This document shows positions 1-64,000 of a stretch of 64,000 nt of DNA, one piece after another (position 1 is the first letter of the stretch; every line of letters begins with the position of its first letter). Both the position numbers and the translations under genes were made by a program. The stretch comes from an uncultured Treponema sp. (lineage in GTDB: Bacteria > Spirochaetota > Spirochaetia > Treponematales > Treponemataceae). The stretch is from positions 155,553 through 219,552 of the forward strand of contig CAMCRZ010000002.1 in NCBI GenBank assembly GCA_945877425.1, read 5' to 3'. Below the pieces are notes generated by a model that searched no databases, was not told the origin of the DNA, and saw only the letters and a program-made list of their open reading frames with translations.

Positions 1-619
1 GGGTTGAAAGGATAACGGCTTTTTCTTCTGCAAGTTTTTTTATTGTATTCCTCATTTTTTGAATTTGTGCAGGATCAAGTCCACCGGAAAATTCATCAAG
101 AATCAAAACTTCAGGATTAAAAGACAGGGCTTTTGCAAGACTAAGCCGCTGCCTGAATCCTTTTGAAAGTGCAGATGCCTTTACGTTAAGCACATCTTTT
201 AGTTCTGATTTTTCAAAGGCAAAGTCAGCGTTTTCTTTAAGTGCTTTTCCCTTAAGCCCGTGAATCATTCCTTCTATATAAACTGTTTCTTTTACCGTCA
301 GATTTAAATCAAGGACTGGAATTTCCGGGACAAAAGCTGTTATTGACCTTATTTTTTCAAAATCTGTTTCCCCTAAGACGCTTATTTTTCCTGATGTTTC
401 GTATTGTGTGCCGCAAAGTGATTTAAGCAAAGTTGACTTGCCTGCTCCGTTTTCTCCAAGTAAAACCGTAACGTTTCCTTTTTCAGCAAGAAAATTTATT
501 TTGCTGCAGGCAATTTTTTCATTATTTTTAGAACCGAATGTTTTCGTAAAATCAACTGTATAAACTATATTTTTTTCATCTAAAGTCTTTAATTTTTCAG
601 TAAAATCTTCAGTCAACAT
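1..619 (-). CDS. ABC transporter ATP-binding protein (partial; C-terminus beyond window edge)
   Basis: Reverse-strand translation reads MLTEDFTEKLKTLDEKNIVYTVDFTKTFGSKNNEK...VTVLLGENGAGKSTLLKSL (Walker A) ...ALSKGFRQRLSLAKALSFNPEVLILDEFSGGLDP (signature, Walker B). Open to position 1. Overlaps the rnz stop. Confidence 0.85.
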   Translation of the reverse strand, partial: MLTEDFTEKLKTLDEKNIVYTVDFTKTFGSKNNEKIACSKINFLAEKGNVTVLLGENGAGKSTLLKSLCGTQYETSGKISVLGETDFEKIRSITAFVPEIPVLDLNLTVKETVYIEGMIHGLKGKALKENADFAFEKSELKDVLNVKASALSKGFRQRLSLAKALSFNPEVLILDEFSGGLDPAQIQKMRNTIKKLAEEKAVILST

Positions 620-1535
620 AAGGAATCTCAAAATGCATTCTGTCTTTCGTAAGTTCTGACTTTGGGAAAACTTCCCTAGCCTGTTTTAAAAGTACTTCTA
701 AATCTCTGTCCGTATAGCGGGGGCTGTAGTGAATCATTGCATGGCGTAAAACTCCGGCGTCTCTTGCAATAGATGCACTTTGCCTGCTTGTCATGTGTTT
801 TTTTTCTTTTGCCTGATCTTCACAATCGTCTGCAAACATTCCTTCGCAAATAAGCAGGTCACTTCCCATAACTTCTCTGGCAATTGTGGGAAGATACATT
901 GTGTCTGTTACAAAACTGAATTTCCTGCCGCTTCTGTTTTTTCCTACAACTTGTTCCGGCGTAACTGTAACTCCTTCTGAATTTACTACGCTTTCTCCGT
1001 GCTGCAGTTTTCCCCATAAAGGTCCTCTTGGAATTTTCAACTCCATGGCTTTTTCAGGGTTAAATTCTCCGGGTCTGTCTAATTCTTCCAAAGTGTAGCC
1101 TACGCAAGTTTTAGTGTGCTCTAAAGGAAAAGCCCTTACGTAAAATCCGTCTCCTTCGTAGATAACGCCCGGCTCTGTAATTTCTTTTACGATAATGGGA
1201 TAATTTATGTACATATCAAGAACTTTACGGCTTGTTTCAATGTATTCAGCAATTTTTGGCGGTCCGAAAATGTAAAGCGGTTCAGAACGTTCAACTTGAG
1301 CAGAAAGCATAAGTATTCCCGGAAGTCCTGTAACGTGATCTGCGTGTGTATGCGATACAAAAATGCAGTTTATCTTTTTCCATTTAAGATTAAGTTTTCT
1401 CAAAGAAACTTGAGTTCCTTCTCCTCCGTCAAACAAAAACAAATCACCTTCACGCCTTAATAAAACTGAAGTAAGATGACGGTATGGCAAAGGCATCATT
1501 CCTCCGCATCCCAAAACAAACGCTTCCATATTCAT
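609..1535 (-). CDS. rnz: Ribonuclease Z (metallo-beta-lactamase fold)
   Basis: SHTHADHVTGLPG zinc motif, N-terminal GCGGMMPLPYRHLTS, LICEGMFADD and C-terminal HYSPRYTD typical of RNase Z. Confidence 0.9.
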   Translation of the reverse strand: MNMEAFVLGCGGMMPLPYRHLTSVLLRREGDLFLFDGGEGTQVSLRKLNLKWKKINCIFVSHTHADHVTGLPGILMLSAQVERSEPLYIFGPPKIAEYIETSRKVLDMYINYPIIVKEITEPGVIYEGDGFYVRAFPLEHTKTCVGYTLEELDRPGEFNPEKAMELKIPRGPLWGKLQHGESVVNSEGVTVTPEQVVGKNRSGRKFSFVTDTMYLPTIAREVMGSDLLICEGMFADDCEDQAKEKKHMTSRQSASIARDAGVLRHAMIHYSPRYTDRDLEVLLKQAREVFPKSELTKDRMHFEIPYVD

Positions 1536-1544
1536 AGTCCGAAT

Positions 1545-1573
1545 ATTCTATAGAAAAATATGTTTTTCTTCAA
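1545..1573 (-). promoter_or_regulatory. Predicted sigma70-type promoter for rnz/ABC (TTGAAG-N17-TAGAAT), -10 ends 9 nt before ATG
   Basis: Read from minus strand; 17-bp spacer counted; no Shine-Dalgarno between -10 and ATG. Confidence 0.5.
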
Positions 1574-1623
1574 CAAGAGATTTTGTGCCAGAGCAACCGC
1601 CATAAATAAGCCAATAGAGTTTC

Positions 1624-1652
1624 TTGTAAAAACAGTGCAAATTCTTTATAAT
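1624..1652 (+). promoter_or_regulatory. Predicted sigma70-type promoter (TTGTAA-N17-TATAAT)
   Basis: Perfect -10 and 17-bp spacer upstream of a ribosome-binding site (gtggagg) and ATG at 1690. Confidence 0.55.
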
Positions 1653-1689
1653 TTAATTCCTATATTTGCCTGGCTTTGTGGAGGAAAAA

Positions 1690-2661
1690 ATGATCTGGCT
1701 TATTGGTGACAAAGGAATGCTTGCAGGAGAAATCGCTTCCCTTCTTACAGCTAACAAAATTGATTTTTTTGGCAGTGACATGGAAATTGACATCGGCAAT
1801 ATTGATATGCTGAAAACTTTTGCTGCCAGCCACGACAGAAATGCCTGCCTGACAGGAGCAACAGCCTGTAAAGGTAAAGTTACTGAAAAAATAAGCTGGG
1901 TTATAAACTGCGGCGCTTACACAGATGCACAAAAAGCCGAAACTTCCGAAGACGAAGAAATTATCTGTAACAGGACAAATTCAACAGGTGCATTAAATGT
2001 TGCCCGCCTTACAAGACAGATTGGTGCAAAACTCATACACATTTCAACATCAGCAGTATTTGACGGAAAAAATCCTGAACCTTATGACGAAGATGCAGTA
2101 AAAAATCCGCTTTCAAAATACGGCGCTTCAAAAGCACAGGGCGACTTTCTTGTAGAAAAAGAAATTACACGGTATTACATTATAAGGCTTCCGCTTTTAT
2201 ACGCAAACAAAAATTCATCTTTTCTTACAAAAATGATTAAAGCCATGAATTCAAAAAGCGAAATAAAAGTTCCTCAGGACGTAATCTGTGCTCCAACTTA
2301 TGCGCAGGACGTTGCAAAGCTTATTCTTAAAATAATTGAAACTTCGGATAAAGCACAGAGCCTGTTCGGAAAGAAATCTGCAATTCCTTATGGCGTATAC
2401 AATTACAGTGCATCTGGCAGCGTTTCTTTAAGTGACTTTGCACAGAAAGTTTATAAACTTGGCAGACAGCACGGAATTATAAAAAACGAATGTTCAGTGC
2501 TTTCTTCACCGCAGCTTCTTCTTGAAAACAACGTAAAGTTTCCTGCCGGCGGACTGTTAAATACAGAAAAAATTTCATCAGCAGTAAAGATTAAGATTCC
2601 TCATTGGGAAGAAAGTCTTGAAAAATTTATAAAGCATTACTCTCAATCATCACTTAAATAA
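1690..2661 (+). CDS. rfbD: dTDP-4-dehydrorhamnose reductase-like (RmlD/RfbD family SDR)
   Basis: INCGAYTDAQKAE, HISTSAVFDG, YGASKAQGDFLV motifs. ORF track starts at 1666, but ATG at 1690 is preceded by gtggagg. Confidence 0.75.
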   Translation: MIWLIGDKGMLAGEIASLLTANKIDFFGSDMEIDIGNIDMLKTFAASHDRNACLTGATACKGKVTEKISWVINCGAYTDAQKAETSEDEEIICNRTNSTGALNVARLTRQIGAKLIHISTSAVFDGKNPEPYDEDAVKNPLSKYGASKAQGDFLVEKEITRYYIIRLPLLYANKNSSFLTKMIKAMNSKSEIKVPQDVICAPTYAQDVAKLILKIIETSDKAQSLFGKKSAIPYGVYNYSASGSVSLSDFAQKVYKLGRQHGIIKNECSVLSSPQLLLENNVKFPAGGLLNTEKISSAVKIKIPHWEESLEKFIKHYSQSSLK

Positions 2662-2676
2662 TTTAAAACAGCTTAT

Positions 2677-3693
2677 ATGAAAAGATTTGTCTTTATTTCC
2701 ATAGCATTTTTTTTTGCTGCAATAAGTTTTCTCTGCATACTTTTGTTCCGCATAGACTTAACGGGAAAAAGCGTAGAAAAAAATCCTGCAACTGAAAAAA
2801 AAGAAATTATACTTGGCTTTTCCCAAATTGGCTCTGAAAGTGCATGGCGTACAAGAAATACACAGTCAGTTTTTGAAGCTGCTAAAAACAATGGAATTCA
2901 GATTATATTTGACGATGCACAGCAGAAACAGTCTAATCAGATTAAGGCAATAAGGTCTTTTATAGTTTATCAGGTTGATGTAATAGCTTTTGTTCCTATA
3001 GTTGAAGACGGCTGGGACAATGTCCTTAAAGAAGCAAAAGACGCTCAGATTCCAGTTATAGTTGTAGACAGAAAAATAAATTCTTCCCCTTCACTTTACG
3101 CCGGCTACATTGGAGAAGATGCTCTGGAAGAAGGCAAAAAGGCAGGTCGGTTTCTTCTTTCAAAAAAAATGAATGAGGAAAAAGAAGTTTATAACGTTAT
3201 GGAACTTTACGGCACAAGGAATTCTTCTGTTGCAAAAGGACGAAGCGAAGGTTTTAGAAGTGTTCTAGAAGGTTCAAAGTTTAAAATCATTTATTCAGAA
3301 GATGGAGACTTTCTTCGTTCGTTAGGAAAGGAAATTGCTGAAAATCTTATACAGGAAAACAACGGACTTTTTTACAAAGGTCAGGAAATAGACGTAATTT
3401 ATTCCCACAACGATGCAATGACCCTTGGCTTGCTTGACGCATTTAAGGAATACAAAATTGATTCAAAAGACAAAGTCATTATTTCAATTGACGCAGAACA
3501 AAAAAGCATAGACGCACTTAAAGCAGGAAAAATCAATTGTGTTGTAGAATGTAATCCGGATTTAGGTGAATCGCTTATGGTTCTTGTAAAAGATGTGGCT
3601 CAGGGAAAAAGAATTGCCCGTTCTACTTTTATGGAAGAAACAGTTTTTACTGAAAACGATGATTTTTCTTCCTATAAAATCAGAGGATATTGA
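2677..3693 (+). CDS. Membrane-anchored periplasmic sugar-binding protein (YtfQ/RbsB-like), likely sensory partner of the downstream kinase
   Basis: N-terminal hydrophobic anchor without a clear lipobox; type I periplasmic-binding fold (LGFSQIGSESAWRTRNTQS, PVIVVDRKI, VIYSHNDAMTLGLLDA); stop overlaps the kinase start. Confidence 0.8.
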   Translation: MKRFVFISIAFFFAAISFLCILLFRIDLTGKSVEKNPATEKKEIILGFSQIGSESAWRTRNTQSVFEAAKNNGIQIIFDDAQQKQSNQIKAIRSFIVYQVDVIAFVPIVEDGWDNVLKEAKDAQIPVIVVDRKINSSPSLYAGYIGEDALEEGKKAGRFLLSKKMNEEKEVYNVMELYGTRNSSVAKGRSEGFRSVLEGSKFKIIYSEDGDFLRSLGKEIAENLIQENNGLFYKGQEIDVIYSHNDAMTLGLLDAFKEYKIDSKDKVIISIDAEQKSIDALKAGKINCVVECNPDLGESLMVLVKDVAQGKRIARSTFMEETVFTENDDFSSYKIRGY

Positions 3694-5171
3694 CTGTGAC
3701 AGAAAAATTAAAATCTAAAAGGAAAAAGCGCAGTTTTAAAGCCATAATGGAATTTTCATATCTGCTGATTATTCTGATTATGATTATTCCTACAATTTAT
3801 TCAGTTTCAGTTTCAAACTATCACACATCGCAATACGACAAAATAATTACGAACATTGGAAAGGCAAATACCATAAACCAGATTGCAAAAGTTGAACTTC
3901 CTGAACAATTGTGGGACATAGTCTGCGGCAAAAAAGATTTTTACTCATCAAATCCATTTGAAAAGATTGAGTTTATTTTTTCAGGCCTTGAAGAAATGAA
4001 AAAAGATTCATCCGGCAGCGAAAACATCAAAAAACTTGAAGTTGCTTTAAGAGCCTGCAGCACTTTAAAACGTAACGTTGAACTTTTTGAATCAGGCTTG
4101 CAGAAAAAAAATTCCGTTGCTGATAACGAAAGCATGCTGGACGAAATAAGATCAATTACAGTTTTATTCAGTGACATCATGCAGGATTACATTTTAAGCG
4201 AAATTGAACTTGCCAATAAAACTAACGAAGGAATAAAAAAATCATCTGTTACACTTTCTCTGCTGCAGGTTGTAATTATTATTTTTTCACTGGGCATTTC
4301 TTTTAACGGATATCACGGCGTTTCTAAGGGAATCAGAAAACCGCTGGAAGAAATGCAGAAACTTTCCAAAGAAATTTCAGGAGGAAACTTAAATGCACGT
4401 ACAGAACTTCCTGAAGTTGAAGAACTTACTTCTCTTGCCGTAAATATGAACTTAATGGCAGAAAAAATTGACGAGCTTATTAAGAAAAACATTCAGGAAC
4501 AGAAGAGTTTTCAGAAAGCAGAAATGAAAGCTTTGCAGGCTCAGATTACGCCCCACTTTCTGTACAATACTTTTGACACAATTCTCTGGCTTGCAGAAGA
4601 AGAGCGTGCGGAAGACGTAATTTCCATAACGAAAGCATTTTCCCAGTTTATGCGCATTTCTTTAAGCAAAGGTCACGAATGGATTACCATTGGGCAGGAA
4701 GTTGAACACATAAAAAATTACCTTACAATTCAAAAAATCCGTTATGCTGATATTTTAAATTACGACATTCAGATGAACGAAGAACTTAAGGATTTTAAAA
4801 TCATAAAGCTTGTGCTCCAGCCTTTAGTTGAAAATGCAATATATCACGGAATAAAAAACAAGCGTGGAAGGGGTTATTTAAAAGTTACAGTTGATTTTAC
4901 AGACGAAAATAAATCAGACATTATTTTTACAGTCAGCGATAACGGTGCAGGCTTTACAAAAGAAAGGCTTGAAGAAGTAAAAAGAGAAATGGAAACTGAA
5001 TCTTGTGACAGTGAACAGCTTTCTTCAGTTTACGGCGTTTACAATGTGAACAAAAAATTAAAGCTTTACTACGGCGAAAAAACTTCAGGGCTTAATATCA
5101 AAAGCGAAAGTTCAAAAGGCTGCACTGTAACTTTTACCGTTCCATGCCTGAGTAAAGAAACCGAATCTTAA
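3690..5171 (+). CDS. Sensor histidine kinase, YesM/LytS type (HAMP, His_kinase, HATPase_c)
   Basis: ALQAQITPHFLYNTFDTILWLAEEE, VLQPLVENAIYHGI, DNGAGF motifs; two TM segments; HAMP-like region. Confidence 0.9.
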   Translation: MTVTEKLKSKRKKRSFKAIMEFSYLLIILIMIIPTIYSVSVSNYHTSQYDKIITNIGKANTINQIAKVELPEQLWDIVCGKKDFYSSNPFEKIEFIFSGLEEMKKDSSGSENIKKLEVALRACSTLKRNVELFESGLQKKNSVADNESMLDEIRSITVLFSDIMQDYILSEIELANKTNEGIKKSSVTLSLLQVVIIIFSLGISFNGYHGVSKGIRKPLEEMQKLSKEISGGNLNARTELPEVEELTSLAVNMNLMAEKIDELIKKNIQEQKSFQKAEMKALQAQITPHFLYNTFDTILWLAEEERAEDVISITKAFSQFMRISLSKGHEWITIGQEVEHIKNYLTIQKIRYADILNYDIQMNEELKDFKIIKLVLQPLVENAIYHGIKNKRGRGYLKVTVDFTDENKSDIIFTVSDNGAGFTKERLEEVKREMETESCDSEQLSSVYGVYNVNKKLKLYYGEKTSGLNIKSESSKGCTVTFTVPCLSKETES

Positions 5172-5237
5172 CTGACGGCTGCTGTGTCTATTGAAAAAAA
5201 ATCGTTTTAAGATAAAAATAAAAGTGCGTGGTTAGAA

Positions 5238-6821
5238 ATGTATAAAGTTTTTGTAGTTGATGATGAGCCTATTGTTCTTGAAGGTATGAGGTCTAAAATT
5301 GACTGGGAAAGTTCAGGTTTTACGCTTGCAGGAGAAGCCAGCGACGGAGAAATTGCCCTTTCAATGATTCAGGAAATTAAGCCTGACATTCTTATTACTG
5401 ACATAAAAATGCCTTTTATGGACGGTCTCACTTTATCATCTTCCGTTAAGAAAATTTTTCCTTGGATAAAAATCATAATTCTTTCAGGACATGATGAATT
5501 TGACTATGCAAAAAAAGCCATTTCAATAGGCATTCAGGATTACATTTTAAAGCCCTTTACCACTCAGGAAATACTTAAAGGATTGAACAAGGCAGCTCTT
5601 GAAATTACAAACGAAAGAAAACAGCTCAGCGACATTTCAACTTTAAGGCAGGAACTTAAGTCAAAAGAAAAACTTGAATGCAGGGATTTTTTAAACAACC
5701 TTGTTCATGGAAGTGCAGATTTTTCCAAAGTAATGGAAATAAGCGAAAAGTTTAACATTCACTTAATAAGCCGTTACTATAAAATTCTGATTGCAAAAAT
5801 TACATCTGAAAATACTTCAGAAAAATCAGAAAACCAGATGCAGAATATCTTAAATTCATGGATTTCTTCCTGGGAAGAAGAATGTACTGTTTCTTTTTTA
5901 CATCATTCCAACTGGATTGTGTGCATTTGCAAAGGAAGCGACACTTCTGTTCTTGAAGAAAACGTTTTTCGTGTTGCGCAGTCAATTGAACATATTGTAA
6001 AGCAGCAGGAAAACTGGGTTTTAACAGTAGGCATAGGCTGCACTACAGCTCACCTTTCTTCCCTTCATGAATCTTATGATGATGCAAAAAAAATCATTGA
6101 GTTAAGTGAAAGCAGCAGGGAAAATACAATCGTAAGTTCAGACGACATTCAGCTTACAGGAAGCGGCATAAACGAAATAAAGGAAAAAGATCCTATGGTT
6201 ATACGCCTTCGTTATGCAGGAAAAAATGATATTGAAGAAATTGCAGAAGAGTCTGTTGCTCTTGTAAATTCCAATCCTGAACAGTTCAGTTTTTTTGCAA
6301 ACTACATACTTGCAGACATTATATTTGCCGTTTCAAAACTTATAGAAAATCTTGGAGGAAACATAAAGGAAGTTAAGCCTGAAATCATCCAGCGGAGTTT
6401 TATAGAAGAAGCAGTCGTAAACAAAGATGCATTTGAAAAAAAACTTGTTGAAGTACTGAATTTTGCCATTGAATACAGGGATTCAAAAAACAGCGGAAAA
6501 TACGGCGAAGTTATCCTTAAGGCAAAAAAGTACATTGAAGAAAACTATGCTGACCCGAATACTACACTTGCAAAAGTTGCAGATATTGTATGTTTAAGTC
6601 CCAATCACTTCAGTACGATTTTCAGCCAGCAGTGCAAAATAACTTTCATAGAATATCTAACAAATGTTCGTATTGAAAATGCAAAGCGCCTTCTCAAGCT
6701 TTCTGATAAAAAAGGATACGACATTGCATACGAATGCGGCTTTAGTGATCCTCATTATTTCAGTTACATCTTTAAAAAAAACACGGGACTTTCGCCCCGT
6801 GAATATAAAGGTAACAATTAA
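5238..6821 (+). CDS. Response regulator, YesN type (receiver + AraC-family HTH)
   Basis: Receiver VFVVDDEPIVLEGMR...DILITDIKMPFMDG...ILKPF; C-terminal AraC HTH (VADIVCLSPNHFSTIFSQQ...AYECGFSDPHYFSYIFKKNTGLSPREYK). Confidence 0.92.
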   Translation: MYKVFVVDDEPIVLEGMRSKIDWESSGFTLAGEASDGEIALSMIQEIKPDILITDIKMPFMDGLTLSSSVKKIFPWIKIIILSGHDEFDYAKKAISIGIQDYILKPFTTQEILKGLNKAALEITNERKQLSDISTLRQELKSKEKLECRDFLNNLVHGSADFSKVMEISEKFNIHLISRYYKILIAKITSENTSEKSENQMQNILNSWISSWEEECTVSFLHHSNWIVCICKGSDTSVLEENVFRVAQSIEHIVKQQENWVLTVGIGCTTAHLSSLHESYDDAKKIIELSESSRENTIVSSDDIQLTGSGINEIKEKDPMVIRLRYAGKNDIEEIAEESVALVNSNPEQFSFFANYILADIIFAVSKLIENLGGNIKEVKPEIIQRSFIEEAVVNKDAFEKKLVEVLNFAIEYRDSKNSGKYGEVILKAKKYIEENYADPNTTLAKVADIVCLSPNHFSTIFSQQCKITFIEYLTNVRIENAKRLLKLSDKKGYDIAYECGFSDPHYFSYIFKKNTGLSPREYKGNN

Positions 6822-6842
6822 CTCTTCCTGTTAAGAAGCAAA

Positions 6843-7901
6843 TTAAGAAGCAGACATTCCAAGCTTTTTCTTACGTGCGCTTAAGATAATGCTTTGAAGA
6901 AGAATAAACAGACACAGCATAAGACCGATTGTTATTTTCTGCCAGTAAGGTTCGCGCAAACCTGATGCAATAACCATAATGTTTATAGTTTTAAGGGAAA
7001 GTACACCAAAGAAAGTTCCTATTACGCTTCCAACTCCGCCTGTAAGCAAGGTTCCTCCAATAATTGAAGATGCAATGGCTTCCATTTCTGCACCGCTGGC
7101 ATTAGAGTAGTTTCCTGCTCCAGTGTGAAGAAGGTAAACAAATCCTGCAATTCCTGCCAGAAGTCCGCACAAAAGATAAGCAAAGAATTTCGTACGCTGA
7201 ACGTTTATTCCAAGCATAAGGGCACTTTCGCTGTTACCGCCAACTGCATAAAGATTACGGCCGAAACGTGTCCACTTTAAAACAGCCCACATTATTATAA
7301 CAACTGCAATGGCTATGAAAAATCCGATTTCACAGTAAGTAGGAATAAAAGTTCCGTTTTTAGCTGTATGTCCTATAACAGGCAGGTTAAGCGTAAATTC
7401 CTTAACTTTAAGAAATACTTCATTAGTTGCAGTTCTTGGAATGCTGCTTATAATTGTCGTCATGCCTCTTGTAAAGAACATCCCTGCAAGTGTAACAATA
7501 AAAGGCTGAATGTTAAGGTAAGCAACAAGGAACCCCTGAAGCAATCCCATAGTAAGGCCTATTCCAAGAGAAATTAAAAGTGAACTTAAAATTCCGCCGT
7601 TAAAGTCTTCCATGAAAACAACAGATGCCATTGTAATCAAGGCAATGCTTCCGCCAACAGAAATATCAATTCCGCCGGTAATCATAACAACAGTAAGTGC
7701 GCAGGAAATTATGATAAGATAAGCGTTGTTGTTGATAATGTCAAAAAACTGCTGAGGATTTAGAAATCCGCCTCCCCAAAGTACCATGCCAAAAATGTAC
7801 ATTGCTGCAAAAGTACAAATTGTAATTGTCAGCAGAATAGTTGTATTAGAAAGTGGCAGTTTCTTTTCTTTTACAGGCATTTGAGCATCATTAGATTTCA
7901 T
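6843..7901 (-). CDS. Sugar ABC transporter permease (YjfF/RbsC-like)
   Basis: BPD_transp_2-type hydrophobic protein; GGIDISVGG, NLYAVGGNSESALMLGINV motifs; operon position. Confidence 0.88.
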   Translation of the reverse strand: MKSNDAQMPVKEKKLPLSNTTILLTITICTFAAMYIFGMVLWGGGFLNPQQFFDIINNNAYLIIISCALTVVMITGGIDISVGGSIALITMASVVFMEDFNGGILSSLLISLGIGLTMGLLQGFLVAYLNIQPFIVTLAGMFFTRGMTTIISSIPRTATNEVFLKVKEFTLNLPVIGHTAKNGTFIPTYCEIGFFIAIAVVIIMWAVLKWTRFGRNLYAVGGNSESALMLGINVQRTKFFAYLLCGLLAGIAGFVYLLHTGAGNYSNASGAEMEAIASSIIGGTLLTGGVGSVIGTFFGVLSLKTINIMVIASGLREPYWQKITIGLMLCLFILLQSIILSARKKKLGMSAS

Positions 7902-9004
7902 TTACTTACCTCCACTTTTGATTTTTTTGAACTGAACAAACGGTTCTTGATTTTGCCGATGTAGCTTTTTACAACTGGTGATCCCAGTACAACAATCAGA
8001 ATAATAACGATTGCCTTGTATGCTTTAACAGAAACAGCCGGAACTTTCATAGCATAAAGCGTAATTGTAAGAGCCTGAATAATGTAAGCTCCTATAATTG
8101 AACCTGCAAGCTTGAATTTTCCGCCGCCTAAAGAGTTACCGCCAATAGCAACTGCAAGAATAGCGTCCATTTCAATGTCTATAAGAATAGTTTCATGGTT
8201 AATAAGACCGATTCTGCACACATTCATTGAACCTGACAGAGCAACACATACACCAAGAATTACGAATACAGTCAGTTTCATAATGATTGGGTTGATGCCG
8301 TTAAGTTTTGCTGCTTTTTCGTTAATTCCTACAGACTGAATGTAAAGGCTTAAGTTCGTAAACTTTAAAAGAAGCTTAATGATTATTACAAAAAGTACTA
8401 CAATAAGAATCGGACTTGGAATTGGGCAGCCCGGAATAAATCCGCCTAAAGCACCAAGAAGGGGACTTTCTACGTTAGGAGTTGCACCGCCGTTTATCCA
8501 GTATGCAATAGGACGTCCTGCAGTATAAAGGATAAGCGAAGCAATCATAGGCTGAATGTTGAACTTTGCAATTAAAAATCCGTTGAAAAGACAAAACAGA
8601 ATTCCTACAAGACAGGCAAAAACTACTCCAATCAGAATGGAAGAAACTGTAATTGAAGAAGAAGCCTTTAAAGTCTTTACGAAAACACTTCCTGCAATAG
8701 CTGCAACTGCACCAACGGAAATATCCTGACCTTTTGTAGCAGAAGTAACTAAAGTCATACCTATAGCAAGAATGGCAAGTTCGCTGGCACCGTTTAAAAT
8801 ACTTATAAGGTTTCCGGCAATTACTTTATGACCTGCACTGTTTACGTTTATTCCTATAGAAAAAAACGAAGGGTCTCTTATAAGATTAAAAACTACAAGC
8901 AGAACAAGTGCAATAATCGGAATAATAAGCTGGGACTGAGAAAATTTCTTAAGCCCCTTTGAAATAGAACAATTATCTTTCATTTTTAGAACTGTCTCCT
9001 GCAA
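7898..9004 (-). CDS. Sugar ABC transporter permease (YtfT/RbsC-like)
   Basis: BPD_transp_2 features (KGQDISVGAVAAIAG, IGGNSLGGGKFKLAGSIIGA); overlaps neighbouring genes. Confidence 0.88.
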   Translation of the reverse strand: MQETVLKMKDNCSISKGLKKFSQSQLIIPIIALVLLVVFNLIRDPSFFSIGINVNSAGHKVIAGNLISILNGASELAILAIGMTLVTSATKGQDISVGAVAAIAGSVFVKTLKASSSITVSSILIGVVFACLVGILFCLFNGFLIAKFNIQPMIASLILYTAGRPIAYWINGGATPNVESPLLGALGGFIPGCPIPSPILIVVLFVIIIKLLLKFTNLSLYIQSVGINEKAAKLNGINPIIMKLTVFVILGVCVALSGSMNVCRIGLINHETILIDIEMDAILAVAIGGNSLGGGKFKLAGSIIGAYIIQALTITLYAMKVPAVSVKAYKAIVIILIVVLGSPVVKSYIGKIKNRLFSSKKSKVEVSK

Positions 9005-10487
9005 TAGTATTCATAATATTTTCCTGAGAAAGCTGATTTCCGGTAAGTTCGCCTACAATTTTACGGTCACGCATAACAATAAGTTTAGAGCACACGTTAA
9101 GCATTTCCTGAATTTCCGAAGAAATGAAAGTTACGGCAACTCCGTCTTCTGCAAGTTTAAGAACAAGCTTCTGGATTTCAACTTTTGTACCAACATCAAT
9201 ACCGCGGGTAGGTTCATCAAGGATAAGATATTTTGGATGAGTCAAAAGCCATCGTGCTAAAATTACTTTCTGCTGATTTCCGCCTGACAGTGATTTAATA
9301 GGTGTTTCTTTGGATGCAGTTTTTATGTTAAGCACTTTAATGAATTCATCAGCAAATTTTTCCTGCTCAGCCCTTGAAATAGGTTTCCAGAATCCGCTTA
9401 AAACCTGCATTGCAAGAAGCATATTTTCCCTTACGCTAAGGTCAGGAATAATGCCGTCGCCCTTTCTGTCTTCTGGAAGATAGCCTATGCCGTTTTTCAT
9501 GGCATCAAGAGGCTTTTTGATTTTAACTTCTTTTCCGTCAACTTTTACATTTCCGCCTGTAACACGGTCTGCTGCAAAAATTGCCCTTACACTTTCGCTT
9601 CGTCCAGAGCCAAGAAGTCCTGTAAATCCGTTTACTTCACCTTTACGAAGAGCAAAGTCAAATGGCCTTACGCCTTCTGTGCTGCTTAAATCATGTGCTT
9701 CATAAACAAAGCTTCCATCTGCACCTGAAGATTTCCGTTCATCTTTAAGTTTAGAAATATCTTCAACATTTTTGCCAAGCATTGCTGAAACAAGTTCAAC
9801 CTGAGGCATATCTTTTATTTCATATTCGCCGACAAGTTCACCGTTACGCAAAACAGTGATTCTGTCGCAAACTTCATATACTTGTTCAAGAAAGTGGGTA
9901 ATAAATATAATTCCAACACCAGAACTTTTCAGTTCACGCATTAAAGTAAACAAAAGTTCAACTTCCCTTTCGTCAAGAGATGATGTAGGTTCGTCAAGAA
10001 TAAGGACTTTACACTGCATGTCAACAGCTCTGGCAATTGCAATCATCTGCTGAACTGCAAGAGAACAAGTTCCAAGCTGCTGCTTAGCTTTTGCAGGAAT
10101 ATTCAGACTTTCCAGAATTTCATCAGCCTTTTTTTCCTGCTCCTTGTGGTTTACAAAACAATACTTTCCCCGTCCAATAAAAATGTTTTCTGCAACAGTT
10201 AAATTAGGGCAAAGAGTAATTTCCTGATAAACAGTACTTATACCGGCATTTTGAGCGTCTTGCGGAGAACGAATATTTACAGTATTGCCGTCAACTGTAA
10301 TAACTCCGGAATCTTTTACATGAACACCTGTAAGAACTTTAACTAAAGTGGATTTTCCTGCACCGTTTTCACCCATAAGAGCATGAATTTCACCTTTACG
10401 GAGAGTGAAATCAACATTACTTAAGGCTTTTACTCCAGGGAATTCTTTAGAGATGTTCCGCATTGTAACAATAACATTATCTTCCAT
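8973..10487 (-). CDS. Sugar ABC transporter ATP-binding protein, duplicated ATPase (YtfR/MglA/RbsA-like)
   Basis: Two ABC domains: GENGAGKSTLVKVLTG, ILDEPTSSLDEREVELLF; second SLSGGNQQKVILARWL, ILDEPTRGIDVGTK. Confidence 0.93.
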   Translation of the reverse strand: MEDNVIVTMRNISKEFPGVKALSNVDFTLRKGEIHALMGENGAGKSTLVKVLTGVHVKDSGVITVDGNTVNIRSPQDAQNAGISTVYQEITLCPNLTVAENIFIGRGKYCFVNHKEQEKKADEILESLNIPAKAKQQLGTCSLAVQQMIAIARAVDMQCKVLILDEPTSSLDEREVELLFTLMRELKSSGVGIIFITHFLEQVYEVCDRITVLRNGELVGEYEIKDMPQVELVSAMLGKNVEDISKLKDERKSSGADGSFVYEAHDLSSTEGVRPFDFALRKGEVNGFTGLLGSGRSESVRAIFAADRVTGGNVKVDGKEVKIKKPLDAMKNGIGYLPEDRKGDGIIPDLSVRENMLLAMQVLSGFWKPISRAEQEKFADEFIKVLNIKTASKETPIKSLSGGNQQKVILARWLLTHPKYLILDEPTRGIDVGTKVEIQKLVLKLAEDGVAVTFISSEIQEMLNVCSKLIVMRDRKIVGELTGNQLSQENIMNTIAGDSSKNER

Positions 10488-10518
10488 CTTTATAATTTTA
10501 CCTTCATTTTTTTTAGTG

Positions 10519-10558
10519 AAAAAAAAAGCGGTGAAATCTTTGGTTTAGAATTCACCGC
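10519..10558 (-). terminator. Intercistronic hairpin/attenuating terminator between binding-protein and ATPase genes
   Basis: Minus strand GCGGTGAA-ttctaaaccaaagat-TTCACCGC followed by nine T; perfect 8-bp stem. Confidence 0.75.
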
Positions 10559-10575
10559 CTGCAGAGAATTAAAAA

Positions 10576-11523
10576 TTATTCTCCAAGACCATATTTTTCA
10601 ATGTCTTCGTCTGTAATTGTTGCAGCATCAAAACCTTTTTCTTCAGAAATGATTTTCTTAGAAGGAACGTTTCCAGATTTGATCATTTCTTCAATTACAG
10701 ATGCCTGGAATGGAGAACACTGTCCGTCATAGTTCCAGTTACCGGCTTTAACTTCACGGAGAGCCCACTTGTTGCAGTCAAATCCCATGATAATAACATC
10801 GCCGTTTACACCGTGTGTAATTCCATGTTCATCAAGAGCAGCAACAGCACCTTTTGCCATACCGTCGTTTTCTGCATAGATAACATTGAATTTTTCACCG
10901 CTGTTGATTACAGCTTCAACGATTTTCTTTGCTTCTGCTTCGTCCCATGTAGCTGTCTGCTGAACAACTTTATTCATAGTTCCTGCAGCAAATTCCTTGT
11001 CAAGAGCAGCTGTACGTCCAATCTGTGCATCTGAACCCATTGCACCCTGGATATGAATAACATTGTATTCAGGAAGATTCTGTGCCTTAAGCCATGCAAC
11101 AGCTGTATCACCCTGGTTTGCCATGTCTGAAACTACAGCAGCTTCGTAAAGATCAGGTTCTGCATTAAGCATACGGTCAAAAAGGAAAACCTTAATTCCG
11201 GCAGTCTGTGCGTTTTTAAGAACCTTGCTCCATCCGTCTGTTGCAGCAGCAGAAAGAAGAATGTAATCTACTCCGTCTGTAATCATCTGTGAAGCAGCAT
11301 TTAACTGTTCATCATTCTTTAAGCTGTAAATTGTTTTAACGTCGTAGCCCTTTTCTTTAGTAAATACATCTTCAAAATCCTTAACGTTTGCTGCACGATA
11401 ACCTGATTCTGAAGGCGGATTGTTAATGATACCGATTTTGATTAAGTCAGATTTTTTTGCACATCCTAAAAACATTGTTGCAGTACAGGCAACTGCCGCT
11501 AAAACTGAAACCACTTTTTTCAT
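10576..11523 (-). CDS. Sugar ABC transporter substrate-binding lipoprotein (YtfQ-like)
   Basis: Signal peptide with lipobox (ATMFLGCAKK), periplasmic binding fold (IGIINNPPSESGYRAANV, FLFDRMLN, VIYAENDGMAKGAVAAL); RBS taaggagg. Confidence 0.87.
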   Translation of the reverse strand: MKKVVSVLAAVACTATMFLGCAKKSDLIKIGIINNPPSESGYRAANVKDFEDVFTKEKGYDVKTIYSLKNDEQLNAASQMITDGVDYILLSAAATDGWSKVLKNAQTAGIKVFLFDRMLNAEPDLYEAAVVSDMANQGDTAVAWLKAQNLPEYNVIHIQGAMGSDAQIGRTAALDKEFAAGTMNKVVQQTATWDEAEAKKIVEAVINSGEKFNVIYAENDGMAKGAVAALDEHGITHGVNGDVIIMGFDCNKWALREVKAGNWNYDGQCSPFQASVIEEMIKSGNVPSKKIISEEKGFDAATITDEDIEKYGLGE

Positions 11524-11563
11524 CTAAATATTCCTCCTTAGATGTTTTATAAAACTTGAAATC

Positions 11564-11592
11564 ATAATACATCCAGTAAGGAAAATTTGAAA
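11564..11592 (-). promoter_or_regulatory. Candidate weak-minus-35 promoter of the sugar ABC operon (TTTCAA-N17-TATTAT)
   Basis: Read on minus strand upstream of RBS; poor -35 is consistent with activator dependence. Confidence 0.4.
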
Positions 11593-11659
11593 TTAAAATT
11601 TTTAGGAAAATAATTTGACTTTTTTAAGAAAAAATCCGGAAAAAACTTACTTTTTGGCG

Positions 11660-11701
11660 AAAAAGTTTAAAAAATTACGCAAAAAGTTTAAAAAATTACG
11701 C
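11660..11701. repeat. Perfect 21-bp tandem repeat (AAAAAGTTTAAAAAATTACGC x2)
   Basis: Two contiguous identical 21-bp copies, 11660-11680 and 11681-11701, read directly. Confidence 0.95.
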
Positions 11702-11736
11702 ATTTGCAGGTTTATATCAGTAAAAAATCAATTTTT

Positions 11737-12885
11737 CTAAGATTCGTTAAGCCTGTATTCATAATTTTCCTTAATCCAGTTTTTATATTCTCCAGAAAGA
11801 ATGCGTTCTGTCCACTGAGTGTTGCTTAAATACCATTTTATAGTTGCAAGAAGTCCCTGTTCAAAAGGCATTTTTCTTTCCCAGCCAAGTTTTTCCTTTG
11901 CTTTAGTGCAGTCAATTGCATAGCGCTTGTCGTGACCAGGCCGGTCTTTTACGAAAACAATGTTTTTCTTTACGTCTTCAGCATTAAGGGAAAGCTGGCT
12001 GCATTCAAGTTCAATTACTTTGTTAAGAAGCGTAATGTTCTGCCATTCATTTTCTCCGCCTAAGTTCCATTTTTCTCCTGCAGGTGACTTTTTCATGATA
12101 TGCCATACGCCTCTGTTGTGATCTTCAACGTAAATCCAGTCACGTATGTTGTCGCCTTTACCGTAAACAGGAAGAGGCTTTCCGCTGCGGATATTCGTAA
12201 TCATTAAAGGAAGAAGCTTTTCCGGAAACTGATATGGTCCGTAGTTGTTGGTACAGTTTGAAAGAGTAACAGGAAGGCCGTAAGTGTGGAAATATGCCAT
12301 GACAAGATGATCGCTGCTTGCTTTTGAAGATGAATAAGGGCTTCTTGGGTCATAAGGTGTAGTTTCTTTAAAATAACCGCCTGCACCAAGAGAGCCGTAA
12401 ACTTCATCAGTGGAAATATGATGGAAAAGTACGTCATCACGCTGATTTTCAAGACTGACATTCCAGTAAGTGCGGGCTGCTTCAAGTAAAGTGAAAGTTC
12501 CTTCAATATTCGTTTTGATAAAATCAGCAGGACCTGAAATGGAACGGTCTACATGACTTTCTGCTGCAAAATGCACTACTGTATCAATATCGTACTGGGA
12601 AAATAGCCTGTTTACTTCACTGCTGTTGCAAATGTTGACTTTTTCAAAAAAGTACCGCCTTTTCTGCTTGTTTTTACATCCTGAACCGTATTTTTCATCA
12701 ACATCAGTCAGGGAATAAGGATTTCCTGCATAAGTAAGGCAGTCAGCATTTATAACCCTGCCGTCAAAATCACAGTCGCCGAAAAGTTCCCTGCTTACAG
12801 AAGAAAGATTAAACAGGTAATGAATGAAATTTGAACCTATAAAGCCTGAGCCGCCTGTAACAAGTATATTTTTAAGTTTTCTCAT
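11737..12885 (-). CDS. rfbB: dTDP-glucose 4,6-dehydratase
   Basis: NILVTGGSGFIGSNFIHY, HFAAESHVDRSI, HISTDEVYGSL, YSSSKASSDHLVMAY, NCTNNYGPYQFPEKLLPL. Confidence 0.95.
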   Translation of the reverse strand: MRKLKNILVTGGSGFIGSNFIHYLFNLSSVSRELFGDCDFDGRVINADCLTYAGNPYSLTDVDEKYGSGCKNKQKRRYFFEKVNICNSSEVNRLFSQYDIDTVVHFAAESHVDRSISGPADFIKTNIEGTFTLLEAARTYWNVSLENQRDDVLFHHISTDEVYGSLGAGGYFKETTPYDPRSPYSSSKASSDHLVMAYFHTYGLPVTLSNCTNNYGPYQFPEKLLPLMITNIRSGKPLPVYGKGDNIRDWIYVEDHNRGVWHIMKKSPAGEKWNLGGENEWQNITLLNKVIELECSQLSLNAEDVKKNIVFVKDRPGHDKRYAIDCTKAKEKLGWERKMPFEQGLLATIKWYLSNTQWTERILSGEYKNWIKENYEYRLNES

Positions 12886-12911
12886 TTTAAAATTCCGTAA
12901 TAAAAATTAAA

Positions 12912-13787
12912 TTAAAAGTTATCGGCAATAAACTTAAGGTAATCGCCGTAATCAGTTTTGTAAGTTTCAGAGATTTTTAAAAGCTGCTCTCTTGAAATCC
13001 ACTTATTCCTGTAAGCAATTTCTTCAATGCACGCAACGTAAAGTCCCTGCCTTTTTTGAATAGTTTCAACGTAATTTCCTGCTTCCTGCAAGCCTTCGTA
13101 AGTTCCCGTATCAAGCCAGGCAAGACCGCGTCCTAAAATTTCAACGTTAAGCTTTCCTTTTTCAAGATAAGCGTTATTTACAGACGTAATTTCAAGTTCC
13201 CCACGGCTGCTTGGCTTTACGTTTTTTGCAATTTCAATTACTTCGTTTGTGTAAAAATACAATCCTGGAACTGCATAATTTGATTTTGGAACAGCAGGTT
13301 TTTCTTCCAGGGAAATTACCTTATTCTGACTGTCAAATTCAACTACGCCGTAAGCACATGGATTTTTTACGTAATAGCCGAAAATTGTTGCACACTTATT
13401 TTCAAGGGTTTTGGCAACAGTCTGAACAAGCTGCTCTGCAAAGCCCTGTCCGAAAAATATATTGTCCCCTAAAACTAATGCAGCATCATCATTTCCAATA
13501 AACTTTTCTCCAATAATAAAAGCTTCTGCCAGCCCTTTTGGTTTTTCCTGTACAGCATATTCAAAAGACATTCCAAGATTTTCGCCGTTGCCGAAAAGAT
13601 TTTTAAATACAGGCAGATCTCTTGGCGTTGAAATAACAAGCACTTCCCTGATTCCTGCCAGCATAAGCACGCTGAGAGGATAATAAATCATAGGCTTGTC
13701 ATAAATTGGCAGAATCTGCTTGGAAACAGCTTTTGTAAGCGGATAAAGACGTGTTCCGGAACCTCCGGCAAGAATAATACCTTTCAT
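12912..13787 (-). CDS. rfbA: Glucose-1-phosphate thymidylyltransferase
   Basis: [46 protein letters not shown]; full-length RmlA. Confidence 0.96.
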
Positions 13788-13793
13788 AACAAT

Positions 13794-13822
13794 ATTTTAT
13801 CAGACTTTCATTAAATTGTCAT
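13794..13822 (-). promoter_or_regulatory. Predicted sigma70-type promoter of rfbA (ATGACA-N17-TAAAAT), -10 ends 6 nt before ATG
   Basis: Hexamers 5/6 and 5/6, exact 17-bp spacer on minus strand. Confidence 0.55.
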
Positions 13823-13919
13823 TATGGGTTTTATCATGCATAAAGTCCGCTGGTGCTGATCCTTTAAAACAGACGATTCAATACCGGCACTTCAACAGGG
13901 AAAATCTGTTTTTAAGCCT

Positions 13920-14927
13920 TTACTTTTTGCCTTTAAGCTTTTTTGCAAAAGAGCGCAGTGCACTGACAGTTCCTTCCATAAAGTTAAACAGCCAGGGAAG
14001 TTTGTTTTTTATATCAGCAAGGGTAAAAGTAAGCGGTGACTGCATTATGCCTGCTATTCTTGAATCATTTACGAGATGCACTTTGTTAAACTGAAACAGA
14101 GGCTCTTTTATTAAAGCTGAAATTTCTTCTGAAATTACGCCTGTATTTTTTATTGTAAGCTGAAGGTTTTTGTCTGCAAGCTTGTAGTATGGAAGATAAT
14201 TTTTTCCGCTGAATTCTGAAGAATAATAGTGGATTATTTCTGCATCTTTTAAAAACGCAAGGCCGCCATGACTTGGCTGACAGTTCCATTTTCCGGGAAG
14301 TTCCTTTACAATCATATTCATTCTATAGCTTGCTTCGGTAAATGCAGCCTGATCGTGATGATCTTTTTTTTAGTAGAAAGAATATTCCCATAGTTTTTTC
14401 CATTGGGCAAAAAATTCTTTGGTTTCCTGACATTTTCTTACGAGAAGCACTCCTGAGTTTATGTTTATCCTGGTTGCTGCTTCACCTTTAAAGCCCAGCT
14501 TTTTGTCTCTTTTCAGAAAATATTTTTTGTGAATATGCTCGTCAATGGTTACGTGACCGTCTAAAACTCCTCCAATCATCATAGGATAAGAGCGGGTATC
14601 TTCAATTTCAGATAAATCACGGCAGATAATCGTATCGCAGTCTATAAAAAGAAAGTCGTCGTCTATGTAAGAAGAAATGTCTGTTTTTATAAGCCTTGAA
14701 CGCTCAATGTTTGAAGCTTTTTCGTCAAATTCAATGGAAACGATGTGTGCAATCCTGCTTAATTCAGTGCGCTTGTTTTCCTGCGTAAAAGTCTGAAATG
14801 TTTTGTTGTCTGTAAGAACTGTAACTTTTGCTTCCGGCATATAAAGGCGTAATGAAGTTACAGACATAAGGCACTGTTCGTAATATAAGTCTTTTGTAGT
14901 TGATGTTAATACGTAAACGTAAGTCAT
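13920..14927 (-). pseudogene. Nucleotide-sugar glycosyltransferase interrupted by an in-frame TAA (ORFs 14370..14927 and 13920..14321 share one frame)
   Basis: Minus-strand reading ...WEYSFY-TAA-KK-DHHDQAAFTEASYRMNMIVKELPGKWNCQPSHGG...; both ORFs in the same frame (14927-14321 = 606) with no other stop between them. Confidence 0.75.
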
Positions 14928-15146
14928 ATCAGAAAGTATACTATATAATCTGTAAAAAATCCATTACACACAAACGTCATTCCGAACGCTGCGCCACATT
15001 TCCACGTACTTGCAGGCAATCTGTAAAAAAAATGTTTTATTTATTAGAATATGTGGTATAATGAAAATAGGCTTTGGTAAGGCCTGAAATCATTAAAAAA
15101 TATAAATTTCATGATTATTATTCAAAATCTACACTAAGGGGTTCTT

Positions 15147-17240
15147 ATGAGTGAAATTAAAAATCGTAGCGGACTTGTTACTAAAATTTGTACTGCAGTA
15201 GCTGCAATTATTATTGCCGCTTTTACTATTATTTGCATTTTCTTTACAAAAAAATCAAAAACAATAATTTTTGAAGATTACGTTGAAAATGTAAATGTCA
15301 TATCAGAAAATTACAGCCAGAACATTTCAAACTGGCTTTCCAAAGGAATATATCTTCTTGATATGTACACAAAAAGTACAGAAATTTACGAAAGCAAATC
15401 AACAGAAGAAATAGCTGAATGGTTAAAAAATACGCCTGCCAGGCGTTCACAGGAATTTGAATACGTTCTTTTCATTGATAAAGACGGAAATTCTTACTAC
15501 GATTCAGGCGCAACAGGAAATCACAGTGACAGAAGTTACTTTAAGACAATCGTTTCAGGAAAATCAACATTCTGCATCACAGATCCAATCATAACAAAAT
15601 CAACAGGAAGAAAAGCCGTAATGATAGCAAAAGGCGCTTACGACAAAAACGGTTCTTTAAGAGGCGTATTTGTAGGCGTTCATCCAATGGAATATCTGCA
15701 GAACACAATTTCCAAGTTTACACTTGGCGATGAAGGCTATGCATTTATCATTGACAGCGAAGGTGTCTGCGTAGCCCACAAAGATGCATCTTATGTTAAC
15801 AAAAATTACGTTACAGGCGATGATGTTGCCCAGGACATAAAGTACATAGCTTCACAGATGAAAAACGGTGTTTCAGGAACAGATTATCTTTATAAGGGAA
15901 CTAAAAGCGAACGTTTTGTTTCATACAATCCTATAGACAATACAGGCTGGTCTATTGCAGTTGTAGTTCCAAACTCTCAGATTGAAAAAAGTTCGGTTAT
16001 TTTACGCAACTCATTGATTATAGGCTGTATTTTAATAGTATCAGTTATTTTAATTGTACTTTCACTTCTCCTTTCAAGTTCTTTAAAACCGCTTAAAGTT
16101 GTAGTAGACAGAGTTGAAGGAATTGCAACAGGAAATGCAGACTTGACACGCAGAATTAAATCAAATGCAAAATACGAAATCGGTGCTGTATGTCAGGGCG
16201 TAAATATGTTCATTGAAAAAATCCACAACATCATTTCTAAAATCAAAAAGACAAAAGGCACACTTGAAAGCGTAGACAGTTTGTTTGCTGATGCAATTCA
16301 GGACACTCAAAGTTCCATTACAGAAATCCTTGCAAACATTGAAAGCGTAAAGACTCACATTACAAAGCAGAATTCAAGCGTTCACGGTACTGCAAGTGCT
16401 GTTACCCAGATTACTACAAACATTCAGTCTCTTGAAAAAATGATTGAAAACCAGTCAACAGGCGTAACTCAGGCAAGTTCTGCTATTGAAGAAATGATTG
16501 GAAACATCAGTTCAGTAAATCAGTCTGTAGAAAAAATGGCAGGCGCATTTGAACAGCTTCAGGTTAATGCTACTACAGGTTCCCAGAAACAGAGCGTTGT
16601 AAATGATCACATTGAACAGATTGAAGCACAGTCTGTTATGCTCCAGGAAGCCAACACAGCTATTGCTGCTATTGCCGAACAGACAAACCTTCTTGCAATG
16701 AATGCTGCCATTGAAGCCGCTCATGCAGGTGAAGCAGGTAAAGGATTTTCTGTTGTTGCAGACGAAATCAGGAAACTTTCCGAAACTTCTTCAACACAAT
16801 CCAAGACTATTGGCGAACAGCTTAATAAAATCAAGGAGTCTATAGAAAAAGTCGTAACTTCATCTTCTGAAAGTTCAGACGCATTTACAGCTGTATCTGC
16901 AAACATTGAAACTACAGATGAACTTGTACGCAATATTCGTGCCGCAATGCAGGAACAGCAGGAAGGTTCTAAGCAGGTACTTGAAGCTTTACAGATTATG
17001 GGCGATGCAACACAGGAAGTTCGTTCTGCTGCAAAGGAAATGTCTTCCGGTTCTCAGTCAATCCTTAATGAAGTTTCAGCTCTTAAAGACTTTACTGACG
17101 AAATGCAGACAAGTATGGGCGAAATGGACGTTGGTGCCAAGAAAATCAGCGAAACAGGCACTGAACTTACAAACATTTCTTCTCAAATGCAGGACGCAGT
17201 ATTCCTGATTGGAAAAGAAATCGATCAGTTTAAGGTTTGA
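15147..17240 (+). CDS. Methyl-accepting chemotaxis protein (periplasmic Cache-like sensor, HAMP, MA domain)
   Basis: Two TM segments flanking a Cache-like domain, HAMP, signalling tip [36 protein letters not shown]. Confidence 0.95.
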
Positions 17241-17269
17241 TAAAAACTTCAGTTTAAAGTAAAATCCAT

Positions 17270-17309
17270 GCACGATGTTTTTGCCAGCAGCAGAATGTCG
17301 TGCTTTTTT
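17270..17309 (+). terminator. Rho-independent terminator downstream of the MCP gene
   Basis: GCACGA...TCGTGC stem followed by TTTTTTATTTT. Confidence 0.7.
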
Positions 17310-17362
17310 ATTTTACAAAAATAGAGTAAAATCATAAAAGTCAGAAAAATCAGGAGCAGAAT

Positions 17363-18547
17363 ATGAAAATTGCAGTTGCCGGTACAGGTTACGTTGGACT
17401 TTCAAATGCCATTCTTCTTTCCCAGCATAATGAAGTTTACGCAGTAGATGTTATTCAGTCAAAAGTTGATTTAATCAATTCAAAAAAATCACCTATCATA
17501 GACAAGGAAATTTCAGAGTATCTTTCAGAAAAAAAACTGAACTTAACGGCTACAACAGACGGAAAACTTGCCTACAAAGATGCAGATTTCATCATTATTT
17601 CTACGCCTACAAATTACGACCCTGAAAAAAATTATTTTGACACTTCTTCCATTGACGCCGTAATTAAAGTTATAAAGGAATGCGGTTCAAAAGCAACTGT
17701 AGTAATAAAGTCAACAGTTCCTGTAGGTTACACGGAAAAGCTCAGGGCAGAAACAGGCTATAAAGATATGATTTTTTCTCCTGAATTCCTGCGTGAAGGT
17801 CATGCACTTTATGACAATCTTTATCCAAGCCGCATAGTTGTAAGTTACCCCAAAGATGATGAAAGTTTAAGGGAAAAAGCCTGTCAGTTTGCTTCACTTT
17901 TAAAAGAAGGCGCCTTAAAAAAAGACATTACAGTGCTCTACCCTCACTGCACTGAAGCCGAAGCAATAAAGCTTTTTGCAAACACTTACCTTGCACTTAG
18001 AGTTGCCTATTTTAACGAACTGGACACTTATGCAGAATTACGAGGACTTAATACAAAGGAAATAATTCAGGGAGTAAGCCTTGATCCAAGAATAGGTGAC
18101 TTTTACAACAACCCTTCTTTTGGTTACGGCGGATATTGTCTTCCAAAGGATACAAAGCAGCTTCTTGCCAACTACAACGATGTTCCGCAGAATTTAATTC
18201 AGGCAATAGTTGATTCAAACACTACACGAAAAGATTTTATTGCACGCCAGATTATTGAAAGGAATCCTGAAACTGTAGGAATTTACCGTCTTACAATGAA
18301 AGCGAACAGCGACAACTTCCGCCAGAGTTCAATTCAGGGAGTAATGAAGCGCATTAAGGCAAGAGGAATTAACGTTATTATTTACGAACCTTCGCTTAAA
18401 GAAGAAAGTTTTTTCAATTCAAAAGTTGTAACTGATTTTCAGGAATTTAAAAACAAAAGTGACGTTATAATTGCAAACAGAATGGAAAGTTCCCTGGAAG
18501 ACGTAAAGGAAAAAGTCTACACAAGAGATCTTTTTTCACGAGACTGA
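17363..18547 (+). CDS. UDP-glucose 6-dehydrogenase-type nucleotide-sugar dehydrogenase
   Basis: [63 protein letters not shown]. Confidence 0.93.
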
Positions 18548-18586
18548 TTAAAGTTTTTTATATTTGCAAAGCCGCTTTTACGATTA

Positions 18587-18615
18587 TTGAAAACTGTCGT
18601 TTTTTTCATTAAACT
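18587..18615 (+). promoter_or_regulatory. Candidate promoter of the surface-polymer genes (TTGAAA-N17-TAAACT)
   Basis: 17-bp spacer counted; leader about 55 nt. Confidence 0.4.
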
Positions 18616-18672
18616 AGAAAATGGCGCTTTAAAAACAAGCATATTACTTTACATTCGAATGGAAATAAAAAA

Positions 18673-21381
18673 ATGGGTTCAATTTTTTATTCATTAGTGA
18701 TTTATCCCTTAACGCAGATTATAGAATTAGTTTTCTGTTTATGCAAAAAGCTTTTTGACAACACAGGCTTTGCCATCCTAGGCGTAAGTTTTGCAGTTTC
18801 CCTTCTTACACTTCCACTTTATGTAGTTGCAGAACACTGGCAGCAGGTTGAGCGTGACAAGCAGAAATCAATGAAAAGCGAAATTGATAAAATCAAGGCT
18901 GTATTCAAAGGCAATGAACAGTACATGATTCTTTCAACCTATTACCGTCAGCAGCATTACCACCCTATTATGGCACTTCGTTCAGCTTTCGGGCTTCTTA
19001 TTCAGATTCCTTTTTTTACGGCAGCCTATACATGTTTAAGCAATATGACGGCACTTCAGGGGCATAGCCTTCTTTTTATACGTGATTTAGGTGCGCCGGA
19101 TTCACTTTTTACAATCGGTTCTTTCCATGTAAACGTTCTTCCTATTGCCATGACTCTTATAAACATGATAAGCGGAACTATTTACACAAAAGGACTTCCT
19201 TTAAGAGATAAAATTCAGACTTACGGCCTTGCACTTCTTTTTGTTGTAATTCTTTATGACAGTCCTGCAGGTCTTGTTGCTTACTGGACACTTAACAATC
19301 TTTTTTCTCTTGTAAAAAATGTTTTCTACAAGTTGAAGCATCCTGTGTGGACACTTTACGCAATTGCCTGTGCAGCAGTTGCAGCTTTAGATGTATGGCT
19401 TTTTGCCGGTCACGTTCTTGCATTTAAAAGAGCTGTTCTTGTTGCAGGATGTTTTTCACTTGTATTTTTTGCACCGCTTTTTGTCAAGGCAGCAAATTAT
19501 CTTGTAGACAATACATTTTCTGTTCTTAGGGACAGCTTTAAGCTAAGGCTTGGTCTTTTCATTACATCGGCTGCAGGACTTACGCTTTTAACAGGACTTC
19601 TTATTCCTACACTTTTAATTGCATCTTCACCGGAAGAATTTTCCGGCATAGACGGAATACTTTCTCCTAATTTCTACATAGGAAACACATTCAGTCAGGC
19701 AGCAGGAATTTTCATAATATGGTGCTCGCTGATTTTCTTCCTTTACCATGAAAGAATGCAGACTTTGCTAAGCTTTGGCCTTGCCTGTCTTTTAGGAATG
19801 AGCCTTTTAAACTGTTTCGTTTTCGCAGAAGATTACGGTTACTTAAGCAAGCTTCTTAAATTTACGGAAGTTACGGACTTAGATTCACCTGCGTTAACAG
19901 TCATTATAAACGTACTTGCAATGGCAGCAGTTATTGCGTTTATTGCACTTGCAGTTAAGTTTAAATTTGCAAAGCAGCTGAACTTTGTCTTTGCATTTGT
20001 AAGTTTAGGTCTTATTTTTGTTTCAGTTATAAATGAATCAAAAATTTCAAAAGGATTTAACTCTTACAAAGAAAAAATTGTCGTAAATAAAAATCAGCAG
20101 AAAGAAATAGAGCCTATTTTCCACTTTTCCAAAACAGGCAAAAACGTTCTGTTTATTTTCCTTGACAGAGCGCAAAACCGTTTTGTTGAACCGCTTTTTG
20201 AAGAATGTCCTGAAGTAAAGGAACAGTTTAAAGGCTTTACGCTTTACGAAAATGCAGTTTCATTTAATGCACACACACTTTTAGGTTCGCCTCCCTGCTT
20301 TGGCGGTTATGAGTATACGCCTCAGGAAATGAACACCAGAAAAGACGAAACCCTTGTAAGCAAGACAAACGAATCAATTTTGTATATGCCAAGAATTTTT
20401 ACTGAACAGGGAGAAAATTTCAGTGCAGTTGCAACAGATCCGTCATGGGCAAATTACAGCTGGATTCCTGACTTAAGCATTTACAGCGATTATCCTGCAA
20501 TAAAATCATACATAACAGACGGAATGTACACAGACATATGGTACAAAGAACATCAGGATACGGCAAACTTAAATGTAGTAAGTGCAACTCTAAAGCGCAA
20601 TATTTTGTGGTACTCAATGCTCCGCTCTTCTCCTTTAGTGCTCCGGCCTGCTTTCTACAACAGCGGAAACTACTGGTCAACAAATAAAAGTAACACTGAT
20701 TACAATGATTATCTTGACGGTTACGCTGTTCTTGAATATTTAAGCCGCTTAACTGATTTTAACTGCCAGACAGAAAATTCATTTATAAGTTTTGTAAATA
20801 ATACAACTCACGACTCACTTTTCTTACAAGCACCAGAATATCGTCCTGCAGCAGAAATTACAAATTTCGGCACATCAGAATATGCAAAGGATAACGGATA
20901 TCACTCTTTTGCAGGTGCAATGCGTCGTGTAGGCGAATGGTTTGAATTCCTTAAAGCAAACGGCTGCTGGGATAATACACGAATTGTAATTGTTGCAGAT
21001 CACGGTGCTTCCGGAAAAGAAAGCGGCTACAACTGGGATTCTGATTTTGAAAAAATCGGCCCAGGACGATATCATCCCCTTCTTATGTTTAAGGACTTTA
21101 ATTCAAACGAAGAATTTAATGTAAGCTCTGACTTTATGACAAGCGCTGATGCAAGCGTATTGCTTATTGACGGCGTTATAGAAAACCCTGTAAATCCGTT
21201 TACTGGAAAAGAAGTCAGCGGCAGTGAAAAAGAAAACGGCATTCTTGTATGCACAAGTGATATTTTCATGCCTTATCATAATTCTGGAAAATACGTTTTC
21301 GATGTAAAACCAGGTGAATGGTACAGAGTAAAAGACAATATTTTTGACAGCAGTAACTGGACAATGGAGGACTTTAAATGA
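18673..21381 (+). CDS. YidC/Oxa1-like membrane domain fused to an alkaline-phosphatase/sulfatase-superfamily domain
   Basis: N-terminus (FYSLVIYPLTQIIELVFCL...NTGFAILGVSFAVSLLTLPLYVVAEHWQQ...YYRQQHYHPIMALRSAFGLLIQIPFFTAAY...DSPAGLVAYWTLNNLFSLVKN) is YidC-like; C-terminus NVLFIFLDRAQ...SFNAHTLLGSPPCFGGYEYTP...TRIVIVADHGASGKESG is sulfatase-like. Confidence 0.85.
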   Translation: MGSIFYSLVIYPLTQIIELVFCLCKKLFDNTGFAILGVSFAVSLLTLPLYVVAEHWQQVERDKQKSMKSEIDKIKAVFKGNEQYMILSTYYRQQHYHPIMALRSAFGLLIQIPFFTAAYTCLSNMTALQGHSLLFIRDLGAPDSLFTIGSFHVNVLPIAMTLINMISGTIYTKGLPLRDKIQTYGLALLFVVILYDSPAGLVAYWTLNNLFSLVKNVFYKLKHPVWTLYAIACAAVAALDVWLFAGHVLAFKRAVLVAGCFSLVFFAPLFVKAANYLVDNTFSVLRDSFKLRLGLFITSAAGLTLLTGLLIPTLLIASSPEEFSGIDGILSPNFYIGNTFSQAAGIFIIWCSLIFFLYHERMQTLLSFGLACLLGMSLLNCFVFAEDYGYLSKLLKFTEVTDLDSPALTVIINVLAMAAVIAFIALAVKFKFAKQLNFVFAFVSLGLIFVSVINESKISKGFNSYKEKIVVNKNQQKEIEPIFHFSKTGKNVLFIFLDRAQNRFVEPLFEECPEVKEQFKGFTLYENAVSFNAHTLLGSPPCFGGYEYTPQEMNTRKDETLVSKTNESILYMPRIFTEQGENFSAVATDPSWANYSWIPDLSIYSDYPAIKSYITDGMYTDIWYKEHQDTANLNVVSATLKRNILWYSMLRSSPLVLRPAFYNSGNYWSTNKSNTDYNDYLDGYAVLEYLSRLTDFNCQTENSFISFVNNTTHDSLFLQAPEYRPAAEITNFGTSEYAKDNGYHSFAGAMRRVGEWFEFLKANGCWDNTRIVIVADHGASGKESGYNWDSDFEKIGPGRYHPLLMFKDFNSNEEFNVSSDFMTSADASVLLIDGVIENPVNPFTGKEVSGSEKENGILVCTSDIFMPYHNSGKYVFDVKPGEWYRVKDNIFDSSNWTMEDFK

Positions 21382-22616
21382 TTTTCGCAAATTTCTTATA
21401 TATTGATCCAGGCACGGGAAGCATGCTCTTTTCAGTTTTTATTGGAGCAGCTGCAACTCTTTATTTTTTAGCAAGAGCAGCCTGGCTTAAAGTAAAGCTT
21501 CTTTTTTCGGGAAGAGCTGCAAGGGAAGCTTTAAAAGAAGGTCACAAAAAATTCGTAATATATAATGAAGGAAAGCAGTACTGGAATGTCTTTAAACCGG
21601 TTCTTGATGCTTTTGAAAAACGACAGACTGAACTTACTTATTACACTTCTTATAAGGAAGATCCGGTTTTTCAGATGGACTACAAATACATAAAAAGTGA
21701 ATATATCGGCGAAGGAAATTCTGCATTTGCAAGGCTTAATCTTCTGGAAGCAGACGTTGTAGCCATGACAACTCCAGGTCTTGACGTTTACCAGATGAAG
21801 CGTTCTAAAAAAGTAAAGCATTATGCACATATTCGTCACGGAAGCGGTGATGCAACAATGTATCGTCTTTTTGGAATTGACTACTTTGACTCCGTTCTTT
21901 TAACAGGTGACTATCAGAAAGAAGATATACGCACTTTGGAAAAAAATCGCGGCATAAAAGAGAAAAAACTCGTTACAGTTGGCTGTACTTACCTTGATGA
22001 ACTAAAACTTAAAATGGAAAGCATTAAACCTGAAGAAAACCATAAGTTTACAGTTTTACTTTGTCCAAGCTGGGGACCAAGTGCAATTCTTTCTAAATAC
22101 GGAGAAAAACTTCTGGATCCACTTGTTGCAACAGGCTGGAATATCATAGTTCGTCCTCATCCTCAGTCAAAAAAATCAGAAAGCCAGATGCTTGAAAGAC
22201 TTCAGTTAAAATATAAAGACTGCAGCAATTTAGAATGGAACTTTGACGCTGACAACATTTACGCTTTAAAACGTGCTGACATTATGATTAGCGACTTCAG
22301 TTCTGTTATTTACGATTACACTTTCCTTTGCGACAAACCGGTTATGTATGTTAATGCAAATCTTGACTTACGCATTTACGATGCAAGTGAAGTTCCAGGA
22401 AAACGTTTGTGGCAATTTACAACTCTTGAAAAAATCGGCATTGAACTAAAAGAAGAACAGTTTGCTGACATTAAAAATATAATTCAAAATGCAAGTGATT
22501 CACCTGTTCTGGCACAGGCACGCAAAACCGCAAAAGAACAGGCTTGGATGTACATTGGTAAAGCTGGAGAAAACATTGCGGACTTTATGATTAACCAGCA
22601 GAAGGAGATCAACTAA
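21378..22616 (+). CDS. CDP-glycerol:poly(glycerophosphate) glycerophosphotransferase-like (TagB/TagF family) with N-terminal TM segment
   Basis: YAHIRHGSGDATMYRLFGIDYFDSVLLTGDYQKEDIRTLEK..., RPHPQSKKSE, ADIMISDFSSVIYDYTFLCDKPVMYVN. Confidence 0.8.
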   Translation: MIFANFLYIDPGTGSMLFSVFIGAAATLYFLARAAWLKVKLLFSGRAAREALKEGHKKFVIYNEGKQYWNVFKPVLDAFEKRQTELTYYTSYKEDPVFQMDYKYIKSEYIGEGNSAFARLNLLEADVVAMTTPGLDVYQMKRSKKVKHYAHIRHGSGDATMYRLFGIDYFDSVLLTGDYQKEDIRTLEKNRGIKEKKLVTVGCTYLDELKLKMESIKPEENHKFTVLLCPSWGPSAILSKYGEKLLDPLVATGWNIIVRPHPQSKKSESQMLERLQLKYKDCSNLEWNFDADNIYALKRADIMISDFSSVIYDYTFLCDKPVMYVNANLDLRIYDASEVPGKRLWQFTTLEKIGIELKEEQFADIKNIIQNASDSPVLAQARKTAKEQAWMYIGKAGENIADFMINQQKEIN

Positions 22617-24146
22617 ATGCAGGCACTGATTTTAGCAGCAGGAATGGGAACAAGATTAAACGAATACACAGACAAAGTTCCAAAGTGTATGGTTCCTGTA
22701 AACAAAACACCACTTATTGAAAGAGCATTACATTCTTTAGTTAAAGCCGGCATTAAAAAAGTTATAATCGGACTTGGCTATAAAGGTGATGTTTTAAAAG
22801 AATTCGTTACGGCTTTAAACGCTAAGTATAACTGGGGACTTGATTTTCACTTTGTAGACAATCCTGTTTACGATTCAACCAACAACATTTATTCCCTTTA
22901 TCTTACAAAAAAAGAGTTTGTTCAGGACGATACAATCCTTCTTGAAAGCGATTTGATTTTTGATTTGGACTTGATTAAATCAGTTGCTGCAGATTCCAGC
23001 CCTAATCTTGCCGTAGTAAGTAAGTTTGAACCATGGATGGACGGAACCTGCACTACAGTTGATGAAAATGATTACATTACAAGTTTAGTCGATAAATCAC
23101 ATTTTAAATATACCCAGACTGACTCTTACTATAAAACCGTCAACATCTACAAATTTTCCAAAGACTTTATTGCCAGTCAGTATCTTCCGTTTCTTGAAAG
23201 CTACATGGAAGTTTACGGCAAAAATGAATATTATGAAACAACGCTTAAAATTCTGTGCAATTTAAATCCTGCACTTTTAAAGGCATTTAAAGTAAGCGGC
23301 GACTTATGGTACAAAATTGATGATCCTGCAGATTTAAACATTGCAGACAACCGTTTTGCCCAAAGCGAAAAAAAGCTTAAGCTTATGCAGGAGCGTAACG
23401 GAGGAACATGGCGATTCCCTTCCCTACTTGATTTTTCTACTGAAGCAAATCCCTTTTTTCCACCGCAGAAAATTGTGGAAGAACTTTCACTTTCTTTAAA
23501 AGACCTTATTACAAAACCAACTTCTTCTAATTACCAGAAAAGCATTCTTGCAGCCAAACTGTTTAAAATTCTTCCTGAAAACATTGCAGTTACAGACTCT
23601 CTTGAACAGGCTGGAATAAATCCTCATGAAACAGAAAGCCTTACCATTTTTGGAGAAGACTTAGGCTTATTCGGAAACACGGCACAGGCAGTTCTGGCTT
23701 CAGGAAAAAAAGTGTTTGTTGCACAGGAATTAGGCAAGCTTTTAGGCGTTCCAGGCTTAGGCTTAACCGTTATAATCAGCTCTGACAAAGAACTTATTGA
23801 AAGCTTAAAGGAAAACATTCCATGCACTACAGTAAGCTCTGTGGCTGAATACTTTTTGCAGATTCTTGAAAAATACAAAAAAGAATGTAAGGATTCCTTA
23901 AAAAAATGCGCCCAGGAAACTGAACGCTTGTACGAAAAACTTTCATCTTTATTTGGTCAGGAAAATGTTGAAAAAACTTCACTTGCTGCAGTAACAGTAA
24001 AAACTTCCCGTGCAGTCGACATTGCCGAAAAGCTTTTAAGTGAATACAACTGTTACGTAAAATCTTCAGGAGAAACTCTCTGGGTAACAACCAGCACTCC
24101 TGAAAACAACGAACTCTTATTAAGGGCATTGGAAAGATGTTTATGA
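22617..24146 (+). CDS. LicC/PntC-like nucleotidyltransferase fused to a shortened class I/II aminotransferase-like domain
   Basis: N-terminus MQALILAAGMGTRLNEYTDKVPKCMVPVNKTPLIERAL; C-terminal half has HisC/CobD-like LLDFSTEANPFFPPQKIVEEL and ELGKLLGVPGLGL but lacks much of the intervening domain. Confidence 0.78.
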   Translation: MQALILAAGMGTRLNEYTDKVPKCMVPVNKTPLIERALHSLVKAGIKKVIIGLGYKGDVLKEFVTALNAKYNWGLDFHFVDNPVYDSTNNIYSLYLTKKEFVQDDTILLESDLIFDLDLIKSVAADSSPNLAVVSKFEPWMDGTCTTVDENDYITSLVDKSHFKYTQTDSYYKTVNIYKFSKDFIASQYLPFLESYMEVYGKNEYYETTLKILCNLNPALLKAFKVSGDLWYKIDDPADLNIADNRFAQSEKKLKLMQERNGGTWRFPSLLDFSTEANPFFPPQKIVEELSLSLKDLITKPTSSNYQKSILAAKLFKILPENIAVTDSLEQAGINPHETESLTIFGEDLGLFGNTAQAVLASGKKVFVAQELGKLLGVPGLGLTVIISSDKELIESLKENIPCTTVSSVAEYFLQILEKYKKECKDSLKKCAQETERLYEKLSSLFGQENVEKTSLAAVTVKTSRAVDIAEKLLSEYNCYVKSSGETLWVTTSTPENNELLLRALERCL

Positions 24147-25285
24147 GTGGAAAACAAATGAAAGTTGCAGTAGTTCATGACTGGCTTACAAATTACGCAG
24201 GCGCAGAAACTATTGTAGAACTTATGCTTGAAATGTTTCCTCAGGCAGATATTTTTACTCTTGTTTACGATAAAAAGAAAATGAAAGGTCACTTTGAAGG
24301 CCATAAGATTTACACTTCGAGCCTTCAGAAAATTCCTTTTGCTTCAAAAATTTACACTAAGCTTTTAAAATTCATGCCGAAAGCTTTTGAAGAATTTGAT
24401 TTTACAGGATACGATTTAGTACTCTGCTCTTCATCAAGCTGTGCAAAAGGCGTAATCGTTCCGCCTTACGTTCCTCACGTTGCATACGTTCATTCGCCTA
24501 TGCGCTATGCCTGGGACTTGTACTTTGACTACAAAAAAAGAAGCGGTTTCCTTACGAGGTTTTTCATGAAGCACTGGATGCATGACATAAGGCTGTGGGA
24601 TTACGTTTCTTCCCAAAGAATTGATTTTATTGTTGCAAACAGCAATTACATAGCACGGAGAATTAAAAAGTTCTGGAACAGGGAGTCTACCGTAATTTAT
24701 CCGCCGCTTAACACAAAGCGTTTTTTCCCGGGAACAAATGAAAGCCGCAGCGACTACTACGTTGCATTTTCAAGGCTCGTTCCTTACAAACGCATAGATT
24801 TGGCAGTTGATGCAATTAAAGGCACTGGCAGAAAGCTTTTTGTCATTGGAAGCGGAAGTGAAAAAGATGCACTTATGGAAAAAGCCAAAGGCGACAAAAA
24901 CATTGTTTTCCTTGGAAGAGCCAGCGATGAAGTTTTAAGAGAAAAGCTCCAGCACTGCAAGGCAATGCTTTTCTGTGCAGAAGAAGATTTCGGACTTGCA
25001 CCTGTAGAAGCTCAGTCATGCGGCGCACCGGTAATTGCATTCGGAAAAGGCGGCGCTCTTGAAACAGTTGAAGAAGGAAAGACAGGACTTTTCTTTTACG
25101 AACAGACTCCTGAAAGCCTTAGGGAAGCTATAGAAAAATTTGAACAGCTTGATTCAAAGGGAACTTTCAAAAGAGAAGACATTATTGCCAAAGGAAGAAG
25201 TTTTACAGAAGAAAACTTTAAAAATCAGCTGATGGAAGTTATAGAAAAAGCAAAAAGGATCTGCGCAAATGAAAATCTTGATTAA
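24137..25285 (+). CDS. Glycosyltransferase family 4 (WbaZ-like)
   Basis: KVAVVHDWLTNYAGAETIVELML, YVHSPMRYAWDLYFDY, FSRLVPYKRIDLAVDA, EDFGLAPVEAQSCGAPVIAFGKGG. Confidence 0.9.
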   Translation: MFMSGKQMKVAVVHDWLTNYAGAETIVELMLEMFPQADIFTLVYDKKKMKGHFEGHKIYTSSLQKIPFASKIYTKLLKFMPKAFEEFDFTGYDLVLCSSSSCAKGVIVPPYVPHVAYVHSPMRYAWDLYFDYKKRSGFLTRFFMKHWMHDIRLWDYVSSQRIDFIVANSNYIARRIKKFWNRESTVIYPPLNTKRFFPGTNESRSDYYVAFSRLVPYKRIDLAVDAIKGTGRKLFVIGSGSEKDALMEKAKGDKNIVFLGRASDEVLREKLQHCKAMLFCAEEDFGLAPVEAQSCGAPVIAFGKGGALETVEEGKTGLFFYEQTPESLREAIEKFEQLDSKGTFKREDIIAKGRSFTEENFKNQLMEVIEKAKRICANENLD

Positions 25286-26336
25286 CGGAAATTTTCTTAA
25301 CAGAAATCTTACAGGAATAGAACGTTTTGCCTGGGAAATATGCCACGCTTTAGATTCCATGCTTACGGAAAAAGATGATTTTTCCATACTTGTTTCTTCA
25401 AATGCCAGAGTTTTTCCTGAATTCAAAAAAATCAAAATTGTCATTCCAAAAGTTCAGCTTAAAAGTTTTGTAAAGTGGGATTTAAGTATTTTCAAGAAAG
25501 AATGTAAAAAACTAAATGCGCTGGGACTTAACTTTTCTACAACAGCACCTTTTGGAAAAAAATGCGGCTTTGCCTTTATTCATGATATTTACGCTGCATC
25601 ATTTCCGGAAGATTTTGTTTCATTTAGAGACAAGCTTGTACGCCTTTACTGTTTGATGTGCTACAGAAATATTGCAAAAAATGCACTTAAAGTTTTTACA
25701 GTTTCCGGCTTCAGCAAGGAACTTATTGCAAAAAAGTATTCTGTAAAGGAAGAAAATATCTGCGTCATTCCAAATGGCTGGGAACATTTTGCTAAAATTG
25801 AATCTGACACTTCCATTATGGAAAAACACCCTGAACTGAAAAAAGGAAGTTTCTATTTTACTTTAGGATCTTTAAGCAGACGTAAAAACTTAAAATGGAT
25901 AGTTGAATATTCAAAAAAACATCTGGAAGAAAATTTTGCCATAAGCGGAAAAGCCATAAGCGGACTTGTTCCTCCTGAACTTGAAGAATTAAAGACTTTA
26001 AAAAACATTGTCCTGCTCGGATACGTTAGCGACGGTGAGGTAAAATGCCTTATGGAAAACTGCAGGGCATTTATTTTCCCAAGCTACTACGAAGGATTCG
26101 GAATTCCTCCTCTTGAAGCATTAAGCTGCGGCACAAGTGCTGTAGTTGCAAAATCAGCCTGCCTTCCTGAAATTTACGGAAACACCGTTCACTACATTGA
26201 TCCTTTTTCAACAGACATTTCTCTTTCTGAACTTTTAAAAGAACAGGTTGAAAATCCTTCAAAAGTGCTTGAAAAGTTTACATATAAAAATGCCGCTGAA
26301 CTTTTACTTGAGGAAATCAGAAAACATTCAAACTAA
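25269..26336 (+). CDS. Glycosyltransferase family 4
   Basis: FTVSGFSKELIAKKY, PSYYEGFGIPPLEALSCGTSAVVAKSACLPEIYG. Confidence 0.9.
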   Translation: MKILINGNFLNRNLTGIERFAWEICHALDSMLTEKDDFSILVSSNARVFPEFKKIKIVIPKVQLKSFVKWDLSIFKKECKKLNALGLNFSTTAPFGKKCGFAFIHDIYAASFPEDFVSFRDKLVRLYCLMCYRNIAKNALKVFTVSGFSKELIAKKYSVKEENICVIPNGWEHFAKIESDTSIMEKHPELKKGSFYFTLGSLSRRKNLKWIVEYSKKHLEENFAISGKAISGLVPPELEELKTLKNIVLLGYVSDGEVKCLMENCRAFIFPSYYEGFGIPPLEALSCGTSAVVAKSACLPEIYGNTVHYIDPFSTDISLSELLKEQVENPSKVLEKFTYKNAAELLLEEIRKHSN

Positions 26337-26346
26337 GGACGAAAAG

Positions 26347-27420
26347 ATGAAAATTGCAATTGACTGCCGGATGTCCGGTTGTAGCGGAATAGGAACTTTT
26401 TTAGACGGAATATTGGACAACATCATTTCAACCGGCAACGAGTTTATTCTGATAGGACTTAAAAATAAAATTTCAGCACCAAATGTTCAAAATATTGATT
26501 GCAGCGTAAAAATGTTTTCTGTTAAGGAAATGTTTTTCTTTCCAAAAGCAATAAGAAACATCATCAATACTGCAGACGTTTTTTTTACGCCTTACTGCAA
26601 CATTCCCTGTGGAATAAAAGTGCCTGTTTTTTCTACAATCCACGATGTAGTTTTTCTTGATGTAAAAGGGCTTGCAGGAAAAGCCGGAACTTTAGTAAGA
26701 AAATTTTTCTATCAGCGGGCAATAAACAAGTCCCGTGCCGTAATTACAGTTTCACAGTTCAGCAAAAACCGAATCATTGCAAACCTTAAATGCAGTAAAG
26801 AAATTTTTGTAGTTTATAACGGACTTCCTTCTTACCTTGAAAATTTCACTCCATCTGAAACAAAAAAAACTGACACTGTAATTTTTATAGGCAACATAAA
26901 AAAGCATAAAGGTCTGCCTGTACTTTTAAACGCCTACTCTGATTTTTACAAAAATATGCAGGAAAAAAATATAAGCCCTAAACTTTTAATAACAGGCTCT
27001 TCTGAAAATTTCAGGACTAAAGACAACGGCGTTCTTAGTTTAATAGAAAAAATAAACAGCCAGTGCAACTCTTCCATTGAATTTACCGGCTGGGTTTCTG
27101 ATGAAAAGTTAAGGGAACTTCTCTGCTGTTCAAAAGTTTTAGTACAGCCTTCTTTGTACGAAGGATTTGGAATTCCACCGCTTCAGGCTTTAAAATGCAG
27201 GACAAGAGCCTTAATTTCAGACATTCCTGTTTTTAAAGAAATATATTCAGACTTACCTGTAGATTTTTTCAAAAGCGAAGACAGTAAAGATCTTGCGGAA
27301 AAACTTGCATCATCATTTACTCAAACAAAACCTTTGCCTGATCTTCCTAAAAAATATTCCTATAAAAAAACAGCAGAATACCTGCTTCAATCTTTTAATT
27401 ACGCAAGGACAAACAAATAG
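26347..27420 (+). CDS. Glycosyltransferase family 4
   Basis: MKIAIDCRMSGCSGIGTFLDGIL, ITVSQFSKNRI, PSLYEGFGIPPLQALKC. The ORF-track start at 26248 lies inside the upstream gene; ATG at 26347 is preferred. Confidence 0.88.
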   Translation: MKIAIDCRMSGCSGIGTFLDGILDNIISTGNEFILIGLKNKISAPNVQNIDCSVKMFSVKEMFFFPKAIRNIINTADVFFTPYCNIPCGIKVPVFSTIHDVVFLDVKGLAGKAGTLVRKFFYQRAINKSRAVITVSQFSKNRIIANLKCSKEIFVVYNGLPSYLENFTPSETKKTDTVIFIGNIKKHKGLPVLLNAYSDFYKNMQEKNISPKLLITGSSENFRTKDNGVLSLIEKINSQCNSSIEFTGWVSDEKLRELLCCSKVLVQPSLYEGFGIPPLQALKCRTRALISDIPVFKEIYSDLPVDFFKSEDSKDLAEKLASSFTQTKPLPDLPKKYSYKKTAEYLLQSFNYARTNK

Positions 27421-27428
27421 TAAAAAAA

Positions 27429-27457
27429 TAGACATACATACCTTTTTTTACTATAAT
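27429..27457 (+). promoter_or_regulatory. Predicted internal sigma70-type promoter (TAGACA-N17-TATAAT), -10 ends 8 nt before ATG of the WbaP-like gene
   Basis: 5/6 and 6/6 hexamers, 17-bp spacer. Confidence 0.55.
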
Positions 27458-27465
27458 TTAAGCCT

Positions 27466-28893
27466 ATGGAAAAAGTTCAACTTCAAAAAGAAATACGCTC
27501 TCATTACAAACATACAAGCAGTTTCGCTATGGGAATCCATTTAGCTATATTTGATGCATTGATGCTGATGATTGCTATTGGTGCCGGATTTTTTATCATA
27601 AACCTTATTGTGCCAAGCATGATAAACTTCCGCTCCTTTGTAAAATATTCTATCTTTCTTCCCCTTATGTTTGTTGTATTTTACGCAGTAGGATTGTATC
27701 CAGGAATTCTTCTGGCTCCTGAAGATGAAGTACGGCTTTTTTCATTAAGTTCATTTTTTTCTTTAATGGGCGCAGCAATTTCCATGACAACAATTAAATC
27801 AACAAGGGATTTTCTGCCTATTGCAGCTGCTCTTGCTACAGCATGGCCTTTTGCTACAGTTTGTCTTCCTTTAGGGCGAGAATTTGCACGTCATGTTCTT
27901 TGTAAACGAAGCTTCTGGGGCGTTCCTGCAGTAATGTACGTTTCAAAAAACAACGGTAACGAAATAATACAGCGCCTTATTAAAAAACCAAATTTCGGCT
28001 ATAAACCTGTTTTAATAGTAACTTCGGATCAGGAGCACCCACAGGATTTTATGGGAGTTCCCATAGTAAATCAAAGTGATGAAATAAATCAGATTATAAA
28101 AAACTTAAAAATTAAAGTTGCAATTATATGCAGTTACAAAGAAGACCTTGAATCAATCCAGACACATTACCGCTACGTAATACGTGTTCCAAGAGATCAA
28201 AATGTTACGAACCTTTCACTTAAGATGAAAAACTTCGGCGGCATTTTAGGCTTTTCTTCAACAAACTACCTTACGAAAATAGGCGCACTTGCCTTAAAGC
28301 GCTTTATTGATATATTTTTATGTATTGCAGCGAGTCCTGTCTTAATTCCCGTTACAGCTGTAATTGCAGTTCTTGTAAAATTAACTTCCAGAGGTCCTGT
28401 TTTTTACGGACACAAAAGAGTAGGCAGAAACGGCAAAGAGTTTAAATGCTGGAAATTCCGCTCTATGGGAATCAACGCTCAGGAACGGCTGAAGGAAATT
28501 CTTGCAACTGATCCTGTAAGGGCTGCTGAATGGGAAAAAGACAGAAAGTTTACAGACGATCCTCGCGTTACAAAATTCGGCAAATTCTTAAGGAAAACAA
28601 GTTTAGACGAACTTCCTCAGATATGGAACATTTTTGCAGGGGAAATGAGTTTTGTAGGCCCAAGACCTGTAACACAGCCGGAACTTTCCAAATACGGAAA
28701 ATATTCAGATTATATTCTTTCAGTTAAGCCAGGCTTAAGCGGAATGTGGCAGATTTCCGGCAGAAGCGATACAGGTTACGAAGAAAGAATAAATCTTGAT
28801 ACATATTACATTCAGAACTGGTCTATATGGCTTGATATATGGATTATCATAAAAACAGTCTGGGTTGTAATAAAAGGCAAAGGAGCATATTAA
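27466..28893 (+). CDS. Undecaprenyl-phosphate sugar phosphotransferase (WbaP-like polyprenyl glycosylphosphotransferase)
   Basis: N-terminal TM bundle; C-terminal FYGHKRVGRNGKEFKCWKFRSM...TSLDELPQIWNIFAGEMSFVGPRPVTQPEL...PGLSGMWQISGRSD. Confidence 0.93.
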   Translation: MEKVQLQKEIRSHYKHTSSFAMGIHLAIFDALMLMIAIGAGFFIINLIVPSMINFRSFVKYSIFLPLMFVVFYAVGLYPGILLAPEDEVRLFSLSSFFSLMGAAISMTTIKSTRDFLPIAAALATAWPFATVCLPLGREFARHVLCKRSFWGVPAVMYVSKNNGNEIIQRLIKKPNFGYKPVLIVTSDQEHPQDFMGVPIVNQSDEINQIIKNLKIKVAIICSYKEDLESIQTHYRYVIRVPRDQNVTNLSLKMKNFGGILGFSSTNYLTKIGALALKRFIDIFLCIAASPVLIPVTAVIAVLVKLTSRGPVFYGHKRVGRNGKEFKCWKFRSMGINAQERLKEILATDPVRAAEWEKDRKFTDDPRVTKFGKFLRKTSLDELPQIWNIFAGEMSFVGPRPVTQPELSKYGKYSDYILSVKPGLSGMWQISGRSDTGYEERINLDTYYIQNWSIWLDIWIIIKTVWVVIKGKGAY

Positions 28894-30570
28894 ATGAACA
28901 TCAGATTTAAAAAAGTTTTTAGTGCAATTTTCATACTTACTGCATTTAATTATCTTTTTTCACAGACAGATTCAGAAAACCGTTTTCCTACAGACAAAGA
29001 CTTTCCTGAATTTGAGACAGGCTATAAAGTTAAGGAAATTAAGTTTGACATAAAGGGCCACACTAAACAGGATGCAATTTTAAGAAACATTGTTCAGGTT
29101 GACGAAAATTATGTTTTTAAAACTGAAGAAGGCTTAATTAAATATTTGAATAACTTAAAGCAGCAGATGGATAATATCCGTGTTTTCAATAAAATTGATT
29201 ATGACTACGAAATTTCCAGCCCTGAAAATGAAATAGGACTTAAATACGTTACGGCAACTTATAACCTCCGTGATTCATACAACGTAATTGTTTTTCCTAA
29301 GCCAAGTCTTGACATGAACAGCGGTATTGAAATTAAGCTTAAACTTAAAGACAACAACTTTTTAGGTTCACTGGAAAGCCTTAATGTTGACTTAAACTTA
29401 AACTTTGGAAACAGTGATTATCCTGATGATTATTCTAAAGTTTCCCTGGGATTTAATTTTGATTACGATTTTCCTTTTAACATTGGCGTTACTGAAAATA
29501 AATGGAAAAATGATTTTTCTTTTTCATGGGAAATTGGTCAGGAGTCTGCTGAATTTTCTTATGAAACAGGCTTAACATTTAAATTCCCCCTTGGAAGAAA
29601 TAAAATTACTTTAGACTTAACTCAGTCAGTAATTAAAGACAACAGCTACAAGGAATATGACGATGATCTGTACTTTGTAGAAAATATGCAGATTTCCATT
29701 CCTTTAGTTTTAGGTTACATTGAAGAAACTACAGAAGTTGTTTACACGCCTTTTATTTCGTTAAATCACAACTGGGATGCAAATGGAATTAACTCTCTCA
29801 ACGATGATTTGAACCAGACACCTGTTCTTAAACTTGGACAGTCATTCAGTCTTTCAAAAGTAAACTGGGCAAGCCCTAACAATTTCCGTACTGGCTATGA
29901 AATTTCAAGTACACAATCAATCGGTTGGGATTACAGTGCAGAAAACGTAAGCGACAAAGTGCTTCCTTCTGTAAGCGGTGAAGTTCAGCTGTTTAAAAGT
30001 TTCGGCTGGATTGGCATTGCATTTAACTGTAACGCCTTTGCAGGATTAAATACAACAAAGAAAATCGGTTCTTACCTTAGAGGCGCTCTTGACAATCAGA
30101 CTTTTAAAGACTGGTCTGGTCCTGAAAGCAAATATGCACTTCAAACACCTGCTGCCCTTGTATTTAATTTTGACATGCCTGTTCACATTATTACTACACA
30201 CTGGCTTGAATGGAGTCATGCAATTTTCGGAGATTATGAAACTAAGCCTAAGGCAATAAAAATACTCGCTGCAGTTCCAAGAGGCATAATGAAATACGTT
30301 GATTTTGAAATGCAGTGTTCTCCTTTCATTGATATAGGACTTCTTAAAAACCGCAAGACAGAAAGAGTTTTCAGTTTAAAAGAAGGCATTTACACTTGCG
30401 GACTTGAAATTCTTGTATATCCTTCTAAATGGAAAAGCTTTGTAATAAGAGGCTGTGTAGGAATTGATGTTTCAAAGAAATTCTTAAACGGAAAGCGTGA
30501 CTTTGACAGTTCATGGCGAAGCCCTGCTCATCCTTATGAAATTTACTTTGGACTTGGAAGACAATTCTAA
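28894..30570 (+). CDS. Predicted outer-membrane protein: single POTRA-like domain plus beta-barrel (Omp85-like)
   Basis: Signal peptide; YKVKEIKFDIKGHTKQDAILRNIVQVDE resembles a POTRA; alternating amphipathic strands; C-terminal ...YFGLGRQF. Confidence 0.65.
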   Translation: MNIRFKKVFSAIFILTAFNYLFSQTDSENRFPTDKDFPEFETGYKVKEIKFDIKGHTKQDAILRNIVQVDENYVFKTEEGLIKYLNNLKQQMDNIRVFNKIDYDYEISSPENEIGLKYVTATYNLRDSYNVIVFPKPSLDMNSGIEIKLKLKDNNFLGSLESLNVDLNLNFGNSDYPDDYSKVSLGFNFDYDFPFNIGVTENKWKNDFSFSWEIGQESAEFSYETGLTFKFPLGRNKITLDLTQSVIKDNSYKEYDDDLYFVENMQISIPLVLGYIEETTEVVYTPFISLNHNWDANGINSLNDDLNQTPVLKLGQSFSLSKVNWASPNNFRTGYEISSTQSIGWDYSAENVSDKVLPSVSGEVQLFKSFGWIGIAFNCNAFAGLNTTKKIGSYLRGALDNQTFKDWSGPESKYALQTPAALVFNFDMPVHIITTHWLEWSHAIFGDYETKPKAIKILAAVPRGIMKYVDFEMQCSPFIDIGLLKNRKTERVFSLKEGIYTCGLEILVYPSKWKSFVIRGCVGIDVSKKFLNGKRDFDSSWRSPAHPYEIYFGLGRQF

Positions 30571-30585
30571 AAAAAATCCGGAAAA

Positions 30586-31695
30586 TCAGTTTATAAGCCT
30601 TTGTGCTGCTCTCCTGCCCCAGTAATAATCTTTGTGGCAGGAAGATAAAATTGAAAATATTTCACGGGCAAAAATAAGTTTTCCCATAGAAGCGCTTATG
30701 TCGCCGAAGTTATAGATGATTTTCCATGCATCGTTTGAATTTCCCCACTCAATAATGTCAGGGAAAGATGCTGCATCATTTAAAAGCCTTGCAAAACTAG
30801 TGTAACTGTAATCATGGGTTCTTTCCATTAAAGTGTTTTCGATTTTTGTAACTACAGTCAAGCTTCCTAAAGCTGCACATTCCATTGCTTTTTCAATTTC
30901 ACCGTTTTTCATGTAATATTCAGATAAAAGGCTTAATGCTTTTATGGAAAATGCACCTTCTGCACGATAAAGCTTAAAGAAGTTTTCCATAGCTTCTCTG
31001 CTGTCTTTATTTGGCAGCCTTAAAAGTCCCTTTAAAAATCCCGCATCCGTAAAGTAAGGATTGTCTTTTAAAATCAAAAGAAGATAGCTTTCAAATTTTT
31101 CATCATCACCAATATCGTAAAAAAGAAAAGCAAGTTCATACAGAATGTCGTATTTTTGTTCCGGAACGTCAAGATTTTCCCAGTAAGCATAAGCCTGCTC
31201 CATATAACTGCCGGCAAGAGAAAACTCACCTTCTATTTTATAAACTTTGCCTATTAAAAAATCAGCTTCCGGGCATTGAGAAAAATAATCTTCTTTTTCA
31301 ATAATTTTGCTGAACTTTCCGTCAAAATATTTCCTGCCTTTTTGAGCAACACGACGTTCTACAATTTCCACTGCATCTTTTAATTCAAGTTCCTTCAGCA
31401 CAGGAAGAACGTCATCAATTTTATCGCCTGCATTGCGTACTTTTTGCTTTTTAAAAGTATTGTCTAACGTGTAAAGTTCCCATTTTGCCTTCTGCCTTGC
31501 ACTTGACTTTGCTTTTTCAGCGTAAACTATAACGTCACTGTAATTGCCGGAATCAAATGCATTTTGAGCTTTCAGTAAATAACGCCAGGCTTCTTCGCCT
31601 TTAGGTACATTCCGCACAATTTCCTGAGAAAAGCATTGTATTGCAAGAAAAAATAAAACTAATACAGCAAAAATTGATTTAATATAGTGTTTCAA
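30586..31695 (-). CDS. Secreted/periplasmic TPR-like protein
   Basis: Signal peptide (KSIFAVLVLFFLAIQCFSQ) and repeated helical hairpins; overlaps ispG stop. Confidence 0.6.
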   Translation of the reverse strand: MKHYIKSIFAVLVLFFLAIQCFSQEIVRNVPKGEEAWRYLLKAQNAFDSGNYSDVIVYAEKAKSSARQKAKWELYTLDNTFKKQKVRNAGDKIDDVLPVLKELELKDAVEIVERRVAQKGRKYFDGKFSKIIEKEDYFSQCPEADFLIGKVYKIEGEFSLAGSYMEQAYAYWENLDVPEQKYDILYELAFLFYDIGDDEKFESYLLLILKDNPYFTDAGFLKGLLRLPNKDSREAMENFFKLYRAEGAFSIKALSLLSEYYMKNGEIEKAMECAALGSLTVVTKIENTLMERTHDYSYTSFARLLNDAASFPDIIEWGNSNDAWKIIYNFGDISASMGKLIFAREIFSILSSCHKDYYWGRRAAQRLIN

Positions 31696-32786
31696 AATGA
31701 ATTAAGCTCCTGTTCAAATACAGTATCGGCATCTTTTTCATCAATAGTGCGGATTATTTTTCCTTTTTTAAAGATAATGCATTTTCCGCCGCCGCCTGCA
31801 ATTCCAAGATCAGCGTGCTTGCCTTCGCCAGGACCATTTACAACGCAGCCCATTACGGCAATAGTAATGTTTTTATCCATTGCAATAAGTTTTTTCTGCC
31901 ATCGGTCAACAAAACTGTGAACGTCAAAGCCTATTCTTCCGCATCGAGGACAGCTTACAATATTTACGCCGCCTTTTCTTAAACCGCATTCATGAAGGAT
32001 TTCACGTCCGGTTATAACTTCGTTTTCAGGAGAAGAAGAAAGGCTTACACGTATTGTAGAACCAATTCCTTCTCTTAAAAGATGACTGAATGCCAGAGTT
32101 GATTTTACAATTCCTGTAATAAGAGGACCTGCTTCAGTTACTCCAATGTGAAGAGGAACGTCGCAAATTTTTGCAAAAGCTTCATTTGCAAGAATTGTCT
32201 CTTCTACACTTGATGCTTTCATGCTTACAACGTAATTGTAAAAGTTCAGCTTTTCAAAAACTTCGGCTTCCCTCATGGCTGTTCTGGCTAAAGCAGTGCT
32301 TCTGTCTAAAGTGCCCTCTTCAACTTGCTTTTCTAGGTCAGAAGGAAGGCTTCCTGTATTTACGCCTATCCGTATTGCTGCACCTCTTTCCCTGCATTTG
32401 TCAACTACAGCCTTAACTCTGTCAAAAGAACCGATATTTCCCGGATTTATTCTTATTACGGAAACAGGACCATTTAAACATTCAAGAGCAAGTTTGTAGT
32501 CAAAGTGAATGTCTGCCACAAGAGGAACAGAAGTACAAGATGCAATTTTACAAAGAGAAGCTGCACTTTTCATGTCAGGAACGGCAAAGCGGATAATGTC
32601 GCAGCCTAAAGTTTTAAGTTCAGCAATTTTAGCTAATATTGAATCCATTTTGGAAGAATTTTCTGCTGCATCATCTATGCCTTCTTTCCACATTGTCTGG
32701 ATTGTAACAGGATGATTTAAGCCCATTTTTATCTGACTTACATCTCCTATTCCACCGATTTTAACTTCTCTTGGAGTTTTAAACAT
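31692..32786 (-). CDS. ispG: 4-hydroxy-3-methylbut-2-en-1-yl diphosphate synthase
   Basis: GLNHPVTIQTMWKEG, PLVADIHFDYKLAL, RINPGNIGS, SCPRCGRIGFDV, VMGCVVNGPGEGKHADLGIAGG. Confidence 0.95.
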   Translation of the reverse strand: MFKTPREVKIGGIGDVSQIKMGLNHPVTIQTMWKEGIDDAAENSSKMDSILAKIAELKTLGCDIIRFAVPDMKSAASLCKIASCTSVPLVADIHFDYKLALECLNGPVSVIRINPGNIGSFDRVKAVVDKCRERGAAIRIGVNTGSLPSDLEKQVEEGTLDRSTALARTAMREAEVFEKLNFYNYVVSMKASSVEETILANEAFAKICDVPLHIGVTEAGPLITGIVKSTLAFSHLLREGIGSTIRVSLSSSPENEVITGREILHECGLRKGGVNIVSCPRCGRIGFDVHSFVDRWQKKLIAMDKNITIAVMGCVVNGPGEGKHADLGIAGGGGKCIIFKKGKIIRTIDEKDADTVFEQELNSF

Positions 32787-32847
32787 AAAATCCTCTGTTT
32801 TTATAAAGATTATTTATTTTCTGCAAAATTCTAAAAAGGAATTATTC

Positions 32848-32890
32848 AAAAAAAATGATAACCAGAACATTTTGCGCCCTGATTATCATT
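32848..32890 (-). terminator. Rho-independent terminator of the V-ATPase operon
   Basis: Minus strand AATGATAATCAG...CTGGTTATCATT stem followed by a T-run. Confidence 0.8.
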
Positions 32891-32931
32891 TAATTAAGAA
32901 GATTGTATTTTGCTTTTCAGTTTAAGTAAAC

Positions 32932-33414
32932 TTAAGCAATCATACCGAATACCATTGCAAACAAAGCAACAGTTTCACAAAGACCAACAACCATAATGTA
33001 GTTAGTAAAGCCTTTTCCAGTTTCTCCAAGTGCATCAGAGCCGGCAGCACCAGCTTTTCCCTGAGCTACAGCAGACATACACATAGCAAGACCTGCAGCA
33101 ATACCTAATCCCAAAAGAAACATCTGATTAGCAGCAGCAGCGGCAACATCAGAAATGCTTTTTGACACATCAGCAATAATCTGTGCATTTTCAAGAGCCT
33201 TACTCTTCATTGAATTCATAAGAAGGAAGCCGTAAATTGTCTGAGTAAGAGGAGCACCGGCAAAAACTACAAGAAGGAAAGGAGCAGGTTTATTGTTAAG
33301 ATAACAGCGTTTCCATGCTCCAATTGCTCCCTGACCTGCAATACCGATACCAATTGCACTACCCATAGCTGCAATACCCATAACTAAACCAGCACCAATC
33401 ATACCCCAGTTCAT
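32932..33414 (-). CDS. ntpK: V-type ATP synthase subunit K (proteolipid)
   Basis: Duplicated hydrophobic hairpin, GIAAMGSAIGIGIAGQGAIG...; operon context. Confidence 0.93.
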   Translation of the reverse strand: MNWGMIGAGLVMGIAAMGSAIGIGIAGQGAIGAWKRCYLNNKPAPFLLVVFAGAPLTQTIYGFLLMNSMKSKALENAQIIADVSKSISDVAAAAANQMFLLGLGIAAGLAMCMSAVAQGKAGAAGSDALGETGKGFTNYIMVVGLCETVALFAMVFGMIA

Positions 33415-33460
33415 AATTACTCCTTATACCGCATAAGCGATAGTTTATTTTTTTCTTTAA

Positions 33461-33485
33461 GGTGATTAAGACTCATCTAATCACC
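33461..33485. other. Perfect inverted repeat between V-ATPase I and K genes
   Basis: GGTGATTA-n9-TAATCACC; no T-tract on the transcribed strand. Confidence 0.8.
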
Positions 33486-33519
33486 AGATTTACATTTAAA
33501 TTCTGCCTTTAGCAAATGA

Positions 33520-35463
33520 TTATTTTTCGCTAAAAGGTCTGTACTTAATTCCGCTCCAAGACATACCAAGATGTGATGAAAATTCAAGAGTATTAAGACG
33601 AACTCCGTGAACTATTACGGAAAGAAGGTTTAACATTAAGTTAAGACCGTGTCCGAATACAAGCAGTACTACAACGAATATAATCATTGAAAATTTACCA
33701 ATCATAGGACCAGCCATTTCATTGATTGTACCGCTTATAGCAGCACCTGCAAGTGCAACAGCCCACAAACGTATGTAAGAAACCATGTCACTGAAAACGT
33801 TTACGATTCCAAGCAATACGCTTATGATGTTTTTACAGCTTTCCAAAACTGACTCTTTTATGCTTCCATTGTAATTGGAGAAAACAAAACTTAATGCAAA
33901 GCCAAAAAGCAGCACTCCAATGCACAGATACGGCAAAGGAATTACAGATGCAATCATTATAGTTTTGCCTTCTACAACGCCTAAAGGAAATTCTTCCGGA
34001 TTTCCAACCATTGCCATTACAATGTAGAACATTCCCCAAAGTTCAAGCAAAGAACCAAGTTCCCCGATTGCCTTAAGGGTTTTTCTGTTTGAAATTATGC
34101 CTTTTATGTGGGCAATGCTGAGCTGTATAAGAGCAAGCACAAAACAGAACACTTTCTGGTTTAAGTTTGCATAGTCTTCTGCAACTGCACTGTCAAAAGG
34201 CAGGCCGTTAGCCAAAGCATACTTGTACTTGGAAAATGGCATACAGGACATATTTATAAGCTGTTCTGGTAGCTTATCTCCGGCAATGCCAAACCATGAG
34301 CATGTCATTACGCCCCAAACCATTGTGCTGAATCCAAGAAGTACAACAAGCAGATTGATTGAAGCTCCTGCCTTTCCTGATTTCATGCCTTTGAACATAA
34401 GTCCAAGACCTAAAAGCAGAATAAGTGCACCGTAAGCTGCATCTCCAAAAATCATTGCAAAGAAAATGCAGAAGAATAAAAGGAACCAGCTTGAAATATC
34501 ATACTCATTATATCCCGGTGTAACATCAAGGAAGTCTGTAAGCGGATAAATTAAACTTACAAACTTATTGTTTTTAAGCTTCGTAGGAACGTAATCCTCT
34601 TGAGAAGGAGTACTTGCAGCATAAGCCCAGCCGTTTTCACTGCAGGCAGCCTTAAACTTTTCCATTAAGTCTTCCGGCACGTAACCGGTTAACCAGGCAA
34701 GCTTGGCAGAATCACTTTCACCTTCTTCGTGAGCCATTCCGCTGTACACATTTTCAAACTCAATGTCAGATGCAAGTTCTTTCTTGTAATCTTTAAGGGC
34801 TTTCGTATACTTTTTTGCAGCTTTAATTTCGCCGTCAATACGTACAATTCCCTGATGAGCTTTTCTTATGTCGTCAGCTATAACTTCTGTAGATGCTCTT
34901 GGAAGAGGAACAGCATAAGCTTCAGGCGGTAAAGAAGCAGGCTTTTCTTCAATTGCAGTGTCGCTTAAAAGTAAAAATCTTGTAATCTTATTTACAGAAT
35001 TTACAACGATTGTGCGGCAGTCTTCCCCTATTAAACTGTATTTTTCACTTGGGATTTCATACAGATAAGCGAATATGCCTTTTTGTGCAAGTTCCTGCAA
35101 ATCATCAGGATTAACTGTTCCCCATAATTCCAATCGGGAAAGTTCCTGTGTATCTTGATTTATTGAATCAAAGTATGACTTTTTCCTGTCGCTAAGTGCA
35201 AGAATTTCTTTTGCCTTAGAGCAGGCTTCTTCTTTTGAAAGTTTTTCCTGAACAGGCAGCTCTTTTTTATTAAGTTTTATTTCTTCAAGAATAGAAATTG
35301 CCTTATCAGTTTCAGAAGAAGATTCTTTAAATGCAGAAAGTGCAGCACTGTCACCTTCTATTGTTTCAAGATGAACTACGCCTAATTTCCTTAAAGTTTT
35401 TAAAGACTCTTTTTTAGAAGAATCAAGAACGACAAGGGAAACTTTTTTCATTGGAACAATCAT
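33520..35463 (-). CDS. ntpI: V-type ATP synthase subunit I
   Basis: Long soluble N-terminus, multi-TM C-terminus (FADVSYIRLWAVALAGAAISGTINEMA-like). Confidence 0.92.
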   Translation of the reverse strand: MIVPMKKVSLVVLDSSKKESLKTLRKLGVVHLETIEGDSAALSAFKESSSETDKAISILEEIKLNKKELPVQEKLSKEEACSKAKEILALSDRKKSYFDSINQDTQELSRLELWGTVNPDDLQELAQKGIFAYLYEIPSEKYSLIGEDCRTIVVNSVNKITRFLLLSDTAIEEKPASLPPEAYAVPLPRASTEVIADDIRKAHQGIVRIDGEIKAAKKYTKALKDYKKELASDIEFENVYSGMAHEEGESDSAKLAWLTGYVPEDLMEKFKAACSENGWAYAASTPSQEDYVPTKLKNNKFVSLIYPLTDFLDVTPGYNEYDISSWFLLFFCIFFAMIFGDAAYGALILLLGLGLMFKGMKSGKAGASINLLVVLLGFSTMVWGVMTCSWFGIAGDKLPEQLINMSCMPFSKYKYALANGLPFDSAVAEDYANLNQKVFCFVLALIQLSIAHIKGIISNRKTLKAIGELGSLLELWGMFYIVMAMVGNPEEFPLGVVEGKTIMIASVIPLPYLCIGVLLFGFALSFVFSNYNGSIKESVLESCKNIISVLLGIVNVFSDMVSYIRLWAVALAGAAISGTINEMAGPMIGKFSMIIFVVVLLVFGHGLNLMLNLLSVIVHGVRLNTLEFSSHLGMSWSGIKYRPFSEK

Positions 35464-36083
35464 TCTTCAGCCTCCTCGTCATTATTTACAGCATTTTGCA
35501 GCTTTTTCTTAGAAATTTTAGAACGAACAACTGCAGCAACCTGTTCATCACCAAGAAAAATACCGATTCTTTTTATATTAGCTTTTGTCTCAGGAATCTT
35601 TACTTTTTCAAAAAGGTTAACTCTTTGAGTTGTAGTACGAAGTTCCTTGGAAAGAAGCCTAACCTGTTCATCAAGCACTTCTGCCTGTAAATCAAGTTCA
35701 AGGGCTTTTTCCATACGCTCAGCAGCCATATCAATCCATAAAGGAGTTGAATACAAATCGTAATCTCCACGACCAAAATCAGCACCTTCATAAACTGGAA
35801 TTTTTACTCCGGCAATGTTGCCCCAGCCTTTTTTGATATTTTCAACAGTTACCATTCCAGGCTTAAAGGCATCTTTTTCACCAAAGACAGAAATCCATTT
35901 TTCAAAATCTGCTTCCAAAGCTTTTTTTTCAGCACGAACGGCTTTAGCTTTTTCGTCAATTAAACGTATTTCTGACTGCAGCTGCTGTTTTTTAAGCGTA
36001 AGTGTTGGAAGATAGCGCTGATACATTTTCAGTGCATCTTTTTGAGACTTCTGCTCGTTTTTAGTCAGCTTTATTTTTGCCAT
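35460..36083 (-). CDS. ntpD: V-type ATP synthase subunit D
   Basis: Coiled-coil KIKLTKNEQKSQKDALKMYQRYLPTLTLKKQQLQSE; operon context. Confidence 0.9.
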   Translation of the reverse strand: MAKIKLTKNEQKSQKDALKMYQRYLPTLTLKKQQLQSEIRLIDEKAKAVRAEKKALEADFEKWISVFGEKDAFKPGMVTVENIKKGWGNIAGVKIPVYEGADFGRGDYDLYSTPLWIDMAAERMEKALELDLQAEVLDEQVRLLSKELRTTTQRVNLFEKVKIPETKANIKRIGIFLGDEQVAAVVRSKISKKKLQNAVNNDEEAEE

Positions 36084-36104
36084 TCAGTTTCCTCTGATTT
36101 ACCT

Positions 36105-37400
36105 TTAATTTTTTGGCCAGAACTGTTCAATAAGTTCAGACTTTAAACCTGTTTCCTGTTTGTCAAAACACTGGGCAAGAATTTTCCAGCCGTTATCCAA
36201 TGCTTCTTCAAGAGGAATGTTAACAGTTAAATCCATCATCTGTGATTCAAACAAAACGCCGTACTTAAGAAGTTTTTCGTCCCATGCAGACATATTGAAA
36301 CCCATTGATTTCTTTTCAAGAGTATCTTTGTACTGGGCATAAAGACGAATCATAGCGTCCATTAAAGAACGGTGATCTTTACGTGTTTTAGAGTTAACCT
36401 GCTGCTTCAAGCGTGAAAGTGAACCGAACGGCTCAATTCTTCCGCCCTTAAGGTAATACTGACCTTCCGTAATGTAACCTGTATTATCAGGAACAGGGTG
36501 AGTAACGTCATCACCAGGCATAGTTGTAACGGCAAGAACTGTAATAGAACCTGAATCTGCAAAGTCAACTGCTTTTTCGTAACGGCTTGCAAGCTGAGAA
36601 TACAAATCTCCAGGGTAACCACGATTTGACGGAACCTGCTCCTGTGTAATGGCAATTTCCTTCATTGAGTCTGCAAAGTTTGTCATGTCTGTAAGAAGAA
36701 CAAGTACGTCTTTTCCCTGAAGAGCAAATTGTTCTGCAACTGCAAGAGACAAATCTGGAATTTTAATACATTCAACTGTAGGGTCAGCAGATGTATGAAC
36801 GAACATTACTGTTTTAGAAAGAGCACCGCCTTCTTCAAGTGTATTTTTGAAGTAAAGGTAGTCGTCGTATTTAAGACCCATTCCGCCTAAAATAATTACA
36901 TCAGCCTGTGCCTGCATGGCAATACGTGCAAGAAGCTTGTTGTAAGGTTCACCTGAAATAGAGAAAATAGGAATTTTCTGGGAAACAACTAACGTATTGA
37001 AAACGTCAATCATAGGAATGTTTGTACGCATCATACGGTTAGGATTAATACGCTTAGCCGGATTTACTGAAGGACCGCCGATAGGTACAAGATTTTCTGC
37101 CAGTGACGGACCGTGATCACGAGGCTCTGCTGAACCGTTGAAAATTCTTCCTAAAAGATTATCGCTGAATGAAACACGCATTTCGTGTCCCAAAAATCTT
37201 ATCTGGTCATTAGTTGCAACACCACGACCGCCGGCAAAAACTTGAAGTGAAACAAGATCGCCGTCAATTTTATTAACTTCAGCAAGGGATTTTCCGAATC
37301 TTGTTGTAATTTCAGCAAGTTCATTTAATTTTACGCCCTTTGCCCTAACAGTGATAACGCTACCGTTAATACTTTCGATTTTACTGTAAACTTTATTCAT
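36105..37400 (-). CDS. ntpB: V-type ATP synthase subunit B
   Basis: [88 protein letters not shown]. Confidence 0.97.
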
Positions 37401-39169
37401 TATTCACCGTCCTTAAGAAGAACTTTAACTTCTTCACCAATTTCAGCACCATGTTCAGAAAGTGTTTTGTCCAGAGTTTTTTCTGCATCCTTAAATTCTG
37501 CACTTTGGAAAACTTTATAGTTCATATCAATGAAATTCTGCCTTAACTGGTTAAAGAAAGTTCTGGCTTCATCTTTTTCTTTTATTTCAAAAGTTGAACC
37601 TAAAATTTCAATTACTTTCTTAAACACGTATTTCTGGCGTTCAATAGAAGAAGCACCTTCCGTTTCATCAAAAGAATCCTGCTGCATATAAACGGCATCA
37701 AGGAATTCGCTCTTTAAGTAAGTGATAAAGTCGTCAAGGCTTGTACCTTCTTCACCTACAACTTTCATCATGCTGTTAACTTCTGCACCACGCTTGTAAA
37801 TTGCTCTTGCATATTCAACCCATGAAGTCTGAATGAAAGACGAATACTTTGACCATGAATCAAGAGGGTCAATTGAAGGATAACGGCGTGCATCTGAACG
37901 CTCACGGCTTAATCCATGGAATGCACCTACAACTTTAAGTGTTGCCTGTGTAACCGGTTCTTCAAAGTTACCGCCTGCAGGAGAAACTGTACCGCCGATT
38001 GTAACTGAACCTGTATTTCCGTCACGAAGCTTAACAATACCCGCTCTTTCATAGAACGAAGCAATTGTACTTTCAAGATAAGCAGGGAATGCTTCTTCTC
38101 CAGGGATTTCCTCAAGACGTCCGGACATTTCGCGCATAGCCTGAGCCCAGCGTGATGTAGAATCAGCTAAAAGAAGAACATGAAGTCCCATCTGGCGGTA
38201 ATATTCAGCAAGAGTAACACCTGTGTAACATGAAGCTTCACGAGAAGCAACCGGCATGGAAGATGTATTACAGATGATGATTGTACGCTCCATAAGTGAA
38301 CGTCCGGTTCTTGGGTCTTTAAGTTCAGGGAATTCTGTTAAAGTTTCAACAACTTCACCTGCACGTTCTCCACAAGCAGCAATAATAACAATGTCAACGT
38401 CTGCATTTCTTGATGTAGTATGCTGCAAAACTGTCTTTCCTGCACCGAACGGACCTGGAATACAGTAAGTTCCACCTTTTGCAACAGGGAAAAATGTGTC
38501 AATAAGGCGAACTTTTGTTACCATTGGTTCTTTAGGCATAAGGCGTTCTGCATAACAGTTTACTGCACGCTTTACAGGCCATCTGAATGCCATGCTGATG
38601 TTGTGGGATTTTCCTTTTTCATCAACAAGAGTTGCTATAGTATCGTGAATTTTATATTCACCCTTTTTTACAATCTTTTTTACAGTATAAGTACCAAGTA
38701 AACCGTATGGAACTTGAATTTTATGAGTAAACGGACCTTCCGGAACTGTTCCTACACTGTCACCTGCCATTACTTTATCGCCTTCTGCAGCAGTTGGTGT
38801 AAATTCCCACTTTTTGTTTTCATCAAGAGCAGGAAGATAAACACCTCTTTTAAGGAAGTTACCTGATTTTTCTGCAAGTAAAGGAAGAGGATTCTGCAAT
38901 CCGTCGTAAACCTGTCCAAGCAAACCAGGACCAACTTCTACACTTAACAAATCACCTGTAAAATCTACAGAACAATCTGTAGAAATACCGTTTGTCATTT
39001 CATAAATCTGCATCTGTGCCGTATTGCCACGGATACGAATAACTTCGCCTTTAAGGCTATTTCCGTCAACATTAACATAACCTACTTCATTTAACGAAAC
39101 TTTTCCGTCAAACTCTACAGAGACCATGTTTCCGTTAACAGCAACTACTTTGCCTTTTGTATCTGTCAT
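37400..39169 (-). CDS. ntpA: V-type ATP synthase subunit A
   Basis: [22 protein letters not shown] (P-loop), [50 protein letters not shown]. Confidence 0.97.
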
Positions 39170-39714
39170 TTATTTTCTCCAAGAATCTCTTCGTAAATTT
39201 TATGGTAAGAAGCCAAACCTTCATCTCTGTTAAACTTTTTCATTCTTTGAGCAAGAAGAAGTTTAAGACCATAATTATAAACAGCATCAACAGAAAAACC
39301 GTCTAACGGAGCAATCCTGTCAAGAACGCTCATGCGGTACTGATTTAAAAACTGTTCTGCACTTAAAGGGCTGTCCATTCCTGTAGCAGTTCTAGCAGCC
39401 TGTATTACTTCTCCATCAGAAGTTAAAGGTAAGTCTTTAGTATCTTTTTTCAGTTTAAGGGCACGAATCTGGGCTAAAGCAAGACGAAGATTTCTTTCTT
39501 TTGCATACCAGCTGTCAAGAAAAACTGAACCTGTTTCCTTAAGTTCTTTTGGCGGTTCAAGGGTAAGGTTTACGGCAATTTCTGCGTCTTTTGCAGACAT
39601 AAAGCGCGTACACAAATCCTTAAAATATTCCACAGTAATAGGCAGTTTTACAGAACTATCATCATTTACAGAGAAATACGGAAGCTGTGCAACTAAATAA
39701 TAGAGGTGTTCCAC
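39166..39714 (-). CDS. V-ATPase operon-associated protein (DUF2764-like)
   Basis: Position between subunits E and A; MEHLYYLVAQLPYFSVNDDSSVKLP start. Confidence 0.7.
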   Translation of the reverse strand: MEHLYYLVAQLPYFSVNDDSSVKLPITVEYFKDLCTRFMSAKDAEIAVNLTLEPPKELKETGSVFLDSWYAKERNLRLALAQIRALKLKKDTKDLPLTSDGEVIQAARTATGMDSPLSAEQFLNQYRMSVLDRIAPLDGFSVDAVYNYGLKLLLAQRMKKFNRDEGLASYHKIYEEILGENK

Positions 39715-40490
39715 TATTTATTTTCCTTTCCTGCAGTTTTTTTAGCAGGTGCTTTTTTTGCCGCTGTAGTTTTTTTAGCAGCAGTTTTTTTAGATTTAGT
39801 TTCAGCCTTTGCAGCAGGCACTTCTGCTTCAGCTTTCTGTTCCTTTGCAGAAACATTTTCGTCTGAAACTTCCTTAGAAACGCTTTCTGCAGCTTTTTTC
39901 ATAAGTTCTGTAGTTTTTGGATTAAGATAAGCACTGAAAAGAGAAGCAACTTCTTCTGCACTAAAGTCGTAGAATGCACTTCCTTTTTTAGATCCGATTC
40001 TGAATCCGCTTGAAATAGAAGCATCACTTTTAATTTCCAGACCTTTTGAAATCTGTGCTTTAAGTGCGGTTTTAAAACTGCTTTCAAGAGCTTTTAAATC
40101 TTTTGGAGAAAGAAGAACAGCAAGTTCTCCTGCAGGATTTGCTGACCAGGCTTTTACAGTTTCAGGAATAATCTTTTTAAGAAGATCTTTGTCGTAAACT
40201 TTTTCAGTTTCTGCATTTATAAGGGCAGAAAGTTCTTTGTTAATGCCGTCGCGGAAAGAGATTATCAAGTTACGGCCAGACTGAATAATTGCATCTTCAC
40301 TGGCTTTTTCCATGCGTTCTGTTTCTGCTTTAGCGTCTTTTATAATGCTGTCTCTTTTAGCTTCAGCTTCTTTAATAATAGAAGCGGCTTTTTTTTCTGC
40401 TTCATCAATAATTTTCTGAGCAGAAGATTCAGCACTGGCAACACCATCTTTTTTGATCTTGTCGATCAGTTCTTGTAACTGGACGTCCAT
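39714..40490 (-). CDS. ntpE: V-type ATP synthase subunit E with Lys/Ala-rich C-terminal tail
   Basis: Subunit E-like coiled-coil N-terminus (ELIDKIKKDGVASAESSAQKIIDEAEKKAASIIKEAEAKRDSI); tail KSKKTAAKKTTAAKKAPAKKTAGKENK. Confidence 0.85.
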   Translation of the reverse strand: MDVQLQELIDKIKKDGVASAESSAQKIIDEAEKKAASIIKEAEAKRDSIIKDAKAETERMEKASEDAIIQSGRNLIISFRDGINKELSALINAETEKVYDKDLLKKIIPETVKAWSANPAGELAVLLSPKDLKALESSFKTALKAQISKGLEIKSDASISSGFRIGSKKGSAFYDFSAEEVASLFSAYLNPKTTELMKKAAESVSKEVSDENVSAKEQKAEAEVPAAKAETKSKKTAAKKTTAAKKAPAKKTAGKENK

Positions 40491-40544
40491 CTTAACCTCT
40501 TTATTTCATAGTTTTATATTAATTAAAAAATTAATTACGTGTTG

Positions 40545-41585
40545 TTAAAAGTCAAACTTATATACAGTTTTCTGATAGTATGGCTTTGCAGGGGAAGCAA
40601 TGCAGCAAGGGAAATCGCTGTGGTTAGGTGCATCCGGGAAATCTTCTGTTTCAATGCAGACAGATTCATGATTGTGATAAAGCCTGCCGTTTTTTCCAAC
40701 TGTTCCTTCAACAAAGTTGCCTGTGTAAATCTGTGCGGCTGGACAAGTTGTATAAATGGACATAGACCTTCTGTCTTTTTCATCAATCAAAACACCGGCT
40801 TTTTTAAGCGAACCGTCACATCCGTCTATGATAAATGCGTGATCATAACCTAAACCTGTTGCAGCAATGTCTTTTCCTATAAGCTTTTGAGTCCTGAAAT
40901 CAAATACGCTGTCATTTTCAACATTAACTTTTTCTACAGGAATAAGGTGCTCGTCAACTTTAAGGTAGCTGGAACAGTTAAGCTGAAGAAGGTGATCTTC
41001 TATAGTGCCGCCGTCTGTTCCCTTTAAGTTAAAATATGCATGGTTTGTAAGATTTACAGGTGTAGGTTTATCAGTTTTAAGGAAGTATTCTAAGGTAAGT
41101 TCGTTTGATTCGTTAAGAGTGTAGATTATGCGGATTTTTGCATTGCCAGGAAAGTTCTGTTCTCCGTCAGGGCTAAGCCGTGAAAATTCAATGCCTAATC
41201 CGTGTTTAGTGCGGACTTTTTTGGCTTTCCACACTTTTTTTTCATAACGGTCAAAACCTCCGTGAAGGCAGTTTTCTCCGTCATTTTTATCAAGACTGTA
41301 TGTTTTTCCGTTAAGCTGGAAAGATGCACCTGCAATTCTGTTTGCAAAGCGCCCTACAGCTGCACCGTAAGATCCGTGATCATTAATGTATCCTTCAAGA
41401 GAAGAATAGCCTAAAAGTACGTCTGTAGGAATACCGTTTTTGTTTGGTAAAAGAATGCTTGTTATAGTGCAGCCGAAATCTGTTGCAGAAAAACTCATTT
41501 TTCCGTTGGAAATTGTAAATAGATGAACTTTTGTGCCATCTGAAAGTGTACCATATCTGGATTTTTTAAACTTTAATTCTGACAT
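40545..41585 (-). CDS. galM: Aldose 1-epimerase
   Basis: GAAVGRFANRIAGASF, NGENCLHGGFDRYEKKVW, PVNLTNHAYFNLKG, GNFVEGTVGKNG. Confidence 0.94.
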   Translation of the reverse strand: MSELKFKKSRYGTLSDGTKVHLFTISNGKMSFSATDFGCTITSILLPNKNGIPTDVLLGYSSLEGYINDHGSYGAAVGRFANRIAGASFQLNGKTYSLDKNDGENCLHGGFDRYEKKVWKAKKVRTKHGLGIEFSRLSPDGEQNFPGNAKIRIIYTLNESNELTLEYFLKTDKPTPVNLTNHAYFNLKGTDGGTIEDHLLQLNCSSYLKVDEHLIPVEKVNVENDSVFDFRTQKLIGKDIAATGLGYDHAFIIDGCDGSLKKAGVLIDEKDRRSMSIYTTCPAAQIYTGNFVEGTVGKNGRLYHNHESVCIETEDFPDAPNHSDFPCCIASPAKPYYQKTVYKFDF

Positions 41586-41591
41586 ACAAAA

Positions 41592-41620
41592 ATTATAATA
41601 GTGTTTATTTGAAAATTCAA
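41592..41620 (-). promoter_or_regulatory. Predicted sigma70-type promoter of galM (TTGAAT-N17-TATAAT), -10 ends 6 nt before ATG
   Basis: Perfect -10, 17-bp spacer, no space for an RBS. Confidence 0.6.
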
Positions 41621-41778
41621 GAATTTTTAAAAAGAGAGGCTCCTAAATAGAAACAAATAACGAAATTTAACAAAAATTTAGGTTTTGTAATATTGATTTG
41701 TGAAAAATTTATTTTAAACTGATTTATCCGGGAAACTTTGCTTAAAGTTCAGAATAAAGAAATTTTTTATGAAATTCT

Positions 41779-42495
41779 TTAATCAAAATCAGCTAAAAAC
41801 TGAATTTCCTGAATGCTTCTTTTAGTTTTGCTGGCAATTTCTTCTATTGTAAAGCCCTGTTTCAGCAGTTCTTTTACAGTGGCAGAAATATTTTTTTCTA
41901 TTTTTACAGGATTTTCAGCAAGGAAAACTTCAGGTTCAATTACAGGAATCTGGTGGACTTTTTCAAGGTAAATTTCTTTGTCTTCAGTTTCATTTTTATG
42001 TTCAGGGTCTGAATGCAGGGAATCCGTCTGTAAGGAAAGTCTTTTGCCTTCCAGTCTTTCGCCTTTATTTTCCTGGTTTATGTCATTTTCTGAAAAAAGA
42101 GAAACCTGCAGCTGTTCATTTTTGTAGCGGTTTACGTATGGGTTTGAATGTTTCTGTTCATTTTTCTTGGGAACGGAATTCTCCACTGACAGTGCAGCTA
42201 GCTTTTCCTGAAAAACTTTTGTACTTTCCGCCTTTTTTATTTCACTGCGCAAAAACTCAACTTTTCTTTCTGCATCTGCACAAATAGCCTTTAACTTTTC
42301 TATACGGTCTTCTATAACGCTTATGCTTGTGCCTGTGTGGTTGGAAAGATTTGTAAGCATTCCGTTTATCTGATTTCTTGTTTTGTTCATTATGTCATCT
42401 GTGGAAAATATTTTCTTAAACTTAAAGGCAAAAATTATCCACATAATTAAGTTAAATATTATGAGAAAAACTGCAATTGCTACTAAACTAAACAT
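41779..42495 (-). CDS. TM-anchored SwrB-like / DUF6115-like protein at the 3' end of the flagellar operon
   Basis: N-terminal TM, coiled coil, C-terminal VKELLKQGFTIEEIASKTKRSIQEIQFLADFD HTH-like motif. Confidence 0.5.
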   Translation of the reverse strand: MFSLVAIAVFLIIFNLIMWIIFAFKFKKIFSTDDIMNKTRNQINGMLTNLSNHTGTSISVIEDRIEKLKAICADAERKVEFLRSEIKKAESTKVFQEKLAALSVENSVPKKNEQKHSNPYVNRYKNEQLQVSLFSENDINQENKGERLEGKRLSLQTDSLHSDPEHKNETEDKEIYLEKVHQIPVIEPEVFLAENPVKIEKNISATVKELLKQGFTIEEIASKTKRSIQEIQFLADFD

Positions 42496-42528
42496 TTTTT
42501 TCTTCCCGACAAATCATCAATAATAAAA

Positions 42529-42879
42529 TCAGCAGTCAATGTCAACAATAGTTCCTGTTCCCGGTGCCTTTATTCTTTCAAAGATAACTTTTTTTTCAGG
42601 CTCTTCATTTTTTTCGTTTTTAGATTTAGAATTATTTCCGGAATTTCCGCTTTCTCTGGAATTGCTTTCTTTTTCCTTTATTTCAGTCTGATTTTCATTT
42701 GACTGTTCTGAAGACGAAACTTCCTTTACGCTCTGACTTTTTTCCATAGCTTCAAGTTTTGCCTGTTCATTGCTTAAAGTGTTGGCGTAATTCATGGCAT
42801 TTACCTGAGAAGATGCCATTTTAGACACATTGTTCAGCTGAGAATACATAGTAGACAAATCAAGTGGTTGTAAACCCAT
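42529..42879 (-). CDS. Hypothetical low-complexity protein in flagellar operon
   Basis: Open ORF, 20-bp overlap with the upstream FapA-like gene; polar linker, conserved-looking C-terminus. Confidence 0.6.
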   Translation of the reverse strand: MGLQPLDLSTMYSQLNNVSKMASSQVNAMNYANTLSNEQAKLEAMEKSQSVKEVSSSEQSNENQTEIKEKESNSRESGNSGNNSKSKNEKNEEPEKKVIFERIKAPGTGTIVDIDC

Positions 42880-44833
42880 CTGGACCTCCTACATCATTTG
42901 TAACAGAAGAAGAATCGTACTTTCCTTTGCTTACAAAACCGTTTTCGTAGAAGAAGCTCACGCTGTTTACGTCAGATTTTATGACAGTTTCAACATCACG
43001 GACAGTAATTCTTGACCCCTGATACACAGTTCCGCTTACATTAATGCGGCCTACAACTTTAAGTTCACGGAGCCTTTCCTGAATCTGTATTATTTCCTTA
43101 GACATTTCGTTGCTGTCAGTTGTAATTTCTTCCTGCTGTGCCTGAAGCTTTGCAAGACTGTCTTCTTTTTCTTTAGGAAGTGATTTTCGTATTTTCTTTT
43201 GATTTTCAAGAGTTGCAATATTAAGTTCAATTTCTTCAAGCTGCTTCATTAAGTTAGACTGCATTTCTTCAAGTTCAACAAGGCGCTTTTTTGCTTTAGG
43301 GTCAAAACCTACGCTTACAGAAGTTTCCGTTCCGCCGCCTGGAGAGCCTATGCTTTTGGCAGAAATTTCTTCTGTAGCAAAAAGATGTCCGCCGATAATC
43401 TGTGCACGCTTTCCCTTTAAAAGTATTTTCTTCATGGCAGAAACTTCGCTGTTCATAATGTTGTCATTTACAACAACGTATTCTCCTGCTTCAACTTTTG
43501 CATTTTGAATGAATCTTGCCCAGACAGTTTTAGGCGTAGTGATTTTTCCTTCATCACGCCCCATAACTCCTTGAGAGATAACAATGTCACCTTCTGCTTC
43601 AAGGTTGCAGTTTCCTACTGAACCGTATACTTCTATATTTCCGTCAGCTTTTATTGAAAAACCGTCATCTACGTTTCCCCTGCAGATAACTGTTCCCATA
43701 AAAGTAATGTTTCCTGTTTTGATGTTTACGCCCTGTACTTCGTAAACTTCTTCAACTGTAATTTTGTCGCCCACAAGCATAACCTGACCGCTTTTTTCAG
43801 CAATAACAGTTCTTCCGTCTGAATCAAGCTTTACGTTCTGACCAAGAGGAATGCTTATGTCACGACCGTTGCGGGCTTCAAGATAACGTCCGAATACAGA
43901 CTGTCCTCCTTTTCCTCTTTGAGGCAGCATTTTCTGTGCTAAAGGCTGACCTGCCACGACGTTTTGTATAAGATTAAGTTCCTTAAAGTTAACCTGACCG
44001 TTTTGCGTTTCCTTAAGCTTAAGTTTAGAGCGGTCTGTTTCAAAGTTATAGGCAATATAAGCATCCCTTCCGTTTACCGGCAGAATTGCAGCTGCAACTT
44101 CATAAGGACTGTTGTAAACAGGATTGTCAACAAATGCAGTTATCTTTTCGTCATTAATTCCGGCTTTTACGCCTTGAGTTTTAAGGGCAAGTTTTATCTG
44201 TTCTTCACTTATTTCTGAACCGCTAGCTGCAGGAGGTGCAACTGTAATTGTAACGGACATTTCGTCTTTTGAAATATCAACTGTCATAATGGCATCGCCT
44301 GCAGGAACCTGTTTATAAATGCCTACTTCAACATAACGGCCTTCTGTTCCAGTCTTGCAAAGCTTTTTAATCAACTCTTCGTCAACAGAAATCATATCCG
44401 CAGTTTTTGAGGCAGAAATAACGTCTTTTTCATTTACAGGCTTTCCCTTTCCTACAGGAAGCACAACTTTAAGGCAGATGCTTGTTCCAAAATGATGCAA
44501 GTAGAAAAATCCGTCTTTATCAACAATCTTAACTTTAGCAACAATGTTTTCTTCATCGAAAATATCATCCTGGCTTTTTTGCTTTTTCTGCTGGACAATT
44601 TCCGGATTTTCGTAAACTCTTATTTTCCAAGGCTTTTTTGCAATTCCAAAAATTCCCTGAAAGCCCTTTTCCAGAACTTCATATTCAAGGTTTTTAACTC
44701 CAGCTTCCAGTTGAACTGCTGCATCTGCAAGACATTCGTCAATAGTTTCAGCCATAACGTCAACCGTATGAATTTCACGGTCAACTTTAAGCCGGTTTTC
44801 CATATCCATTCTTATTCTGTCTAAGTTAACCAT
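42860..44833 (-). CDS. FapA/DUF342 family protein with Jag-N-like N-terminus
   Basis: Jag-N-like N-terminus (TIDECLADAAVQLEAGVKNLEYEVLEKGFQGIFGIAKKPWKIRVY) followed by DUF342-type repeats and coiled coil. Confidence 0.75.
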   Translation of the reverse strand: MVNLDRIRMDMENRLKVDREIHTVDVMAETIDECLADAAVQLEAGVKNLEYEVLEKGFQGIFGIAKKPWKIRVYENPEIVQQKKQKSQDDIFDEENIVAKVKIVDKDGFFYLHHFGTSICLKVVLPVGKGKPVNEKDVISASKTADMISVDEELIKKLCKTGTEGRYVEVGIYKQVPAGDAIMTVDISKDEMSVTITVAPPAASGSEISEEQIKLALKTQGVKAGINDEKITAFVDNPVYNSPYEVAAAILPVNGRDAYIAYNFETDRSKLKLKETQNGQVNFKELNLIQNVVAGQPLAQKMLPQRGKGGQSVFGRYLEARNGRDISIPLGQNVKLDSDGRTVIAEKSGQVMLVGDKITVEEVYEVQGVNIKTGNITFMGTVICRGNVDDGFSIKADGNIEVYGSVGNCNLEAEGDIVISQGVMGRDEGKITTPKTVWARFIQNAKVEAGEYVVVNDNIMNSEVSAMKKILLKGKRAQIIGGHLFATEEISAKSIGSPGGGTETSVSVGFDPKAKKRLVELEEMQSNLMKQLEEIELNIATLENQKKIRKSLPKEKEDSLAKLQAQQEEITTDSNEMSKEIIQIQERLRELKVVGRINVSGTVYQGSRITVRDVETVIKSDVNSVSFFYENGFVSKGKYDSSSVTNDVGGPDGFTTT

Positions 44834-44853
44834 TCAATTCCCTGCTAACTTTA

Positions 44854-45642
44854 CTAAAATATTCCCTTTCTTGCACTGGTAAGTTTTGCCCTTAAATGCA
44901 GGTTAGCTTTTGTGTGAAGCTGACTTATGCGGCTTTCGCTTACGTTAAGAACCTGACCTATTTCCTTAAAAGTTAAATCTTCGTGATAGTACAATACTAT
45001 AACTTTCTTTTCGTTAAGAGGAAGTTCATTTATTGCTTCTATGATTATGCGGCGGATTTCTTCCCGTTCAACAATTACATCAGGATTTAAGCTGCTTGGA
45101 GATTCTATACTGTCTCCGATAGACATATTTTCGCTGTCATCACCTGAATACCATACGTCATTTAGTGAAAGAACGCTTGTTCCGCTGATTTTTACAAGAG
45201 TATCCTGATATTCTGCATCGGAAAGTCCCATTGCCTGTGCAATTTCAGAATCTGTTGCAGAACGACCTAACTTTCCTTCAAGTTCAACGATTGTGTCTTC
45301 AATTTCCCTTGAGCGCTGCCTTACAGAACGAGGCACCCAGTCAAGTTCCCTAAGCTCATCAAAAATAGCACCTCGAATACGTGTTACTGCATAAGTCTTA
45401 AACTTTACGTTTTTTTCAGGATCAAACTTATTTATTGCATCAAGAAGCCCGAACTGACCGAAACCCACTAAATCATCAAATTCTACACTGTCTGGCATTC
45501 CTGTAGAAACTTTACCGGCAACATATTTTACAAGCGGCATATACTGACGGATAAATTTATCACGTATAGCAGACGATTTTGTCTTTTTAAATTCAATCCA
45601 AAGCTGTTCTTCGGTCTTTTCATCTAAAAGCGGATTTGCCAT
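44854..45642 (-). CDS. fliA: RNA polymerase sigma factor FliA/WhiG (sigma28)
   Basis: YMPLVKYVAGKVSTGMPDSVEFDDLVGFGQFGLLDAINKFDP, ELDWVPRSVRQRSREIE, YYHEDLTFKEIGQVLNVSESRISQLHTKA. Confidence 0.95.
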   Translation of the reverse strand: MANPLLDEKTEEQLWIEFKKTKSSAIRDKFIRQYMPLVKYVAGKVSTGMPDSVEFDDLVGFGQFGLLDAINKFDPEKNVKFKTYAVTRIRGAIFDELRELDWVPRSVRQRSREIEDTIVELEGKLGRSATDSEIAQAMGLSDAEYQDTLVKISGTSVLSLNDVWYSGDDSENMSIGDSIESPSSLNPDVIVEREEIRRIIIEAINELPLNEKKVIVLYYHEDLTFKEIGQVLNVSESRISQLHTKANLHLRAKLTSARKGIF

Positions 45643-45658
45643 TACTCACACCCTTATA

Positions 45659-46456
45659 TTAGTCATCTTTTTTAAGTATAGTTCTGATTGCCTTTGCAAT
45701 AGTTTCTGTATCATGGTTCGAGGGATTACCTCCATCTACAACAGAAACGTGCTTAACTTGCTCTTCAGAACCAAATTCAGCAAAATCACTGTCTTCCACA
45801 ACTTCTCCAGTAGATGTGCTTTCTTCCCTAAAGTCCGATATATCAGGAAGACTGTCTATTTCTTTCATCTGAGCTGCTCTTTCCGCATTTTTTTCAGAAA
45901 GACGTTCAGGCACTGAATTCATATTTTCCAAGCTTACGGCTTTAAAATCAGAAGTTTCAGGGATTTGTGTACCCTGGGATTTAAGTTCACTCTGATTTTC
46001 AGAATCATTATTTTCCAGCGAAACCCTGTCTGTACTTTCACTTCTTAAAGGCATCTGATTTTTTTCAGAAGCAAAAGACTCAGGCTTGCTTTCATTTTTC
46101 GTTAAAGGGGAAACGTCTTTTTCTCTAAGCGAATGTTTATTCTGTTCTATTGAAAATGCAGGACCGTCTGAATCATCTGTAAGATTTTCATCATCAACTA
46201 CAATGTCAACAAGACCGCCGGAAGTTTGTCTAGGCGAAGTTCCGTTTTCTTCAGAATATTCGCTGAAACCAGTTTCTTCTGACAGGAATTTTTCATTCAA
46301 GAAGGAAATTACAGCAGCCAGAACTGCAAATATAACGCCATAAAAAACTCCCCTGCCTAAAGCACTGAAGAATTTATGAGTTGCAATAATGCTGATGAAA
46401 AAAGAAAGTATAAATGCACCACCTGCGGAAACAACTATACTTTTTGGTTTAAACAT
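45659..46456 (-). CDS. Two-TM hypothetical protein with long acidic/polar tail, flagellar operon
   Basis: N-terminal two TM segments; ORF between fliA and flhG. Confidence 0.55.
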   Translation of the reverse strand: MFKPKSIVVSAGGAFILSFFISIIATHKFFSALGRGVFYGVIFAVLAAVISFLNEKFLSEETGFSEYSEENGTSPRQTSGGLVDIVVDDENLTDDSDGPAFSIEQNKHSLREKDVSPLTKNESKPESFASEKNQMPLRSESTDRVSLENNDSENQSELKSQGTQIPETSDFKAVSLENMNSVPERLSEKNAERAAQMKEIDSLPDISDFREESTSTGEVVEDSDFAEFGSEEQVKHVSVVDGGNPSNHDTETIAKAIRTILKKDD

Positions 46457-46569
46457 TTAATACCATCCCCTACCATTATTAGAGTAAAATAAAAAGCCCG
46501 CTAGGTCAAGTTTAAAATCCTTAAACAGAAATTACAGACTTTTTGCAGAAAATTTTTACTGTCTTTCCT

Positions 46570-47457
46570 TTAGTTTTTCCTTTTTCCTCCAAGAAATTTT
46601 TTAAGGAAGTTGGAAACACCTGCATTTCCTGTTAAATCAGTTTTTTCTATGCGGCCTACAATATGCTTTAAACATACGGCAGGTTTTGAAGTAGGATTTA
46701 CAATCATAAAAGGTTTCTGCCTGATTACTGAAGCCTGCACTACAGAATCATCATAAACAAATCCGATATACTCAACTTTGTAATTTAAAAACTGAGCTAC
46801 AATATTTATTATTCTGTCTGAAATGCGCTTTCCTTCATCTGCAGAATGAACTCTGTTTACTAAAAGCTTAAGGTTTATTTCACGGTTAACAAGTTCCGTT
46901 GTAATTGTCTTGATAATTCCGTAAGCATCAGTTATGGCTGTAGGTTCAGGAGTTGTAACAACGTAAACTTCATCTGCTGCTGCAACAAACTGCAAAACGT
47001 TATCTGCAATACCGGCAGCTGTATCAATAATGATAATGTCGGCATTCGAAAGGGATGAAAATTCCCTGGCAAAATTGTCCAGCTCTTCTTTTGAAAGATT
47101 GGCTATTTTAGAAAATCCGTTGGCTCCGGCAATAAACTTAATTCCAAATTCCGTATCAAGAATGATTTCGCTCATTTTTTTCTGACCGTTAATTACCTGC
47201 ATCAGATTGTATTGAGGAACAATGTTAAGAAGTACGTTAACGTTTGCCATGCCAAGATCGCCGTCTATAAGAATGACTTTTTTTCCCAGCTGAGCATAGG
47301 CAATGGACATATTTACAGCAAGATTTGTTTTTCCTACACCGCCTTTTCCGCTGGTAATGGCAATTATTCTTGTCTTGTGATTTTTAGATTTAGAATCGTT
47401 TTCAGATTCGCCGTAATTATTCATAAACTCTCTAAGTTCTTTTGCCTGTTCTTCCAT
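46570..47457 (-). CDS. flhG: MinD-like ATPase FlhG (FleN/YlxH)
   Basis: IAITSGKGGVGKTNLAVNMSIAYAQLGKKVILIDGDLGMANVNVLL; follows flhF. Confidence 0.93.
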   Translation of the reverse strand: MEEQAKELREFMNNYGESENDSKSKNHKTRIIAITSGKGGVGKTNLAVNMSIAYAQLGKKVILIDGDLGMANVNVLLNIVPQYNLMQVINGQKKMSEIILDTEFGIKFIAGANGFSKIANLSKEELDNFAREFSSLSNADIIIIDTAAGIADNVLQFVAAADEVYVVTTPEPTAITDAYGIIKTITTELVNREINLKLLVNRVHSADEGKRISDRIINIVAQFLNYKVEYIGFVYDDSVVQASVIRQKPFMIVNPTSKPAVCLKHIVGRIEKTDLTGNAGVSNFLKKFLGGKRKN

Positions 47458-47489
47458 TTTTAACTCCCATTTTGCGATTCACCTGATTT

Positions 47490-48776
47490 TTATAAAACAG
47501 GGCTCAAATCATCTTCAATTTTTTCATATTTAGATTTCAATGCATCAATATCCAGCCTGAAACCCTGCAGCTTCCTGAGAAAATACAAGGGATTTGCCTT
47601 CTGAAGTGAATGCATTACATTTTGTCCGTCTGTTATCCAGGAAATTTTCTTTCCCTTTTCAGAAAGTACGCTTATTATTCCGCCAAAAGTTGAAGTTTCA
47701 TCGCACTTTGTAATTATAACGCTTTTAAAATCAAAAGTTTCATAGTTGCGTATAATGTTTTCTATATCACGGGCTTTTGTTCCGGCTGTAATGGCAAGGT
47801 AAAAGTTGGGATGCATTCCCTTTATGTCAAAAATTTTCCTCATACGCGTAATGTTGTCAAAATCGTTAGGGCTGTATCCGCCTGAATCAACAAAAATATA
47901 ATCTGTGTTGTCTCTGTAAGTGTTGTACAGCATCATAAGATCTTCGGCACTTTCGGCTTTATCAAGAGTATTTTTCATGATTTCGCTCCAGTTTCTAAGC
48001 TGTTCCAAAGCGCCAACCCTCATGCTGTCAATAGTAATCATGCGGAAAGTAGGTCTGTGCTGAACACCGGAAGTTTTTTCAGAAGATTTTAATACTGAAG
48101 CTGCAAAACGTGCAATTGTAGTAGTTTTTCCAACGCCTGTAGGTCCTATGACAATTATAACTTTTGGAGGACGCGGAGAAATTTCAGGAGCAATCTGAAT
48201 GTCGTCGCCAATCCAGTTTATGACTTTTTCCTGCATAAGTTCAAAATCTTCCAGATCGTCAAGGCTGAACATTGTCTTGATGCGGTCCGTAATTTTCTTT
48301 ATGTATGACGGCGTAAAATCGTTTTCTTCCAAAAGTTCACGAATGCGCTGAATGTTTTTATGTTCAATCTGTGAAGAAGGAGCCTGATAAATATCTGAAA
48401 GCTGATCCCTTAATTCCTGCTTAAAGTCCTTGAAATTATCGTTAAGCTCTTTTTTAATAATTGAAATATCTAAAGCACGCTGTTCGGAAGAATTGTTTTT
48501 TGCACTTTCAAATCCTCCGGAAAAGCCCTGATCGTTTTGTGAAGAAAAACCTCTGTATGTGGGATTTTCAAAAACTTTCGGCTGTGTTGTAAGGTGATAC
48601 TTAAATTCAATTACTTCTTTCTGCCACAATCCTAAAAATCCGCCTTTCAAAACAGTTTTATGACCGTCGCTTTCCCAGTTAAGTCCGTACTGCCTGTTAA
48701 GTTTTTCCTTACACTCTACAACGGAAGAACCGGTTATAGTTTGAATTATGCTCGACTTTTCATAATTACTAGACAT
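47490..48776 (-). CDS. flhF: Flagellar SRP-like GTPase FlhF
   Basis: VIIVIGPTGVGKTTTIARFAA, ITIDSMRVGALEQLRNWSEIM, FVDSGGYSPND, ITKCDETSTFGGIISVL. Confidence 0.93.
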   Translation of the reverse strand: MSSNYEKSSIIQTITGSSVVECKEKLNRQYGLNWESDGHKTVLKGGFLGLWQKEVIEFKYHLTTQPKVFENPTYRGFSSQNDQGFSGGFESAKNNSSEQRALDISIIKKELNDNFKDFKQELRDQLSDIYQAPSSQIEHKNIQRIRELLEENDFTPSYIKKITDRIKTMFSLDDLEDFELMQEKVINWIGDDIQIAPEISPRPPKVIIVIGPTGVGKTTTIARFAASVLKSSEKTSGVQHRPTFRMITIDSMRVGALEQLRNWSEIMKNTLDKAESAEDLMMLYNTYRDNTDYIFVDSGGYSPNDFDNITRMRKIFDIKGMHPNFYLAITAGTKARDIENIIRNYETFDFKSVIITKCDETSTFGGIISVLSEKGKKISWITDGQNVMHSLQKANPLYFLRKLQGFRLDIDALKSKYEKIEDDLSPVL

Positions 48777-50973
48777 TTATTTCTCCAAGAGATATTATTT
48801 TTACATTTTTACCTGCAGCAAGAACTTCTTCTATGGAAATTACTGCACATCCGCTTATAATGCGTTCAACTGCGCCTCTAAGCACAAGACGTATTGCTCC
48901 AGGACATAAGATTACAGGAAGATATCCGTGTTCCTTTACAGCTGCAAGATTAGCGTCCAAAGCACTCATAAAATTCCTGTCATCTACAGGGTCTAAGGCA
49001 AACATAGGCTTTCTTCCAGGCTGATTCTGAATATTTGCATTTATTTTTTCAGCCAGAGACTGATTAACACTCAGCACGTGAAGTTCCTTGTTTTCATCTG
49101 CATACTGGGCACAAATCTGCGCACCAAGACTTTCCCTAACACGCTCTGTAAGGAACCAGACATCTCTAGGATACTTTGCATAGTCAGCAAGAGTTTCCAT
49201 AATCTGAACCATATTGATGATGCTGACCTGTTCTGCAAGAAGATTTTTAAGGACAGCTTCAATTTCGCCGTAAGTGTATTTATGTTCACCGTTAAGAACT
49301 TCGTTAACCACAATTTTATTTGTTTCCTTAAGATTTTCAACGATTGTATTAACGCTTTCTCTGTCAATAATTTCTGCTGCATGCTGGCGGATTATTTCCG
49401 TAAGGTGAGTTGCAATTATTGTAGGCGGATCAACTACAGCATAACCGGCATTTTCTGCTTCAACACGCTTGCTTTCAGGAAGCCATATTGCTTTCATGCC
49501 GAATGTAGGGTCAACAGTTGCTTCTCCCTGAAGTTCCCTGTCTTTAGGAACACTTCCTGTGTTAAGGCACATGTAATGACCTATCTTAAGCTTTGCCCTT
49601 CCCACTTCATTTCCGCGGATTCTGAACACGTATTCATCAGGTGAAAGGGACATCTGATCCTGTATGTGAATTTTCGGAACTATAATGCCAAGATCCAGTG
49701 CTTCTTCCCTTCGTATGCGCCTGATTCTTGTAAGAAGTTCTGCACCTTTGCTTGAATCAACTAAAGGCGTAAGGTTAAAGCCAATTTCCATGGAAAGAAG
49801 GTCAACTTTTGCAAGAGGAGCTGCATCTTCTGTTGCTGACTTTACGTCTTTCTGCTTCTGCTTTTCTTCTTCAAGCTTCATAATTTTCTGTTCTTCTTCA
49901 GATTTTTCTTTTTTAGACATTGAATATCCGAGGAAGAGAAAAAGAGCGCCTTCTGCAAAAAGCACAACTGTAGCACCATTGCGGAATACAAGCCCAAGTC
50001 CTAAAAGAACAGTTCCAATAAGGTAGTAAACTTTTCCGTCTGACTTGAACTGATCTGCAATCTGATTGCCGAGGAATTCCCTTGAGTTGTTTTTAGTAAT
50101 GAGAAGACCTGTAGCAAAAGAAATCATCAAGGCAGGCAGCTGACTCATAAGTCCGTCTCCGATAGTAAGGAAAGCGTAGTTTTTAAAAGCATCGCCAGCC
50201 TGAGAACCGCCCATCACACCTGTTATGATTCCGCCGATAAGATTGATTATGGTAATGAAAATGCCAACAGTAACGTTTCCGCTTACAAATTTAGTTGAAC
50301 CGTCCATTGCTGAATAAAAATCAATTTCCTGCTGAAGATCTGCAATTCTTTTGTTGCCTTCATCTTCAGTAATGGCACCGCTGCTCACCTGCTGCTGAAT
50401 GGCAAACATTTTAGTTGTCATGGCATCAAGTGTAAATCTTGCAGTAACTTCGCCTACACGATCTGCACCTTTACTTATAACGATTTTCTGAACGATTACA
50501 AGAATGACAAATATGATTATTCCTACAACTACATTATCGTTTACGTGCATAAGGTTACAGATTCCCTGAACCATATCACTTTGTCCTGCCATATTTACGG
50601 CATAACCGCTGCCAGTTACAGGATTGTTAAGGATATTTCTTGTAGAAGAAACGTTTATTGCAAGGCCGAAAAATGTCGTAAGAAGCACTAACTGAGGGAA
50701 TGTGGAAAAATCTGCAGCACGCTTTGTAAATGTAACCTTTAGAAGAATAAGCATGGAAACAGAAAGATAAAGCACCATGGCTAAATCAATAATAGTTTTT
50801 CCAAAGGGATAAATGAAAAAGAATATACATATAACTATACCGCACGCAAGAAGGATGCCCGGATTAGCCAGCATTGACCGCAAAAACCCGGAATTCATAC
50901 TGTTCCTTGTAGGTTGTGTATTCTGAATATCTGACATATTTCCACCCATTTTAAAACTAAAGACTTTCCCCAA
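48769..50973 (-). CDS. flhA: Flagellar export protein FlhA
   Basis: KGADRVGEVTARFTLDAMTTKMFAIQQQVSSG, GDGLMSQLPALMISFATGLLITK, DPPTIIATHLTEIIRQHAAEII. Confidence 0.97.
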   Translation of the reverse strand: MGKVFSFKMGGNMSDIQNTQPTRNSMNSGFLRSMLANPGILLACGIVICIFFFIYPFGKTIIDLAMVLYLSVSMLILLKVTFTKRAADFSTFPQLVLLTTFFGLAINVSSTRNILNNPVTGSGYAVNMAGQSDMVQGICNLMHVNDNVVVGIIIFVILVIVQKIVISKGADRVGEVTARFTLDAMTTKMFAIQQQVSSGAITEDEGNKRIADLQQEIDFYSAMDGSTKFVSGNVTVGIFITIINLIGGIITGVMGGSQAGDAFKNYAFLTIGDGLMSQLPALMISFATGLLITKNNSREFLGNQIADQFKSDGKVYYLIGTVLLGLGLVFRNGATVVLFAEGALFLFLGYSMSKKEKSEEEQKIMKLEEEKQKQKDVKSATEDAAPLAKVDLLSMEIGFNLTPLVDSSKGAELLTRIRRIRREEALDLGIIVPKIHIQDQMSLSPDEYVFRIRGNEVGRAKLKIGHYMCLNTGSVPKDRELQGEATVDPTFGMKAIWLPESKRVEAENAGYAVVDPPTIIATHLTEIIRQHAAEIIDRESVNTIVENLKETNKIVVNEVLNGEHKYTYGEIEAVLKNLLAEQVSIINMVQIMETLADYAKYPRDVWFLTERVRESLGAQICAQYADENKELHVLSVNQSLAEKINANIQNQPGRKPMFALDPVDDRNFMSALDANLAAVKEHGYLPVILCPGAIRLVLRGAVERIISGCAVISIEEVLAAGKNVKIISLGEINV

Positions 50974-51047
50974 AGCCTGTCCTCTTATTTTACAATGTTT
51001 TTTTATTTGTATCTATATGAAAAGTAAAAAATTGCTTTTACATTCCC

Positions 51048-52157
51048 TTACTTTTTCTTATTTTTTTCATTCTGCCTGTCAAGATAACCAATCTGAACGT
51101 AAACTACAGAAACTGCCCTAAGATATTCAACTGGAATTTGGGAACCTATTTCAACCTGATCATACAAACTTCTGGCAAGAGGAATGTTTTCTACAGTAGG
51201 AACGTCATTTTCCCTGGCAATTCTTTTTATTACCTGAGCAGTTGTATCTACGCCTTTTGCCGTAACTTGCGGTGCAGAAGAAGTCTCCCTGTCCCAGCCT
51301 AAAGCTACAGCGTATTCAGTTGGGTTTGTAACGACAACATCAGCTTCCCGGACAGCTTTAGGCATATCACGAGTAAACATTTCTTTTTGAGCGCTTTCAA
51401 TTCTTCCCTTAACTTCAGGATTAGGCTCGCTTTCCTTGATTTCTTCCTTAACTTCCTGCTTTGTCATTTTCATCTGTTCAAGAAAAGTCCTGCGCTGAAC
51501 AATGTAGTCAGCAATGGAAATGACAAGAAGAATTACCGCACTTATGATAAGCAGCTTTGACGTCATGGAACCGATTGCATTTAACGCAAGGGCAGGTCCG
51601 CCTGTACGCATAAAGTTCAGGGTAACGGCAAGATCATTTTTTATAAGCATAAACGAAACTATGCCTATGACTGCAACTTTTATAATTGACTTGAAAATGT
51701 TAAACACGCCTTCAAGTGAAAAAATTGACTTTTTAAGCCATTGTCCGAAATGAGGAACTATAGCAGAAAAATTAGGATTAAGCTTTTTAGTTGTAAAAAT
51801 CCAGCCTTTATTCTGTGCAATATTTGCTGCAATTCCTGCAATCATTCCTACAAGACCAAAAGGCAGCACAAGCATGAGAATGGATCTTAAAAAGAAAATG
51901 TAAAAAGCTGTACTGTCAATTTTTTCGGCAGTTACATTGTTAAAGTAATAAACAAGTATCTGGCAAAACTGATTTTTCATCCACGGTGCAATTGCCGTAA
52001 GAAGAATTACAGTAAGAAGATAGACTATTGCGCTGTTAAGTTCAGTACTTTTTGCAATACGGCCTTCTTCACGGGCTTTACGGAGTTTTTCTTCTGAAGC
52101 TTCTTCTGTTCTGCCTTCATCTTCTGCGGCAAACCACTGTAAATCTATACTGCTCAT
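51048..52157 (-). CDS. flhB: Flagellar export protein FlhB
   Basis: MTKQEVKEEIKESEPNPEVKGRIESAQKEM...ADVVVTNPTEYAVALGWD. Confidence 0.96.
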   Translation of the reverse strand: MSSIDLQWFAAEDEGRTEEASEEKLRKAREEGRIAKSTELNSAIVYLLTVILLTAIAPWMKNQFCQILVYYFNNVTAEKIDSTAFYIFFLRSILMLVLPFGLVGMIAGIAANIAQNKGWIFTTKKLNPNFSAIVPHFGQWLKKSIFSLEGVFNIFKSIIKVAVIGIVSFMLIKNDLAVTLNFMRTGGPALALNAIGSMTSKLLIISAVILLVISIADYIVQRRTFLEQMKMTKQEVKEEIKESEPNPEVKGRIESAQKEMFTRDMPKAVREADVVVTNPTEYAVALGWDRETSSAPQVTAKGVDTTAQVIKRIARENDVPTVENIPLARSLYDQVEIGSQIPVEYLRAVSVVYVQIGYLDRQNEKNKKK

Positions 52158-52158
52158 T

Positions 52159-52980
52159 TTACTCCAGTCCTGAATTCAGCTTTATAAGCAGCCGCCTTAT
52201 CTGCACGAAACCCTGCTCAAAACTTTCTGTAAAGAAGTCAATCATTACAGGCAGAAGTGAAAGTATTATGAAAAATGAAGTTAAAATCAAAATAGGAAAT
52301 CCTTCGTTTAAAAGATTCATCTGTGGTGCGGCTTTACCGAGAATTCCTACAGCTACATTTACAAGAAAAAGCGTTGCCATAATGGGAAGTGCAATTATAA
52401 GTGCATCCTTAAACAAAACAGTTAAACTTTTCAGCATAAATGTCATAAGGTTGCCGCTGTTTTCTATGATTGAAACGGCATTTATTGTGTGGAAGCTTGT
52501 CTGCAAACCCTTCAGAAAAAGACGCTGGAGCCAGTTGTTCTGCATAAAAACAAGAAGGGCTATAAGATTTAAATACTGACCTAAAAGAGGATTTTCCACC
52601 TGACTTAATGAATCGTAAACTTCGCTGGCAGAAAAACCCATCTGAAAGGCAAAAAACTGTCCTGCAGTACTGAATGCACTGAAAATTATCTGAATGTAAA
52701 AACCGATTATTACGCCAATTAAAGCTTCACCTGCCAGAAGAAGAACGAAAATCATGTCGAAATTGCCTTCCGGAGAAATAAAAGGTGAATATACGCTGAA
52801 ATTTCCCTGCTTAAGTGAAAGTTGCGGAAAAACAAGAAATGCTATGGAAAAAGCAAGCGCAATTTTAGCTGCAAAGTTAACTGTCCTGCTTGAAAATAAA
52901 GGAAGCGTAAGCAAAAGTGCCAATGCCCTTGATGCAGCGAGAAGAAAGACCGGTCCGTTTTTTAAGATAAAGTCAATCAT
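52159..52980 (-). CDS. fliR: Flagellar export protein FliR
   Basis: Hydrophobic; ALIGVIIGFYIQIIFSAFSTAGQFFAFQMGFSASEVYDS; operon order. Confidence 0.94.
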   Translation of the reverse strand: MIDFILKNGPVFLLAASRALALLLTLPLFSSRTVNFAAKIALAFSIAFLVFPQLSLKQGNFSVYSPFISPEGNFDMIFVLLLAGEALIGVIIGFYIQIIFSAFSTAGQFFAFQMGFSASEVYDSLSQVENPLLGQYLNLIALLVFMQNNWLQRLFLKGLQTSFHTINAVSIIENSGNLMTFMLKSLTVLFKDALIIALPIMATLFLVNVAVGILGKAAPQMNLLNEGFPILILTSFFIILSLLPVMIDFFTESFEQGFVQIRRLLIKLNSGLE

Positions 52981-53028
52981 ATATACAAAACTACACTTTT
53001 AAAAATCATGCCAGACAATGCCCGGATG

Positions 53029-53292
53029 CTAGATAGTTGAAATCATATTGAAAACATTTATAACGTATTGCCTCATGGAAGAAAACATCCAGCCGCCTAA
53101 CATAAGAAGTACAAAAAGAATAGTCAAAAGCTTAGGCAGAAAAGTAAGTGTCTGTTCCTGAATGCTTGTTGTAGTCTGAAAAATTGCAACAATAAGTCCT
53201 ATAATCAAGGCAAAACCTAAAACAGGAGCAGTCAGTTTTAAAACCTGAATAATGCCCTGCTGCATGATATTTGTAATTTCGCCAAGAGTCAT
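53029..53292 (-). CDS. fliQ: Flagellar export protein FliQ
   Basis: 87 aa, two TM, VAIFQTTTSIQEQTLTFLPKLL. Confidence 0.95.
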   Translation of the reverse strand: MTLGEITNIMQQGIIQVLKLTAPVLGFALIIGLIVAIFQTTTSIQEQTLTFLPKLLTILFVLLMLGGWMFSSMRQYVINVFNMISTI

Positions 53293-53336
53293 AAAGCCTC
53301 CAAAATGATTTTTAATCTGCTAAAAAATGATTTTCA

Positions 53337-54200
53337 CTAAAAGTGAATGTTTCTCATAACGCTTTCAAAAAGTCTGTTTGTAAGAAGTCCCCAGCCGTCT
53401 ACAAGTACAAAAAGCATTAACTTAAAAGGCATGGAAATCTGCACAGGCGGAAGCATCATCATTCCCATACTCATTAAAATGCTTGCAACAACCATGTCTA
53501 TTACAATAAACGGAATGTAAATCAAAACGCCTATTTTAAAAGCAGCCGTAAGTTCGTGAAGAATGTATGCAGGAACAAGAATGTACGTAGGAACATCTTC
53601 CAGCGTTTCAGGCTGATCCAGTTTTGCCATGCTCATAAAAGTCATAATGTAACTTGGATTGTCTGCCATCTGGTCATTCATAAAGACACGCACAGGAGAC
53701 ATTGCATTATCTACTGCCTGAGTTAAAGTTATCTGATTATTTGACAAAGGCTTAAATGCTTCTTCGTAAACAGGCTTAAACACTGGAAACATACAGAAAA
53801 TCGTCATAAATACAGCAATACCGTTAAGAACTGCCGTAGAAGGAACCTGCTGAAGGGAAAGTGCCCTCTTTATAAAGTCAAGTACAATGGAAAAACGCAG
53901 GAAACATGTCATCAGTATTAAAATGCTTGGTGCCAGCGTAAGAAGTGTAAGCAGAATCAAAAGCTGAACGCTGAAAGCTACCTGTTTTCCGTCTCTTGGT
54001 GATGTAGCAGAAAATGTAATGTTTGGAAAAACAGTATCAGTTACAGACTCTCCCATTTCAGTACGGCCTTCTGTAGTTCCTTCAGGAAAATTTCTGTTCT
54101 GCACAGACTGGGAATAAACAGGCATTGCGTAAACTAAAACAGCAAAGGCTAAAATCAAAGTCTTTATAACTTTTTTCCTTAAAAGTTTAAAAACAAACAT
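53337..54200 (-). CDS. fliP: Flagellar export protein FliP
   Basis: MTCFLRFSIVLDFIKRALSLQQVPSTAVLNGIAVFMT, PFIVIDMVVASILMSMGMMMLPPVQISMPFKLMLFVLVDGW. Confidence 0.96.
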   Translation of the reverse strand: MFVFKLLRKKVIKTLILAFAVLVYAMPVYSQSVQNRNFPEGTTEGRTEMGESVTDTVFPNITFSATSPRDGKQVAFSVQLLILLTLLTLAPSILILMTCFLRFSIVLDFIKRALSLQQVPSTAVLNGIAVFMTIFCMFPVFKPVYEEAFKPLSNNQITLTQAVDNAMSPVRVFMNDQMADNPSYIMTFMSMAKLDQPETLEDVPTYILVPAYILHELTAAFKIGVLIYIPFIVIDMVVASILMSMGMMMLPPVQISMPFKLMLFVLVDGWGLLTNRLFESVMRNIHF

Positions 54201-54935
54201 TTACTTTTCCTCGTTATCGTCTTTAAAATGCAGGTTTTTCAATTTGTCCATAATTTCAGAAGTAGACTGATCATAGACAGTTCCGTTTTCTTTAGAAGAG
54301 CTGTTTTGTGCATTTTTTCTGTTTTTAGACGGCATGAAAAGGTTAAAAAGTTCTTCAAAAGTTTTAGGCTTATTGTCTTTGGCATGAGTGTCGTAGTAAA
54401 GGTTTATGGCACTGATAAGCTGCTTGTCTTTTTCCGGATCAAGTTTGTCTATAAGGGAAATGTTTCCGTCGCAAACGCCTACAATGTACGCTTTGTCTAC
54501 AAGCGTTACAATCTGCACTGATTTGTTTAATCCAAGATTTACAGAAAACACGTTCCGCAAAAAAGGATTTTTTTCATCAGAAGTAACTCCGGTGTTTTTA
54601 CGTACGAACTTAAAAAGAAGCCATATAACTGCAACAACAGCAGCCAGCACAATAATCATTCTGAAAAAGACCCACACGCCGTTTACAGAATAATCCTGGC
54701 TTCCCTCAGAATTTCCTGAAGCAGAATATGTGTAGGATTTTTCATCAAATGATGATTCTACGGATTTAGATTCAGGATTTTCTTCAGGAGAATTTTCGGA
54801 AATAACTTCATTATTTGTATTTTGACTGTCTGAAGCGTTTGTCTGTGCTGTTAAAAAAGAAAGACTGAAAAAAAATAATATAACTGTAAAAACAGTAAGT
54901 TTTTTTGAGATATTCGTAATTTTCACCCCACCCAT
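54201..54935 (-). CDS. fliO: Flagellar biosynthesis protein FliO/FliZ-like
   Basis: Signal/TM segment, VIWLLFKFVRKNTG, position between fliP and fliY. Confidence 0.75.
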   Translation of the reverse strand: MGGVKITNISKKLTVFTVILFFFSLSFLTAQTNASDSQNTNNEVISENSPEENPESKSVESSFDEKSYTYSASGNSEGSQDYSVNGVWVFFRMIIVLAAVVAVIWLLFKFVRKNTGVTSDEKNPFLRNVFSVNLGLNKSVQIVTLVDKAYIVGVCDGNISLIDKLDPEKDKQLISAINLYYDTHAKDNKPKTFEELFNLFMPSKNRKNAQNSSSKENGTVYDQSTSEIMDKLKNLHFKDDNEEK

Positions 54936-54990
54936 AAAATTTTATTTATTTAAGGCAGCACTTTTCCCCTAAGAACTGCCTTATTTATTT

Positions 54991-56196
54991 TTACATTTGC
55001 GTTGCAACGTGTTCAAGCGATGGAAGGATTTCCGTTACACGAACACCAAAGTTTTCGTCAATAACTACAACTTCACCTTTTGCAATAGGCTTATGATTTA
55101 CAAGAATGTCTACAGGTTCACCGGCAAGCTTATCAAGCTCAATGATAGTACCTTCGCCCATTCCAAGAATGCTTTTGATGGTTCTTTCTGTACGACCAAG
55201 TTCTACAGTCATTTCCATCTTAACATCCATGATAAGACCGATGTTGCCCTGTTCTCCTGCACTTAAAGGCTGAGTTAAATTCGGGAAAGACAGAGACTGA
55301 ACGTTAGGCGGTACCTGCATTTGAGTCATACCCATGCCGCCCATAGCACCCATTGGCTGCATTCCGCCCATCTGAGCCATACCGTTCATTGCTGCCATAT
55401 TGCCCATGCCGCCCATAGAGCCCATCGGCTGCATTCCGCCCATCTGATTTGGAGGGAAACCGCCGCTGAAAACGTTTTGTGCAGGCATACCCATTGTCAT
55501 TCCGGCAGGAGCGCCCATAGCTGAAGCACCTGAATCAGAAGAAGCAGAACTTCCGCCTAAAGCACGAACCATTCCTTCTGCAACGGAACCGCTTACTGCT
55601 TCCCAGATAGTGTAATTTTCTCCGTCAAAAGTAATAGGATAAGTAAACAATGCAAACTTGTTCTGAGGCATACGTACCATTGCTTTAGGAAGATTTACAG
55701 CTTCCGGAGGATTTGTAACAAGTCCTGGAAGTTTACCGCCTTTGCTAAGTTCAGTAATTTCACCGCCAGACATAGACGAAATAACTTCTGACAAAACAGA
55801 AAGTCCCATATCGTCAAGGGCAGGATTTTCTTCTTTATTGATTAAGCTTACAAGTTTAGTTGCCAGTTCAGTAGAAAGAACAAAAAGGTGATCTCCTACA
55901 AGACCGGTAGAATAATCAGCCATAACGGTAATTACAACTTCCGGCAGTTTAGACATAAAGATATCACGGTCAACAGCTTCAACTTCCGGAGTTCCCACAG
56001 TTGTATCTTTTTCCGTCATATTTTTTACGACTTCACCAATTTTGTCTTTGATTCTTGAGGCAAAATCTTTTAAAACAACAGTATCAATACTCGCATCAGG
56101 CACAATGGAAGAAGTTCCTCCTGAAGTGAGGCCACCCATGTCTACGCCAGACAATAATGCATCAATTTCTTCCTGTGATATAGATCCTTCACTCAT
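54991..56196 (-). CDS. fliY: Flagellar switch protein FliY/FliN (CheC-like N-term, Met/Gly-rich linker, SpoA C-term)
   Basis: SQEEIDALLSG start; C-terminal VKMEMTVELGRTERTIKSILGMGEGTIIELDKLAGEPVDILVNHKPIAKGEVVVIDENFGVRVTEI. Confidence 0.95.
   Translation of the reverse strand: MSEGSISQEEIDALLSGVDMGGLTSGGTSSIVPDASIDTVVLKDFASRIKDKIGEVVKNMTEKDTTVGTPEVEAVDRDIFMSKLPEVVITVMADYSTGLVGDHLFVLSTELATKLVSLINKEENPALDDMGLSVLSEVISSMSGGEITELSKGGKLPGLVTNPPEAVNLPKAMVRMPQNKFALFTYPITFDGENYTIWEAVSGSVAEGMVRALGGSSASSDSGASAMGAPAGMTMGMPAQNVFSGGFPPNQMGGMQPMGSMGGMGNMAAMNGMAQMGGMQPMGAMGGMGMTQMQVPPNVQSLSFPNLTQPLSAGEQGNIGLIMDVKMEMTVELGRTERTIKSILGMGEGTIIELDKLAGEPVDILVNHKPIAKGEVVVIDENFGVRVTEILPSLEHVATQM
55331..55447. repeat. 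Direct repeat (two about 45-bp copies, 72-bp period) encoding the Met/Gly-rich linker of FliY
   Basis: Copies 55331-55375 and 55403-55447 differ at three positions. Confidence 0.85.
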
Positions 56197-57227
56197 ATAG
56201 TTTCTTCTCCTTCTGCGCTGAGTTCTTCAAACTCTTCGTCTTGAATTTCTTCTATTTTTTCAATGATTTGAACTGCCATTTTTTTCCCTACAACACCAGG
56301 CTGACAGTAAAACTTTTTCTTACCGCCAACACTTAATGGCAAAGGGTCACCCACTTTAGCAGAATCAAGCCGTACAACATCACCTACACGTAAACTTAAA
56401 ACGTCACGGATAGGAATTTTAATTGAACCTACTTCCGCAACAATCTGCATGGAAACATCAGAAAGCTTTTCTTTAAGGGTACTCAGATATTGGGTTGTAG
56501 AACCACGACGCACTGAGCTGAACCAGAAAGAAGATGAAAGCTTGGAAACAATAGGCTCAATCGTAATATAAGGAATACAGATATTCATCATACCTGCTTC
56601 TTCTGCAATTTTAATTTCCAAAGTTACAAGAATAACCATTTCGTTAGGTGGAACAATCTGTGCAAACTGAGGATTTGTTTCAATCTGCTGAAGTCTAGGG
56701 CGCAAATCAATTACCTGAGTCCAGGCTTCCCTCATGTTAGCCAGAATACGAACGATAATTCCTTCCATAACGGACTGTTCAATATCAGTAAGGTCACGGT
56801 TTACTTTGCCTTCAGTTTCACCTTTTCCGCCGAACAAACGGTCTATCATAATAAAAGTGATTTCCGGAGCAATTTCAAGAACGGCATTTCCTTTTAAAGG
56901 ATCCATGTTTATGACGGCAAGAGTTGTAGGCGTTGGAATGGAACGGATAAATTCCTCGTAAGTAAGCTGATCAACTGAAGCAACGTGTACGTGAACAAGA
57001 GAACGAAGTTGTGCAGAAAGGCTTGTTGTAGTAAGACGGGCAAAAGTTTCATGCATATTCGAAACAGTACGAATCTGTTCTTTTGAGAATTTATCTGGTC
57101 GCCTAAAGTCGTAAATCTTAATGCGCCTGGTGTCACTAACCGGCTTAAACTCTTCAGATTCACTTTCACCTGAACTGATTGCCTGTAAAAGCTGGTCAAT
57201 TTCATCTTGTGACAGAACTTCGTTCAT
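56193..57227 (-). CDS. fliM: Flagellar motor switch protein FliM
   Basis: LSQDEIDQLLQAISSG, YDFRRPDKFSKEQIRTVSNMHETFARLTTTSLSAQLR. Confidence 0.97.
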   Translation of the reverse strand: MNEVLSQDEIDQLLQAISSGESESEEFKPVSDTRRIKIYDFRRPDKFSKEQIRTVSNMHETFARLTTTSLSAQLRSLVHVHVASVDQLTYEEFIRSIPTPTTLAVINMDPLKGNAVLEIAPEITFIMIDRLFGGKGETEGKVNRDLTDIEQSVMEGIIVRILANMREAWTQVIDLRPRLQQIETNPQFAQIVPPNEMVILVTLEIKIAEEAGMMNICIPYITIEPIVSKLSSSFWFSSVRRGSTTQYLSTLKEKLSDVSMQIVAEVGSIKIPIRDVLSLRVGDVVRLDSAKVGDPLPLSVGGKKKFYCQPGVVGKKMAVQIIEKIEEIQDEEFEELSAEGEETI

Positions 57228-57257
57228 CTTTTAATTCCACCTTTTAATTCCAATCAA

Positions 57258-57806
57258 TTACTGCTGCCTTACAACACTGAAGAAAGTAAACTGAACATCC
57301 CTGATTCTTGACGTACTTAAAATATCATCATTAAGCTGATCACGAATCTGCTGCCTTAAAATGTCTTCGTTTTTTGCATCCAGTTCATCTGCTGTTTTTT
57401 CAGCAAAATATCTTCTTAAAAATGCCCTTATTTCAACAATTCTTGCGGTAATTTCTGAAGAAGCCTGCTTATCATCTTTTTTGTAGCCAAGACTAAGTTC
57501 TACAGTAACGCTGGCAGGAATAGGATCGCTTGTCTGTGTCCTTATCTGCTCTATTGAAGAATACCAATCGTAAAATTCACGTTCAGTTTTATATTCTTCT
57601 GCAACAGGAACAAAAGACTGAGAACCGCCCTTGCTTCCCATAACTTTATTAACGATAACGGCAATAGTTACTACAAGAATGATTGCTGCTATTGCAATTA
57701 AAATCCATTTCAGAAGTCCAGTGAAAATACCGCCGACATTTCCTTTTTTAGATACGGAACCGCCGCCAAGGTCTCCGCTTATATCGTCTGCTGCTTCATC
57801 TGCCAT
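57258..57806 (-). CDS. fliL: Flagellar basal body-associated FliL
   Basis: Single TM, C-terminal VRDVQFTFFSVVRQQ-type end, position between motB and fliM. Confidence 0.85.
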   Translation of the reverse strand: MADEAADDISGDLGGGSVSKKGNVGGIFTGLLKWILIAIAAIILVVTIAVIVNKVMGSKGGSQSFVPVAEEYKTEREFYDWYSSIEQIRTQTSDPIPASVTVELSLGYKKDDKQASSEITARIVEIRAFLRRYFAEKTADELDAKNEDILRQQIRDQLNDDILSTSRIRDVQFTFFSVVRQQ

Positions 57807-57911
57807 ATTTTCCTCCTGAAATTAAAACTTTTCTCTTTTATATATTCGGTTTTTTTTATTCGCTACATTAGGATTTCTAACTGTAATTCATTTTATAATA
57901 TACATTTATAG

Positions 57912-58634
57912 CTAGAAATGTCCGTCATCAAGTATTACTACGTCAACACGCCTGTTGTAAGCCCTTCCCTGTGCCGTATCATTACTGAATTTAGGCCTTG
58001 TATCAGCGTAACCTGCAATGGAAAACTGCTGCTCATCAACTCCCAAATCAGAAAGAAAATGAAGGACGTTAGCCGCTCTTGCAGAAGAAAGTTCCCAGTT
58101 GCTTTTATATTCACTGCCTGCAGAAACAGGTACATTATCAGTGTGGCCTTCTATGCGCCATTTTCTTCCTGCAACTTCCGGTGAATTGAAAAAAGCAAAC
58201 AGTTTCTGCAAAACTTCTCTGGAAGCTTCAAGGTTCAGTTCTGCACTTCCTTCCTGAAAAAAAGTATCTGAAGCAAGGGAAATAATTATGCCGCGCTCGT
58301 CACTTGTAAGAGTTACTTTGTTTGATTTTACTTCCGGCGTAAAACTGCTGACAGCTTTTTTATATGCAGCACCTAAAGCCTTACCTTTTTCAAGAGAAGG
58401 CAAGGCACTTACAACATTTCCTAAATCAGAAAGGCTTCCAGGGCTTACAGAAAGTCCTCCGCCTGTATTGTTATTTGAAATAGATGCCTGCAAAGCTGCC
58501 ATTTGAACGGCATCACTTTCTGAAGGATCGTAAAGCATAACGAAAAAGCAAAGCATAAGAGTAATCATATCACCATAAGTGCCCTGCCAGGCTGTAGACG
58601 GTTTAGCAGGCTCTTTCTTTTCTTTTTTAGCCAT
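57912..58634 (-). CDS. motB: Flagellar motor protein MotB (OmpA-like peptidoglycan-binding)
   Basis: YGDMITLMLCFFVMLYD (essential Asp), WRIEGHTDNVPV...NWELSSARAANVLHFL. Confidence 0.95.
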   Translation of the reverse strand: MAKKEKKEPAKPSTAWQGTYGDMITLMLCFFVMLYDPSESDAVQMAALQASISNNNTGGGLSVSPGSLSDLGNVVSALPSLEKGKALGAAYKKAVSSFTPEVKSNKVTLTSDERGIIISLASDTFFQEGSAELNLEASREVLQKLFAFFNSPEVAGRKWRIEGHTDNVPVSAGSEYKSNWELSSARAANVLHFLSDLGVDEQQFSIAGYADTRPKFSNDTAQGRAYNRRVDVVILDDGHF

Positions 58635-58636
58635 TT

Positions 58637-59419
58637 TTAATCCTTTAATACATCAGATTCAATTGTTTTTCTAGTTTTAGGGTCAAGATAAGTTAAAAGT
58701 TTCTGTGCAAGAATACGGGGATTGTCTCCTGTCTGAATGGAAAGAATTCCTTCCAGAATCATTTCCTTTGCGTTCATTTCTGCAGTATTCTGTGCAATAA
58801 GTTTAGTTGCCATGGAACCGAACAGCCAGTTTGCAAGCATGGAACCGTAAAGTGTTGTAATAAGGGCAACCGCCATGTTTGGACCAAGGGAACTCTTATC
58901 TTCAAGGTTGTTCAACATACCGATAAGACCGATAACCGTACCCATCATTCCCCAGCCAGGAGCATAACCTGCCCACTGAGTTACAACGCCAGCCCATTCC
59001 ATATGACGCGCTTCTGTCTGTGCCATTTCGTTTTCCAGAATGGAACGTATTGCAGCACCGTCACTTCCGTCAACCATAAGGCGAAGACCTTCCTTAAGGA
59101 ATTTGTCGTCAATATCTTCCAGACCTTCTTCCAAGGCAAGAATACCTTCCCTACGGGCTTTTTCTGCTAAGTTTACCATATTCTGAACGGAAGTTTTTTC
59201 GCCATAATCGTAAGTTTTAAATGTTCTTCCTATAACGCCCCACAGACCAAGTGCAACCTTTAAAGGAGACGAAACGAAAAGAGCCATATATGAACCGCCC
59301 ACAACAATAATAAGGGACGGAACGTCAATAATACCGCCTATAGAACTTCCTGAAGAAAAAACGCCAAGAAGAACCATTGCAACACCACCAACAAATCCGA
59401 TTAATGTAGCTATATCCAT
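58637..59419 (-). CDS. motA: Flagellar motor protein MotA
   Basis: YAPGWGMMGTVIGLIGML, ALITTLYGSMLANWLFGSMATKL. Confidence 0.96.
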   Translation of the reverse strand: MDIATLIGFVGGVAMVLLGVFSSGSSIGGIIDVPSLIIVVGGSYMALFVSSPLKVALGLWGVIGRTFKTYDYGEKTSVQNMVNLAEKARREGILALEEGLEDIDDKFLKEGLRLMVDGSDGAAIRSILENEMAQTEARHMEWAGVVTQWAGYAPGWGMMGTVIGLIGMLNNLEDKSSLGPNMAVALITTLYGSMLANWLFGSMATKLIAQNTAEMNAKEMILEGILSIQTGDNPRILAQKLLTYLDPKTRKTIESDVLKD

Positions 59420-59464
59420 TTATAAAATCTCCGTCGCTATAGTAAATTTTACAGTAAGATGCCG

Positions 59465-59662
59465 TTATAATTCCTGATTAAGTGCACCGATTTTCTGCCT
59501 GTATTCAACAATGCGCTGAATAACGACATCAGGCTTTTCCAGAACTACAACAGTTTTTCCAGAAAGAAGTGAAATAGTAAGATCAGGCTTTTCTTCCATA
59601 CTTTCAATCTGATGAGGATTTATCCAGTACTTTTTACCGTTGATTCTAGTTACTTCAATCAT
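59465..59662 (-). CDS. flbD: FlbD family flagellar protein
   Basis: MIEVTRINGKKYWINPHQIESMEEKPDLTISLLSGKTVVVLE; ATG at 59662 preferred over ORF-track TTG at 59686. Confidence 0.88.
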   Translation of the reverse strand: MIEVTRINGKKYWINPHQIESMEEKPDLTISLLSGKTVVVLEKPDVVIQRIVEYRQKIGALNQEL

Positions 59663-59673
59663 ATCAATATGTA

Positions 59674-59702
59674 ATAATGAACGCAAATAAATGCACCGTC
59701 AA
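59674..59702 (-). promoter_or_regulatory. Predicted promoter of flbD/flagellar operon (TTGACG-N17-CATTAT), -10 ends 11 nt before ATG
   Basis: 5/6 and 4/6 hexamers, 17-bp spacer on minus strand; no clear RBS. Confidence 0.5.
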
Positions 59703-59815
59703 GTATTAAACCATACTTTTTTGAAAATTTCTAGTATCGTACTGTCTAAAAATCAGCGTAACGCAAACCTTCATAGCTTGAACTTAATGCACAAAACGCC
59801 CCTCTTTTTGAAATA

Positions 59816-59829
59816 ATATAACGTTATAT
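59816..59829. promoter_or_regulatory. 14-bp perfect palindrome ATATAACGTTATAT in the divergent flbD/response-regulator intergenic region
   Basis: Read directly; lies about 36 bp upstream of the -35 at 59865. Confidence 0.45.
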
Positions 59830-59864
59830 GCCGTAACAATCCTGAACTTATAACAAAAAAATTA

Positions 59865-59893
59865 TTGCCTATAAAAGAAATTGCTTTTAAAAT
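59865..59893 (+). promoter_or_regulatory. Predicted promoter of response regulator gene (TTGCCT-N17-TAAAAT), -10 ends 6 nt before ATG
   Basis: 17-bp spacer, no RBS before ATG at 59900. Confidence 0.5.
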
Positions 59894-59899
59894 CAAGCT

Positions 59900-60592
59900 A
59901 TGAAAAGTAAAATTCTCATTATTGAAGATGTGCCTGAAATGGCTGAACTTATCAAAATGTACATGGAAAACGCAGGGTTTGAAGTGTCTGCCTTTGAAAC
60001 TGCAGAAACTGCCCTTGAAGCACTTAAAACTTCCTCTGCTCCTGATTTAGTTCTTCTTGACTTAAACCTGCCTGGAATGAGCGGACTTGAGTTTTTAAAG
60101 AATTTTAGAAGCAACTACAAGGCAACTATTCCTGTCATAATTGTTTCTGCAAGAGATGCTGATGAAGATATAATTACCGGTTTAGGTTACGGTGCCGATG
60201 AATTTGTTACAAAGCCTTTCAGCCCTAAAGTTCTTGTTGCAAAAGTAAAGTCAAAGCTTGACAGGCTTATTGCTACGGAAGCTTCTGTGGAAGAAACCAT
60301 AACTTTCGGTCCCTATACTCTTTTGTGCAACAGCTGCGTCTTGAAAAAAGGCTCGGAAAAAATTCCTCTTTCTACAAAAGAATATGAAGTTCTTGAATAC
60401 CTTGTACGCCATGACGGTGAACCTTTAAATCCTGAAACTATATACGACAATGTATGGAAAGTAGCTTACGGAGACATTACGGCAGTTGCAGTTTACATTC
60501 AGCGCTTAAGGAAAAAAATTGAAGACGACCCTGCCCATCCTAAGTACATTACTACGATTTTCGGAATGGGATATAAATTCCAGCGTAATTAA
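59900..60592 (+). CDS. OmpR/PhoB-family response regulator
   Basis: KILIIEDVPEMAELIKMYMENAGF...DLVLLDLNLPGMSG...KPFSP; winged-helix C-terminus. Confidence 0.95.
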   Translation: MKSKILIIEDVPEMAELIKMYMENAGFEVSAFETAETALEALKTSSAPDLVLLDLNLPGMSGLEFLKNFRSNYKATIPVIIVSARDADEDIITGLGYGADEFVTKPFSPKVLVAKVKSKLDRLIATEASVEETITFGPYTLLCNSCVLKKGSEKIPLSTKEYEVLEYLVRHDGEPLNPETIYDNVWKVAYGDITAVAVYIQRLRKKIEDDPAHPKYITTIFGMGYKFQRN

Positions 60593-60600
60593 GAGTCAAA

Positions 60601-61989
60601 ATGAAAATCAAAACCCAGTTCACCATCTTAATCCTTGTAGTGATTTTTATTCCTCTCGTTGCAGTTGTAACTGTACCTGTTTACCATTACATCTGTTCTC
60701 CTGAAAGATATCTTTTAAAAGGCTACAAAGAAGTAAGGAATCTTGACATAATTGATTTAACTGAAGATTCCTGGAATGCAATTGAAAAAATGATAAGCCA
60801 CGTTCCGCCTAACGTGGAGATTCTTGTTTATTACGATTCTACTGTAATACTTTCCAATTTTCCTGAATTCAAAAACGGCACTAAATGTCACCCTGCAGAT
60901 ATTTTTGATCTTATTCAGAGTACAAGCTACAAGTATGATTATCAGGTGCAGGATCCTTACATGGGCAAATCCTATAACAAGGGAAATTCCATAAACGATT
61001 ATTTTCTTGTAATAAGCCGCTCTCCTGTTTACAGTGCAAACCACAAAAAGTTTCCAAGCTTTGTACTTCCGGCTTTTCTGGGAATAGTCATATTTGAATT
61101 CATTGCAGTTATCCTTATTTTCCAAATTTCCCGGAACATATCAAAATCCATAATATCTATTGAAGAAAAAACTCATAAAATTGCAGACGGAGAACTGGAC
61201 ACTCAGGTAGAAGAATTAGGCAGGCAGAAAAATCCGAATGAAATTACGTCTTTGCTTTTAAGTCTAGATAAAATGCGCATTTCACTGAAAGACGATCAGG
61301 AAAGGCGGACTAAATTCATTATGGGAATAAGCCACGATTTGCGCACACCTGTTGCCCTTATAAAAGGATACACTGAAGCCATTACTGACGGTGTTGTTAC
61401 CGACATGGATTCAATTAAAAAATCTCTTGGAATAATCCACACTAAGGCAGATCAGCTGGAAAATATGATTAACGACCTTATAAATTACGTCAAGCTGAGC
61501 AGTTCTGAATGGAAACGTGATTTAGTAAAATCAAAAATCAAGCCTTTCCTTGAAAATTTTGCTTCTTCCATAGAAAACACAGGCGAATTTTACAAGAGGA
61601 CTATTGTTACGAACATACAGATTAACGATGACGTTGAAATTGCTTACGACGAAAAGCTGTGCCAGCACGTTCTGGAAAACATTTACAGCAATGCAATAAG
61701 ATATTCTCAGGAAGGAGGAACTGTTTCTTTTTCTGCCGTTCAGGACGATGATTTCATTAAAGTTTCCATTTCTGATACAGGACAAGGTATATCCGAAAAA
61801 GATATTGAGCATATTTTTGACCTTTTCTACAGAGGCACGAATTCAAGGCGTGAAGCAGGTTTCGGAATAGGATTGTCTTTTGTAAAAACTATTGTAGATA
61901 CAATGGGCTGGAAAATTTCAGTTTCATCAAAAGAAGATAAAGGCACAAGCTTTGTAATTACAATTCCTTACGACAAAAAAGGCACTTGA
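60601..61989 (+). CDS. Sensor histidine kinase (PhoR/BaeS-like)
   Basis: HAMP-like region, FIMGISHDLRTPVALIKGYTEAI, NIYSNAIRYS, DTGQGISEKDIEHIFDLFYRG. Confidence 0.95.
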   Translation: MKIKTQFTILILVVIFIPLVAVVTVPVYHYICSPERYLLKGYKEVRNLDIIDLTEDSWNAIEKMISHVPPNVEILVYYDSTVILSNFPEFKNGTKCHPADIFDLIQSTSYKYDYQVQDPYMGKSYNKGNSINDYFLVISRSPVYSANHKKFPSFVLPAFLGIVIFEFIAVILIFQISRNISKSIISIEEKTHKIADGELDTQVEELGRQKNPNEITSLLLSLDKMRISLKDDQERRTKFIMGISHDLRTPVALIKGYTEAITDGVVTDMDSIKKSLGIIHTKADQLENMINDLINYVKLSSSEWKRDLVKSKIKPFLENFASSIENTGEFYKRTIVTNIQINDDVEIAYDEKLCQHVLENIYSNAIRYSQEGGTVSFSAVQDDDFIKVSISDTGQGISEKDIEHIFDLFYRGTNSRREAGFGIGLSFVKTIVDTMGWKISVSSKEDKGTSFVITIPYDKKGT

Positions 61990-62906
61990 CGGCAGAATCC
62001 GCTTATTAAAGAGAAAATTTTCTCCTTATCGTCAGCGTCAACTGTAACAGCTTCAGGAATTCCCCGCATAAATGTGTACTGTTTTTTTGCATAATGATGA
62101 CTGTCTGATTTTATTTTTTCCTTAATCTGATTTTTGGTAAGTCCTTCTATAAAAAACTCGCTGTAACCGATTGCCTTCATTCCGGGGCTTTCGGCAGTAA
62201 AACCTTTTTCTTTCAGATGCTCTACTTCTTGGGCAAGACCGTTTTCAAACATTTTTTCTACACGAGCATCGATTCTTTCGTAAAGTTCGTCTTTATTTCT
62301 GTTTAATATTATTGTAAGGAAATCAAATTTTTTCCGCAAAGAATCAGGAAGTGAATAACTGCTTAAAGGCTTTCCTGAAGTGTAGTAAACTTCCAGTGCA
62401 CGGCATATTCTGTAAGCATCATTTTTATTGATTTTCCATGCGCTGTCAGGGTCAACGTGCTTAAGTTCAGCGTACATTTCTTCTTTTCCGACACGCTGCA
62501 GTTTTTCCTTCAGCTGTTCACGTATTAAAGGATTGCTTTCCGGTGTAACAGGCAGACCTAAAAGAAAGTTCCGTATATAAAACCCTGTTCCGCCTACAAC
62601 GAGAGGAATTTTCTTCCGCTCAAGGATTTCAGTGCACAAATCATCAGCCATGGTTATAAAATTTCCTACACCGAACTGTCTGTCAGGCTCAATTATATCC
62701 ACAAGATGATGAGGAATTTCTTTCTGCTCTTCCGGCGTTGGTTTTGCCGTTCCTATGTCAAGACCTTTGTATACCGCCTGAGAATCTGCACTTATAACTT
62801 CACCTTTGCCTTTAAAACAAGAAAGACTGCTTCTTCCAAACATTTCAGTGGCTAAAGCAGTCTTTCCGCAGGCAGTAGGTGCAAAAATTACTATTACCGG
62901 CTTCAA
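61968..62906 (-). CDS. miaA: tRNA dimethylallyltransferase
   Basis: IVIFAPTACGKTALA, GEVISADSQAVYKGLDIGTAKPTPEEQ, PHHLVDIIEP, VVGGTGFYIRNFLLG. Confidence 0.95.
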   Translation of the reverse strand: MKPVIVIFAPTACGKTALATEMFGRSSLSCFKGKGEVISADSQAVYKGLDIGTAKPTPEEQKEIPHHLVDIIEPDRQFGVGNFITMADDLCTEILERKKIPLVVGGTGFYIRNFLLGLPVTPESNPLIREQLKEKLQRVGKEEMYAELKHVDPDSAWKINKNDAYRICRALEVYYTSGKPLSSYSLPDSLRKKFDFLTIILNRNKDELYERIDARVEKMFENGLAQEVEHLKEKGFTAESPGMKAIGYSEFFIEGLTKNQIKEKIKSDSHHYAKKQYTFMRGIPEAVTVDADDKEKIFSLISGFCRQVPFLS

Positions 62907-62925
62907 AATAATACCAGATGTAAAA

Positions 62926-63126
62926 TTACTTTTTTGGTGCTTCTATTGAATATTTTACTTCGCCTGTAAAAAGCTGACGTGCTGCAAGGCTTACAACTTT
63001 TCCGTCATAATCTTCAAGTTCTTCATCATCTATTTTTGCCAGCTGATATGCACGACGGCTTGCTGCTGCGGTAATTTCATACATTCCGCCTTTAAATTTA
63101 CACATTTCTTCAAGTGGAAAAATCAT
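62926..63126 (-). CDS. rpoZ: DNA-directed RNA polymerase omega subunit
   Basis: MIFPLEEMCKFKGGMYEITAAASRRAYQLAK...; ATG at 63126 preceded by aaagaggt. Confidence 0.7.
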   Translation of the reverse strand: MIFPLEEMCKFKGGMYEITAAASRRAYQLAKIDDEELEDYDGKVVSLAARQLFTGEVKYSIEAPKK

Positions 63127-63214
63127 ACAATACCTCTTTAAGTACGGCATCATAACATAAAATATTATTTCTGTCTATATTGTTGCAACTCTTCTGATGC
63201 AAAATAATTTCTCC

Positions 63215-63243
63215 TTGACAAAATTGCGAAAGGGGGGCATCTT
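63215..63243 (+). promoter_or_regulatory. Candidate promoter with G6 tract in the spacer (TTGACA-N17-CATCTT)
   Basis: Perfect -35; weak -10; GGGGGG at 63232-63237 abuts the -10. Confidence 0.4.
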
Positions 63244-63270
63244 CAACAAAATGTTTTTAAGGAGTTTTAC

Positions 63271-63663
63271 ATGAAAACAATCGTAACAAAAATTACAGTA
63301 GCACTTTTTGCATTGATGATGGTTGCATCTTTAGCATCTTGCGGTAAGAAACCAGGAAAAGGTGATGTATATCGTTATGAAAATGTAGAAGATGAAGGAG
63401 ATGGATATGTTTACCGTGAAGTAGCAGAAATTCGCTTTTTAAACGACAAGGATGTTGAACTTTGGGAAGCCGACTATTATGATGATGAAGAAGAAGAAAA
63501 GCAGTTAGAGCTCTAGGCTAAAGGTACATACACTGTTGATAAAAAAGCTTTGAAAGTTAGATTCCTTATTGAAGGTGGCAGCTCAGTTGTTGAGTGTCCT
63601 TATGCAGTAGATTTATCAGTTATTGTTGTAGATGGGCAGACTTTTAAGAAAGTAAGCAAATAA
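63271..63663 (+). pseudogene. Small lipoprotein interrupted by in-frame TAG (63514-63516)
   Basis: Lipobox ASLASCGKK; ORF ...EEEEKQLEL-TAG-AKGTYTVDKKALKVRFLIEGGSSVVECPYAVDLSVIVVDGQTFKKVSK-TAA in one frame, followed by a terminator. Confidence 0.75.
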
Positions 63664-63690
63664 CTGCTTTATAACCATCAGGTGAAATAA

Positions 63691-63727
63691 GGGTGCTGTC
63701 CAAAAGAAAGGTCAGCCCCTTTTTTTT
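63691..63727 (+). terminator. Rho-independent terminator
   Basis: GGGtGCTG...CAGCCCC stem (one bulge) followed by a T8 run. Confidence 0.75.
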
Positions 63728-63799
63728 AAACAAAACCGTAAGTTTTTACCGGCTTCCACTTCTTTCTGCAATTTTCGCAATGAAATTCTAACCACCTCC

Positions 63800-64000
63800 C
63801 AGGCTGTCTAACAACTCAACTTAACGGTAAAGCCCCTCTCGCAAAGCCTGCACTCTCCGGCAAGAACAGGCGGCACCGCTACAGCGTACTTACTCACCAG
63901 CTGCATCTTCTTCCAAAACGCTGCACGTAAGCGTACACTGTTCTTCCAAAGCACCAGCCGAAAAAGTTAAAGCCTTCACTTCCTTGCAAAGCCCTTCTCG
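63800..64000. repeat. GC-richer noncoding region with short repeated motifs (possible repeat array or integron attC edge)
   Basis: Recurring TAAAGCC...GCAAAGCC, TTCTTCCAAA, AGCGTAC and CACCAGC motifs; GTCTAAC box; no long ORF. Confidence 0.35.

Follow-up and report, generated by a model that had tools for sequence, protein, structure and literature searches.

A tandem repeat upstream of a Treponema sugar ABC operon as the distal half-site pair of a probable AraC-type operator

A perfect 21-bp tandem repeat lies upstream of a YtfQ-like sugar ABC operon in a 64,000-nucleotide stretch of DNA (hereafter, the window) from an uncultured Treponema sp. The repeat is very probably the distal pair of half-sites of a dedicated activator operator, recognised by the YesN-type response regulator of a nearby three-component system (sensor SBP, YesM, YesN). 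This reading builds on the half-site motif, its spacing, its co-occurrence with YesN and the helical phasing of two half-site pairs, all of which are observed directly.

The 21-mer AAAAAGTTTAAAAAATTACGC occurs as two exact back-to-back copies, at 11660–11680 and 11681–11701, just as the initial annotation had claimed. Tandem Repeats Finder reports this array with a period of 21, 2.0 copies, 100% matches and a score of 86, the highest of any tandem array in the window. (Overlapping, imperfect arrays with a period of 15 bp are found at 39736–39802.) Read along the ABC operon, on the minus strand, the repeat unit is GCGTAATTTTTTAAACTTTTT. On one side, 36 bp away, is the stop codon of the gene for dTDP-glucose 4,6-dehydratase (rfbB; end at 11737); on the other is the ABC operon, whose first gene starts at 11523. 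Gene and operon are both on the minus strand, and the repeat lies downstream of the former and upstream of the latter. A scan of the window allowing up to three mismatches recovered no copies of the 21-mer beyond these two (0 expected). The genome-wide search that had been suggested at the outset gave exact copies of the tandem pair alone in 2.4 Mb, which rules out a dispersed repeat element. At three mismatches, 2 matches were seen in the genome, compared to 1 for the reversed control.

Downstream of the repeat is a weak sigma-70-like promoter (minus strand, 11591–11564), with TTCAAA and TATTAT separated by 16 bp. The distance between repeat and promoter is 69 bp, close to the ∼68 bp originally given. 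Features of the locus are collected in Table 1. Galactofuranose transporter (YtfQRT-YjfF) is the best family for most of the ABC subunits, but all subunits score under the NCBIfam equivalog cut-offs (e.g. YtfQ, 119 bits of 510; YtfR, 652 of 850). The genes for the sensor SBP, the PF06580 kinase and the AraC-HTH regulator are adjacent (2677–6821) and convergent with the ABC operon, and congeners have the same set in the same order. The AraC-type HTH previously attributed to the 5238–6821 protein is matched by both PF12833 (E = 2.7e-20) and PF00165 (E = 1.5e-19). Elsewhere in the window, a 902-aa ORF (18673–21381, plus strand) combines a YidC/Oxa1 domain at its N terminus (PF02096, E = 5.8e-20) with a weak, below-cut-off sulfatase-like match (PF00884) at its C terminus, an unusual fusion, and is followed by a CDP-glycerol glycerophosphotransferase-like gene (21378–22616).

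Table 1. Genes, promoter elements and predicted half-sites of the locus (positions in the window)
Feature	Position	Strand	Basis or remark
YtfQ-like sugar-binding sensor protein	2677..3693	+	
YesM/LytS-type histidine kinase, PF06580	3690..5171	+	
YesN-type response regulator, AraC HTH	5238..6821	+	Proposed operator-binding protein
Remaining ABC operon	6843..10487	-	ATPase 8973-10487, permeases 7898-9004 and 6843-7901
YtfQ-like sugar-binding lipoprotein	10576..11523	-	First gene of proposed controlled operon
-10 hexamer TATTAT	11564..11569	-	Promoter scan, congener block
-35-like hexamer TTCAAA	11586..11591	-	Promoter scan; kept in congeners
P2, putative proximal half-site (TCCTAAAAATTTTAATTTCA)	11588..11607	-	22 bp from P1, overlaps -35; congener block, register match
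P1, putative weaker proximal half-site (TCTTAAAAAAGTCAAATTAT)	11610..11629	-	Congener-conserved block; register match to D profile
D2, predicted distal half-site, identical to D1	11661..11680	-	21 bp downstream of D1; PWM, cross-validated
D1, predicted distal half-site (GCGTAATTTTTTAAACTTTT)	11682..11701	-	Pair score 32.7 by PWM, 30.5 cross-validated

The initial annotation had proposed comparing orthologous intergenic regions, and had held that loss of the repeat from relatives keeping both systems would speak against an operator. We searched 196 congeners. For the first gene of the operon, about 60 close orthologs were recovered, and 98 genomes had a YesN match at E ≤ 1e-70. A direct repeat is present throughout the congeners with both systems, and the loss that was envisaged is not seen. 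An iterative position weight matrix (PWM) built from 53 non-redundant congener upstream regions describes an AraC-type half-site, NCRTAAAAWWTYNAACTTTT when read along the ABC operon, and in each of the 53 an imperfect direct repeat of this half-site occurs at the same promoter. The most informative position of the PWM is column 16, a C (1.93 bits). In other genomes the two copies have diverged from one another, and hence their perfect identity in the window is incidental: conservation concerns the putative operator, not copy identity.

Because training of the PWM had restricted the spacing to 20–23 bp, we repeated the spacing test with spacing free over 14–40 bp, excluding the close relatives of each genome from the PWM counts. 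The best pair was spaced by 21 bp in 25/53 promoters and by 22 bp in another 25/53; the other three were at 19, 20 and 23 bp. In shuffled sequences, best-pair spacings were spread evenly, at ∼3.7% per spacing. The promoter in the window gave a pair score of 30.5 with the cross-validated PWM, compared to a maximum of 13.6 among its 200 shuffles. One caveat here is that site positions in the other genomes were taken from the constrained run, and hence the validation is strong rather than fully blind.

Within its own genome, the pair pattern is matched without any mismatch at the putative operator and nowhere else. We considered a larger regulon and dropped the idea, as degenerate pair patterns with 2 mismatches are no commoner than the reversed control. 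Autoregulation of the sensor operon was likewise dropped, since the 458 kb of locus sequence scanned contain no further pair scoring >20.

Congeners also share a block downstream of the repeat, TCCTAAAAATtTCaAAa.AAATTCCTAAAaATtTtCATTCAAAA, followed by the −10 at a near-constant distance. The halves of this block match each other best at a shift of 22 (correlation 0.70), and the best matches of the block to the distal half-site, in the same orientation, are at registers 0/1 (0.56) and 22 (0.48). Based on these profiles, the block can be divided into a pair of weaker putative half-sites, P1 followed by P2, the latter overlapping TTCAAA. The distal PWM scores the proximal half-sites of single genomes weakly, and their matching register is visible only in the block profile. 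With this second, weaker 22-bp pair running into the −35, the promoter would have four co-oriented half-sites, centred at about −134, −113, −62 and −40 relative to a start inferred from the −10. The half-site that overlaps the −35 thus belongs to the proximal pair and not to the repeat first reported. The initial annotation had overlooked the proximal pair and the helical phasing between pairs.

Distances from D2 to the proximal block fall into discrete classes across the 53 promoters: 40 (6 promoters), 50–52 (33), 60–63 (10), 72–73 (3) and 86 bp (1). Inter-pair distance is in helical phase in 52 of the 53, and at least 15 changes of distance class are needed on the SBP tree. Among chosen representatives, phase is kept in 17/18 (binomial P about 3e-7, a value that is indicative only, because both period and tolerance were chosen with these data already in view). 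A sister system, which took no part in setting the phase lattice, has 16/19 promoters on the same lattice (P about 2e-5, with promoters treated as independent). The vector strength is greatest at a period close to 11 bp for the first set and close to 10.4 bp for the sister system. Three genomes, G146, G160 and G016, lie outside the lattice. The choice of the distal pair is unambiguous, at least 27 bits above any pair shifted by 5–16 bp, a margin that speaks against the phasing being an artefact of site assignment.

With moderate confidence, we favour a four-half-site array, consisting of two co-oriented AraC-type pairs, in which indels between the pairs are tolerated only in whole helical turns. 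If this is true, these promoters form a natural set of phase variants and would show that upstream-bound YesN has to touch a partner at the −35 pair, either YesN or RNA polymerase. We found no description of such a contact requirement for YesN-type regulators in the open literature, and nothing closer on Treponema AraC operators or on helical phasing.

Presence of the operator goes together with presence of YesN. A YesN ortholog (E ≤ 1e-70) is present in the source genomes of 59 of 61 congener promoters. The other two promoters are from G211 and G187, both incomplete drafts in which the contigs break off close to where YesN would be expected. A YesN ortholog with a single in-frame TAA was noted at G103:C124:97-1608. 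G211 (89% complete) retains a strong operator with no YesN ortholog detected, a state that reflects either system decay or draft errors; its ABC ATPase match (locus L198) is in two pieces. The same combination is seen in G187 (74% complete, 4.8-kb contig). Weaker versions of the operator, with no close YesN ortholog, are seen in G010 and in G039, which belongs to another genus. The operator is kept where the regulator genes are unlinked, either on another contig (G022) or about 31 kb off (G044).

G056 provides a natural case of loss. This genome, 91% complete, has an SBP 78% identical and an intact ABC operon, and the SBP tree places it within the operator-bearing genomes (support 80). No match to YesN was found in G056 at E 1e-20, both operator pairs are missing from its promoter, and the −35 is TTGACA. 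The three-component genes are also missing (L199). The TTGACA promoter represents a natural switch from a regulated to a possibly constitutive promoter. Both pairs are likewise absent from 20 promoters of SBPs that are about 60% identical, taken from genomes without YesN (group B; best score 18.5, at a spacing of 39). As group B is more distant in general, G056 is the sole clean natural loss. The proximal block is missing in G056 and group B too. Together, the conserved direct repeat and its absence where the regulator is absent support the earlier proposal of a probable AraC-type operator, as far as comparative sequence analysis goes.

Could a different protein be responsible? The genome encodes 18 matches to the YesN query, and the site or a weak version of it occurs in G211, G187, G010 and G039, where no close ortholog was detected. 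We nonetheless consider it unlikely that the repeat is bound by another of the genome's AraC-type or YesN-type regulators rather than by the 5238–6821 protein. The site tracks this particular ortholog, both in its joint loss from G056 and in its retention when the genes are unlinked, and the assemblies of G211 and G187 have gaps where the gene would be expected.

Explanations that dispense with a specific regulator fare worse. Curved DNA or an UP element would fit the phased A and T tracts and the AT-rich promoter; yet the top-information column of the PWM is a C, the spacing is sharp at 21/22 bp, and both pairs are gone where YesN is gone, leaving this option very little weight. The identity of the copies in this genome, 36 bp past the rfbB stop codon, is what would be expected of a neutral recent tandem duplication or a 3′-UTR/terminator element of rfbB. 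Such an origin is hardly credible, however, given that the copies have diverged in congeners while their spacing is conserved and the upstream genes are unrelated. An RNA-structure or terminator role was dropped, since the fold z-score is 0.38 and no terminator pattern was found.

Direct repeats also occur in related systems. In the sister system (SBP about 33% and YesN 47–54% identical), the same half-site is found, with the best pair at 21/22 bp in 17/20 promoters, and the YesN recognition segments SPNHFS.IFSQ and DPHYFS.IFKK are nearly unchanged. In another family, a more distant system with a 34%-identical YesN (G033, L052) has a 21-bp direct repeat of different sequence at the equivalent promoter, ahead of the SBP gene (intergenic 3792–4095). 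The copies match at 14/17 positions, a level reached in 5/2000 shuffles.

We infer that YesN is the binder, that it depends on phosphorylation and activates rather than represses, and that a sugar is the inducer. Sugar-bound sensor SBP would stimulate the YesM kinase, which would phosphorylate YesN, steps modelled on described three-component systems (PMC10384115). Phosphorylated YesN would then occupy the 21-bp distal and weaker 22-bp proximal direct repeats and switch on the YtfQ-like operon (11523 down to 6843). As the two pairs keep a fixed mutual DNA face, proteins on both could touch each other or RNA polymerase, and such contact would make up for the poor −35 (TTCAAA). The array may instead repress by looping.

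The predicted operator is a further instance of a known AraC-type direct-repeat layout. As at araI1-I2 of E. coli araBAD, half-sites in direct repeat, spaced by about two helical turns, are associated with an AraC-type HTH regulator, and the downstream half-site (here, P2 of the proximal pair) overlaps the −35 (PMC7408454). The half-site sequence is different, however, and the regulator is a response regulator, whereas AraC itself binds the sugar. Distant sites must share a DNA face in the ara system (PMC7408454); araBAD has one pair plus a remote O2, in contrast to the two co-oriented pairs here. Similar direct repeats, predicted from footprinting, have been described for Bacteroides HTCS, AraC-HTH response regulators of sugar use (16+5, 12+9 or 14+6 bp, a 20–21-bp period; PMC3878776). 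HTCS are single hybrid proteins of polysaccharide loci, whereas here sensor SBP, kinase and regulator are separate and go with an ABC operon. In this respect the system resembles CuaDSR and XylFII-LytS-YesN, which combine a solute-binding sensor, a kinase, a YesN/AraC-type regulator and a sugar ABC operon (PMC10384115), although the sensor here is YtfQ-like.

For YesN-type regulators, known binding sites are few. A clear repeat motif was not identified for pneumococcal YesN (PMC11034029), and the shared promoter sequences of XydR, an AraC-type response regulator, all failed the published AraC/XylS logo (PMC3572039). The footprint across >50 genomes now gives half-site, spacing, orientation and promoter geometry, along with G056 as a natural loss. 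What is unusual about this promoter is the phase-locked double pair. A parallel in inter-site spacing is Bacteroides SusR, whose tandem sites are separated by 67 or 77 bp, a difference of one helical turn (PMC3878776); SusR belongs to a different family, has a single site pair and is not a response regulator. Helical quantisation of the distance between pairs provides evolutionary evidence for protein contacts across DNA.
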